Assembly: GCA_017656135.1 (NCBI GenBank) | Contig: JACDOJ010000011.1 | Location: forward strand, 1-43,155 | Direction: 5' to 3' | From: Bacillota bacterium | GTDB lineage: Bacteria; Bacillota; UBA5301 | DNA: 43,155 bases | Shown: positions 1 through 43,155 of the stretch, in pieces | How the letters are laid out: each line of letters opens with the position of its first letter | Numbering within the stretch: position 1 is the first letter of the stretch | Program-made: the position numbers and the translations under genes | Notes under the pieces: model-generated | What the model saw: only the letters and a program-made list of their open reading frames with translations | Told to the model about the DNA's origin: nothing | Database searches by the model: none

Positions 1-387
1 CTCTATTCAATTCAGACTGCGACAATGTCACCATCACCTTGCTCATAGGTGACATCTTCACAGACTTTTTTCAAGGTGACAATATCACAGCACGATCACA
101 ACCAAGTCTTAATATACGTGCCTTCCTTTGGCATTTCATGTAAGCTGAAGTTAGCAGCTTCGTGCTGCATGAGAGAGACCTCCTTTTGTTAAGTGGTGTT
201 AACATCTTGAGGTCTCTTCTCTTTTTAACCCTCTTTTTCCCTTCGCTTACTCTTTAACCACCGTTTACTTTACACTAACTAGTTGTTAAGTTTTGCCATT
301 AGCTGTCGACTACTAAGGTGAAAGGAATCAACACCAGTTCCAAGGATGGAGGGTGATGGTGATGCTGTGGTGAATGACCCTAATCTC
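1..387. other. Intergenic region with hairpins, no gene seen
   Basis: No convincing reading frame on either strand. The stretch holds an 8-bp inverted repeat (ATGTCACC at 25-32, GGTGACAT at 48-55), a GCAGC/GCTGC hairpin at 154-168 and the long terminator-like hairpin at 171-226. The gene that the terminator would serve lies left of the window. From 227 to 387 I see only T-rich sequence and no recognisable RNA family. Confidence 0.5.
171..226 (+). terminator. Long hairpin followed by a T run
   Basis: GAGAGAGACCTC at 171-182 pairs almost completely with GAGGTCTCTTCTC at 209-221 (one mismatch or bulge), and TTTTT follows at 222-226. The 26-nt loop contains a smaller GTTAA/TTAAC dyad. This fits a rho-independent terminator or attenuator reading rightwards from a gene outside the window. 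No T-box or other riboswitch signature is visible upstream. Confidence 0.6.
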
Positions 388-765
388 TCAGTTCAAGAGG
401 TGAGCGGCTCCGCTGCCAACCAGAACTGCAGCCAGACCCAGAAGTAGATTGACAGCGACATTGGCGAAGCCGGCCAGGACGGATCCTTGCTGGATCAGCC
501 GGAGAGTTTCGTAAGAGAAAGTAGAGAAGGTCGTCAGGCTGCCAAGAGTGCCTGTAACCAGGAACAAGCATAGCTCCGTGCTCAGCGGGGCTATTTTCAT
601 GATCAGGGTCATCAGAAAACCGATGAAGAGGCAACCGGTTATGTTCACGATGGCTGTTCCCCAGGGGAAAGCGGTACCCAGTGTCCGTTCGGCCCAAGCT
701 CCTACTAAGTATCGTAGGCTTGCACCCACCATGCCGCCTAAGGCTACTGCAGCTAATTTGTTCAT
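388..765 (-). CDS. crcB: CrcB/Fluc fluoride exporter
   Basis: 125-aa membrane protein of the CrcB/Fluc family, which forms dual-topology dimers that export fluoride. Visible features are the N-terminal GGMVGASLRYL segment, the central GCLFIGFL and the GTLGSLTTFSTFSYE stretch that lines the fluoride pore, spread over four predicted membrane helices. The ATG at 765 is chosen because CGGAGGAAGAGG lies just upstream; the longer open frame to 915 has no comparable ribosome site and overlaps gnd. Length is normal for the family. It is divergent from gnd. Many crcB genes are controlled by a fluoride riboswitch, but none is recognisable upstream here. Many organisms have two adjacent crcB genes; only one is present. 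Confidence 0.9.
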   Translation of the reverse strand: MNKLAAVALGGMVGASLRYLVGAWAERTLGTAFPWGTAIVNITGCLFIGFLMTLIMKIAPLSTELCLFLVTGTLGSLTTFSTFSYETLRLIQQGSVLAGFANVAVNLLLGLAAVLVGSGAAHLLN

Positions 766-907
766 CCTCTTCCTCCGTTTCTCGTTTATGCTTATCTGTC
801 TTTCGAATCTTATACCAGGAACTCCTGTTACGAACCGACACTTAAGTGGATAATAGAGGCAGGATTTGTTACAATTATACTCAGTTGTAATGGAAAGGAT
901 GGTAGAA

Positions 908-2314
908 ATGGCCAAAGCTGATATCGGACTGATTGGATTGGCAGTGATGGGCCAAAATTTAGTCCTAAATATGGCTAATCACGGCTACACGGTGGCTGTC
1001 TACAACCGTACCACCTCCAAAGTGGACGAGTTTATCAAGGGACCGGCCGTCGGAAAAAGCGTTATCGGGACCCATTCACTACAAGAGCTGGTTTCCGTTT
1101 TAGAGCGGCCTCGGAAAATCATGTTGATGGTCAAGGCCGGCCGGGCGGTGGATGCGGTAATCCAGCAGCTTCAAGAGTTTTTAGAGCCGGGCGATGTGAT
1201 TATCGACGGCGGAAACTCCTACTTCAAAGATACCGTGCGGCGGGCCAAGGAGCTGGAAGAGAAGGGTATTTTTTACTTAGGTACCGGTGTTTCCGGCGGA
1301 GAAGAGGGCGCCTTAAAAGGCCCCAGTATCATGCCAGGGGGTTCCAAAAAAGCTTGGGATTTGGTAGGCCAAATCCTAATTGATATTTCCGCCAAGGTGG
1401 ACGGTGAGCCCTGCTGTGCCTACTTAGGCCCAGACGGCGCCGGCCACTATGTCAAGATGGTTCACAACGGCATCGAGTACGGGGACATGCAGCTCATCTC
1501 CGAAGCCTACTTTCTGATGAAAGAGCTTTTGGGTCTCAAGGCAGAGGAGATGGCCGAGGTCTTTTCTCAGTGGAACCGAGGTGAGCTTGAGTCTTACCTC
1601 ATCGAAGTCACGGCGGATATCTTCCGTAAGCAGGATTCGGAAACCGGAATGCCTCTGGTGGAACTGATCCTAGACACGGCAGGTCAAAAAGGTACCGGCA
1701 AGTGGACTTCCCAGGAAGCCTTGGATTTAGGATGCCCCTTGACCATGATTACTGAGGCGGTCTTTGCTCGGTTTCTCTCTGCCCTTAAAGAGGAGAGGGT
1801 TAAGGCGAGCAAGGTTCTGTCAGGACCGAAACCGGCTTTCGACGGAAACCGGGAAGAGTTTTTGGGTCACCTGCGCCAGGCCCTCTATGCCGCTAAGATC
1901 TGCTCTTACGCCCAAGGGTTTGCCTTGCTGGCGGATGCAGCCAAAGAGTACGGATGGGACCTGGACTTTGGCCAAATTGCTTTGCTCTGGCGAGGCGGAT
2001 GCATCATCCGAGCCCAGTTCTTAAATAAGATCAAGGACGCCTACATGCGTGATCCTAAGCTGGCCAACCTGCTTTTGGACCCCTACTTCAAGAAGGCTGT
2101 TGAAGATGGGCAGGGTAGTTGGCGCAAGGTGGTGGCGACCGCTGTGGAGAACGGGGTGCCGGTGCCAGGTTTCAGTTCCGCACTGGCTTACTATGATTCT
2201 TACCGGCGGGAACGGCTCCCGGCCAACCTCATTCAAGCCCAGCGGGATTACTTCGGAGCTCACACCTACCAGCGGATAGACAAAGAGGGGATTTTCCACA
2301 CCCAGTGGAAGTAA
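908..2314 (+). CDS. gnd: 6-phosphogluconate dehydrogenase, decarboxylating
   Basis: 468 aa, the usual length. It oxidises 6-phosphogluconate to ribulose 5-phosphate and CO2 with NAD(P)+ in the oxidative pentose phosphate pathway. The Rossmann motif GLAVMGQN is near residue 8, DGGNSYF near 100, the substrate loop GVSGGEEGA near 125 and the catalytic stretch [13 protein letters not shown] near 180. The ATG at 908 gives the family N-terminus ([11 protein letters not shown]) and is preceded by AAAGGATGG; in-frame ATGs at 866, 890 and 899 are less likely. It is divergent from crcB and transcribed alone, followed after 158 bp by an HD-GYP gene. No glucose-6-phosphate dehydrogenase gene is in the window. 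Confidence 0.97.
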
Positions 2315-2472
2315 CAGTCGTTGTTTGACAGGCATATTTGGGATCCCAACAAGACTCCGGCCGGCAAGTGGGATAAGTAGACTTAAGGCTATACCTATCA
2401 ACGGGGCTGTTGACGGTTGTCAGCGGTCCTTTTTTCTTGGTAAAATCTTCTTGGACTGAAAGGGGATGCCGG

Positions 2473-3090
2473 TTGCTGCTACAGTTAACCATCGTCTGGA
2501 GACGCTTGTATTCGCTTTTATACATGAAAAGTCCTTGCCTGGCAGGGCACAGCCATCGGGTGGCACAGCTAAGCGTAGAGATAGGGGCTGCCTTAGGGCT
2601 AGATACTCACCTTTTGGGCGTGCTGTTTAAGGGTGCGCTCCTGCATGATATCGGGAAGATGCTGATTCCCAGGGAAGTCTTGTTTAAAAAAGGGGCCCTG
2701 ACCCCGACAGAACGACAAGAAATCCAGTCCCATCCCAGCTTGGGAGTTCAGATCTTAGATGGTGTTCCGGGTTTTGAGGAGATCCGGGAGATCGTCTTAG
2801 GGCACCACGAAAAAATCGATGGTAGCGGATATCCCCGGGGCTTGTCGGCTCCGAAGATACCCATCCTAACAAGGATTGTCACTGTGGCTGATGTTTACGA
2901 TGCCTTGCGGGCCCAAAGACCGTATCGAAAAGGCTTTCCCTGTCCTGAGGTAGAGAAGATCATTAAGGAAGATCCGGGACTGGACAAGCAGGTGGTTGAG
3001 ACCCTATACAAACAGGTTCTGGCGCAGCCGGCAGCGAGGTGGCCGGCCTTCTGCCAGTATAATCCCATAAAAATTAAGATGCCAGACTGA
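2473..3090 (+). CDS. HD-GYP domain cyclic-di-GMP phosphodiesterase
   Basis: About 205 aa consisting of little more than one HD-GYP domain, the metal-dependent phosphohydrolase family that degrades cyclic-di-GMP. The AGHSHRVAQLS helix starts the domain, the metal-binding HDIGK lies at residues 58-62, and HHEKIDGSGYP (the extended GYP signature) at 111-121, so catalytic residues look intact. No sensor or receiver domain precedes it, so it may be constitutive or respond through partners. The start is uncertain: TTG at 2473 is chosen because AAAGGGG lies 7 nt upstream; the open frame extends back to 2410. A hairpin terminator overlaps its stop codon. Confidence 0.85.
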   Translation: MLLQLTIVWRRLYSLLYMKSPCLAGHSHRVAQLSVEIGAALGLDTHLLGVLFKGALLHDIGKMLIPREVLFKKGALTPTERQEIQSHPSLGVQILDGVPGFEEIREIVLGHHEKIDGSGYPRGLSAPKIPILTRIVTVADVYDALRAQRPYRKGFPCPEVEKIIKEDPGLDKQVVETLYKQVLAQPAARWPAFCQYNPIKIKMPD

Positions 3091-3108
3091 GTAGAGCCTG
3101 GCGTTTTT
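3081..3108 (+). terminator. Terminator of the HD-GYP gene
   Basis: GCCAG at 3081-3085 pairs with CTGGC at 3098-3102, followed by GTTTTTATT. The stem overlaps the TGA stop codon of the HD-GYP gene. The stem is short (5 bp), so strength is uncertain. Confidence 0.45.
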
Positions 3109-3109
3109 A

Positions 3110-3367
3110 TTGTGTGACTCCGAAGGAAGACGTTACGTAGAACACCTTTTTCTGGAAGGGAGAGTAAAAGAATCTAGTGAAGTATTAATTAACTGGTTAG
3201 ACCAATAGACCAGTTCTACGGAGTGCGAGGTCTTTCGATGCTGCGGCCAGTCAGAGGTCAAGTCCGCTTCTTTAGCGGCTCTCAATAGAACCCCAGCTGA
3301 ACTTGAGGCTCTCGCCGGACTGCTTTTTGAGATGAAAACTGCCTTAGAAGCGGCAGCCAACAGCTGA
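3110..3367 (+). pseudogene. Possible small gene interrupted by an in-frame TAG
   Basis: A single frame runs from a TTG at 3110 to the TGA at 3365-3367 (86 codons) with only one interruption, a TAG at 3206-3208. Both halves look like protein. Upstream is VEHLFLEGRVKESSEVL and a Trp-containing helix; downstream is a Cys-rich segment (ECEVFRCCGQ) and then Ala/Leu/Glu-rich helices (RTPAELEALAGLLFEMK). No good ribosome site precedes the TTG, and no ATG or GTG occurs in this frame upstream of the TAG. I do not recognise the family. It may be a decayed gene, a recoded (for example pyrrolysine) gene, or chance. It lies 45 bp before the alcohol dehydrogenase gene. Confidence 0.35.
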
Positions 3368-3412
3368 AGGGTGCAAGCCAGATGGAGTCAATTGAAAGAG
3401 GGGTAAAGCCGG

Positions 3413-4444
3413 ATGAAAGCACTTGCGAAAACAGCACCAGGTGTCGGTAATGTTGAATTGATCGAGGTTCCTGAGCCAGTCCCCGGTCCCGGCCAGGTAG
3501 TGGTGGAAGTCAAAGCCGCCGGCATTTGCGGCACTGACCTCCATATCTGGATGGACGAGTTTAAAACCAAGCCCCCTGTGGTCATGGGGCATGAGTTCAG
3601 CGGTCGGGTCCATGCCATCGGCGAGGGGGTTGAAAATTTTCAACCTGGAGACCGGGTGACTTCGGAAACTTATTTCGAAACCTGCGGGGAGTGTATCTTC
3701 TGCCGCAGAGGGCGGGCGAATCTCTGCCCTGAGCGCCGCTCCATCGGTTCTGCGGTGAACGGGGCCTTTGCCAAATACGTTTTGGTTCCGGCGGTCAATT
3801 TGCACCGGCTTCCGAAGAACGTGGATTATGAGGCCGGCGCTCTCACTGAGCCTTTGGCTTGTGTAGTACATGCGGTCTTAGAGGAGACCAAGATTGTTCC
3901 TGGGGATTTAGTCCTCGTCTCCGGCCCCGGCCCCATCGGCCTGTTAACTTTGGCTGTAGTCAAAGCCAGCGGTGCCAGGACAGTGGTTCTGGGCCTTAAG
4001 AGCGATGCTCGCCGGTTGGAGGCGGCCAAAAAGATGGGGGCGGATCATGTGATTGCGGTAGACGAGGAAGATGCTTTGGCTAAGATCGCCGAGCTCAGCG
4101 GGGGCTACGGAGCAGATGTGGCCCTAGAATGCGCCGGGGCAGGCCCCTCCGCTGCCACTTGCCTGGCTGGGGTCCGCCGGGCCGGGCAGTACACCCAGAT
4201 TGGTCTCTTCGGAAGGCCCATCCAGTGGGAGATGGACCAGGTCTGCTACAAAGAACTCAAAGTTACCGGGACCAATGCCTCTGTGCCTTCGGCGTGGGAC
4301 AAGGCGCTGGAACTGATGGCCCAGGGCTTGGTGGACACCAAAACGATAGTTTCCGATGTTCTGCCTTTCGCGGACTGGGAGAAGGGCTTTAAACTCGCCC
4401 GAGAGAAGGATAGTCTCAAAGTGCTCTTGACTCCTTCAGAATGA
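3413..4444 (+). CDS. Zinc-dependent medium-chain alcohol/polyol dehydrogenase
   Basis: 343-aa cytosolic MDR-family dehydrogenase resembling L-threonine 3-dehydrogenase and sorbitol dehydrogenase. It carries catalytic zinc ligands Cys39 (GICGTD) and His60-Glu61 (GHE), all four structural zinc cysteines (91, 94, 97, 105) and a nucleotide-binding GPGPIG motif near 170-175. It would interconvert an alcohol and an aldehyde or ketone with NAD(P)H; the substrate cannot be read from sequence. AGAGGGG precedes the ATG. Its stop overlaps the first possible ATG of the aldehyde:ferredoxin oxidoreductase gene, so the two are co-translated, suggesting that an aldehyde is the shared intermediate. It is the first gene of the 3413-9503 operon. 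Confidence 0.9.
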   Translation: MKALAKTAPGVGNVELIEVPEPVPGPGQVVVEVKAAGICGTDLHIWMDEFKTKPPVVMGHEFSGRVHAIGEGVENFQPGDRVTSETYFETCGECIFCRRGRANLCPERRSIGSAVNGAFAKYVLVPAVNLHRLPKNVDYEAGALTEPLACVVHAVLEETKIVPGDLVLVSGPGPIGLLTLAVVKASGARTVVLGLKSDARRLEAAKKMGADHVIAVDEEDALAKIAELSGGYGADVALECAGAGPSAATCLAGVRRAGQYTQIGLFGRPIQWEMDQVCYKELKVTGTNASVPSAWDKALELMAQGLVDTKTIVSDVLPFADWEKGFKLAREKDSLKVLLTPSE

Positions 4445-4464
4445 TCATACGTGAGGTGTCAGCT

Positions 4465-6195
4465 GTGGATAAGATTTTAAAGGTTAATATGACTGACTTG
4501 ACCGTAAAAGAGGAGCCGGTCCCGGAGCGTTATGCGCGCCTGGGCGGCAGGGCTCTCATCGCCCGTTATCTCTTGGACGCCGGAGCCGCAGAGTACCCGG
4601 CTTTCTCTCCGGAGAATGTATTGCTTTTGACTGCCGGGCTATTAGGTGGCACCCGGTTGACCAGTTCCGGAAGGCTTTCAGTTGGGGGAAAATCCCCCTT
4701 GACCGGCGGTATCAAAGAGGCCAACTCTGGGGGAACGGCCGGCGCTGCCTTGGCCAAATCGGGTTTCAGGGCCATTGCCGTGAGCGGTAAACCCAAGGAT
4801 GACCGGCCCTATGTTCTCGAGATCGATCAGGGCAAGCCTGCCCTCTTTCCGCTGCCGGATCTCAAAGGTCTACAAACGACAGAGACTGTGGAGTATTTGA
4901 AAAAGTGCTATGGAGATAAGATCTCCGTGATCCTGATCGGCCCAGCCGGCGAAGCCAAGCTCCTAGGCGCCTGTGTGGCTATAACCGACCTTGACGGCCG
5001 GCCCACCCGGATGAGCGGCCGGGGGGGTTTAGGTGCCCTCATGGGAGATAAGGGCCTCAAGGCTGTGGTCATCAAAGGGAGTGGCGAGGTTGAGTACGCT
5101 GATGCCAAGGCCTTCACTGAGAAGGCCCGGGAGTTTGTGAAAAAGATCATGGCCAGCCCCATTACCGCCACCTACACCAACTGGGGCACGGCCGCCATGG
5201 TGGACACGATGAATGAGATGGGTGGCCTGCCGACCCGGAACTTTCGTCACGGTCGGTTCGAAAAGGCCGAGGCCATCAATGCCTATAGTATCAAAGAGAC
5301 CATCGAACGCATCGGTGGAGAGGGCAAGATGGTCCACGCCTGTATGCCGGGGTGTGTCATCCGCTGTTCCAATGTCTTCCCTGATGAGGAAGGAAACTAC
5401 CTGGTTGCACCTTTGGAGTACGAGACCATCGGTCTGGTTGGTTCCAATTGTGGGATCGGAGACCTCTTTCAGATCGCCAGAATCAACCGGCGCTGCAATG
5501 AGCTGGGTTTAGACACCATCGAAACCGGAGCTGCCATCGGGGTGGCCATGGAGGCCGGAGAGATCGACTTCGGCGATTACGAGGGGGCCATGCGGCTTCT
5601 GGATGAGGTGGAGAGAGGCACCGAGCTAGGCAAAGCCATCGGCAACGGAGCCGTGGCCGTAGGGAAGCTGTTAGGTGTAACCAGGATTCCTGCGGTTAAG
5701 AACCAGAGCCTGCCGGCTTACGACCCGCGGGCCGTTAAAGGACTGGGCGTGACTTTCGCCACTTCCACCATGGGGGCGGACCACACCGCCGGTCAGACTG
5801 TCCGAGCCAACGTTGACCACAGGAGCAAAGAGGGGCAAGGTAAGGTCTCAGAGAATGCTCAGCTGGGTGCCCCTATCTTCGATTCCTTAGGTCTCTGCCT
5901 CTTTACTGGACCGGGTCTGGCTGGGGAATTAGAGTATTTGGCCGACCTTTTGACTTATCGGTATAGTACCCAGTGGACCGTGACTGACCTGAAGAGGCTG
6001 GCCCGGGAGACCTTAAAGGCCGAGCATGAGTTCAACCGGCGGTCCGGTTTCACCAGCAGCCAGAACCGGCTGCCCCAGTTCTTCTCCCAGGAGGAGCTAC
6101 CTGAAACCGGTACAGTCTTCGATGTCTCCGAGGCAGAACTGGATCAAGTTGTCAAAGAAATCTCTGAGGGAGATGACCAGAGTGAAGACCTTTAA
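4465..6195 (+). CDS. Aldehyde:ferredoxin oxidoreductase family, tungsten-type
   Basis: About 576 aa. Family enzymes oxidise aldehydes to acids (or reduce acids) with ferredoxin, using a bis-pterin tungsten or molybdenum cofactor and one [4Fe-4S] cluster. Cluster cysteines fit CMPGCVIRC near residues 293-301 and DSLGLC near 478. Pterin-binding stretches such as LTSSGRLSVGGKSPLTGG and GAGLGALMGDKG-like sequence (GRGGLGALMGDKG) are present. The GTG at 4465 has GAGGTG at ideal spacing; the ATG at 4441, which overlaps the previous stop, lacks a ribosome site but cannot be excluded. The tungstate/molybdate uptake genes at 24129-25964 could supply its metal. The 3' end overlaps the next gene by 23 bp. 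Confidence 0.92.
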   Translation: MDKILKVNMTDLTVKEEPVPERYARLGGRALIARYLLDAGAAEYPAFSPENVLLLTAGLLGGTRLTSSGRLSVGGKSPLTGGIKEANSGGTAGAALAKSGFRAIAVSGKPKDDRPYVLEIDQGKPALFPLPDLKGLQTTETVEYLKKCYGDKISVILIGPAGEAKLLGACVAITDLDGRPTRMSGRGGLGALMGDKGLKAVVIKGSGEVEYADAKAFTEKAREFVKKIMASPITATYTNWGTAAMVDTMNEMGGLPTRNFRHGRFEKAEAINAYSIKETIERIGGEGKMVHACMPGCVIRCSNVFPDEEGNYLVAPLEYETIGLVGSNCGIGDLFQIARINRRCNELGLDTIETGAAIGVAMEAGEIDFGDYEGAMRLLDEVERGTELGKAIGNGAVAVGKLLGVTRIPAVKNQSLPAYDPRAVKGLGVTFATSTMGADHTAGQTVRANVDHRSKEGQGKVSENAQLGAPIFDSLGLCLFTGPGLAGELEYLADLLTYRYSTQWTVTDLKRLARETLKAEHEFNRRSGFTSSQNRLPQFFSQEELPETGTVFDVSEAELDQVVKEISEGDDQSEDL

Positions 6196-7240
6196 GATAG
6201 CCAGTATCCCCGGTGACGGCATTGGCCCCGAGGTCATGGCGGAGGCCCATAAGCTTTTAGAGAGGATCTCAGAGCTTGATCCTGAGGTTTCCTTTGAAAT
6301 TGACACTTTTCCCTGGGGATGTGAGTACTACCTGGAAAAGGGGGAGATGATGCCCGAGAACGGCTTGGAGATCCTGGCCGGCTATGATGCGATTCTCCTG
6401 GGAGCCATCGGCTTCCCAGGTGTACCGGATCACGTTTCCCTCCACGGTTTATTGCTGAAAATCCGCAAGGGTTTCGACCAGTACATTGGCTTCAGGCCGA
6501 TCAAACTCTTGCCCGGGGCTCCCCGGGTTTTGGTCGGAAAAGGACCGGAAGACATCGATATGATCTTCATCCGGGAGAACACTGAAGGGGAGTATGCTGG
6601 GGTTGGCGGCCGGATGTACGAAGGCACCCCCCGGGAGTTGGCCCTGCAGACCGGGGTCTTCACCCGAGCCGGAATTGAACGAGTGCAACGCTACGCCTTC
6701 GAGCTGGCCCGGTCTACCGGCAGGCCTTTAACCAGCATCACTAAGTCTAACGCTTTGAACTACTCCATGGTCCTCTGGGATGAAATCTTCACAGAGCTGG
6801 TCAAAGAGTATCCCGAGGTGGAGACTAACTCACTTTTGGTTGATGCAGCCGCCATGTTCATGGTGAGAAGCCCGGAACGGTTTGGGGTGTTGGTGGCCTC
6901 CAATCTTTTTGCGGATATCCTGACTGACCTGGGAGCGGCCCTCCAGGGGGGGTTAGGCTTTGCTGCTGGAGCAAATATTAATCCTGAAGGCAAGCACCCG
7001 TCCATGTTCGAGCCGATTCACGGTTCGGCTCCGGATATCGCCGGTAAGGGCATTTCCAACCCCATTGCTTCCCTCTGGACGGCCAAGTTGATGCTGGACC
7101 ACTTGGGATTGACCAATTGGGGTGAGCGCGTGCTTGCAGCGATCAGCAAAGTGGTTTCTGAGGGTCAGGTTGCCACTCCGGATATGGGGGGCAAAGCTAC
7201 GACCAGTGAGGTAGGGGAGGCTGTGCGGAATGCACTGTAG
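6173..7240 (+). CDS. Tartrate/D-malate-type beta-decarboxylating dehydrogenase
   Basis: 355-aa member of the isocitrate/isopropylmalate dehydrogenase family. SIPGDGIGPEV near the N-terminus, RENTEGEYAGVGGRMYEG in the middle and MFEPIHGSAPDIAGKG near the C-terminus resemble the TtuC/DmlA (tartrate, D-malate) branch more than LeuB or Icd; this subgrouping is from memory of the motifs. It would oxidise a 2-hydroxyacid with NAD+ and lose CO2, leaving a 2-oxoacid. The ATG at 6173 is chosen because GAGGG precedes it and it overlaps the previous gene; the open frame extends to 6026 without homology. No leuCD or aconitase gene is nearby, which argues against leucine or TCA biosynthesis. Confidence 0.88.
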   Translation: MTRVKTFKIASIPGDGIGPEVMAEAHKLLERISELDPEVSFEIDTFPWGCEYYLEKGEMMPENGLEILAGYDAILLGAIGFPGVPDHVSLHGLLLKIRKGFDQYIGFRPIKLLPGAPRVLVGKGPEDIDMIFIRENTEGEYAGVGGRMYEGTPRELALQTGVFTRAGIERVQRYAFELARSTGRPLTSITKSNALNYSMVLWDEIFTELVKEYPEVETNSLLVDAAAMFMVRSPERFGVLVASNLFADILTDLGAALQGGLGFAAGANINPEGKHPSMFEPIHGSAPDIAGKGISNPIASLWTAKLMLDHLGLTNWGERVLAAISKVVSEGQVATPDMGGKATTSEVGEAVRNAL

Positions 7241-7769
7241 TCCGGCAGTGGCTGCGTTTTTTCGAAAGAAACTGACCGGTGACGACTGGCAAAAGTTGCA
7301 GAGCATCTTGGAGGAGGTTCAACCCTTTGAGTATCACCAGGATGAAGATCGTTTCGAACTGGCGGAAGTGCTGGAGGTTACCGGCCATCCTCTGGACCCG
7401 GAAGAGCTGGATCTGCTTTTCCACTGCTGCCAGCTCTTAAATGACGAAGCAGGAGAAAAGGTGAAACGGGCCTTGGCCAAAGGCCCCGTTCAAGAAGAGG
7501 AATTTACCTTTTACTATCATTTCACTTTAGATACCAGTGGGGCCACCCGGAACACTCCCGAGGTGGCCTACGCCTTTATTAAACTGTTGCAGAGCAACCC
7601 AGGTTTCAGGTACAACGTGGAGGAACTGCCGGGAGAAGTCTGGGTGGAAGTCACTATTTCTTATCTCAGCGACCTGGAGTTTCAACGGAAAAAAGATGTT
7701 CTGGACTGGCTGATTCAGGTCGCCCGGAATCAGAGCCGGAACAGCCCCTTTAAAGGAAGTACACTCTAA
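7230..7769 (+). CDS. Protein of unknown function in the AOR operon
   Basis: 179 aa, not recognised. It overlaps the dehydrogenase gene by 11 bp and has AGGGGAGG upstream of its ATG, so it is certainly translated as part of the operon. It is soluble, acidic and has no signal peptide or membrane helix. A Cys-Cys pair occurs in LLFHCCQLLND, and a central FTFYYHFTLD stretch looks like beta structure. No cofactor motif is visible. Its place between a decarboxylating dehydrogenase and a ThDP enzyme suggests an accessory or regulatory role in the same pathway, which is inference only. Confidence 0.75.
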   Translation: MHCSPAVAAFFRKKLTGDDWQKLQSILEEVQPFEYHQDEDRFELAEVLEVTGHPLDPEELDLLFHCCQLLNDEAGEKVKRALAKGPVQEEEFTFYYHFTLDTSGATRNTPEVAYAFIKLLQSNPGFRYNVEELPGEVWVEVTISYLSDLEFQRKKDVLDWLIQVARNQSRNSPFKGSTL

Positions 7770-7779
7770 AGGAGTTGGT

Positions 7780-7836
7780 ATGACGAAGACCAGGCCTCCC
7801 GATTGCTCCCATTCTCATTCTCCGCATACCGAATAA
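7780..7836 (+). CDS. Candidate 18-residue His-rich micro-ORF
   Basis: An ATG at 7780 follows AAAGGAG with good spacing and opens 18 codons ending in TAA at 7834-7836: MTKTRPPDCSHSHSPHTE. The peptide has three His and one Cys in nine residues, which could bind a metal ion. It lies between the unknown gene and the ThDP enzyme, in the only sizeable gap of the operon. It could be a real small protein, a leader peptide for the next gene, or a chance ribosome site. No conservation evidence is available here. Confidence 0.35.
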   Translation: MTKTRPPDCSHSHSPHTE

Positions 7837-7907
7837 TCCCTTCCCGCATGTTCCAAACTCATTATGTAATGTGCGTAATTGTATTCTTAAAGAGAGGCGG
7901 GAAAGCA

Positions 7908-9503
7908 GTGGAGTACAACGGGAACCTAGCCGGTTATCTCTTGAAACTTTTGGCTGAAACCGGAGTTAAACGCATCTACGGTGTGGCAGGCTCAGCGGTA
8001 ATTCCTCTACTTGATGCCGTCCAGAGACAGCCTGAAATCTCGTTTGTTGCCGCCACCACTGAAACCAGTGCTGCCTATATGGCTGCTTACGAAGCTCGGT
8101 TGACAGGAAACCTCGGGGTCTGTGTCGCCACTTCCGGACCGGGAGCGGCGGGTTTGGTCAACGGTCTGGCTGATGCCTTCTTTGAGGGGGACCCGGTCCT
8201 GGCCATCACCGGTCAGGTCAAAATCAAGGAAGTAGGTACCAGGGCCAGCCAATACTTCAACCAGAGCAGCCTCTTTGATCCGGTGACCGGTTTCAGTGCT
8301 GAAGTGCTGGATGGACAGGTCGGAACTGAGGTCTTTCCCCGGGCCATCAGTGTGGCCTTGACCGAGCGGACAGCGGTTCAAGTCACCGTTCCCAAAGACG
8401 TTTTTTCCCAAGGGGTGCAGGTGGCGCAGCCTCCTCTTTATTGGTACCCTCTGGAGAATCTCTCCGGTGACACCGATAGAGCTGCGGCCCTCATCGATAG
8501 TTTCTCCCGGCCTCTCTTGGTTCTAGGCAAAGAGGCGATTTTCACGGCGAGTGAGTGGCTCCAGATTGCGGAGAGCATAGGGGCTGCGGTTATTGTGGCC
8601 CAGGAGATTAAGGGGCTGGTTTCTCTGGACCACCCCTTGAACCTTGGAGGTATTGGAGAGACTTATCTGCCCAGCCTTTTAAAAGAAGCCGACGGTATCA
8701 TTTTGGTAGGCACGGCCAAGTTTGAACAGCCCTTCTTGCCGAAGGTTCCTACTGTTCAGGTGACCTCAAGAACGATAAATCTGGATTGGAGCCTGCCCCT
8801 GGCTGAACCGATCACCGGAAACCTCACTTTTCTGGCTGGGGCCCTCAAAAGACGGCTGGCCGGGAGATCAAACCAAGCCTGGCTGGCCAAAATCGAAGCC
8901 AGCCGCCGGGACCTGCGGCGCCAGTTGACCCAAGAGGCGCATCGCTCCAGCCGGCCGGTGCATCCATCCAAACTGATGTCGGCACTCAGCCTACATCTCT
9001 CTCAGGATGCGATAATCACCCTGGATACCGGGAGTTTCATCCATTGGTTCGACAAGTCGTTCTGGGCTAAACAGCAGACGGTCTTGGCCTCAGCCTACTG
9101 GCGGGGAATAGGGGCGGCTCTGCCGGCGGCAGTTGCGGCCCAGTTGGTTTACCCAGATAGGCAGGTGGTAGCTGTAGTGGGGGACGGGGGTTTATTGGCC
9201 AACCCCGGCGAGCTGCTGACTGCTGTTAAGTACCGGCTGCCTATTGTCGTAGTTGTGGTCAACACCGGCTCTTACGACCTGGAGGTTCAGAGGATGCGTA
9301 AAGAAGGGGCAAGCCTTCGGGGAGTAGACTTGCCTTTCTGGAATCTACGCTTATTTGCTGAGAGCTGCGGTGCTCTCGGACTCGAGGTTCGAGAGACCTC
9401 CGAAATCGATACCGCCATCACCAAGGCTCTGGCCAGCTCCAAACCGGCCTTAATCAATGTGGCGGCGAGTATACCGGAGCTGCCGAATTTACTGGTAAAC
9501 TAG
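7908..9503 (+). CDS. ThDP-dependent enzyme of the acetolactate synthase/2-oxoacid decarboxylase family
   Basis: 531 aa with the three-domain ThDP fold. Glu52 (TTETSAAYMAAYEA) activates the cofactor. A GPGAAGLVNGLADAF stretch is near 80, and the Mg/ThDP motif starts at GDGG near 425 and ends in NTGSYD about 27 residues later. It could be a 2-oxoacid decarboxylase, an acetolactate synthase-like carboligase or a pyruvate oxidase-like enzyme. No regulatory ilvN/ilvH subunit is adjacent, which disfavours biosynthetic acetolactate synthase. The GTG at 7908 follows AGAGGCGGG and gives the family N-terminus; the open frame to 7803 is not needed. It is the last gene of the operon and overlaps the end of convergent trpS by 15 bp. 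Confidence 0.88.
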   Translation: MEYNGNLAGYLLKLLAETGVKRIYGVAGSAVIPLLDAVQRQPEISFVAATTETSAAYMAAYEARLTGNLGVCVATSGPGAAGLVNGLADAFFEGDPVLAITGQVKIKEVGTRASQYFNQSSLFDPVTGFSAEVLDGQVGTEVFPRAISVALTERTAVQVTVPKDVFSQGVQVAQPPLYWYPLENLSGDTDRAAALIDSFSRPLLVLGKEAIFTASEWLQIAESIGAAVIVAQEIKGLVSLDHPLNLGGIGETYLPSLLKEADGIILVGTAKFEQPFLPKVPTVQVTSRTINLDWSLPLAEPITGNLTFLAGALKRRLAGRSNQAWLAKIEASRRDLRRQLTQEAHRSSRPVHPSKLMSALSLHLSQDAIITLDTGSFIHWFDKSFWAKQQTVLASAYWRGIGAALPAAVAAQLVYPDRQVVAVVGDGGLLANPGELLTAVKYRLPIVVVVVNTGSYDLEVQRMRKEGASLRGVDLPFWNLRLFAESCGALGLEVRETSEIDTAITKALASSKPALINVAASIPELPNLLVN

Positions 9504-10475
9504 ACCGACCTTTTCCCGGATTTCATGGAGGTTCTGTCTGGCAATGGTGCGGGCAGCCTCGCCTCCTCGGGCCAGGATTTTTTTCAGCCCCTCTCGGTCG
9601 GCTATGATCTCATGGTAGCGCTGGCGGATAGGGTTGAGCTCAGCCAACATGTGCTCAGCTACGGCCTCTTTCAGGTCGGAGTAGCGGATGGTTCCCGCCT
9701 GGTAATCCTCTCTGAAGCGGGCTGCGTCTTCTTCACCGCCGAAAGCCTCAAGCAGGGCAAAGAGGTTGGCCACACCAGGGGGAATTGTGTTCGGATCTGC
9801 TCCGGTGGCGGTTACCGCCCGCCGGATCTTCTTGCGGATGGAGGCTTCGTCCTCGGTCAATGCTATGTAGCTTCCTGGTATTGATTTGGACATCTTTTTC
9901 TCAGGATCGTTTAAAGCCATGATCCTGGCAGTCTTGGTGAAAAGCCCTTGCACTTCCGGAAAGGTCTCGCCGTAAATGTTATTAAAGCGCCGGGCAATAT
10001 CCCTGGTGAGCTCCAAGTGCTGAGTTTGATCTTCACCAACCGGAACCCTATTGGCTTTGTAGATCAGAATGTCGGCAGCCATCAAGATCGGGTAACACAA
10101 GAGCCCTGCTCCAATTGAGTCTGCGGCTTGCCCCTGAGATTTATCTTTGAACTGGGTCATGCGAGACAACTGGCCCACAGGTGTGATACAGGTGAGGAGC
10201 CAGGTTAACTCGGTGTGCTCCGGAACGTCGGATTGGACGAAGAGCGTGCACTTCTCCGGATCCAGGCCGGAGGCTAACAGGGTTGCCCCCAACTCCAAGA
10301 CCCTCTCCGGCAGCTCCTTAGGTTCATACGGAACCGTCAGAGCGTGATAATCCACTATGCAAAAGAAACTCTCGTACTCATTCTGGAGATTGACCCAGTT
10401 CTTGATGGCCCCAAGGTAGTTTCCGATGTGTACAACTCCGGTTGGTTGAATTCCTGAAAAAACCCGTTCAGTCAA
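9489..10475 (-). CDS. trpS: Tryptophanyl-tRNA synthetase
   Basis: 328-aa class I aminoacyl-tRNA synthetase that charges tRNA-Trp. The HIGH-type motif appears as VVHIGNYLG after SGIQPTG, and KKMSKS is intact. The GEDQTQHLELTRDIARRFN stretch is typical of TrpRS. The TTG at 10475 is chosen because GAGAGGG lies 8 nt upstream and gives the family start (xTERVFSGIQPTG); a TTG at 10505 would add ten residues. It stands alone on the minus strand, with its 3' end overlapping the ThDP gene. No T-box leader is recognisable upstream. Confidence 0.97.
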   Translation of the reverse strand: MTERVFSGIQPTGVVHIGNYLGAIKNWVNLQNEYESFFCIVDYHALTVPYEPKELPERVLELGATLLASGLDPEKCTLFVQSDVPEHTELTWLLTCITPVGQLSRMTQFKDKSQGQAADSIGAGLLCYPILMAADILIYKANRVPVGEDQTQHLELTRDIARRFNNIYGETFPEVQGLFTKTARIMALNDPEKKMSKSIPGSYIALTEDEASIRKKIRRAVTATGADPNTIPPGVANLFALLEAFGGEEDAARFREDYQAGTIRYSDLKEAVAEHMLAELNPIRQRYHEIIADREGLKKILARGGEAARTIARQNLHEIREKVGLVYQ

Positions 10476-10603
10476 TGCAAAATCCCTCTCTGGAGAATAC
10501 TTCAATTTTAGCCATAATTATATTCTACCTGGCCCAAGGCTGTCAAATGGCCGGCAGGATTTCACCTTGGCACCTGGAAGTATTCCTTACGCAAGGTGAT
10601 GTT

Positions 10604-11602
10604 ATGACTGACTGCAGAACACGGTCAATTCTTAAAGTGCCAAAAGATCAAGCTCTGGCCTTTATTCGCCTGGTCGTAGCCACGGTGTTTACTTTCTATT
10701 ACTTTTTTGGCTTACTGGGTGCCGAAACCAACCTGGTCTGTTCCGTGATCGTTGTCGCCGGCCTACTTCACGCCATCTTGCTCCTACAGGGTCCTTATGT
10801 CAGTTGGCTCAGGACTCCGACCAGGAAGTGGATCCAGATATTCTTGGATCTTTTCTTCATCTCTTTTATGGTGGATGTTTCCGGATCCAGCGGCCAGTAT
10901 CTTATCTTCTTCTACTACCTGCCGATCATTAATATGGCTGCTAATTTCGGCCTGGTAGAAGCTATAAAAGGAGCTGCCCTGGCCGGCCTGATGCTCTTGG
11001 CCTTTCGGTTGCCTGAGCTCACTTCGGCTTTTTTCATGGAAACCGCCTCGTTTTTGGTGATGGCTCTCTTTGTCGGCATCTTATTGGATCGAGAGCTCTA
11101 CCCACACAGAGCGGGAGCTGACACTGATTCCCTCACAGGTCTTTTGACCAAAGTTCCTTTCCGGCAGCTGTTAGAGAAGGAGCTGACCAGCACCGGTTAC
11201 GAGAGCCTGACCCTTTTGGTCATTGATGTGGACAATTTCCAGGAGTTGAATGAGCGGTATGGTTATGCTGTGGGAGACCAGGTCTTAGTGGCTCTTTCCC
11301 AGCTTATTCAAAACGGTGTCAGGAAGAGGGATGTGGTAGCCCGCTACAGTGGGCAGGAGTTTGTCATCATGCTGCCGGAGACTGGCGAAGCTGAAGCCCG
11401 CCAGATTGCCACCAGGCTCCAGGCTTCCTTGGCTGAAGCTGTTTTCCCGGGGATTGAGGGTAACGTACAGATTTCCGCCGGGCTAGCTGTGGCCCCTTAT
11501 GAAGCCGACACTGTTGACGGCTTGCTCAGCCTGGCCAGAAAACGTATGTACCGGGGCAAGGATTTAGGCGGAAATCGGGTTGTCTCATCTTTGACCGAGT
11601 AA
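10604..11602 (+). CDS. Membrane GGDEF-domain protein with degenerate active site
   Basis: 332 aa. The N-terminal half holds about five to six membrane helices; the C-terminal half is a GGDEF domain starting at DSLTGLLTKVPFRQLL. The signature reads SGQEF instead of GG(D/E)EF, so cyclic-di-GMP synthesis is doubtful. The inhibitory-site motif RxxD is intact as RKRD five residues before it, so the domain may bind cyclic-di-GMP as a receptor. AAGGTGA precedes the ATG at 10604; an open frame reaches back to 10442 over the trpS start. It sits directly upstream of pilin-like genes, which are common outputs of cyclic-di-GMP control. Confidence 0.88.
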   Translation: MTDCRTRSILKVPKDQALAFIRLVVATVFTFYYFFGLLGAETNLVCSVIVVAGLLHAILLLQGPYVSWLRTPTRKWIQIFLDLFFISFMVDVSGSSGQYLIFFYYLPIINMAANFGLVEAIKGAALAGLMLLAFRLPELTSAFFMETASFLVMALFVGILLDRELYPHRAGADTDSLTGLLTKVPFRQLLEKELTSTGYESLTLLVIDVDNFQELNERYGYAVGDQVLVALSQLIQNGVRKRDVVARYSGQEFVIMLPETGEAEARQIATRLQASLAEAVFPGIEGNVQISAGLAVAPYEADTVDGLLSLARKRMYRGKDLGGNRVVSSLTE

Positions 11603-11628
11603 GAGCCTAAAATAAACCTTCCGAAGAC

Positions 11629-11769
11629 GTGTGAACCCCTGACTGCTTCTCTCTAGGCTGCATCTGCCTTCCACCACTCACACAGGGATAAAGCGGTCAT
11701 CGACGTGGTGAAACCGTTAAGTTGGCTAACCCTGCCAACCCCTTCCTGGCAGGAACTGGGACCAAGGGG
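11629..11769 (+). other. Structured leader of the pilin-like operon
   Basis: The 235-bp gap between the GGDEF gene and the first pilin gene is rich in nested complementarity. GTGTGA (11629-11634) pairs with TCACAC (11678-11683), CAGGG (11683-11687) with CCCTG (11730-11734) and CGGT (11694-11697) with ACCG (11713-11716). GTTGGC (11721-11726) pairs with GCCAAC (11734-11739), and CCCCTT (11739-11744) with AAGGGG (11764-11769) enclosing a TTCCT/AGGAA hairpin. Some pairings are mutually exclusive, as in a switch. CACACAGGGATAAAG is loosely like the GEMM-I core CACAGGGCAAA, but the GACGCAAAGC half is missing, so I do not assign a family. Confidence 0.4.
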
Positions 11770-11837
11770 AGAGAAAATGTGATGGTGGGAGCAGGGCGCT
11801 GACTTACGGATTTCCAGGCGAGGGGAGGAGGAAAAGA

Positions 11838-12257
11838 GTGAACCGACCGAGAAGGGAGAGAGGCTTCAGCCTGTTGGAAGCCGTGGTTGCTCTAGGTATC
11901 CTCAGTTTATTCATCCTCCCCCTGGCCTCGCTGCTGAATTCAGGATTAGCTAAGGTTACTGCCGCTCGTCACCTTTCCGAGGCCAGTGCGCTCCTGCAGA
12001 GAGCGGTGGAAGAGACCAAACAGGAAGACTTCACCAGTCTCATACCAGGAGAAACCGTTATTTCCTACCCGTCGGAAGATACTTCCTCTAAGTACACCTT
12101 AAAGCGAGTAGTAGTAGATATAGCAGACAAATCTTCCGTTGATGGACAAGCTGCGCTGAAGCGCGTCACTTTAGGTATTTACTTGGCTGATGGGGGCAGT
12201 TCCGATGAACCTGTGGCAGAAACAGAGATCCTCCTCTACAGATACAACGGCTTGTAG
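11838..12257 (+). CDS. Type IV pilin-like (pseudopilin) protein
   Basis: 139 aa. A short basic leader ends in Gly before FSLLEAVVALGILSLF, the N-terminal methylation and helix segment of type IV prepilins and pseudopilins, with the conserved Glu at mature position 5. The rest resembles a small minor pilin of the PilV/GspI type. A very strong GGGGAGGAGG site precedes the GTG start. It is the first of three overlapping or closely spaced pilin-like genes. No prepilin peptidase, PilB or PilC is present in this window, so the assembly machine must be elsewhere. Confidence 0.85.
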   Translation: MNRPRRERGFSLLEAVVALGILSLFILPLASLLNSGLAKVTAARHLSEASALLQRAVEETKQEDFTSLIPGETVISYPSEDTSSKYTLKRVVVDIADKSSVDGQAALKRVTLGIYLADGGSSDEPVAETEILLYRYNGL

Positions 12258-12747
12258 TCGAGGAGAGCAGGCGGGCTTCACCCTGATTGAGGTGTTGGTT
12301 GCCTCCGCCGTCATTGCCCTAATCATGGTGTCAGTTGTTCCATTACTGGTTGCCTCCCAGCGGGCCCTAGAGACTGCAGTGGACCAGGGCAGTTTCCTCG
12401 TCCGGGCTCAGAAGCTCCTCTCCCAAATGATCGACGGAAAAGAGGGCTTGATCTCCGCCAAGGACTATGCCGTCTACTCAGAACAGAATGGGTACCGGTT
12501 GGCTTTATCCTATGTTGTTGGCGGGGGAGGCAGTGACTCCATCATCAGTTACCAGTGGGACGGAAACACCCTTTATCGGTCGGTTTCAGCTGGGAACAAT
12601 CTGGCTCAGCCTCCTGGAGGGGTAGGTACTCCAGTTTTTGGTGGGGTGACCCACTTCGTAGTGGACGATTCCGACGCTCCCACTATCAGTGTGGAGATCG
12701 GTTCCGGTGAAATCCTGTTGCAGACCAAAGTGACCTTGCGCAATTAG
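12205..12747 (+). CDS. Type IV pilin-like (pseudopilin) protein
   Basis: About 180 aa with a GFTLIEVLVASAVIALIMVS pilin helix. The start is uncertain: the ATG at 12205 gives a 24-residue leader and overlaps the previous gene by 53 bp; an ATG at 12190 is also possible, and neither has a strong ribosome site, suggesting translational coupling. The C-terminal part (ISYQWDGNTLYRSVS, FVVDDSDAP) resembles PilW/GspJ minor pilins, in which the predicted type shows a beta domain. It probably forms a tip complex with its two neighbours. Confidence 0.82.
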   Translation: MNLWQKQRSSSTDTTACSRGEQAGFTLIEVLVASAVIALIMVSVVPLLVASQRALETAVDQGSFLVRAQKLLSQMIDGKEGLISAKDYAVYSEQNGYRLALSYVVGGGGSDSIISYQWDGNTLYRSVSAGNNLAQPPGGVGTPVFGGVTHFVVDDSDAPTISVEIGSGEILLQTKVTLRN

Positions 12748-12770
12748 CGCCCCGGAAGGAGGGTTCAAGG

Positions 12771-13832
12771 GTGCTGATCAAAAGTGAGAATGGTTCGACT
12801 TTGGTATTGACCTTAGTTGTTCTGGTGGTGATAGGGCTGGCTGCATCCAGCACTTATCTCTCGGTGACCAGTTCTTATCGGAGCGCCCAGACTAAGCTCG
12901 CCAGCACAAAAGCCCTTTACGCTGCTGAGTCCGGTATCAATGATGCACTGTGGCACCTCAATTTGAACGGGAAGTCCAGAGACGAAAACGGACAGCCTGT
13001 TTCCCCTGATTGGGAATCTGTCGGAGGGGAAGATACCTTAGAGTTAGCTGCTGAAGACGGTTCTTACATTGTCACCGTGACCAAGAAAGGGAGCCGGTAT
13101 GAGATTGTGTCCACCGGTTTCCACGGGACCATTTCCCGGGCAGTGTCTCTGACTATCGAACTGCCTCCTATTGTTTCAGAGCCTGTCACCTACGCTCGAC
13201 AGATTGAATTGGGCTCAGGTCAGGATTCCATTAAGTTTTACGATCAAGATGGCGGGGAGATGGAGCGCGAGGAGGCCATAAGGCAGGTGGAGCCACTGCC
13301 GGAGGTTCTGGTGAACCTGGACATCGACAGCATCGATTTTGCTGAGGGTCAACTCCGCATTACCGACAGTCTGACCCAAGATATCATTGCGGCGGAGACA
13401 ATAGAAATCGGCAAAGAAAAAGGTAATAACAAAGATTTGGTTGTAACTGGGACTGTAATTGCCCAAGGTGATATCACCATTAATGATGAGGTGAAGGTGG
13501 TTGGAGACATCATCTCACTCCATGGTTCTGTTAAACTAGGGCACTTTTCGGAGATAGAGGGAGCAGTGGTTTCCCTAGAAAACGATGTTCAGTACGATCC
13601 TGAGGGCAAAGGGAATGCCTACGGCCAGTCAAACCTGACCATTCGAGGTCTGGTTTACGCTGGGAACGCAGCCATTTTTGGCAATCACGCTGAGATTCAC
13701 GGAGCGCTGATGGCGGAGAATGTCACTTTCCATAACAAGAACGAGATTTACTACGAACCCGAGTACCTTCTTTGGACAACGGTTCAGTTTTCTGAGGCCG
13801 GGTCGGCCATTCGGGAGTGGAAACTGCTTTAA
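12771..13832 (+). CDS. PilX-like minor pilin with bactofilin-like C-terminal repeats
   Basis: 353 aa. The N-terminus (NGSTLVLTLVVLVVIGLAA, then YAAESGINDALW) matches PilX-type minor pilins. From about residue 215 onward there is a repeating short-strand pattern (VTGTVIAQGDITINDEVKV, GDIISLHGSVKLGHFSEIEG, GLVYAGNAAIFGNHAEIHG), as in bactofilins and other right-handed beta-helix proteins. A GGAGGG site precedes the GTG start. The combination of a pilin anchor and a beta-helix suggests a pilus-tip or secreted structural part. It ends the pilin operon. Confidence 0.75.
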   Translation: MLIKSENGSTLVLTLVVLVVIGLAASSTYLSVTSSYRSAQTKLASTKALYAAESGINDALWHLNLNGKSRDENGQPVSPDWESVGGEDTLELAAEDGSYIVTVTKKGSRYEIVSTGFHGTISRAVSLTIELPPIVSEPVTYARQIELGSGQDSIKFYDQDGGEMEREEAIRQVEPLPEVLVNLDIDSIDFAEGQLRITDSLTQDIIAAETIEIGKEKGNNKDLVVTGTVIAQGDITINDEVKVVGDIISLHGSVKLGHFSEIEGAVVSLENDVQYDPEGKGNAYGQSNLTIRGLVYAGNAAIFGNHAEIHGALMAENVTFHNKNEIYYEPEYLLWTTVQFSEAGSAIREWKLL

Positions 13833-13834
13833 TT

Positions 13835-14053
13835 CTAGCTTCTTTCTTTCTCAACGGTTAGTAAGCCGACGATGTATCCGAGCAGTGCTCCGTACCCGAG
13901 CCCCCAAAGCACCTTAGAGCCAAATTCCGGCACGAGTGCAGCAAAGACGGCTCCAAAGAGGGCAGAGAGTAGCAGGTGAACACCGGCACCAAGGACAAGG
14001 CCGAAAGGTGTTACGGCCGTGGTTTTAGGAAGCACAATATCTGCTGAAACCAC
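13835..14053 (-). CDS. Small membrane protein, possibly truncated
   Basis: 72 aa with two hydrophobic helices rich in Gly and Ala (FGLVLGAGVHLLLSALFGA and LWGLGYGALLGYIVGLL). The start is a GTG at 14053 without a good ribosome site, and the open frame continues a few codons upstream to a stop. It looks like the C-terminal half of a larger YagU-like/DUF6789-like membrane protein, but I am not certain. It converges on the pilin operon with a 2-bp gap. Confidence 0.45.
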   Translation of the reverse strand: MVSADIVLPKTTAVTPFGLVLGAGVHLLLSALFGAVFAALVPEFGSKVLWGLGYGALLGYIVGLLTVEKERS

Positions 14054-14122
14054 CAGTGGGTTTACCGAGTTCCATCAATAGAATGCAGTTTTCGCGGCTG
14101 TATTAATCAAAAGAAAAAGGAA

Positions 14123-14151
14123 TTGATTTTTTCAATTCCGCGGGGTATAAT
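14123..14151 (+). promoter_or_regulatory. Sigma-A promoter of tRNA-Gly
   Basis: TTGATT at 14123-14128 and a perfect TATAAT at 14146-14151 are separated by exactly 17 bp, about 19 bp upstream of the tRNA 5' end. Confidence 0.8.
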
Positions 14152-14169
14152 ACTAAATACAGAGAGCGA

Positions 14170-14245
14170 GCGGGCGTAGCTCAGCTGGTAGAGCGCTAGC
14201 TTCCCAAGCTGGATGTCGCGGGTTCGAGTCCCGTCGCCCGCTCCA
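14170..14245 (+). tRNA. tRNA-Gly (anticodon CCC)
   Basis: 76-nt cloverleaf. The acceptor stem GCGGGCG pairs with CGCCCGC, with discriminator T and encoded CCA at 14243-14245. The D arm is GCTCAGCTGGTAGAGC. The anticodon stem CTAGC/GCTGG encloses the loop TTCCCAA, giving anticodon CCC, which reads GGG. The T arm contains GGTTCGAGTCC. U at the discriminator position agrees with glycine. It is followed directly by a T run. Confidence 0.97.
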
Positions 14246-14254
14246 TTTTTTTGT

Positions 14255-14704
14255 CTATTTTCCCTTCGAGCTCAGCACTTCAGATTTACTGGCGATCCAG
14301 TAGGCAGTAACCAGGATCAGCGTCAAAACCCCCTGAAGCCCTAGGTCAATGAGATGCTCCATGGAAAAGGTGTGGGGTTCCAAACTGACCTGGGCTCCTA
14401 ACATCAAGATGTGGCGGATCGTCGAGATTATTCCCACAGTCAAGAAGGGTTTCAAGATAAAGTCTTGAGACTGCGGATGCTGGATTACTGTGCTCATGAC
14501 CTCCAACAGGATAATAACGAAGAAGAGGGTGTTGAGAACCTTCAAACTGGTCCCTAAGACATCACTAGTCATTTCAGTTATGGCTATATACACGCTGTGA
14601 AGGAAGGTAATAGCAGCTAAAACAGCAATAAACCCGGCCACTCCGTAGTGCAACCCGAGGCTGATATAATTAAGCGTTCTGTTTTTTTCATCCAGCTTAC
14701 TCAA
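14255..14704 (-). CDS. PsiE-like membrane protein
   Basis: 149 aa with about four membrane helices, resembling the phosphate-starvation-inducible PsiE family, whose biochemical function is not established. Characteristic stretches are VLNTLFFVIILLEVMSTV and the following basic IRHILMLGAQ. The TTG at 14704 is chosen because GGAGGTGATT, a near-perfect Shine-Dalgarno sequence, lies 5-6 nt upstream; the open frame runs on to 14875 and would overlap the cytochrome start. It is divergent from the cytochrome gene and converges on the tRNA. Confidence 0.75.
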   Translation of the reverse strand: MSKLDEKNRTLNYISLGLHYGVAGFIAVLAAITFLHSVYIAITEMTSDVLGTSLKVLNTLFFVIILLEVMSTVIQHPQSQDFILKPFLTVGIISTIRHILMLGAQVSLEPHTFSMEHLIDLGLQGVLTLILVTAYWIASKSEVLSSKGK

Positions 14705-14832
14705 ACCAATCACCTCCAGCAAATCTTTGCCATCACAATCTACCATAAAATGATGATCTTGGTCAACTAGGCAGGTCTTGCCATTATTCTGACAGAATAT
14801 GTCACTTACAGGAAAACACCGAGGTGAGTGCA

Positions 14833-15486
14833 ATGCAGGCCAGATCTTTGTCCCTTTTTCTCTTAGGAGCCACACTGTTCGCAGCCGCTGCCTGCCCCCC
14901 TTTGATGGCCGCGGGTGTCACCGGCAGCGCCCATGATTTTAGGTCACCGGAGAACGGTGGCCCCAACACCAAATACCCTCTTTTAGCCGAGAAAGCGGGG
15001 GAAAACCCCTGTGCGGTTTGTCATTCCAGCCACTCTGCGTTTTTTAACAAGGCCCTCTTAGCCGAAGATTTCGGCTGGGATCCAGGCCGCAAATTTGTGC
15101 TGCCCACTTCAGGGCTTTGCATGGGCTGCCACGACGGTGATGTCGTTACCCCAGAGGGGAAGATCGTTATCGATAATCCCGATCTGCACATAGCCGAACG
15201 CCATCCCAGGCACCGGGTGGAGTTTCCTTATCCAAGCGAGGAAGGGCACCTGCCCACCTATGCCCGGGTGGAGAAAGATGAACAGGGCCGGTACTGGGCC
15301 GTCGGTGCCAACGGTTACCGCCTACCACTGGATTATAACTCCCAGACCGGTCAAACCATGGCCGGCTGCATCACCTGCCACAATGCCCATGACCCCGGTG
15401 CCGCCAAGGCTTTTTTGCGGACCAAATACACCAAAGAACTTTGTTGGACTTGCCATTCAGAGCAGGCCAAACGGGTTGAAGAGTGA
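14833..15486 (+). CDS. Exported tetrahaem cytochrome c
   Basis: 217 aa with an N-terminal signal sequence (LFLLGATLFAAAAC) and four haem-binding CxxCH motifs: CAVCH, CMGCH, CITCH and CWTCH. Each is in a context typical of small doubled CxxCH proteins (PCAVCHSSH, ELCWTCHSEQ). It is likely an electron carrier outside the membrane. The Cys in the signal region could be a lipobox cysteine, but the -3 residue is atypical. The ATG at 14833 has GAGGTGA 6 nt upstream. It is 376 bp before the molybdoenzyme gene and may pass electrons to it or to the larger cytochrome at 22246. Cytochrome maturation genes are not in the window. Confidence 0.9.
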   Translation: MQARSLSLFLLGATLFAAAACPPLMAAGVTGSAHDFRSPENGGPNTKYPLLAEKAGENPCAVCHSSHSAFFNKALLAEDFGWDPGRKFVLPTSGLCMGCHDGDVVTPEGKIVIDNPDLHIAERHPRHRVEFPYPSEEGHLPTYARVEKDEQGRYWAVGANGYRLPLDYNSQTGQTMAGCITCHNAHDPGAAKAFLRTKYTKELCWTCHSEQAKRVEE

Positions 15487-15754
15487 GCATTTGGGTAGGG
15501 GATGGCTTTCCCCATGGATGTTACCGAGGCGTTGAGGAAGCAGTGAGGCCTGGGACGGCTTAATAATCGTGCCAAATAACACTATTATAATATTGTGATA
15601 TTCACCCTGTTCCGGACGGTAGTCGGCCCAAGATATACCGTTTGTGAACAGGGCTTTTGTGTTAAAGTGGGGAGAGATTGGGACGTGAAGCCCTATATCA
15701 GTTTTCCTTATCCCGGTCATAAGAAGGTCTTATCACCTGAGTATTAAAGAAACG

Positions 15755-15783
15755 CTTCACAAATACATGGGACATGCTATAAT
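15755..15783 (+). promoter_or_regulatory. Promoter of the molybdoenzyme operon
   Basis: A perfect -10 box TATAAT at 15778-15783 lies 17 bp after CTTCAC at 15755-15760, a weak -35 box. A weak -35 with a strong -10 fits an activated or repressed promoter. The inverted repeat at 15788-15817 begins 5 bp downstream, over the transcription start. Confidence 0.6.
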
Positions 15784-15787
15784 GAAA

Positions 15788-15817
15788 TTGTACTAAAGAA
15801 CTAATACAATAGTACAA
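15788..15817 (+). promoter_or_regulatory. Operator-like perfect inverted repeat
   Basis: TTGTACTA at 15788-15795 is the exact reverse complement of TAGTACAA at 15810-15817, with 14 bp between. It overlaps the expected transcription start just after the -10 box, an ideal repressor position. The YtrA-type GntR regulator encoded in the same operon at 20243 is the leading candidate ligand, by inference from position. Confidence 0.6.
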
Positions 15818-15862
15818 ATCCATCACTTTGTGCGCACAAGGGATTGCTATGGGGGGAGAACA

Positions 15863-18070
15863 GTGGAGTTAACCAGACGTAACTTTCTGAAGTACCTGGG
15901 CATCGCTGCGGCGGCCGGTACTGTTCAGGGTAAAATTGCTTTGGATCTCTTGCGTCCAGTTCCGTCGCAGGCTACGACCGAAAGTAACGTGATTTACAAA
16001 GCCGGAGTCTGTGGTATCTGCGGCATGAACTGTGCTATGAAGGGTAAAGTTGTCGACGGTGTTTTGATCAAATTGGAAGGCAACGAGTTGGACCAGCAGA
16101 GCGGTGGTTCCCTCTGCGCCAAGGGGAATGCTGGAATCAACATCCTGTATAACCCCGATCGCCTGAAGTACCCTATGGTTCGAACCAATCCGGAGAAAGG
16201 AATTGGGGTCGATCCTAAGTGGAAGCGGATTAGTTGGGAGGAAGCCTTTGACCTGGCTGCCCAGAAACTTTCTGAGATTAAAGAACAGTACGGCGGCAAA
16301 GCTATAGCTTGGTTTGGCGGCCATAAGGGCACAGATTTCCTGAAAGCCATCGGTTCTCCCAATGACTTTTGCCACCACTCTACCTGTGATACAGTTCGGG
16401 AAGTTGCCTGCGAGGTAATGCTAGGTACATCCGCCTACATCCCTGACTTTGCAGAAACCGACTACATCCTTTCCTTTGGCTGGGATCAGTTTGGTAAGGC
16501 TAAGAACGCCTGGGCCCGGTTGATGGCAAAGGCGCTGGACAGAGGAGCCAAACTGGTCGTCTTCGACCCGCGGCTGTCTCCGACTGCCAGCAAGGCTCAG
16601 GAGTGGTATCCGGTGGTCCCCGGTACTGACCACGCCTTGGTCTTGGCTATGCTGAATGTCATCATCTCCGAGAAACTCTACGATGCTGAGTATGTAGCTA
16701 AATACACCACCGGTTTTGATAAGCTGGCCGAGGAGGTCCGCAAGTACTCCCCGGAATGGGCTGCTGAGCTAACCGGAGTTCCGGCCGCCGATATCGTCCG
16801 GATCGCCCGGGAGTTCGCCGCCGCCAAGTCTGCGGTTATCCCCTGCCATAAACGGGAGGCTGCTCAGGTGCACCCCAACGGCATGGCCCTAGTGCAGGGT
16901 ATGATTGCGCTGATGGCCATAACCGGTAACTTCGAGCGCCGTGGTGGGGCCATGTTCCGAAAGAAGGCCAAGCTGAACAAAGTTAGTCCGCCGGAGGAAG
17001 CTCCAGGGCTGGAGACCACCATCCGGGTCGATGGGGCCGACCGTCTGCCCATTCTGTTGGAGTGCGGACACGCGGTCTACCAGAGTATCGCTGATGCTAT
17101 CCTGGAGGAGAAGCCATATCCTCTAAAAGCGGCCATCATATACAAACAGGGCTTGTTCTCTATGCCCAATCCGGCCAAGTTCGTCGAGGCCTTCAAAAAA
17201 CTGTTTATTATCAATATCAATATCCAGCCTGATGAGATGGCCCTCCTGGCTGATTTGGTTCTGCCGGATGTAACCTACATGGAAAGCGCCACAGTCAGTG
17301 TCCGCAAATATCATGCTCTTTACCCGCAAATTGCTGTGAGCGAGCCGATGGTTAAACCCATGTACGAGACCAAGAGCAGGTCCACGATCATCAGGGAGAT
17401 TGCCAAGCGGATGGGTATTGACCAGTACTTAAACCCAAGTGGGAGCAGTGTCCGTGATCAGCAACTTTCTCTCTACGGTCTGACCCAAAAAGATGTAATT
17501 GCTCAAGGCGGGGTTATCTCACCGGAAGGCACCGAGGTCAAGTACAAGGACCTGACCAAGCTTTCCACTCCGTCGGGCAAAATCGAGCTCTATGCTACGA
17601 GACTGGCTGAACACGGCTACAACCCGCTGCCGACTCACCGGGACGAGTGGATACTGCCAAAACCGAAGGCAGGAGAATTTTACCTGGTGACCACCAGGTT
17701 TGCTACTCACCGGCATGCTCAGATGCAGAACTACCGCTGGGTGCACGAGATCTACCCGGAAAACTACGTTAGCATCAATAAGAAAACTGCAGCTATATTA
17801 GGCATAGCCGATGGTGAGGAAGTAATTGTTGAGAGCCCATACGGGCAAATTAAGATTAAAGCCAAGCTAACTGAGGCGATTAGGCCTGATACAGTTTGTA
17901 TTCCTCACGGCTATGGTCATTGGTCCAAGTACTTGAGCAATGCCTACAGCAAAGGGGCCAATGACGGTGATCTGGCTCCGGCCCGGTCCATCGAGGAGAC
18001 CCTGGAGATGGATCCCGTAGCCGGCAGCAACAACGACTGTCACTTATTGGTTAAGGTGCGCAAGGCATAA
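15863..18070 (+). CDS. Exported molybdopterin oxidoreductase catalytic subunit, Psr/Phs-like
   Basis: 735 aa of the DMSO reductase superfamily. A twin-arginine signal (LTRRNFLKYLGIAAAAG) directs export of the folded enzyme. A [4Fe-4S] cluster is bound by Cys50, 53, 57 and 85 (CGICGMNC then SLCAKG). The best Mo ligand candidate is Cys175 in HHSTCDT. The C-terminal molybdopterin-binding domain is complete. Length and partners (four-cluster ferredoxin, NrfD) match polysulfide, thiosulfate, tetrathionate, arsenate or related reductases; the substrate cannot be decided. The GTG at 15863 has GGGGGGAG upstream; the frame open to 15830 is not needed. It leads an operon running at least to the NrfD gene. 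Confidence 0.93.
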   Translation: MELTRRNFLKYLGIAAAAGTVQGKIALDLLRPVPSQATTESNVIYKAGVCGICGMNCAMKGKVVDGVLIKLEGNELDQQSGGSLCAKGNAGINILYNPDRLKYPMVRTNPEKGIGVDPKWKRISWEEAFDLAAQKLSEIKEQYGGKAIAWFGGHKGTDFLKAIGSPNDFCHHSTCDTVREVACEVMLGTSAYIPDFAETDYILSFGWDQFGKAKNAWARLMAKALDRGAKLVVFDPRLSPTASKAQEWYPVVPGTDHALVLAMLNVIISEKLYDAEYVAKYTTGFDKLAEEVRKYSPEWAAELTGVPAADIVRIAREFAAAKSAVIPCHKREAAQVHPNGMALVQGMIALMAITGNFERRGGAMFRKKAKLNKVSPPEEAPGLETTIRVDGADRLPILLECGHAVYQSIADAILEEKPYPLKAAIIYKQGLFSMPNPAKFVEAFKKLFIININIQPDEMALLADLVLPDVTYMESATVSVRKYHALYPQIAVSEPMVKPMYETKSRSTIIREIAKRMGIDQYLNPSGSSVRDQQLSLYGLTQKDVIAQGGVISPEGTEVKYKDLTKLSTPSGKIELYATRLAEHGYNPLPTHRDEWILPKPKAGEFYLVTTRFATHRHAQMQNYRWVHEIYPENYVSINKKTAAILGIADGEEVIVESPYGQIKIKAKLTEAIRPDTVCIPHGYGHWSKYLSNAYSKGANDGDLAPARSIEETLEMDPVAGSNNDCHLLVKVRKA

Positions 18071-18095
18071 TCTACTCGGATAAGGGTGATTCCAA

Positions 18096-18743
18096 GTGGC
18101 AGCAATGGGAGAAAAAGATCTGGCAAGCATAGCCCTGGTACGCAGGTTGTATGAGGTCTTTCGGGGGCCTGATGCCGCCGGGGTCGCAGAACTCTGTGCC
18201 GGCAACTGGGTTTCAGATGTGGAGGAAACCCTGGCCGTCTTGGGTTTGGCTAGGCCTGCCACCTGGCACAGCCTGCTGCAGCAGTTGGGCACCGGCTGTC
18301 ACAACCGGGAACAGATGTTGGAAGAGCTGTCCGTGGAACACACCCGTTTATTTGTGAACGCCTACGGGGGAACGCCGGCACCCCCGTATGCCTCAGTCTA
18401 CTTGAACGATCAGCCTATGTTGGGCGGGCAGGTCACTCTCCAGGTGATCGAATGGTACAAACGGGCCGGGGTGGCTTTACCCCCTGACTACCCAGAGCCC
18501 CCTGATTACCTGCCGGTGGAGCTGGAGTTTGTCATTCACCTGATCCAGTCCATTCCCGAAGCCGGGACAGGTCAAGCTGCCAGCCAATTGCGTCTGGTCC
18601 AGCGTGAGTTCTGGCAGGATCATTTCAGGCTCTGGATTCCTCAGTTTGTGGCTAGGACTACAGAGGAGAGTCAGCACCCGCTGTACACGGCCTCAGCTGA
18701 AATACTCGGGGCCTTCGTCCAGCAAAGAGCTGTCTTAGTTTGA
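18096..18743 (+). CDS. TorD-family molybdoenzyme assembly chaperone
   Basis: 215-aa cytosolic all-helical protein of the TorD/DmsD/NarJ type. The conserved core is HTRLFVNAYGGTPAPPYASVY near residues 84-104. Such chaperones hold the apo-catalytic subunit until cofactor insertion and proofread its twin-arginine signal. AAGGGTGAT precedes the GTG start. The gene follows the catalytic subunit by 25 bp, so that enzyme is the evident client. Confidence 0.88.
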   Translation: MAAMGEKDLASIALVRRLYEVFRGPDAAGVAELCAGNWVSDVEETLAVLGLARPATWHSLLQQLGTGCHNREQMLEELSVEHTRLFVNAYGGTPAPPYASVYLNDQPMLGGQVTLQVIEWYKRAGVALPPDYPEPPDYLPVELEFVIHLIQSIPEAGTGQAASQLRLVQREFWQDHFRLWIPQFVARTTEESQHPLYTASAEILGAFVQQRAVLV

Positions 18744-18773
18744 TGGGTTTGTAAAAAGGGGAGGAGGATTAAA

Positions 18774-19325
18774 ATGGCCAATAAGCGTTATGGAATGGTC
18801 ATTGACTTGAGAAAGTGTGCGGGCTGCCACGCTTGTACAGTTGCCTGTAAGGCCGAGAATAAAGTCCCCGACGGGATTAAAAGAACTAAAATTATTGAAG
18901 AGGAAACCGGTGAGTTTCCTAACGTTGCCATAACCTTCAGGAAACACCAGTGTATGCACTGCCAGGATGCGCCTTGTGTCAAAGTCTGCCCTACCAAAGC
19001 ATCTTACCACACTGAATTTGGGACCTGTGAAGTGGATCCTAAGCTTTGTATCGGCTGCAAGTACTGTGTTCATGCCTGTCCGTATCGGGCCAGGACCATC
19101 AATCCGGAGAACGGCTTGCCGGAAAAGTGCACCCTCTGCGTGGACAAGCTGGCCAAGGGTGAACTACCGGCCTGTGCCACCACTTGCATCGGCAATGCTA
19201 TCACCGTAGGCGATCTCAACGATCCCAATAGTGAAGTCTCCCGGGCAGTGGCCAAAGGGGCCAGGCCCCTTAATCCTGAGTGGAATACCAAACCGTCAAT
19301 ATTCTACATCTGGAACCGGCGGTAA
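18774..19325 (+). CDS. Four-cluster ferredoxin subunit (PsrB/PhsB/NrfC-like)
   Basis: 183 aa with four sets of cysteines for [4Fe-4S] clusters: Cys15/18/21/25 (CAGCHACTVAC), CMHCQDAPCVKVCP, CIGCKYCVHACP and CTLCVDK with a later CATTC. It transfers electrons between the membrane anchor and the molybdenum subunit. It has no signal of its own and would be exported with the twin-arginine catalytic subunit. A GGGGAGGAGG site precedes the ATG. Confidence 0.95.
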   Translation: MANKRYGMVIDLRKCAGCHACTVACKAENKVPDGIKRTKIIEEETGEFPNVAITFRKHQCMHCQDAPCVKVCPTKASYHTEFGTCEVDPKLCIGCKYCVHACPYRARTINPENGLPEKCTLCVDKLAKGELPACATTCIGNAITVGDLNDPNSEVSRAVAKGARPLNPEWNTKPSIFYIWNRR

Positions 19326-19352
19326 TCATATTAACAATCTGGGGTGAGATAA

Positions 19353-20219
19353 ATGCATGGAGAAGTTCTATGGAATGTATATATCGCTATCTATCTCTTC
19401 TTAGCCGGAATCTCCGCAGGTAGTGCAGTCCTGGCTGCCGTGAACCAGCTCTTTGGAATCTGGGAGGAGAAGGTCACCAAGGCCGCAGCCTACGTGGCAC
19501 CCTTCCCGGTAATGGGTGGTTTGTTGGCCTTAGTGCTGGATTTAAGCAGACCCTTAAATTTCTATCAGGTCATGCTCCACTACAACTGGACTTCAGTGAT
19601 GAGTTGGGGTGTTGTCTTCCTCAACCTCTTTCCGCCGGTAGCCTTGCTTTTTGCGGTTTCTCACTTCACCGGATGGTTTGAAAAGTACCGTAAGGCTTTA
19701 GCCGTGGCCGTGATGGCTCTGGGTGTGGGAATCGGAACCTATGCCGGGCTGCTGTTGGCAGCGATTAGCGCCAACCCTCTCTGGGGTAATCCGGTTCTCG
19801 GTGTGCTCTTCTTGGTCTCTGCACTGAGCACCGGGGTTTGTGCCGCAATGTTAGTCGCCCAGTTTGTCTTCAAGGTTTCCCATCAGAGTCTCAAAGGCTT
19901 GGCTGTTGTGGACAGTACCCTGATCATTCTGGAGCTGGTTGTGATCGCCGTTCTTCTGATTGGTTGGGCCGTGGCACCGACAGGTGGGAAAGCCCTGCAG
20001 ATACTGCTGGCAGGTGAGTATGCCGGAATCTTCTTAGGCGGAGTCTTGGTCTTCGGTCTTCTGGTGCCGCTGGCTCTCAACCTCTTGGAGCTGGGTGCCT
20101 TCGGAAAAGCTCGCCACATCCCTGCTGTTGCTCCCCTGTTGGTGTTAGTGGGAGGTTACTTCCTCAGACACGTAATTGTCTACGCTGGTCAAGCTATCTA
20201 CCCTCTGCTTTTAGGCTAG
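19353..20219 (+). CDS. NrfD/PsrC-type quinone-interacting membrane anchor
   Basis: 288-aa integral membrane protein with about eight hydrophobic helices. The N-terminal YIAIYLFLAGISAGSAVLAA and the DLSRPLNFYQV segment after the second helix are typical of NrfD/PsrC subunits, which exchange electrons with the menaquinone pool. It completes a complex iron-sulfur molybdoenzyme with the two preceding subunits. GGGGTGAG precedes the ATG. Confidence 0.92.
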   Translation: MHGEVLWNVYIAIYLFLAGISAGSAVLAAVNQLFGIWEEKVTKAAAYVAPFPVMGGLLALVLDLSRPLNFYQVMLHYNWTSVMSWGVVFLNLFPPVALLFAVSHFTGWFEKYRKALAVAVMALGVGIGTYAGLLLAAISANPLWGNPVLGVLFLVSALSTGVCAAMLVAQFVFKVSHQSLKGLAVVDSTLIILELVVIAVLLIGWAVAPTGGKALQILLAGEYAGIFLGGVLVFGLLVPLALNLLELGAFGKARHIPAVAPLLVLVGGYFLRHVIVYAGQAIYPLLLG

Positions 20220-20242
20220 ACTTATAGGTGTGGTGAGTGTTA

Positions 20243-20629
20243 ATGGGCGACCGGGCGGAAATCGACCTACAAATTAACCAAGCGAGCGGGATACCGATAT
20301 ATGTCCAGCTCAAAGAGGCTATCAAACATTGGATCCTGGTGGGTAAATACCCGCCAGGATCTCAGCTGCCTACGGTCAGGCAGTTGGCGGTTGCTCTTAA
20401 AATCAACCCTAACACGGTAGCCAGAGTCTATTCTGAGCTGGAGAGTGAGGGAGTCTTGGCAACCCGCCAGGGTCGGGGGACTTTTGTGAAGGAAACCGAT
20501 GTACTGCCCTCAGATGCCGGCCGCAAGGAACTTAAAGCGCGCTTGGAACAGCTGCTGAAAACCGCCTATGAGTTGGGCTACAGTGTCGATGACGTCCGAG
20601 AGTTAATTGATGAGATTGTCTCCAGCTAA
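20243..20629 (+). CDS. GntR-family transcriptional regulator, YtrA type
   Basis: 128 aa. A winged-helix GntR domain (PIYVQLKEAIKHWI, GSQLPTVRQLAVAL, INPNTVARVYSELESEG, TRQGRGTFV) is followed by only a short helical tail of about 45 residues, the YtrA subfamily layout with no large ligand domain. YtrA members often autoregulate membrane-protein operons. The ATG at 20243 has GGTGAG upstream. It follows the NrfD gene by 23 bp and precedes a slipin gene by 15 bp, so it may control this operon through the inverted repeat at 15788-15817. Confidence 0.88.
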   Translation: MGDRAEIDLQINQASGIPIYVQLKEAIKHWILVGKYPPGSQLPTVRQLAVALKINPNTVARVYSELESEGVLATRQGRGTFVKETDVLPSDAGRKELKARLEQLLKTAYELGYSVDDVRELIDEIVSS

Positions 20630-20644
20630 CGGGGAGAATGGAGG

Positions 20645-21568
20645 ATGCAGTCGATGAAAACACCGCGCCAACATGGTCTGAATGCGATTCCACTGGTTTT
20701 GTTCACTTTTGTCACGGCATTAGGGGTTTTGGTTGGTTGGTGGCAGAACAGTTTGTTAGCCATCCCAGTGGCGGTGACGGTCGGGGGGGTCCTGGCCAGT
20801 TCCGTTAAAGTGGCCGCTGAATGGGAAAGAGCGGTCATTCTCAGATTGGGAAAGTTTCACCGGGTGGCCGGGCCAGGGCTCTTTTGGAGTTGGCCGGTAG
20901 TGGACGGGGTTTCCCACTGGATCGACCAGAGGATTCAGGTGACCCAGTTCACCGCAGAAGAAACCCTGACCAAGGACAACGTCCCGGTAGACGTGGATGC
21001 GGTTCTCTTTTGGGTGGTCTGGGATCCCCAGCGGGCTGCTTTGGAAGTGGCCGATTACGATCAGGCTGTGGCTTGGGCGGCTCAGACCGCTTTGCGGGAT
21101 GTCATCGGCAAGACCGAGCTCTCCCAGATGTTGGCCGGTCGAGAACACCTTGATGATATGCTGCAACAAATGATCGACCGGCGCACTGAACCTTGGGGGA
21201 TCGCCGTCCAGTCCGTGGAGATTCGGGACGTGGTCATTCCCAGTGCCCTCCAGGATGCCATGTCCCGGGAGGCACAAGCTGAGCGGGAACGCCGGGCCAG
21301 GATCATCTTGGGGACAGCTGAGACCGAGATCGCCCAAAAACTGGTGCAGGCCTCCAAAGTCTATGAGGGCAGCCCAATTGCCCTCCAACTCCGGGCGATG
21401 AATATTCTTTACGAGGGGATGAAGGAACGGGGCGGTCTGATGGTCGTGCCCAGTAACATATCTGACAGCTTGAATATCCAGGGCCTCCTGCATGCTTGGC
21501 AAAAGTTTGCGGGTCGAGAGGAAGACACTGGTGACAACTCCACCGAATCCCACCCGGAGGAATTATAG
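20645..21568 (+). CDS. Slipin/stomatin-like SPFH-domain membrane protein
   Basis: 307 aa. Two hydrophobic segments at about residues 14-50 are followed by an SPFH domain (EWERAVILRLGKFHRVAGPGLFWSWP split by the family's usual turns, then AEETLTKDNVPVDVDAV) and a basic coiled-coil tail (EAQAERERRARIIL). Slipins form membrane scaffolds; none of their substrates is visible here, and the usual NfeD partner protease is absent. The ATG at 20645 has GGGGAG upstream, while the ATG at 20654 has GGAGG; either may be used. Confidence 0.88.
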   Translation: MQSMKTPRQHGLNAIPLVLFTFVTALGVLVGWWQNSLLAIPVAVTVGGVLASSVKVAAEWERAVILRLGKFHRVAGPGLFWSWPVVDGVSHWIDQRIQVTQFTAEETLTKDNVPVDVDAVLFWVVWDPQRAALEVADYDQAVAWAAQTALRDVIGKTELSQMLAGREHLDDMLQQMIDRRTEPWGIAVQSVEIRDVVIPSALQDAMSREAQAERERRARIILGTAETEIAQKLVQASKVYEGSPIALQLRAMNILYEGMKERGGLMVVPSNISDSLNIQGLLHAWQKFAGREEDTGDNSTESHPEEL

Positions 21569-21619
21569 CCAGAGACGAGAAAACTAGGTTATAACAAACT
21601 AGACAAGGGTGGAGGAAAC

Positions 21620-22123
21620 ATGAAAAAGATTTTGATCACCAGTATTCTCCTAGTTTTGACTTTTTCATCCGCTGCCGGCGCCGCAGAACTGGCTGATAAA
21701 TTGGCGGTGGGTTTTCAAATTACCCCTCACTTCTCTGGCTTCAGCTTCAAGTATCAGCTTGATGAAGACCAGATTGTCCAGCCTATCTTTTACATCTCGG
21801 CCGAAGGGATAAACAGCGATAACAAAGTTCTGGATAACACTTTTGCCGTCAGAGTCCTCTACGATATGGGTTCCAACGGTTCCTACCAGCATTACCTGGG
21901 TTGGGGAGTGGGCCTTGTGACCCACAAAAACTACGAAGACGGCGCTGTCCAGGTGGATGAAACCAGCTACGCAGCCCAAGGTTTTGTCGGGTTCGAAAAA
22001 GGGTCACCTCTGGCTACCAGCATTGAGCTTTCCTTGGGTCTGGCCGAGGACAGCAGCGATTCTGGAAGCGGCAGCTTTGAAGCCGGTTTTGGCCTCGGCC
22101 TAGGTTTTCACTATCACTTCTAG
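21620..22123 (+). CDS. Exported small beta-barrel-like protein
   Basis: 167 aa. A clear signal peptide (LITSILLVLTFSSAAGA, cleavage near AGA-AE) is followed by alternating polar and non-polar strands (LAVGFQITPHFSGFSFKYQ, TFAVRVLYDMG, GWGVGLVTHKNY, SYAAQGFVGFEKG, ATSIELSLGLAE, GFGLGLGFHYHF). It ends with Phe, like outer-membrane barrels recognised by the BAM complex. The size fits an eight-stranded barrel. I do not recognise a specific family. GGTGGAGG precedes the ATG. In a spore-former this would be expected only if an outer membrane exists. Confidence 0.65.
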   Translation: MKKILITSILLVLTFSSAAGAAELADKLAVGFQITPHFSGFSFKYQLDEDQIVQPIFYISAEGINSDNKVLDNTFAVRVLYDMGSNGSYQHYLGWGVGLVTHKNYEDGAVQVDETSYAAQGFVGFEKGSPLATSIELSLGLAEDSSDSGSGSFEAGFGLGLGFHYHF

Positions 22124-22164
22124 TCATGTTCTCCAAACCAAGACATGGCAAAACTGTGAATAAT

Positions 22165-22193
22165 TTGACATATGATCAGTAATGAGTTATAAG
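22165..22193 (+). promoter_or_regulatory. Promoter of the selenocytochrome-rhodanese pair
   Basis: A perfect -35 TTGACA at 22165-22170 and TATAAG at 22188-22193 are separated by 17 bp. This gives the cytochrome and rhodanese genes their own transcript, separate from the molybdoenzyme operon. Confidence 0.7.
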
Positions 22194-22245
22194 GCGAACA
22201 CCTGTTTTGGATGGATTCTTAATTTCAAGGAGGGTACCTACTAAC

Positions 22246-23547
22246 GTGCGAAAGTCTAGCCGAGCGCTACTTGTGACTTTGTTCGCCGTAGCCAGCATTT
22301 TTCTTTCTGTTATTGGTGCTCTGGCGGCAGAAGACTCGGCCTGTATCAGCTGTCACACCAATCCGGATTTGCTGGACGAGCTGACTCCGGTGGTCACCAA
22401 GACCTCCACTGGCGGTTGAGGTGTCTCTGCCCCTCAGTTGAGCGGGAGCGAAAAATACGGTGTAAAGTCTGAATTTATTGATTCTTTACACGGTTCCTTG
22501 GGTTGCATCGGATGTCACGGCGGAAACAACGTGGTTGACAAGGAGGAAGCCCACCAAGGGCTGGTTGCGGACCCTTCAGCCATCGAAGGGGGAGTCTGCG
22601 CCGACTGCCACTCTGACGTAGTCGAAACCTTCATCACCAGTCTCCACTATACCACGGTAGGGCAGGCGCTGGGTCTTGAGGGTCTCTCTCACCAAGGAGC
22701 GGTCTTAGGTGATGAGCACCTTCGGGTGGATCACCTGGCTGAGACTTACGAGGGAGAGTGCTCCAATTGTCATGCCACCTGCGGCCAGTGCCACATCAGC
22801 AGGGCCAACACAGTGACCGGCGGCCTCTTGGACGGCCACAACATTGTCAGCCAGCCCGATGCGGAAACCGCCTGCTACAGCTGTCACGGTTCCCGAAGCG
22901 CTGGAGAGTACATCGGAGATGTAGCCGGCCTGAAAACCATGCCTGATACCCACTGGAAGAAAGCCGGCATGCAGTGTGTAGACTGCCATCCCGTCAGCAA
23001 CTTCCACGGTACTGGCGGCGAAGAGACGGCTAAGTACAAACTGGCTGAGCTGCCCCAATGTGTGGACTGCCACGCAGACGCACTCCCGGGCAAGGGAGAC
23101 GTCCTGGCCCACAATGCTCACCCTGAGAACACCTTAGAGTGCCAGGTCTGCCACTCTGTGCCCTACAACAACTGCTGGGACTGTCATGTGACCCTTACTC
23201 CGGAAGGGAAGTACGGGAGCAAGTCCGACAACAAATTGGACTTCAAGATCGCCCTCAATCCGGAACAGGATGAGCGGTATCCCTGGAAGTACGTCTTAGT
23301 GCGGCATGTACCTACTGCCCGGGATATGTTGGCAGCCAAGAGTGAAGGACTTCTGACCAATTTCGATCAGGTTCCCAACTATAAGCTGACCACACCGCAC
23401 AACATCCAAAAGCTGACTCCTCAGAACTTCAAGTGCCAGAACTGTCATAATAATAAGAAGTTCTTCCTAACCGAGGATGACATCAAAGAGACTGACCCGG
23501 CGGCCAACTACGACTACGTCGTCAAGGAACTGCCGCCTAAAATGTAA
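22246..23547 (+). CDS. Exported undecahaem cytochrome c with in-frame TGA (probable selenocysteine, residue 58)
   Basis: 433 aa if the TGA at 22417-22419 is read through. The signal peptide is RALLVTLFAVASIFLSVIG with cleavage near ALA-AE. Eleven CxxCH haem motifs follow: CISCH (33-37), then after residue 58 CIGCH (87-91), CADCH (118-122), CSNCH, CGQCH, CYSCH, CVDCH, CVDCH, CQVCH, CWDCH and CQNCH. The TGA lies in TSTGG-U-GVSAPQ between haems 1 and 2, outside any CxxCH. Without readthrough, the first part is a 57-residue stub and the second lacks export signal and ribosome site. GTG at 22246 is chosen for AAGGAGGG upstream. A SECIS-like hairpin follows the TGA. A nonsense mutation is the main alternative. 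It is co-transcribed with the rhodanese gene. Confidence 0.82.
22427..22448 (+). promoter_or_regulatory. SECIS-like stem-loop after the in-frame TGA
   Basis: Ten nucleotides after the TGA, C30-C31-C32 of 22430-22432 pair with G44-G46 (22444-22446), then after a bulged C at 22443, CTC (22433-22435) pairs with GAG (22440-22442). The apical loop is AGTT with G in second position. Two more pairs (22427-22428 with 22447-22448) extend the base around a bulged G. The 17-nt upper hairpin at 11 nt from TGA matches the size and spacing of the E. coli fdhF SECIS element. Confidence 0.6.
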
Positions 23548-23565
23548 AAACAGGAGGTTTCGTAG

Positions 23566-24024
23566 ATGAAAAGGATTAGCAGAATTGTCGTCTTGACCCT
23601 GGTTTTGGCTATGGCGCTATCAGCCTCCGCTTTTGCGGCCATGAGCGCCGGCGATCTGGTTGCTGAGGCCAAAGGAAAGATCACTCAGATTTCTCCGATG
23701 GAACTCCAGATGCGCTTGGAGATGGGTGAGAAACTCTTGGTGATTGACATCAGGAACAAAGAGGAGTTCCTGGCCGGACATATTCCCGGTGCCGTCAACG
23801 TCACCCGTGACCTCTTGGAGTTCAAGATCGCGGATCTGGTTCCCGATCCTGAAACCGAGTTTGTGGTCAACTGCAAATCCGGCGGTCGTTCTTCTCTTGC
23901 TGCCGAGCAGTTGGTCAGGATGGGCTACACCAACGTTCTGAACCTGGACGGCGGTATGAAGGCCTGGATGCAGTCTGGCTATCCTGTAGAAACCGCCCTG
24001 GGCCTCTTTACTCTGGCTCAGTAA
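23566..24024 (+). CDS. Exported single-domain rhodanese
   Basis: 152 aa. The signal peptide (IVVLTLVLAMALSASAFA, cleavage near AFA-AM) has no lipobox cysteine, so the protein should be soluble outside the membrane. The rhodanese domain has LVIDIRNKEEFLAGHIPGA and the active-site loop VNCKSGGRSSLAAEQ with catalytic Cys. Rhodaneses carry persulfide or, by analogy, perselenide sulfur on this Cys. GGAGG precedes the ATG. It follows the multihaem cytochrome by 18 bp, so the two act together, perhaps in handling reduced sulfur or selenium. Confidence 0.92.
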   Translation: MKRISRIVVLTLVLAMALSASAFAAMSAGDLVAEAKGKITQISPMELQMRLEMGEKLLVIDIRNKEEFLAGHIPGAVNVTRDLLEFKIADLVPDPETEFVVNCKSGGRSSLAAEQLVRMGYTNVLNLDGGMKAWMQSGYPVETALGLFTLAQ

Positions 24025-24044
24025 TTTCTGGTGGATGCATTTTT

Positions 24045-24064
24045 CTATAGACCCCCATCTATAG
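24045..24064. promoter_or_regulatory. Inverted repeat upstream of modE
   Basis: CTATAGA at 24045-24051 and TCTATAG at 24058-24064 are perfect reverse complements separated by 6 bp (CCCCCA). It is a possible dimeric regulator site, located between the rhodanese stop and its terminator. Confidence 0.4.
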
Positions 24065-24075
24065 GTCTGATCACT

Positions 24076-24110
24076 GCCCCTTGGCTTCGGCCGAGGGGCG
24101 CCTTATTTTG
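24076..24110 (+). terminator. Terminator of the cytochrome-rhodanese operon
   Basis: GCCCCTTGGC pairs with GCCGAGGGGC around a TTCG tetraloop (one T-G pair), followed by GCCTTATTTT. This strong hairpin separates the rhodanese from the modE-like gene and shows that any modE start upstream of it is wrong. Confidence 0.8.
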
Positions 24111-24128
24111 CAGGAGTCATGTCAGTTC

Positions 24129-24482
24129 ATGCTGAATCAAGTAAATACTATGAAGGTACGGGTCAAGATCTGGCTAGATGAAGATGAGCGGATCATTTTC
24201 GGTGAAGGGGTGCGCAATCTGCTCCTGGCGATCCAGCGGACTGGGTCCATCAACCGGGCTTCGGAGGAGCTGAACATGTCCTATCGCCGGGCCTGGGAGA
24301 AGATTCACCGGGTGGAAAAGCGGATGGGGCAGACCCTCGTAATCACCCAGACCGGTGGCGCCCACGGTGGAGGAACTTCTCTCACCGAGGTGGCAAGGGA
24401 AATGCTCAATCGCTACGACCAGCTGGAGTCGGAGGTCACCGCCTTTGCCAACAAGAAATTTGTGGAGCTCTTTGGAGAGTAA
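24129..24482 (+). CDS. Short ModE-like molybdate/tungstate-responsive regulator
   Basis: About 117 aa, only the LysR-type winged-helix N-terminal domain of ModE (LLLAIQRTGSINRASEELN, then MSYRRAWEKIHRVEKRMG and GGGTSLTEVAREMLNRY). The C-terminal molbindin domains of E. coli ModE are absent, so metal sensing, if any, must use another protein. The start is unclear: ATG at 24129 has AGGAG at a long spacing, ATG at 24150 has none. It lies directly before a tungstate-type ABC transporter and a ModE-type operator. Confidence 0.85.
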   Translation: MLNQVNTMKVRVKIWLDEDERIIFGEGVRNLLLAIQRTGSINRASEELNMSYRRAWEKIHRVEKRMGQTLVITQTGGAHGGGTSLTEVAREMLNRYDQLESEVTAFANKKFVELFGE

Positions 24483-24509
24483 AAGGGTTGTTTTTATTTT
24501 TATTTTGCG

Positions 24510-24531
24510 TTATGTTTTGCTGGGAATAACA
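24510..24531. promoter_or_regulatory. ModE-type operator before the tungstate transporter genes
   Basis: GTTAT at 24510-24514 and ATAAC at 24527-24531 form an inverted repeat with 12 bp between, 22 bp in total. As I recall it, the E. coli modA operator bound by ModE has the same half-sites and spacing. It lies between the ModE-like gene and the permease gene, so it likely links them. Confidence 0.6.
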
Positions 24532-24560
24532 AATACCACCCCTTAGACTCAGGTGATAGA

Positions 24561-25247
24561 GTGGACTATTTGGCAAACAGTTTCAGTCACGCCCTAAAAC
24601 TACTGGTAGCGATGGATCCAGAGGTTTTGGAAGTCGTATTTCTTTCCCTTAAAGTCTCCAGCCTCTCCACTTTGCTGGCCTCGGTCTTAGGGCTTCCCTT
24701 AGGCTTCATTTTGGCTACCAAGCGGTTTACCGGCCGCCAGGGCATCATCAGCGTGCTCAACTCATTGTTGGGTTTACCAACTGTGGTTGCCGGGCTTTTC
24801 GTTTACGCTTTTCTCTCTAGGCAGGGGATTCTCGGGGTCCTAGGGCTGCTTTTCACCTGGCAGGCCATCGTCATCGGACAGTTTGTGGTGGTCCTGCCTT
24901 TGATCACCGCCCTGGTCCTTAACGCCATTAAGGAGATCGAAGAAGGCTATCGGGAGACCGCCCTGTCCTTGGGGGCTTCTAGGTGGCAGGCTGCTCTACT
25001 CGTGCTTTGGGAAGCCCGTTTCGCCATCTCCGGCGCGATTATCGCCGGTTTCGGGCGGGTTCTGGGGGAAGTGGGGGTTTCAATGATGTTAGGTGGCAAC
25101 ATCGCCGGCTCAACCAGAACCTTGACCACAGCCATCGCTCTGGAGACCAGCAAGGGTGATTTTGGGTTTGCCTTGGCCTTGGGGTTGGTTTTGTTATTGA
25201 TTTCCTTCATCATCAACACAGCACTGCACTGGCTGCGGGAGCGGTAA
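24561..25247 (+). CDS. tupB: Tungstate-type ABC transporter permease (TupB-like)
   Basis: 228-aa integral membrane protein with about five to six helices. The cytoplasmic EAA-type loop reads GYRETALSLGASRWQAALLV. The sequence GEVGVSMMLGGNIAGSTRTLTTAIALE is typical of TupB and related tungstate permeases rather than ModB. AGGTGAT precedes the GTG start. The gene pairs with the ATPase that starts 4 bp after its stop. A substrate-binding protein (TupA) is missing from the cluster. Confidence 0.87.
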   Translation: MDYLANSFSHALKLLVAMDPEVLEVVFLSLKVSSLSTLLASVLGLPLGFILATKRFTGRQGIISVLNSLLGLPTVVAGLFVYAFLSRQGILGVLGLLFTWQAIVIGQFVVVLPLITALVLNAIKEIEEGYRETALSLGASRWQAALLVLWEARFAISGAIIAGFGRVLGEVGVSMMLGGNIAGSTRTLTTAIALETSKGDFGFALALGLVLLLISFIINTALHWLRER

Positions 25248-25250
25248 ACG

Positions 25251-25964
25251 ATGAACTACATCTGTCGAAATATCCGGAAAGAATACGACGGCAAAGAGAT
25301 ACTAAGCCTTTCCGAACTCCACCTACCCTTGGGAAAGACCACGGTTATCATGGGACCCAATGGGGCCGGAAAGACCAGCCTCTTACGGATCTTGGCTTTC
25401 TTGGAGACGGACTACTTCGGCGACCTGCTTGTGGCTGGGGAAAAAGTCGGGAAAACTTTGGAGGGGACGAAGAAATTCCGGCGTCGTTCCGGCGTCATCT
25501 GGCAGAGGCCGGTTATGTATAACATGTCCGTTCGGGCCAACGTGGCCCTGGGGCTGAGATTGCGGCGGGTTAAAGCAGAGGAGGCCGAGGCCAAGGTAGA
25601 TGCGATTTTGGCCAAGCTTGGCCTTACTCAGTTGGCGCACGTCAACGCCAAGAGGCTTTCTGGCGGGGAAACCCAAAAAGTATCCATTGCCCGGGCGCTG
25701 GTGGTGGACCCGGAATTCATCTTTGTGGATGAGCCCTCCAGCAACCTGGACATCGAAGCCATTGAATTAATGCACCGGCTGCTCTTGGAAGAGAAGGAGA
25801 AGGGCAAGACGATTGTTTTGATCACCCACAATTTGGCTGAAGCCAAGCGCCTCGGGGACTACCTGGTCTTTTTAAACCAGGGCCAGGTTTTGGCCAGCGG
25901 AGAGCTTCCGGAAGTCTTCTCTGCTCCGGCCCTGACCGAGAGCCCTTACTGGCGGTACATATAA
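25251..25964 (+). CDS. tupC: ABC transporter ATP-binding protein (TupC-like)
   Basis: 237 aa. Walker A is GPNGAGKTS near residues 35-43, the signature is RLSGGETQK and Walker B is EFIFVDEPSSNLD, followed by the switch His in VLITHN. It drives import through the preceding permease. Metal specificity (tungstate versus molybdate) is inferred from the permease and from the ModE-type regulator. The aldehyde:ferredoxin oxidoreductase and the exported molybdoenzyme in the window would use the metal. Confidence 0.88.
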   Translation: MNYICRNIRKEYDGKEILSLSELHLPLGKTTVIMGPNGAGKTSLLRILAFLETDYFGDLLVAGEKVGKTLEGTKKFRRRSGVIWQRPVMYNMSVRANVALGLRLRRVKAEEAEAKVDAILAKLGLTQLAHVNAKRLSGGETQKVSIARALVVDPEFIFVDEPSSNLDIEAIELMHRLLLEEKEKGKTIVLITHNLAEAKRLGDYLVFLNQGQVLASGELPEVFSAPALTESPYWRYI

Positions 25965-25965
25965 A

Positions 25966-25990
25966 GTGACCACTCAAGATGAGTGGCCAC
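25966..25990. terminator. Bidirectional hairpin after the tungstate transporter
   Basis: GTGACCACTC pairs with GAGTGGCCAC (one mismatch) around an AAGAT loop. On the minus strand the stem is followed by TTTATAT, so it may also end the small minus-strand ORFs next to it. Confidence 0.6.
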
Positions 25991-25998
25991 AAAGGGAG

Positions 25999-26133
25999 CT
26001 ACTGTTTTTCCAGCGACTTCTTGGCAAAGTAGGCCAAGGCACCTATGGTTATAGTGTGCAGGGCCCACCATGCCGGGCGCAGGAATTCCCAACTGGTGTC
26101 GTCGAGAATATTATCTTTCTTCGCGAACCTCAC
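25999..26133 (-). CDS. Small single-helix membrane protein, 44 aa
   Basis: A GTG at 26133 with GAAGGGAG upstream opens 44 codons to a TAG at 25999-26001. The product is charged at the N-terminus (MRFAKKDNILDDTSWEFL), has one hydrophobic helix (RPAWWALHTITIGALAYFA) and a basic end (KKSLEKQ). The composition is strongly protein-like and the stop is followed by the hairpin at 25966-25990. I do not recognise the family. It may be a small membrane subunit or regulator. Confidence 0.55.
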   Translation of the reverse strand: MRFAKKDNILDDTSWEFLRPAWWALHTITIGALAYFAKKSLEKQ

Positions 26134-26242
26134 TCATCTCACTCCCTTCAATGATTAGCATTCGCCGAAGGACAATCAGGAATACTAGCAGTAAGACCTT
26201 GCTGGGGGCGCTTTTTGTGACTGAACTGCTGCAAATTGTCAT
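26111..26242 (-). CDS. Candidate small membrane protein, 43 aa
   Basis: An ATG at 26242 with AAAGGAACGG upstream opens 43 codons to a TAA at 26111-26113, overlapping the start of the 44-aa ORF by 23 bp. It has a hydrophobic core (SKVLLLVFLIVLRRMLII) and a charged tail (EGSEMSEVREER). The overlap and both ribosome sites suggest a coupled pair on the minus strand. The evidence is weaker than for its neighbour. Confidence 0.35.
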   Translation of the reverse strand: MTICSSSVTKSAPSKVLLLVFLIVLRRMLIIEGSEMSEVREER

Positions 26243-26326
26243 CCGTTCCTTTTGCTGGAAACCAACGGTTCTGAAGCTGAAGGATTTGGCTCGCCTTGGC
26301 CGAAAGTAAGTTCTTGGTGATGTAAA

Positions 26327-26737
26327 TTGAAGAAACTAACCCGTTTTGGGGTCAGCATGGATCCGGAGTTAGTGAAAAGTTTTGACCAGGTGAGCCAGGC
26401 CAGAGGGTACAGAAACCGCTCCCAGGCCATTTCCGACCTGGTCCGTAAAGCAATCGTCGAATACAACTGGGAAAATGATTCTGAGGCCCAGGTAGCGGGG
26501 ACCCTGGCTCTCATCTATGATCACCACACCACCGGTTTGGATTCACTGCTCAACGAGATTCAACATGATTACCATTCCATAATTGTTTCCAGCGTTCATG
26601 TCCATTTGGATCACGACAACTGCTTGGAGGTCCTGGTTGTCAAGGGAAAGGTCAAACTGATCAGGGAGCTCAGCGACCGCCTGCTGACTCAGAAAGGGGT
26701 CAAAAACGGGCATCTCTCCATAATTGCCGTGGATTAA
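26327..26737 (+). CDS. nikR: Nickel-responsive regulator NikR
   Basis: 136 aa, normal length. A ribbon-helix-helix DNA-binding domain at residues 1-45 is followed by the ACT-like nickel-binding domain. All four high-affinity nickel ligands are present: His80, His91, His93 and Cys99, equivalent to His76, His87, His89 and Cys95 of E. coli NikR. It represses nickel uptake genes in nickel-replete cells; no nik transporter is in the window. The start is a TTG at 26327 after GGTGAT. Its 3' end overlaps the convergent UbiB gene by 4 bp. Confidence 0.95.
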   Translation: MKKLTRFGVSMDPELVKSFDQVSQARGYRNRSQAISDLVRKAIVEYNWENDSEAQVAGTLALIYDHHTTGLDSLLNEIQHDYHSIIVSSVHVHLDHDNCLEVLVVKGKVKLIRELSDRLLTQKGVKNGHLSIIAVD

Positions 26738-28305
26738 CCGGCCCAGATCCGAAAAAGCAGGTACAAAGCAATGGCTCCCACTACCAGCACCAGTCTGGTG
26801 AGCCTTTTTAGCTGATCAGTGAGCCTATCTAACTGAGCGGAAAGCTCGAAAGTATCTATCTCAGGCGGGATTCTTCCCTGCTCCAGTGCGGAGGCGATGG
26901 ACCGGAGCGACCTTGGCAGAGAGAGGATGGTTGCAAGGTAATCCCTCAGCTCGCTCAAGATGAATTCGTAATCGCGATCTAGTGAGGGCGTTTCCTTGCG
27001 CCTCGCTGCCGCCTGCATTAGATCCAAGACGTTGATATCCGGCGCCAGGGTTTCCAACAAACCCAACAGAAGCCCTACCGCTCGCCCTAGAAAAGTGAAG
27101 TCTGTAGGAACCTGAATGGGCTGGTTTAAGAAAAACTGGCTCATTTCATCCATTAGACGCATGGCCTCTTGAGTGCTTAGGTCATGGAGGCCTGATTTGG
27201 CCAGGTGGCTAAGGAGCAGGTCCACTCCTTGACGTATGCTCCTCAGGTCGGCATGGGGCAGAACAAAGCCTAATTCCACTAGGACCTGGGTCAACAGTTC
27301 CGAGTCGCCATGCAGGATGCTGGAAAGCCCTTTTTTGAAAACCGGTTTCTGCTCGTCTTTGATCCGGCCGACCATCCCGAAGTCCAGATAAACCAGGCGG
27401 CCTTCCTTGTCCACCAGAAGGTTGCCGGGATGGGGATCGGCGTGAAAGAAGCCGTCATCTACCACCTGCTGTACATAGCTGTCTAAAAGGACATCGGCGA
27501 TCTTCTTAGGATTTATACCCTGCTGGCGCATCTCAGCAATTTCGGTTATTTTTATCCCGTCTATCTTTTCCATTACCAAGATCCGTTTGGTGGTCAGATC
27601 CGGCAGATGCCAGGGAATGTAGACTTCTTTGCTTGCGGCAAAATTTTTTCTGAACTCCGCCAAGTGCTCGCCTTCGGTTACGAGATTTAGCTCATCTCTT
27701 AGGGTGCGGGTAAACTCCTGGTAAAGAGCTGTCAAATCCACCTGTTCTTGCAGGGTTCGGAAGTGACGGAGAAAACCGATTAACACCTTAAGGGCCAAAA
27801 GATCCGCCTGGACTTGTCTTTCGATCCCCGGCCGGAGAATCTTCACTGCTACCGGAGTGCCGTCGGTGAGCATCCCGGCATGGACCTGGGCTAAAGAGGC
27901 AGAGCCTAGAGGCTTTGGGTTCAGCTCACGGAAGTGTTCCTCCCATTTGCCCAGTTCTTGACGGAGGATGGTTTTGATCTCGGCAAAGGGGACTGGAGCA
28001 ACTTTGTCTTGGAGTTTGGCTAGTTCGTCAGTGGCAGCTCGAGGGAGCACATCGACTCTGGTGCTTAAAAACTGCCCCACTTTAATGGGCAGACCGCCGA
28101 GGCGGGCTGCGGTCTCCCGGAAGCGGATTGCCTGCTTCCGGTAAACTATATCTCGTTTGAACCTGGCTGCTTTGGCACCGGTGCCCTTCCGATGCAGAAG
28201 AAACAGGGCCAGGGCAATCCGAGCGAATAACCAGAGCAGCCTAAGGGTGCGGGTGAAAAACACTGTTTTGGACAACCTCCTTAAAAATCTAAAGTACTTC
28301 TTCAC
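26734..28305 (-). CDS. ubiB: ABC1/UbiB/AarF-family protein kinase-like ATPase
   Basis: 523 aa. The family motif KxGQ is at PIKVGQFLSTRVDVLP, the ATP-binding Lys in VAVKILRPGI, the catalytic loop in HADPHPGNLL and the metal site in YLDFGM. Two hydrophobic helices at the C-terminus (LVLVVGAIALYLLFRIWAG) and an N-terminal one anchor it to the membrane. Family members assist quinone biosynthesis or lipid handling. Menaquinone is expected here from NrfD and NDH-2. The start is a GTG at 28305 with a weak ribosome site; the protein could begin a few codons later. Confidence 0.9.
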   Translation of the reverse strand: MKKYFRFLRRLSKTVFFTRTLRLLWLFARIALALFLLHRKGTGAKAARFKRDIVYRKQAIRFRETAARLGGLPIKVGQFLSTRVDVLPRAATDELAKLQDKVAPVPFAEIKTILRQELGKWEEHFRELNPKPLGSASLAQVHAGMLTDGTPVAVKILRPGIERQVQADLLALKVLIGFLRHFRTLQEQVDLTALYQEFTRTLRDELNLVTEGEHLAEFRKNFAASKEVYIPWHLPDLTTKRILVMEKIDGIKITEIAEMRQQGINPKKIADVLLDSYVQQVVDDGFFHADPHPGNLLVDKEGRLVYLDFGMVGRIKDEQKPVFKKGLSSILHGDSELLTQVLVELGFVLPHADLRSIRQGVDLLLSHLAKSGLHDLSTQEAMRLMDEMSQFFLNQPIQVPTDFTFLGRAVGLLLGLLETLAPDINVLDLMQAAARRKETPSLDRDYEFILSELRDYLATILSLPRSLRSIASALEQGRIPPEIDTFELSAQLDRLTDQLKRLTRLVLVVGAIALYLLFRIWAG

Positions 28306-28329
28306 GACCTAGCGTTTTCCTTCATATAC

Positions 28330-28358
28330 TTGACGAGTCGAGAAAAAGGTGGTATTAA
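28330..28358 (+). promoter_or_regulatory. Promoter of the sdpR-like gene
   Basis: TTGACG at 28330-28335 and TATTAA at 28353-28358 are separated by 17 bp, upstream of the ArsR-family gene. Confidence 0.65.
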
Positions 28359-28362
28359 ATAA

Positions 28363-28378
28363 TTAGACAATAATCTAA
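28363..28378. promoter_or_regulatory. ArsR-type operator candidate
   Basis: TTAGA at 28363-28367 and TCTAA at 28374-28378 form an inverted repeat with 6 bp between, immediately after the -10 box. Another TCTAA half-site follows. The position fits autorepression by the SdpR-like protein. Confidence 0.5.
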
Positions 28379-28409
28379 ATATCTAAAGGAGTGAAAAGGG
28401 GGGACTGCG

Positions 28410-28688
28410 ATGAGTTTTGACCGAACCTTTAGGGCTTTATCAGACCGGACCCGTCGGGACATCTTGCGGCTTCTGCGAAAGCAGGAGCTGACAGCCGGGG
28501 AAATCGCCGATCAGTTTGCTATGACCAAACCCAGCATATCCCATCACTTAAGTATCTTAAAACAGGCAGGTTTGGTCCTGGACGAAAGGCGGGGGCAAAA
28601 CATTTATTATTCCTTGAACACCAGCGTCTTTGAGGATGCCCTGGCTTGGGTTTTAACTGCTTTAGCTCGAGAGGAGGAAAAATCATGA
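28410..28688 (+). CDS. sdpR: ArsR-family regulator, SdpR-like
   Basis: 92-aa winged-helix repressor (RALSDRTRRDILRLLRK, then AGEIADQFAMTKPSISHHLSILKQAGLV and DERRGQNIYYSLN). It lacks the Cys metal ligands of ArsR/SmtB metal sensors. In Bacillus subtilis SdpR is sequestered by membrane SdpI when toxin is present. The next gene is an SdpI homologue overlapping by 4 bp, which supports the assignment. No toxin gene (sdpABC) is nearby. Confidence 0.88.
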   Translation: MSFDRTFRALSDRTRRDILRLLRKQELTAGEIADQFAMTKPSISHHLSILKQAGLVLDERRGQNIYYSLNTSVFEDALAWVLTALAREEEKS

Positions 28689-29332
28689 TTGATTATCGAA
28701 AAGACTGGCTGCTCTGGTTGGTAATCGCGGCGTTATTTGTGGCTGCCATCATTATCTATCCCCATCTTCCGGAGCAGGTTCCCGGTCACTGGAACCTGGA
28801 GGGGGAGGTAGACCGGTACGTCTCCAAGGAGTTCGGTGCTTTCCTTGGACCCGTGCTGGCCTTGGCGGTTTACCTGCTTTTGGTGGTGACACCCAGGGTC
28901 GATCCGAAAGGAGGCAATTTCCCCAAGTACGGTCGGGCCTGGCACGTTTTTCGGTGGCTAATGGTGCTCTTTTTTGGAGTGCTCTCCGGTGTGACTTGGG
29001 CGACTGCTCTGGGCTATCAAATTAAAATAGGGAAAGTTGTCGGGAGCCTGGTTGCCCTACTCTTCATCGTTCTAGGAAATTATCTGCCAAAGATTCAGTA
29101 CAAGAACTACACCTTTGGGATTAGGACGCCCTGGACTCTGGACAACGAAGAGGTCTGGCGTAAGACCCATCGCTGGACAGGAAAGTTCCTGGTGACCGGG
29201 GGCCTCGTAGGCTTGGTGGCTGTCTTGCTCAACGAAAAAGTGGGTTTCTTTGTGCTACTGGCAGGTATTTTAATACCGCTTTTGGGAAGTTTAGTTTACT
29301 CTTACCTGACCTACCAACGTCTCAAGAGCTAA
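28685..29332 (+). CDS. sdpI: SdpI-family immunity/DUF1648 membrane protein
   Basis: 215 aa with six to seven membrane helices. The N-terminal DUF1648 segment reads YPHLPEQVPGHWNLEGEVDRY, and the SdpI-type motif NYTFGIRTPWTLDNEEVWRKTHR lies in the middle. In B. subtilis SdpI gives immunity to the SDP toxin and signals to SdpR. The ATG at 28685 follows GAGGAGG. The 3' end overlaps the convergent methyltransferase gene by 11 bp. Confidence 0.9.
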   Translation: MIDYRKDWLLWLVIAALFVAAIIIYPHLPEQVPGHWNLEGEVDRYVSKEFGAFLGPVLALAVYLLLVVTPRVDPKGGNFPKYGRAWHVFRWLMVLFFGVLSGVTWATALGYQIKIGKVVGSLVALLFIVLGNYLPKIQYKNYTFGIRTPWTLDNEEVWRKTHRWTGKFLVTGGLVGLVAVLLNEKVGFFVLLAGILIPLLGSLVYSYLTYQRLKS

Positions 29333-29816
29333 CCTGTTTGTGACAGATGCCGATTAAATAGTCTTCCGTTCGGACCACTGCTGTTGTCGGGAAGCTTCCG
29401 GCTAAGAAGGACCGGAGGTCTTCCACATTGGAAAAAGAGCGGTCGGCTGTTCTGAAAAGCTTTCTCAGGAGGCGCATTTTACTGGTTGGAAACTCTACAA
29501 ACAGGGCTTGCCCTTTTGGCTTGAGCACCCGGTTAACCTCATTGATGAGTTGCTGGCCTTTGGGGGAACAGGTCAGGACTTCCAAACCAATGACCACCGG
29601 AAAGGTTTCTGCAGGGAAGGGTAGGACCGGAAACACCGTCTTACGGTGCTCGAGGTTAGGCTGGGAAACCATCCGGTGGAAACCTACGGCAACTATCCGG
29701 TTTTGGGGATAGGCCTTGGCCAGTTGACTTAAGGCGGAGCCAGAACCACAACCTAGGACTAGGACCGCATCTTGCGGCTTTACTTTAACGAAGTCAGAGA
29801 CGATGTCTGCAACCAT
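29322..29816 (-). CDS. Class I SAM-dependent methyltransferase
   Basis: 164 aa. The SAM-binding motif is VLVLGCGSGSALSQLAKAYP near the N-terminus; motif II is near VVIGLEVLTCSP and motif III near VLKPKGQALFVEF. It resembles UbiE/Methyltransferase-11 enzymes but is short and begins only about 12 residues before motif I. A stop codon lies four codons upstream of the ATG, so it is not a misannotated start. The substrate is unknown, and no clear ribosome site precedes it. Confidence 0.75.
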   Translation of the reverse strand: MVADIVSDFVKVKPQDAVLVLGCGSGSALSQLAKAYPQNRIVAVGFHRMVSQPNLEHRKTVFPVLPFPAETFPVVIGLEVLTCSPKGQQLINEVNRVLKPKGQALFVEFPTSKMRLLRKLFRTADRSFSNVEDLRSFLAGSFPTTAVVRTEDYLIGICHKQVSS

Positions 29817-29915
29817 GTTGGTAAAATTCTAACCAATCTTAAAAGATTCCTCCCGCTTAGAGTAACTCGGCAGGCAGGTGGTTATAATTAATAAGGGGCG
29901 AGAGCCTTTTCCCTT

Positions 29916-29942
29916 TTGACAAAATCATTAGTATATTATAAT
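29916..29942 (+). promoter_or_regulatory. Promoter of the FmdB-type gene
   Basis: A perfect TTGACA at 29916-29921 and TATAAT at 29937-29942 with a short 15-bp spacer. The spacing is non-optimal, so the real -10 may be shifted by a base or two. Confidence 0.5.
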
Positions 29943-29983
29943 ATTGCATTAGACTTATCCTTTTTATGGAGGTTGTGATCAGC

Positions 29984-30184
29984 ATGCCTTTTTACGATTT
30001 CCAGTGCCTCGATTGCCAGGAGAAATATACGGTTCTGGTGGGGTGGCAAGATAAAGATAAGGCCAAATGCCCCAAGTGCGGATCCACCAATAAGAAGGAG
30101 CGCTACGAGGACTATCGGTTTAGCTCCAAAGGAGCCTCAGCAAGCGGAGGTTCGACTTGTACCCCTTCTTTCGGCGGGGGCTGA
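29984..30184 (+). CDS. FmdB-family zinc-ribbon protein
   Basis: 66 aa. Two Cys pairs (CLDCQ and CPKCG) form a putative zinc ribbon in the MPFYDFQCLDCQEKYTVLV context of the FmdB family, and the C-terminus is Gly/Ser-rich. The function of this common small regulatory-protein family is unclear. The ATG at 29984 has GGAGG upstream; an ATG at 29966 lies before that site. A terminator follows. Confidence 0.88.
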   Translation: MPFYDFQCLDCQEKYTVLVGWQDKDKAKCPKCGSTNKKERYEDYRFSSKGASASGGSTCTPSFGGG

Positions 30185-30196
30185 GGCATTTAGTTC

Positions 30197-30222
30197 AAAG
30201 GGGCCGGTCGGCCCCTTTGTTC
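30197..30222 (+). terminator. Terminator of the FmdB-type gene
   Basis: AAAGGGGCC and GGCCCCTTT are perfect complements around a 4-nt GGTC loop, followed by GTT. Confidence 0.8.
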
Positions 30223-30338
30223 GTAAAGCGATCTACAGTCCGAAAAGTGTAAAAAAGTTAGTAGCAGGAAGAGGAGTATATTTTGCCGTAATGGTTGAAG
30301 CGAAGAAAAAAGGCAAGAGTAGAGGTGGAGGGTCGCCG

Positions 30339-30779
30339 GTGAAAGAGGTGGATATCTATACAGACGGAGCCTGTTCAGGCAATCCGGGACCCGGCGGTTG
30401 GGGTGCCGTCCTCATCTACGGTAGTCACCGGAAAGAGCTTTCTGGCTCGGATCGCCAAACCACCAACCAGCGCATGGAGCTGACCGCTGCCATCCGGGCC
30501 TTGGAAGCCCTTAAAGAGCCCTGTAGGGTCAGAATCTTTTCCGACAGCGCCTATTTAGTCAATGCCTTCAATCAAGGGTGGTTGGATAAGTGGCAGCAGG
30601 GCGGTTGGAAGACAGCCAAAGGGTCGCCTGTGGAAAATCAGGACCTCTGGCAAACTCTTTTGGATCTTACTTCCAAACATGATGTGACCTGGCATAAGGT
30701 TAAGGGACACGCCGATAACGAGCTCAACAACAGATGTGACCAGCTGGCCAGGATAGCGGCGGGGGAGGCAAGTCTTTGA
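30339..30779 (+). CDS. rnhA: Ribonuclease HI
   Basis: 146 aa. It cleaves RNA in RNA-DNA hybrids. Active-site carboxylates are visible in IYTDGACSGNPGPGGWG (Asp), NQRMELTAAIRAL (Glu), RIFSDSAYLV (Asp) and CDQLARIAA (Asp), with KVKGHADNELN before the last. The GTG at 30339 has GGAGGG at good spacing and gives a normal length; an ATG at 30291 would add a basic, low-complexity 16-residue tail but has only a distant ribosome site. Its stop overlaps the rhodanese ATG by one base. Confidence 0.95.
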   Translation: MKEVDIYTDGACSGNPGPGGWGAVLIYGSHRKELSGSDRQTTNQRMELTAAIRALEALKEPCRVRIFSDSAYLVNAFNQGWLDKWQQGGWKTAKGSPVENQDLWQTLLDLTSKHDVTWHKVKGHADNELNNRCDQLARIAAGEASL

Positions 30780-31165
30780 TGCGAAAAGGCAGCTTATTGG
30801 TAATACTAGTTGTTGCAGCCATAGGGGCAATAGGTATGTCTGTTTGGATGGGCAGTCAACGTTACCAAGATGTTGCGGCCGATGATGTGCTTTCCCGCTT
30901 CCAGCGAGGAGAAAAGCTTATTATTGTCGATGTGCGGCAGCCGGACGAGTATGCCGCCGGGCATATCCCAGGCGCGATTTTAATTCCTCTTCCGAATTTG
31001 GAAGACTACCTTGACCAGCTGGATAAAGAGACAGAGATTTTTCTGGTCTGCCGCAGCGGAGTCCGCAGCCGAACGGCAGCAAAAATCCTGGCGGAAAAGG
31101 GTTTCCGCCAGGTGCGCAACATCTCCGGTGGCATGTTGGCCTGGAAGGGGCCGGTAGAAAGATAG
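30779..31165 (+). CDS. Membrane-anchored rhodanese
   Basis: 128 aa. An uncleaved N-terminal helix (GSLLVILVVAAIGAIGMSVWM) is followed by a rhodanese domain with IVDVRQPDEYAAGHIPGA and the active-site loop LVCRSGVRSRTAA (catalytic Cys). The domain faces outside the membrane. It is translationally coupled to rnhA, a chance pairing in function. It resembles the exported rhodanese at 23566 in the domain but not in the signal. Convergent with the ABC transporter genes. Confidence 0.9.
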   Translation: MRKGSLLVILVVAAIGAIGMSVWMGSQRYQDVAADDVLSRFQRGEKLIIVDVRQPDEYAAGHIPGAILIPLPNLEDYLDQLDKETEIFLVCRSGVRSRTAAKILAEKGFRQVRNISGGMLAWKGPVER

Positions 31166-31169
31166 GTCC

Positions 31170-32105
31170 CTAGTAACCCAGGCGGGAACAGAAACTGGCG
31201 TCGATGGCTGTGTCCCAATCGGGTAGAGCCCGGAGCTCTTTTTGCTCCCAAAGCATCTGAGCCGTTTTTTTCAGGCTGTTCTCTACTTGGGGAGTCCAGC
31301 CAACCTCGTAGAAATGATACCCTAGGCTGCGTTGGGCCAGCTCTGGGCTGAGACCGCTGATCTTGGCAACTACTTCTCCGGCTTTGGTTGGGTTCTCTTG
31401 AATAAATTCCGCTGCCCGGCGCAGGGCTTTTAGCACTTTCCGAACGGCTTCTGGATCATTTTCCAGCACCGAAGTTCTGACCACCAGAGTCAGGGGGAAG
31501 ATCAGTTCAGAGTCTTTCAGGTTCAAGAGCTCACGGCCCAGGCCGGCGGCTTCGATGAGGCTGGGAGTGGGCTCCCAGGTGAGCACCGCATCCACCTGAG
31601 CTGAGGCCAGTGCTTCCGGCATGTTGGCCGGTCGAATGTTAATCAGCTTGAATTCAGTCAGCTCGTATCCGTATTTTTGGCAGAGGAGTTGAAAGGCGTT
31701 AAACCCGCTGGTCCCTCTAGTGACTCCGATACGTTTTCCCTGCAGTTCGCTGAAAGCGGTCACCTCCGAATCTCGAACCATCAGGCGCTCTCTCTTGCCA
31801 CCGCCTCCGACTGCGGCGACGACTTTCACCGGCAACCTGGCGGCTAGGGCGGTGATGGTCGGCATATCACCGACGACTCCGAATTGGATCGCTCCTGCGG
31901 CTAAAGCTTCGTTAATCAAAGTCCCGTCGTTAAAGATTCTGGTCTCCAAGGCTACCCCTTCAGCGCGGAAGAAACCCAACTGATCGGCCACTGCTGCCGT
32001 GGCTGCGCCGAGACTTGGCTGATAGCCAAACCCGTAGTCCGCGCCTTGAGCCTGGCCGGCGGCTAAGAGGAGCAGCATCATTACGATTCCCAGCTTTGTC
32101 TTCAT
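31170..32105 (-). CDS. NitT/TauT-family ABC transporter substrate-binding protein
   Basis: 311 aa. A cleavable signal peptide (KLGIVMMLLLLAAGQAQG, cleavage near AQG-AD) without a lipobox Cys is unusual for a monoderm. The mature part (GYQPSLGAATAAVADQLGFF, then GDMPTITAL, GVTRGTSGFNAFQLL and DAVLTWEP) matches the SsuA/THI5-like fold that binds sulfonates, nitrate, or pyrimidine precursors. Substrate cannot be read from sequence. GGAGGTATT precedes the ATG, which overlaps the ATPase gene by 4 bp. Confidence 0.87.
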   Translation of the reverse strand: MKTKLGIVMMLLLLAAGQAQGADYGFGYQPSLGAATAAVADQLGFFRAEGVALETRIFNDGTLINEALAAGAIQFGVVGDMPTITALAARLPVKVVAAVGGGGKRERLMVRDSEVTAFSELQGKRIGVTRGTSGFNAFQLLCQKYGYELTEFKLINIRPANMPEALASAQVDAVLTWEPTPSLIEAAGLGRELLNLKDSELIFPLTLVVRTSVLENDPEAVRKVLKALRRAAEFIQENPTKAGEVVAKISGLSPELAQRSLGYHFYEVGWTPQVENSLKKTAQMLWEQKELRALPDWDTAIDASFCSRLGY

Positions 32106-32866
32106 GCCAATACCTCCTGCACTTCAATGAGATCGGTTATTTTATCCCGGTAGTGAAGGAACGCCGGCTCGCTGAGTTTTCTTGGCTTAGGAAGATCGAT
32201 TTCGATTTCGGCCTTAACCTGGCCCGGTCGGGAACAAAAGACGATGACTCTGTCGGCAAGATACACCGCTTCCTCCACATTGTGGGTGATGAAAACAACG
32301 GTCTTCCGTTTCAATTCGCAGATATATAAGAGCTCATCTTGGAGCTTGCGCCGGGTCTGGGCATCTAGGGCGCTGAAAGGTTCATCCATCAGCAAGATCT
32401 TAGGATCGAAGGCCAGCACCCGGGCCAAGGCGACTCTCTGGCGCATACCTCCGGAGAGTTCATGGGGCCTGAAATGGGCAAAATCAGAGAGACCAACCAA
32501 GTCCAGCATTTCCTTGGCAATCCGGAAGGCCCGCTTGCGCAAGGTTCCCTGACAGAGCAGGCCGAAGGCTACGTTTTCCAGTACAGTCAACCACGGAAAG
32601 AGATTGGGCTCTTGGAAGATGACCCCACGCTCCGGATGAGGGGCTGTGACTTGGTGACCATCGAGGAAGATGCTTCCGCTGGTGGGTTTGGTGAAACCGG
32701 CCAAGATATCCAAAAACGTGCTCTTGCCGCTGCCACTAGGGCCGATGATGCACAGAAGCTCCCCGTCTTTCACGATCACATTGATATCCGAAAGCGCCGG
32801 CAAACCTTGGTGTTGCTCTTTGTTTTGATAGGTGTAACAAAGGTTCTGAACTGTCAGCACTAGCAT
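32102..32866 (-). CDS. NitT/TauT-family ABC transporter ATP-binding protein
   Basis: 254 aa. Walker A is GPSGSGKST, the signature is LSGGMRQR, Walker B is KILLMDEPFSALD and the switch His is in VFITHN. It resembles SsuB/TauB/NrtD. AGGAGTGG precedes the ATG, and it overlaps the permease stop by 7 bp, so the three genes form one operon in the order permease, ATPase, binding protein. Confidence 0.92.
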   Translation of the reverse strand: MLVLTVQNLCYTYQNKEQHQGLPALSDINVIVKDGELLCIIGPSGSGKSTFLDILAGFTKPTSGSIFLDGHQVTAPHPERGVIFQEPNLFPWLTVLENVAFGLLCQGTLRKRAFRIAKEMLDLVGLSDFAHFRPHELSGGMRQRVALARVLAFDPKILLMDEPFSALDAQTRRKLQDELLYICELKRKTVVFITHNVEEAVYLADRVIVFCSRPGQVKAEIEIDLPKPRKLSEPAFLHYRDKITDLIEVQEVLA

Positions 32867-33717
32867 CCACTCCTGTTGGACATTCCCCAGATTTCCACTG
32901 TCTTGGCTTCAATCTTCCGGAAAACGCCGCGTTCGATAACCAGGCCGATGATGGCGATGATGATGATGGCCACAAAGGCCGAAGGGTAATCCAGGCTCCA
33001 CCTGGACTGGAAGATGGCGTAGCCCAGACCCTGGTCCGATCCGCCGACCATCTCTGCAGCAATCAGGGCCCGCCATCCGTTGGCCAAGGCCGTTCTAAGC
33101 CCACTTAAGAGGTGGGGCAGGGAACCGGGCAGCAGAATCTTCAAAAAGATGGTGGTTTGTTTGGCGCCCATCATCTGCCCGGCCCGCAACAATCCCAAGG
33201 GAACGCTTTTAATGCCGGTGGTTACGTTGATAATTACCGGAAAAAGGCCGGCTAAAAAGATGATGAAAACAGTGGACCGCGGTCCGAGGCCCAAAAGCAG
33301 TATGGCCAGAGGAATCCAGGCCAGGCTAGGGACAGGTTGAAGCAGAGCGGTAATGGGAATGATGATCTCATAGGCATGGTCAAAGAGGGTTGCCAGAATC
33401 CCCAGCACGAGGCCGGCTATTGCTGCCAGGATGAAGCCGATCCCCCACCTCAGGAGGCTTGAGCCAATATGCTGGTAGATGCTATATTGGAGAAAGTTTG
33501 CGCCAAAGAGGAGTTCCGCTGCCCGGCTGAAGGTTTCAATGGGTGTTGGGAAAGGTGCTCCTTTGACCTGTACTCCCCAGGCGGAGAGCTGCCAGAACGC
33601 CAAAAGAAACAGGTACGGAAACAGCCGGCGCAAGAAAAGGTTGAGAAGCTGAGGAAGTTTGCTCCGAAATCCGGCCCGAACGAGCTGCGTCCAATGGGAA
33701 TCCACCCGTATACTCAA
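32860..33717 (-). CDS. NitT/TauT-family ABC transporter permease
   Basis: 285 aa with about six membrane helices. The EAA loop is near RAGQMMGAKQTTIFLKILLPG; ALANGWRALIAAEMVGG and SRWSLDYPSAFVAI are typical of SsuC/TauC permeases. The TTG start at 33717 follows GAGGGGG. It is the first gene of the minus-strand operon. Confidence 0.9.
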   Translation of the reverse strand: MSIRVDSHWTQLVRAGFRSKLPQLLNLFLRRLFPYLFLLAFWQLSAWGVQVKGAPFPTPIETFSRAAELLFGANFLQYSIYQHIGSSLLRWGIGFILAAIAGLVLGILATLFDHAYEIIIPITALLQPVPSLAWIPLAILLLGLGPRSTVFIIFLAGLFPVIINVTTGIKSVPLGLLRAGQMMGAKQTTIFLKILLPGSLPHLLSGLRTALANGWRALIAAEMVGGSDQGLGYAIFQSRWSLDYPSAFVAIIIIAIIGLVIERGVFRKIEAKTVEIWGMSNRSGC

Positions 33718-33895
33718 GAAAGCGGCCCCCTCATTCTGAAGTCTGGGATCCTCTATAGAGTACGCACAGGTAGCGAGATGTGCTAATGTCTTTGCGAAAA
33801 CTGTAAATCCTTGTCTACTCTCCAGTATTTCACCAGGGTAAAAGCGTTATCTGAGGATAAGCTATTAACAGCAATGTGAAAGGAGGGATAACGAA

Positions 33896-34225
33896 ATGGC
33901 ACAGGGTTCTGATACTTCCAACAAGCCTCTCATCCAGCAAGCCTACAATGCACTCGAGCAGTTCAAGTACGAAGTAGCCAGTGAGTTGGGTATCAACAAC
34001 GAGTACCAGACTGGTTACTGGGGGAACATTTCCTCCAGGGAGTGTGGTGCCGTTGGTGGACATATGGTACGCCGAATGATCGCTGCCGCCGAGCAGTCCT
34101 TGATCGAACAGGCTACCGCCAATGTAAAGAGCCAGTTCCAACAGACGTTGAAGGGAGCCGGCTTCCCGCTGGAACCTGACGCAAAGACCGGAACCAGCTC
34201 AGCACATAATAAACAGGAATACTAA
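33896..34225 (+). CDS. Alpha/beta-type small acid-soluble spore protein
   Basis: 109 aa, somewhat long because of extra tails. The conserved core is FKYEVASELGINNEYQ and GNISSRECGAVGGHMVRRMI followed by AEQSLIEQ. Such proteins coat and protect DNA in dormant spores. EVASE is the usual cleavage site of the germination protease GPR. A strong AAAGGAGGG precedes the ATG. It is monocistronic with its own terminator; a sigma-G promoter would be expected upstream but I cannot mark one with confidence. It shows that the organism forms endospores. Confidence 0.93.
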   Translation: MAQGSDTSNKPLIQQAYNALEQFKYEVASELGINNEYQTGYWGNISSRECGAVGGHMVRRMIAAAEQSLIEQATANVKSQFQQTLKGAGFPLEPDAKTGTSSAHNKQEY

Positions 34226-34230
34226 AGATC

Positions 34231-34292
34231 TTTGGGAGTGAGAAAATCGCCTTCACTGGGACCTTGTCTGGCGGCAAGGCACTCCCAAAAAA
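34231..34292 (+). terminator. Terminator of the spore-protein gene
   Basis: TTTGGGAGTG at 34231-34240 pairs with CACTCCCAAA at 34280-34289, followed by more A on this strand. The loop holds a further CCTTG/CAAGG hairpin, giving a branched structure that is larger than a plain terminator. Confidence 0.55.
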
Positions 34293-34303
34293 GATATAAG
34301 TTA

Positions 34304-34327
34304 GGCCGAGAGGATACGCTCTCGGCC
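34304..34327. terminator. Bidirectional hairpin, terminator of the minus-strand pair
   Basis: GGCCGAGAG and CTCTCGGCC are perfect 9-bp complements around a 6-nt loop. On the minus strand the stem is followed within 10 nt by TTTTTT, ending the DUF3243 transcript. Confidence 0.75.
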
Positions 34328-34341
34328 ACTGCTATTTTTGG

Positions 34342-34533
34342 CTATTTTTCTTCGGGTACGTACTTATCTAGCAGTTCCTTGATCTTAGCTGATTGTTCCG
34401 CTTCCACCTCAGCAAAGGTTTTGAAGGCCTCTTTGATCTCTGAGATGGACTCTGATTCTGCAAACCGTTGGTAGTCACGAACGGCTTCTTGTTTCTCCAG
34501 CATGGTTTTGGTTAAGAAAAACCTCGTATCCAT
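34342..34533 (-). CDS. Small helical protein of unknown function
   Basis: 63 aa, acidic, fully helical (LEKQEAVRDYQRFAESESI, then EAFKTFAEVEAEQSAKIKELL). The repeated spacing of Glu and Gln recalls a ferritin- or rubrerythrin-like helix pair, but no metal-binding motif is certain. CTAGGAG precedes the ATG. It follows the DUF3243 gene by 5 bp on the minus strand and shares its terminator. Confidence 0.7.
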   Translation of the reverse strand: MDTRFFLTKTMLEKQEAVRDYQRFAESESISEIKEAFKTFAEVEAEQSAKIKELLDKYVPEEK

Positions 34534-34538
34534 GGCTC

Positions 34539-34787
34539 CTAGTCTTCTTGTTGACCCAGTTTATAGACTAAACCAGTGAGGGTCCGTTTTTCATCTTCGT
34601 CGGCGATCTCCCAGAGCTCTTTAACAAGAGCTTCTTCGGGGGTATCGGGCTGAACGAAGTTGACCATCATATCAGCTAAGTTGATCATTCCTTCTTGCTG
34701 GACTTCTGGAGAAACGCCGTGTGTCTGCCCTTCCCGAATTCTCTGCTTCAAAGTTTGCTTGAACTTTCCCAGTAGATCCTTGGACAT
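34539..34787 (-). CDS. DUF3243-family protein
   Basis: 82-aa soluble helical protein resembling DUF3243, a family found in Firmicutes without known function (LADMMVNFVQPDTPEEALVKELW). A very strong AAAAGGAGGTGAC site precedes the ATG. Co-transcribed with the 63-aa protein. Confidence 0.75.
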   Translation of the reverse strand: MSKDLLGKFKQTLKQRIREGQTHGVSPEVQQEGMINLADMMVNFVQPDTPEEALVKELWEIADEDEKRTLTGLVYKLGQQED

Positions 34788-34948
34788 TATTTGTCACCTC
34801 CTTTTGAAACCTTTCCACCGTCTAAGTGTATTATCACCTAAAGGGAATAAATAATGCGGGTAAAAGGTTCCTGACGGGTGGGGCGTGCTGCATTAATTTG
34901 GCTGGCTGAGGGCAAATTTAGGGTAAAGACATCAGGAGGCGGGATTTT

Positions 34949-35872
34949 TTGGCCAATTTAAAGGAACTTTCTCAGCAAGAAACCCTCTTTACCGGGGGAC
35001 ACCGGGCTTGTTCCGGGTGCGGTTTCCCGATTTTGGTCAGGCTGGTGATGACCGTTGTCTGGCGGCCGGTGGTGGTTTGTGTTGCTACCGGTTGCTTGGA
35101 GGTAACCAGCACCATTTACCCTCAGACGGCGTGGAAATGCCCCTTCATTCATTCGGCTTTTCCCAATGCCGCCTCGACTTTAAGCGGTGTGGAGGCGGCG
35201 TATCGCTCATTGGAACGCCAGGGGAGAATCAGTGAGAAGTTTAGTTTCATTGCCTTCGGAGGAGACGGCGGAAGCTACGATATTGGTCTCCAGGCTTTAT
35301 CCGGCGCTATGGAAAGGGGGCACAGGTTGCTCTATATCTGCTACGACAACGGCGGGTACGCTAACACCGGAATTCAAAGGTCTAGTGCTACGCCGAGGGG
35401 GGCAGCCACCACCACAACCCCTCCTGGCCAAGTGATTCCCGGCAAACCCCAGGCCCGCAAAGACCTGACGGCAATTATCGCTGCCCACAACATCCCTTAT
35501 GTGGCTCAAGCGGCCATTTCCCACCACATCGATCTAATTGCGAAGGTGGAGAAGGCCCTGTCCAAAGAGGGTCCCAGTTTTATCAATGTGATGGCTCCCT
35601 GCAGGCTGATCTGGGCCACTCCCCCGGAAGAGACCGTGGAGGTCACCAGGCACGCTGTGGAGTGCAACTTCTGGTCCCTTTATGAGGTCGATGAGGGAGA
35701 GTGGCGATTGACTTACCGGCCTCGGGTCGAGAAGTCTTTCCGGGAGTGGCTGGCCCGGCAGGGCAGGTTCAAACACCTCTTCAGAGGCGATCACGAGGAT
35801 ATCCTCAAGGAGCTGGAAGAAGAAGTGGCTGAAAGGTGGCGGCGCCTGAAGGAACTCTGCAAGGTGGAGTAA
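34949..35872 (+). CDS. porB: 2-oxoacid (pyruvate):ferredoxin oxidoreductase beta subunit
   Basis: 307 aa. The ThDP-binding beta subunit of PFOR-type enzymes: GHRACSGCGFP carries two cluster cysteines, a third is in ATGCLEV, and the ThDP site is FGGDGGSYDIGLQALSGA followed by YDNGGYANTGIQRSSATP. The full enzyme oxidises pyruvate to acetyl-CoA with ferredoxin. The alpha, gamma and delta subunits, normally adjacent, are absent on both sides. The TTG start follows AGGAGGCGGG. A hairpin terminator follows the gene, so it is transcribed alone. It may act with subunits encoded elsewhere. Confidence 0.9.
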   Translation: MANLKELSQQETLFTGGHRACSGCGFPILVRLVMTVVWRPVVVCVATGCLEVTSTIYPQTAWKCPFIHSAFPNAASTLSGVEAAYRSLERQGRISEKFSFIAFGGDGGSYDIGLQALSGAMERGHRLLYICYDNGGYANTGIQRSSATPRGAATTTTPPGQVIPGKPQARKDLTAIIAAHNIPYVAQAAISHHIDLIAKVEKALSKEGPSFINVMAPCRLIWATPPEETVEVTRHAVECNFWSLYEVDEGEWRLTYRPRVEKSFREWLARQGRFKHLFRGDHEDILKELEEEVAERWRRLKELCKVE

Positions 35873-35880
35873 AGGCGAAT

Positions 35881-35903
35881 GGGGCAAGGAGAGACCTTGC
35901 CCC
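35881..35903. terminator. Hairpin between porB and the DUF1540 gene
   Basis: GGGGCAAGG and CCTTGCCCC are perfect 9-bp complements around an AGAGA loop. There is no long T run, but it lies between two convergent genes and probably serves both. Confidence 0.7.
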
Positions 35904-35929
35904 AAGTATTTGCGGCGGAAAACTCTGGC

Positions 35930-36145
35930 CTATTTGCTATTCTTAGGCCTGTAGGTTGCACACATGGTTTCCTCTGAGGTCTGAGCCTCCATAGCACCCA
36001 TGGTACCGATCTCCATATTGAAGTTCCTGACGTTGTTCTTGATTTCAATCTCATCGGCCTCACAGACGTTGCCGGAGCCCCAGTAGTAACAGCTGTCTAC
36101 GGTGCACTTTACTCCCGTGTGTTTTTTCGCGGTTTTTTGGACCAT
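35930..36145 (-). CDS. DUF1540-family small Cys protein
   Basis: 71 aa. The DUF1540 Cys pattern is visible in VKCTVDSCYYWGSGNVCEAD with a further Cys in ETMCATYRP, suggesting metal binding. The family is common in spore-forming Firmicutes, sometimes in the spore. AGGAGGTGTTC precedes the ATG. Its exact function is not known. Confidence 0.85.
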   Translation of the reverse strand: MVQKTAKKHTGVKCTVDSCYYWGSGNVCEADEIEIKNNVRNFNMEIGTMGAMEAQTSEETMCATYRPKNSK

Positions 36146-36253
36146 CTGAACACCTCCTGAAGTAAGTTTTTTAAAAAAGCGGCCTTTATATACGTTAAGT
36201 CGGTAAAGGGTTTTCTTTTTAGAATCAAGAATTTACACTTTGAGGTGTTGAAG

Positions 36254-36751
36254 ATGAGAAAATGGCTCTTGCTCCTGATCCTTGTTTCAGTAGCCGCTGG
36301 TTTCTGGTATCTGAACACCCGTCCCAGAGAAATAGAGTTGACTTTATACTTCGGTGACGAAAACGCCGAGTTTCTGCGTCCGGAAACCCGCAGGGTGCAA
36401 ATATCCCCAGGAGAATCCAAGTTAGCGGTGGCGGTCACCGAGTTGATCAAAGGTCCAACTGAACCAGGTTTGACCATCACTATTCCTGAGGGTACCCGGC
36501 TGTTGGGCTTAGAGGTAAAGGATAATGTGGCTTGGGTTAATTTTTCCCGGGAGATCCAGACGAGGCACTGGGGTGGTTCAGCCGGGGAGATGTTGACGAC
36601 TTTCTCAGTGGTAAATACTTTGACGGAGTTTCCAGAAGTCCAGGCCGTCCAGTTTCAGGTGGAGGGAAAAGTTTTGGATTCCATCTGGGGGCACGGAGTC
36701 ACCGACGAGCCCATCGGGCGCAACCCAGATCTGATTGCCCCCGGAGAATAA
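36254..36751 (+). CDS. GerMN-domain protein
   Basis: 165 aa. One N-terminal helix (KWLLLLILVSVAAGFWYL) anchors a GerMN domain (LTLYFGDENAEFLRPETR, LAVAVTELIKGPTEPG, NTLTEFPEVQAVQFQVEG). GerM is needed for sporulation and germination in Bacillus; GerMN domains also occur in other envelope proteins. GAGGTG precedes the ATG at 36254. It is followed by a terminator. Confidence 0.9.
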   Translation: MRKWLLLLILVSVAAGFWYLNTRPREIELTLYFGDENAEFLRPETRRVQISPGESKLAVAVTELIKGPTEPGLTITIPEGTRLLGLEVKDNVAWVNFSREIQTRHWGGSAGEMLTTFSVVNTLTEFPEVQAVQFQVEGKVLDSIWGHGVTDEPIGRNPDLIAPGE

Positions 36752-36775
36752 GGGGGAAAATAATCCTCCTGCCTG

Positions 36776-36812
36776 AAAACAGTCTAATTTTTAGGGCTGT
36801 TTTTCTTTTTTT
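36776..36812 (+). terminator. Terminator of the GerMN gene
   Basis: AAAACAG at 36776-36782 pairs with CTGTTTT at 36797-36803 and is followed by a long T run. Confidence 0.75.
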
Positions 36813-36962
36813 TGTGCATAAAATTTACCAAAAAAATCGTGAATAAACAGACGAATATAGCAGGAAAACGGTACCGTAAGGGCGTAGGAAGAAAATGAGA
36901 GAAGATGCACATACTTAATAAGAATTGGTATCTTAATTGCTGATTCGCCGGAGGTGGGAAAA

Positions 36963-38180
36963 GTGGCAAAGAAGGAAATAGTGGTTTTAGGGGCTGGATA
37001 CGCTGGAATTCGGGCAACGCAGGATCTGGCCAAACTCTTCAGGCGAGAGCCGGATTATCAGGTTACACTGATAAACAAGCACAATTATCACCAATTTATC
37101 ACGGAAATACACAAACCGGCGGCGGGCACGGCCTCAGTGGAACATGCTCGAATTCCCATTTTTGACCTGATCGACGAGTCCCGAGTGAATTTTATCAAGG
37201 CCACCGTCACTAAGATTGTTCCGGAGGAAAACCGGCTGATCTTCGAGGACGGGCAGGAGAAGACGTACGACTACCTCTTGATTGGGTTAGGCGCTGACCC
37301 AGAGTTCTTCAACATCCCGGGTCTTGCGGATCATAAGTTAACTTTACGCAGTGTCAATGCCGCCCGGCTGATTCGGACCCATATTGAGAAGATGATGGCC
37401 GAGGGCAAAGAACAACCGGCCGACAAAAGAAAGGCCTACTGGACCTTTGTTATTGTCGGCGGTGGTATGACCGGCATTGAGTTTGCCGGAGAGTTAGCCG
37501 AAATCATGCCCAAACTCTGCCGGGAGTACGATGTTCCTCTGGAAGAAACCAAAATTTACATCATCGAGGCTCTGCCTAATATCCTCTGTGATGTTGATGA
37601 CGACCTTTGTAAACATGCCCAGAGCGTGTTGGAGGCCAAGGGCGTGGAGTTCATCATCGGGCGCCCGGTGGCCAAGATTGAAGAGGACGCGGTTTATCTC
37701 AAAGACGGGGAAGTCATCCGCAGTAAGACCGTGGTCTGGTCCGCTGGGGTGCGAGGCAACCGGATTCTGGATGAGTCCAATCTTCCTACGGCGGGTAGGG
37801 GGAGAGTAGTTGTTGATCAGTATTTGCGGGTTAAGGACCATCTCAACATCTTTGCAGCCGGCGACTGCGCTTATGCAGTGAACCCGAAGACAGGTAAACC
37901 GGCGGCTCCCAATGCCCACAACGCTATAGACATGGGGGCTGTGGCCGCCAGAAACATTTACAACTTGGAGAAGGGCAAAGACCTCGAACCCTTTGAGGAG
38001 AAGTACCTGGGTTCGGCTACTTCTCTCGGCGGTCGGTCTGGTATTGCCGACGTGGGTAAGCTGAAATTCAAGGGGCTACCGGCCACGATCTTTAAGGAGA
38101 TGATCAATGTCAAGTACGTCCACTCCATCGGCGGTGTGCCCCTGGTCATTCGCAGGTTACTGGGACACTTGCGCAAATAG
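36963..38180 (+). CDS. Type II NADH dehydrogenase (NDH-2-like flavoprotein)
   Basis: 405 aa. The FAD-binding motif VVLGAGYAGIRA is at the N-terminus and the NADH-binding motif VGGGMTGIEFAGELAE near residue 160. The FAD-contacting IFAAGDCAY and a C-terminal amphipathic stretch (MINVKYVHSIGGVPLVIRR) for membrane binding follow. It would pass electrons from NADH to menaquinone without pumping protons. GGAGGTGG precedes the GTG at 36963; a GTG at 36954 overlaps that site. It is monocistronic, with a terminator after it. Confidence 0.9.
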   Translation: MAKKEIVVLGAGYAGIRATQDLAKLFRREPDYQVTLINKHNYHQFITEIHKPAAGTASVEHARIPIFDLIDESRVNFIKATVTKIVPEENRLIFEDGQEKTYDYLLIGLGADPEFFNIPGLADHKLTLRSVNAARLIRTHIEKMMAEGKEQPADKRKAYWTFVIVGGGMTGIEFAGELAEIMPKLCREYDVPLEETKIYIIEALPNILCDVDDDLCKHAQSVLEAKGVEFIIGRPVAKIEEDAVYLKDGEVIRSKTVVWSAGVRGNRILDESNLPTAGRGRVVVDQYLRVKDHLNIFAAGDCAYAVNPKTGKPAAPNAHNAIDMGAVAARNIYNLEKGKDLEPFEEKYLGSATSLGGRSGIADVGKLKFKGLPATIFKEMINVKYVHSIGGVPLVIRRLLGHLRK

Positions 38181-38200
38181 CCGGTGAGCTTTTCAGTGTC

Positions 38201-38230
38201 AGCCTTGGCAGAGGCCGAGGCTCTTTTTTT
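38201..38230 (+). terminator. Terminator of the NDH-2 gene
   Basis: AGCCTTGGC pairs with GCCGAGGCT (one T-G pair) and is followed by a T run at 38224-38230. Confidence 0.8.
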
Positions 38231-38261
38231 ATCCTTGCTCAGTTCGATAAAGAAATAAATA

Positions 38262-38290
38262 TTGCGTAAAACTTGCATTTATCGTATAAT
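38262..38290 (+). promoter_or_regulatory. Promoter of the Lrp-family regulator and ABC transporter
   Basis: TTGCGT at 38262-38267 and a perfect TATAAT at 38285-38290 are separated by 17 bp. It is the only clear promoter before the operon at 38368-41553. Confidence 0.7.
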
Positions 38291-38367
38291 ATAAGCAATT
38301 AACCTGACGAACCTATCACTTAACTCTCCAAAATCAGCGAATTTATCGGATGAAAGGGGCGAAAGAC

Positions 38368-38829
38368 TTGGATACTCCTAGGTTGGATACCCTGGATCGC
38401 TTGATTCTCAAGTACTTACAGGAGGACGGCAGAACTCCCTTTACGACTATCGCCAATGCCGCCGGAGTTGCCGAAGGTACCATCCGGAAGCGGTACGCCC
38501 GCCTTGTGGAGAAGGGTTTGGCTAAGGTGGTTGCCGTGGTCAACCCTGAGGGCCTGGGGCTCAAGACCAGGGCTATTGTGGGGATCGAGGTTGAAGGAGA
38601 ACAGGGTGAGGAAGTAGCAACGGAACTGGCCAAGCTGCCGGAAGTTCGCTATGTAGCCATATCGGCCGGTGAACACGACTTGATCATAGAGGTCGTGGTC
38701 GCCTCTAACGAGGAGCTTTACAAGTTTTTGACTAAGCGGCTGCGGGAGATCAAGGGCGTGAAATCCAGCGACACTTCCATGATCATGAAGACCAGCAAAG
38801 AAGCATACACCTGGTCGCTAAAGGACTGA
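38368..38829 (+). CDS. Lrp/AsnC-family transcriptional regulator
   Basis: 153 aa. A winged HTH (LDTLDRLILKYLQEDGR, AAGVAEGTIRKRYARL) is followed by an ACT-like RAM domain (VGIEVEGEQGEEVATEL, VRYVAISAGEHDLIIEVV). Members usually sense amino acids. It lies directly before an amino-acid-type ABC transporter, so it likely regulates that operon. The TTG at 38368 has AAAGGGG upstream; an ATG at 38350, 18 bp before it, has no ribosome site but cannot be excluded. Confidence 0.87.
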   Translation: MDTPRLDTLDRLILKYLQEDGRTPFTTIANAAGVAEGTIRKRYARLVEKGLAKVVAVVNPEGLGLKTRAIVGIEVEGEQGEEVATELAKLPEVRYVAISAGEHDLIIEVVVASNEELYKFLTKRLREIKGVKSSDTSMIMKTSKEAYTWSLKD

Positions 38830-38856
38830 GGAAAAAGGAGACTGAGGAGGAGAAGG

Positions 38857-39813
38857 ATGAGTAGAAAGCTGCTTTTTGGTTTTGTTGTTGCGGTCCTTTG
38901 CTTCAGTTTGGCCCTTATTGCCAGCGCCAAAACCTATCGCATCGGAGTGACGCAGATTGTAGAGCATCCTGCTTTGGATGCGGCGGTAGACGGTTTTCAG
39001 AAAGCTCTAGCCGACGCTGGGATCGAAGTGGTCTATGACCGCCAAAACGCCCAGGGTGATATGTCAACGGCTCTGATGATCGCTCAAAAATTTGTCAACG
39101 ACAGAGTGGACTTGATTCTGGCTGTAGCTACACCCACCGCTCAGGCTGCGGCCAATGTTACTAAGGATATTCCAATTTTAATCACAGCAGTGACCGACCC
39201 GGTCTCCGCCGGCTTGGTGAAATCCATCGAGCGCTCAGGCACCAATGTGGCAGGAACCTCTGACCTGAACCCCGTTGGAGAACAGCTGGCTCTCTTTAAA
39301 GAGATTGACGCGAGAATCAAACGCATCGGTGTAGTCTACAATGCCGGCGAGACCAATTCCGTGGTCCAGGTGAAGTTGGCTCAAAGAGAAGCCGCTAAAC
39401 TGGGGCTGAAGCTTGTAGAGGCGGCAGTCAGCAATTCCAGTGAGGTATACCAGGCTGCTCTTTCCCTCGTGGGTAGGGTTGACGGAATCTATGTGCCAAC
39501 TGATAATACGGTGGTTTCCGCTCTGGAATCAGTGGTGAAAGTGGCAGCAGAGAATGATTTGCCTGTGATAGCAGGCGAAGAGAACAGCGTTGCCAGGGGA
39601 TGTCTCGCCACAGTGGGCATTGACTATTACCGTTTGGGATATCAGACCGGCGAGATTGCTGTGGACGTTTTAACCGGGAGGGCCAAGCCACAGGATATGG
39701 CTATCCAGTATCAGAAGGATATGAAGCTAGTGATCAATCTGAAGGCTGCAGAGGAACAGAATGTAAAACTACCCCAAAGCTTGCTTGATAGGGCCGACGA
39801 GATCTTGAAATAA
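38857..39813 (+). CDS. ABC transporter substrate-binding protein, TrpX-like
   Basis: 318 aa. The signal peptide (LLFGFVVAVLCFSLALIASA, cleavage near ASA-KT) lacks a lipobox. The mature fold (YRIGVTQIVEHPALDAAVDGF, then DLILAVATPTAQAAAN, YVPTDNTVVSALESVV and GCLATVGIDYYRLGYQTG) matches the ABC_sub_bind family, which includes tryptophan and tyrosine binding proteins. GGAGGAGAAGG precedes the ATG. Substrate is inferred as an aromatic or other amino acid. Confidence 0.87.
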   Translation: MSRKLLFGFVVAVLCFSLALIASAKTYRIGVTQIVEHPALDAAVDGFQKALADAGIEVVYDRQNAQGDMSTALMIAQKFVNDRVDLILAVATPTAQAAANVTKDIPILITAVTDPVSAGLVKSIERSGTNVAGTSDLNPVGEQLALFKEIDARIKRIGVVYNAGETNSVVQVKLAQREAAKLGLKLVEAAVSNSSEVYQAALSLVGRVDGIYVPTDNTVVSALESVVKVAAENDLPVIAGEENSVARGCLATVGIDYYRLGYQTGEIAVDVLTGRAKPQDMAIQYQKDMKLVINLKAAEEQNVKLPQSLLDRADEILK

Positions 39814-39847
39814 GAGGTGTAGAGGTTCCAATTAGAGGTGACAAAAG

Positions 39848-40753
39848 ATGCTGACTTTTCCGGTGGTAGCCGGAGTAATAGAACAAGGGTTAGTTTACTC
39901 TTTGATGGCACTAGGGGTTTATATAACCTTCCGGGTCCTTGATTTCCCCGACCTCTCCGTGGATGGAAGTTTTCCCTTGGGCGCGGCCGTCAGTGCCAAA
40001 CTGATCGTCGACGGCTACAATCCTTTTGTGGCTCTGGTGGTGGCGCTGGCGGCCGGGCTGGCCGCCGGCGCTTTTACCGGTTTTCTCAACACCAGACTCC
40101 GGATCTCCAGTTTGCTAGCGGGGATTCTGACCATGACCGCTCTCTATTCGGTGAACCTTAGAATCATGGGTCGGGCTAATATCCCCTTGCTCATGGAGCC
40201 CACCTTTCTGACCCTTTTGGAGAAGGCGGGAATTCCCTCAGAGTACGTGGCCCTCGTGAGTTTCTTTGTTCTGGTCGTAGTGGTAAAACTGGTCTTAGAC
40301 TGGTTTCTTCACACCGAGGTTGGGTTCGCTCTCAGAGCCACCGGTGACAATCCCATAATGATCCGGAGCTTAGGTGTGAACACCGACCGGATGAAAGTCT
40401 TCGGCCTGGCTATCTCCAACGGTTTGGTGGCCTTTTCCGGGGGGCTGGTCGCCCAATACCAAGGGTTTGCCGATGTTGGAATGGGCATCGGCACTATCGT
40501 CACCGGCTTGGCCTCAGTGATAATCGGAGAGGTTTTGTTTCACCCCAGACGCGTCGTCACCCAGGTGCTTTCTGTGATCATCGGGTCCATGGTCTACCGT
40601 TTGGCTATTTTTTTAGCCCTTCGCTTAGGTTTTGCTCCCACTGACTTGAAACTTGTTACGACGGTACTGGTGATAATTGCTTTGGCTGCACCGACCTTTT
40701 CCCGTTGGCGCAAGCAAGCTAAACTGCTTCCGAAATCAGCTGCAGGAGCGTGA
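39848..40753 (+). CDS. ABC transporter permease, TrpY-like
   Basis: 301 aa with about eight membrane helices. The FPDLSVDGSFPLGAAVSA near residue 35 and AISNGLVAFSGGLVAQYQGFADVGMG in the C-terminal half are typical of this branched-chain-like permease family (TrpY/YtfT-like). AGAGGTGAC precedes the ATG. It overlaps the ATPase start by 4 bp. Confidence 0.9.
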   Translation: MLTFPVVAGVIEQGLVYSLMALGVYITFRVLDFPDLSVDGSFPLGAAVSAKLIVDGYNPFVALVVALAAGLAAGAFTGFLNTRLRISSLLAGILTMTALYSVNLRIMGRANIPLLMEPTFLTLLEKAGIPSEYVALVSFFVLVVVVKLVLDWFLHTEVGFALRATGDNPIMIRSLGVNTDRMKVFGLAISNGLVAFSGGLVAQYQGFADVGMGIGTIVTGLASVIIGEVLFHPRRVVTQVLSVIIGSMVYRLAIFLALRLGFAPTDLKLVTTVLVIIALAAPTFSRWRKQAKLLPKSAAGA

Positions 40754-41553
40754 AACCGGTGCTAGAACTCTACGAGATTAGAAAAACCTTCAACCTGGGT
40801 ACGCCGACACCGACTCCCGCCTTAAGAGGGGTGAGCTTAAAGCTTAGCCCAGGAGAATTCGTGACTATTATAGGCAGTAATGGGGCGGGTAAATCCAGCC
40901 TCTTGAATGCTATTGCCGGAACCTTTCCTGTGGATAGCGGAAAAATTATCATTGATGGTACCGATGTTACTGACTGGCCTGAATACAAACGGGCGAGTCT
41001 GGTGGGTCGGGTTTTTCAAGATCCAATGATGGGTACCGCCGCATCCATGTCCATCGAAGAGAACATGGCCATGGCTGTCAAACGAGGGCAAGCCAGGGGG
41101 CTCGCCCGGGGGATCAAGGGTGAGATGCGTTCGTACTTTCGGGAGCTGTTGGCAGGTCTAGGGCTTGGCCTGGAAAACCGGCTCACCGATAAGGTTCGGC
41201 TGCTCTCGGGTGGTCAGAGGCAGAGCCTCACCCTCTTGATGGCCACTTTGTCCAAACCCAAGCTCTTACTTTTGGATGAACACACGGCGGCCCTGGACCC
41301 CAAAACCGCTCAGCAGGTTTCCCAGCTGACTGACAAAATTGTCAGAGAAAACAACTTGACCGTTCTGATGGTCACCCATAACATGGAACATGCGCTAAAG
41401 ACCGGAACCCGTACCATAATGATGCATGAGGGTCAAGTGATCTTTGATGTCTCCGGCCGCAAACGGGAGCAAATGAAGGTCGCCGATTTGCTCTCTGAAT
41501 TTGCCAGACTCCGGGGGGAAAGGCTAGCAGACGACAAAATTTTGCTGGGCTAA
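40750..41553 (+). CDS. ABC transporter ATP-binding protein, TrpZ-like
   Basis: 267 aa. Walker A is GSNGAGKSS, the signature LLSGGQRQSL, Walker B KLLLLDEHTAALD (with the typical His-Thr after Glu of this family) and the switch His in VTHNMEHAL. It ends the operon of Lrp regulator, binding protein, permease and ATPase. The GTG start follows CAGGAGC. Confidence 0.9.
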   Translation: MKPVLELYEIRKTFNLGTPTPTPALRGVSLKLSPGEFVTIIGSNGAGKSSLLNAIAGTFPVDSGKIIIDGTDVTDWPEYKRASLVGRVFQDPMMGTAASMSIEENMAMAVKRGQARGLARGIKGEMRSYFRELLAGLGLGLENRLTDKVRLLSGGQRQSLTLLMATLSKPKLLLLDEHTAALDPKTAQQVSQLTDKIVRENNLTVLMVTHNMEHALKTGTRTIMMHEGQVIFDVSGRKREQMKVADLLSEFARLRGERLADDKILLG

Positions 41554-41639
41554 TCCTCTCAGAGGAAGGAATGGCAACGGCAGTGACTAATTACATTATT
41601 TAAACTAATCATAATTATCCATGTTTTGGAGGTACTGGG

Positions 41640-42299
41640 TTGAAAAAAATACCAAAACCGGCGCTGGAGCGTCTCTTTATTTATTATCGAGTGTTATTGT
41701 CGGCGGAGCAGAACGGTGAAACCGTTATATCTTCAGTGGAAATGGGGAAGAGGCTGGATTTGGATCCGGCCCAGATTCGTAAGGATCTGACTTACTGCGG
41801 TGAATTTGGCAAACCCCGGATCGGATATCGGGTAGACCGCTTGAAGAATGAGCTCAAGAACATCTTAGGTCTGGAAGAGAAAAAACAGGCGGTGATCATT
41901 GGGGTCGGCCGCTTGGGGATGGCCATTTACAGCTATCCCGGCTTTGCCAAATTTGGCTTGGAGATTGTTGGGCTCTTTGATAATGACCCCACCAAAGTCG
42001 GATTGGTGCTCGGGGGAGAACCCATCAGAAACATCTCTGAACTAGGGGACTTCATCCGTGAAAAGCGGGTTCCCATGGGGATCCTCACTGTCCCGGCCCC
42101 GGCCGCTCAGAGAGTGGCTGATATTATGGTTGATGCCGGAATCTGTGCCATTTGGAATTTTGCCCCGGTCACCCTGAAGGTTCCGGATAGGATAACCGTC
42201 CGGAACGAGGATTTGGCCGTGGGGCTTGCTACCTTATCTTGGAACCTTTTGCAGTCCGGCTGCCCGTACATGGAGCGCAACACAGATACCAAAGAGTAA
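41640..42299 (+). CDS. rex: Redox-sensing transcriptional repressor Rex
   Basis: 219 aa. An N-terminal winged helix (LFIYYRVLLSAEQNGE, SSVEMGKRLDLDPAQIRKDL, CGEFGKPRIGYRV) is followed by a Rossmann NAD(H)-binding domain (VIIGVGRLGMAI, then VGLFDNDPTKVG) and the C-terminal swapped helix. Rex represses fermentative and respiratory genes when NADH is low. The TTG start follows GGAGGTAC. No perfect Rex operator (TTGTTAA-N4-TTAACAA) was found in the window. Confidence 0.95.
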   Translation: MKKIPKPALERLFIYYRVLLSAEQNGETVISSVEMGKRLDLDPAQIRKDLTYCGEFGKPRIGYRVDRLKNELKNILGLEEKKQAVIIGVGRLGMAIYSYPGFAKFGLEIVGLFDNDPTKVGLVLGGEPIRNISELGDFIREKRVPMGILTVPAPAAQRVADIMVDAGICAIWNFAPVTLKVPDRITVRNEDLAVGLATLSWNLLQSGCPYMERNTDTKE

Positions 42300-42303
42300 A
42301 GGA

Positions 42304-42325
42304 GAGCCAGGGCTGACCCTGGCTC
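42304..42325 (+). terminator. Terminator after rex
   Basis: GAGCCAGGG and CCCTGGCTC are perfect 9-bp complements around a CTGA loop, followed by TTGCTT. It lies between convergent rex and the ATPase gene. Confidence 0.8.
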
Positions 42326-42343
42326 TTGCTTCAGCCTTCTAGA

Positions 42344-43155
42344 TCATTTCTGTGTTTCTAGTATCTGATTCAAAACCCGCTGTCTGAGCTGGCCAATGGC
42401 TTTAAAGTCCATGTTGGGGATGTACAATTTCTCCATTTCGTCATGGATTTCTTTGGCCTTGCGGATGTAGGAGACGGCGACGCCTAAAAGCTCCCAGTAA
42501 TACTTCTGGACCGTGGCCAGAATCTCGGCATCGTCTTCCAATCCTTTTTCCCTGACTCCGGAATTCAGATTAATCCAGAGATCTGATTTGGACCTGGTAT
42601 AGGCGTGGGGTTCTTCGGAGGTAGTGATGGCCACTCCTAAGTCGGGAACCACAAGGTGTTCCACTCTGTCTGGGTTGAGGGCGCAGTGGAACATTTCCAG
42701 GTCCAAGCCCCGTTCAATACCGGCCTCGGCCACTTTGTTTAAGAGTTTTGACCGTCCGGTGCCCGGCAGCCCGTGGAGGACTATTTTCATTGGCATGGGA
42801 TCGATGATGGTTTCCAGGTGATTGATCATGCCGTCGGGGGTGATGGCTGAACCAAAGAGGTGGCGGATTTTGCCCTCGATCTCCGAGACCGGCCGATTAC
42901 CGTAAATCCTCTCGATTAACTCGGCGGCCTTTTGGTTGATATACCCTGAGCTCATATGTTTTTTGATCGTTGCTTCCCAATCTTGGTAGACCGATTCGGC
43001 AGCTGCTAAATACTTGTAGGTCCGCTGGAAGAACTCGGATACCCGGGTGTTCAGGCGCAGGATCTCCTCTTTATTCGCTTTTAATTTGGCAGCATCCCAG
43101 AAGTCCCCCAGGTGCAAAATCTCATCTACACCCCCGGGATTGCGAGGATCAACGA
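42344..43155 (-). CDS. P-loop ATPase of unknown function, 5' end beyond the window
   Basis: At least 270 aa visible; the frame stays open to the right edge (VDPRNPGGVDEILHLGDF), so the true start is outside. A Walker A motif lies in VLHGLPGTGRSKLLNKVAEAG. Other conserved-looking pieces are AITTSEEPHAYTR and a helical C-terminus. It resembles conserved Firmicutes proteins of the PRK06851 type, which contain two P-loop domains; only the second is visible here. The function of that family is not known. It converges on rex. Confidence 0.75.
   Translation of the reverse strand, partial: VDPRNPGGVDEILHLGDFWDAAKLKANKEEILRLNTRVSEFFQRTYKYLAAAESVYQDWEATIKKHMSSGYINQKAAELIERIYGNRPVSEIEGKIRHLFGSAITPDGMINHLETIIDPMPMKIVLHGLPGTGRSKLLNKVAEAGIERGLDLEMFHCALNPDRVEHLVVPDLGVAITTSEEPHAYTRSKSDLWINLNSGVREKGLEDDAEILATVQKYYWELLGVAVSYIRKAKEIHDEMEKLYIPNMDFKAIGQLRQRVLNQILETQK

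Follow-up and report, generated by a model that had tools for sequence, protein, structure and literature searches.

The window, i.e., the whole 43,155-nucleotide stretch of DNA analysed here, carries a predicted multihaem selenocytochrome gene followed by the gene of an exported rhodanese, with the following features:

22165–22193, forward strand: promoter-like TTGACA-N17-TATAAG (pattern match)
22227–22234, forward strand: Shine-Dalgarno-like AAGGAGGG, 11 nt upstream of the GTG start (direct reading)
22246–23547, forward strand: gene of a putative 11-haem c-type selenocytochrome, 433 aa with selenocysteine (Sec) predicted at residue 58; homologues found
22342–22356, forward strand: haem 1 motif CISCH, residues 33–37
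22402–22437, forward strand: Gly/Pro-rich Sec loop TSTGG-U-GVSAPQ, common to 17 genomes and missing in loop-less homologues
22417–22419, forward strand: in-frame TGA, predicted to encode selenocysteine (residue 58), kept in 16 genomes of nine families
22424–22451, forward strand: SECIS-like hairpin, apical loop AGUU, 16 nt after the UGA (fold plus compensatory changes in relatives)
22504–23448, forward strand: haem motifs 2–11, ten CxxCH, residues 87–401
23566–24024, forward strand: exported single-domain rhodanese, active-site CKSGGRS, second gene of the unit (PF00581, E 4e-22)
24075–24100, forward strand: terminator-like hairpin, end of the two-gene unit

The cytochrome frame runs from a GTG start to a TAA stop through 434 codons, counting the stop, and is interrupted by a single in-frame TGA at codon 58; direct reading of the frame and a count of its CxxCH motifs, one upstream of the TGA and ten downstream, bore out what the sequence-only reading had claimed on both points. 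Pfam domains Cytochrome_C7 and Cytochrom_c3_2 were both above their cut-offs, and a signal-like N-terminus (judged by reading of the sequence) combined with several CxxCH motifs fulfils the criteria for a multihaem c-type cytochrome, namely an export signal and repeated haem motifs. The host genome, 99% complete, holds one copy of the gene. The rhodanese also has a signal-like N-terminus. The claim that the cytochrome has its own promoter was supported by the TTGACA-N17-TATAAG match, 53–81 bases upstream of the start (0.06 matches of this pattern expected in the window, two found), though a stricter consensus promoter scan missed it and reported none. This match, the adjoining rhodanese gene and the terminator-like hairpin downstream suggest that both genes are transcribed as one unit.

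Elsewhere in the window, positions 14824–20216 encode a four-haem cytochrome, then a Phs/Psr-like molybdopterin oxidoreductase, a TorD-like chaperone, and NrfC-like and NrfD-like subunits, possibly a second sulfur-compound respiratory enzyme near the selenocytochrome. A small exported protein without Pfam match (21620–22123) ends in GLGLGFHYHF, resembling the C-terminus of an outer-membrane beta-barrel and hinting at a two-membrane cell, and at 30776–31165 lies another rhodanese-like protein, whose N-terminus holds a membrane or signal segment.

Because TGA is an ordinary stop elsewhere in the window (8 of 32 long open stretches, both strands), codon 58 might be a true stop, leaving either a decayed gene or two separate proteins. 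We give this next to no credence, as genome searches recovered homologues with TGA at the same column (G000, G002, G090, G076, G082, G370, G041, G235, G340, G297 and G120, and further G473, G477, G411, G423 and G419), together 16 genomes from nine families of the phylum; one of these frames, in G419, ends early, after five haems. The residue preceding the Sec column is Gly in 15 of the 16 proteins (G/S overall), the following one is Gly or Ala, and Pro stands at position +5 in every case. Upstream and downstream of the TGA alike, the G000 and G002 genes differ mostly at third codon positions (33/51 codons upstream, 213/373 downstream), a bias that also argues against a true stop. Between the TGA and haem 2, two TTG codons could serve as starts, neither with a Shine-Dalgarno sequence, no restart site is conserved across the homologues, and the second part lacks a signal peptide. 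Downstream decay or a sense codon in relatives would have counted against selenocysteine; instead, TGA persists in the 16 genomes with the downstream haem motifs kept. The pseudogene and split-gene readings were therefore rejected, as was a read error, since it would have to recur in 16 independent genomes, which is not credible. The bacterial selenoprotein criterion that TGA be kept in relatives with coding continuing downstream is thus fulfilled in 16 genomes of nine families, and assignment of codon 58 to selenocysteine appears close to certain, albeit without any peptide or selenium measurement.

The genome also satisfies the criterion that selA, selB, selC and selD be present. A search for these genes, proposed in the sequence-only reading, recovered a tRNA-Sec (77.8 bits, anticodon TCA) with selD-selA-selB beside it, forming a selC-selD-selA-selB cluster in which selD (L019:7266-8378) is itself a selenoprotein gene with an in-frame TGA (SSKSG-U-AAKF). 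All 16 genomes tested contained selB, and loss of the machinery is therefore not the cause of the serine or loop-less forms described below.

According to the available passages of PMC13188914, the bacterial SECIS consensus comprises a G in the first two loop positions, 16–37 nt spacing, a stem of 4–16 bp and a minimum free energy of −7.5 or lower. The window hairpin fits this consensus (−9.9 kcal/mol, loop AGUU, spacing 16), whereas those of G082 and G120 did not pass the automatic rule. Its energy was not unusual relative to synonymous-codon randomisation (z −0.17), and the case for a SECIS element therefore rests on covariation, since energy alone is uninformative. Covariation was assessed in ten loop-bearing genes of the PQL type, which align without gaps after the TGA. 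For the hairpin whose apical loop is AGUU(R), starting 16 nt past the UGA, 88% of cells were paired, and three pairs had changed on both sides, with 13 such cells versus 3.0 in shuffles; the covariation score of 0.467 was reached in none of 500 shuffles, and the signal fell off once the partner strand was slid. One pair, joining the third base of the conserved Pro codon with the codon after PQL, occurs as GC, UG, CG and UA among the genes without mismatch. The best fold in G000 and G002 is shifted by one base in register, with a four-base loop. A covarying hairpin at this position is a further argument against a true stop, and insertion of Sec58 by SelA, SelB, SelC and SelD via the hairpin directly after the UGA is a strongly supported prediction.

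The usual, non-obligatory expectation that some homologues carry Cys at the Sec column was not met. Alignment at this column, the check suggested at the outset, gave a divided result: TGA was retained, but Cys was found in none of the 17 loop-bearing proteins. The exception to Sec was a serine in G393 (TCA, with the rest of the loop near-identical). G001 and G043 lack the whole loop, and so do G382 and G310, which are more distant. No further Sec homologue came from searching the order to which G082 and G090 belong or the classes that hold G120, G076 and G041. In a tree of 20 proteins, with an uncertain root and several long rows, a branch (support 86/75) separated the Sec proteins from the loop-less ones, and the G393 protein was nested within the Sec group as sister of G076 (100/99). 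This placement is most simply explained by a later replacement of Sec by Ser, as inferred from the tree.

The pairing with a periplasmic rhodanese proved much stronger than the single locus could show, extending to 15 of the 17 loop-bearing loci, where a rhodanese of one of three architectures adjoins or is fused to the cytochrome. A single-domain rhodanese adjoins in G000, G002 and G082 (in the last, found by profile search and overlapped by an antisense open reading frame), a tandem, lipoprotein-like rhodanese in G090, G076, G370, G235, G473, G411, G120 and G393, and a two-domain, thiosulfate-sulfurtransferase-like rhodanese in G041, G340 and G297. In G423 the cytochrome runs in frame into two rhodanese domains, a natural fusion (L060:3752-5953) that is adjoined by a separate tandem rhodanese (L060:2202-3194). 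No adjacent rhodanese was present in the stretches read for G477 and G419, and none was seen at the loop-less loci G001 and G043 (part of the G001 stretch being N). G393 retains its rhodanese despite the Ser at the Sec column. In G411 and G120, TusA and a PF04143 sulfur transporter are also near the cytochrome. With three rhodanese architectures and a fusion on record, the pairing suggests a functional link and not a merely inherited neighbourhood. CcmF-like genes and others apparently for cytochrome c maturation lie immediately next to the selenocytochrome (L059:6018-8557 and L060:6128-8733).

Beyond haem 1, the homologues conserve no Cys other than those of the haem motifs, and Sec is the only conserved chalcogenol besides the haem thioether Cys and, in lipoprotein-like members, the lipid-anchor Cys. 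The protein thus offers Sec no conserved internal thiol partner, leaving the rhodanese cysteine as its natural partner. The loop between haems 1 and 2 probably acts as a flexible arm, proposed without a usable model of its placement or of the haem geometry: AlphaFold2 predictions of the window cytochrome were poor (pLDDT 40 with 8 sequences, 57 with 17), a fold search found nothing, and a PDB sequence search gave only weak local matches to multihaem proteins, among them 4qo5, MccA and NrfA. That Sec is a catalytic or cross-linking residue is likewise an inference.

Overall, we lean towards an exported 11-haem selenocysteine cytochrome in which Sec, loaded by the rhodanese, would be reduced by haem electrons, the mechanism being inferred. 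More specifically, but only tentatively and with doubts that slightly outweigh our confidence, it may be a rhodanese-fed, Sec-dependent haem reductase in which sulfane sulfur (or selenium) passes from a persulfide to the selenolate on the mobile arm and is then reduced. The exported rhodanese would load its own cysteine with sulfane sulfur (drawn from polysulfide, thiosulfate or tetrathionate) or with selenium; the selenolate would accept it as Se-S(H) or a selenenylsulfide; and electrons from the haem chain would set free HS- (or HSe-) and restore the selenolate. The enzyme could also run in reverse, oxidising sulfide and passing the electrons out through its haems. Transfer, direction and substrate are inferred only, the substrate solely from the partner genes, and the rhodanese, TusA and PF04143 proteins may instead, or also, serve selenium metabolism.

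Since the protein is mostly haem, Sec could alternatively be an axial haem ligand or a redox-tuning residue of an ordinary electron-transfer cytochrome, with the rhodanese serving something else. In the G041 and G340 proteins only nine non-proximal His follow haem 1, against 11 haems, which would leave room for such a ligand, whereas the window protein has 13, enough to cover bis-His ligation. A Gly/Pro arm would be an unusual ligand setting, and the fusion and repeated rhodanese pairing argue for direct chemistry; we consider this alternative improbable.

A real Sec would also be compatible with a selenite or tellurite reductase resembling the ExtH/ExtKL system, in which the rhodanese would carry selenium, not sulfur, and Sec would help to reduce selenite or its adducts. 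As described in the accessible parts of PMC5877670, ExtKL of Geobacter is a proposed multihaem cytochrome selenoprotein, implicated in selenite reduction, whose cluster also encodes the rhodanese ExtH. Like the window protein, it is a multihaem c-type cytochrome with one proposed Sec and a rhodanese in the cluster. However, ExtKL has five haems, belongs to another sequence family and comes from an ext cluster that was not recognised here. Its profile (NF040886, cyt_C_like_Sec, cut-off 250 bits) gave no match to the window cytochrome, whose identification as ExtKL was rejected on this basis, and matched the cytochrome gene in none of 14 genomes. All eight A1 members do match the profile of ExtM, another multihaem cytochrome of the ext cluster, but weakly: the window protein reached 30.3 bits against a cut-off of 800 (NF040943), through local similarity at residues 55–139. 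ExtM has 12 haems and a 599-position profile, and is not named as a selenoprotein in the source passages available. With the porin and bc-type subunits of the ext cluster also unrecognised around the loci examined, we regard a selenite or tellurite reductase as unlikely, though not negligible, and retain the rhodanese-loaded Sec reduced by haem electrons as the preferred reading.

Two further systems invite comparison. In the Sud-Psr polysulfide reduction of Wolinella, Psr is a molybdoenzyme, whereas the acceptor of rhodanese sulfur here would be a haem selenoprotein. The parallel lies in a rhodanese-type carrier feeding a reductase: Sud passes polysulfide sulfur on to a reductase in this way (PMC2754497). 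The tetrathionate reductase family octahaem cytochrome (TIGR04315) is a multihaem cytochrome with a reported Sec member, annotated as a selenoprotein in GenBank according to the available passages of PMC13188914, but it has eight haems, and with E values up to 1 allowed, TIGR04315 was absent from the profile matches of the window cytochrome. No NCBIfam model came near its cut-off for the window cytochrome, leaving the family uncovered, and the passages available from a 2026 selenoprotein inventory name ExtKL, the octahaem cytochrome and a GSU2204-type protein but no 11-haem family. On these grounds, together with the lack of an ExtKL match, we file the protein as a putative new family within the known multihaem selenocytochromes, distinguished by rhodanese coupling up to fusion and by the lack of Cys forms. 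The literature passages available contained no selenohaem enzyme with rhodanese-fed selenolate chemistry.

A selenoprotein family so far without a Cys counterpart would be missed by searches based on Cys/Sec pairs, and ordinary annotation would keep only the last ten haems of this cytochrome. The fusion predicts direct transfer of sulfur or selenium to a haem-wired selenol and, considered with ExtH/ExtKL, suggests that the pairing of a rhodanese with a selenocytochrome is recurrent in anaerobic respiration or detoxification. A nine-haem cytochrome with MtrC/MtrF-like and carboxypeptidase-regulatory-like domains (L025:1372-3633), which neighbours the loop-less homologue in G001, possibly serves extracellular electron transfer.
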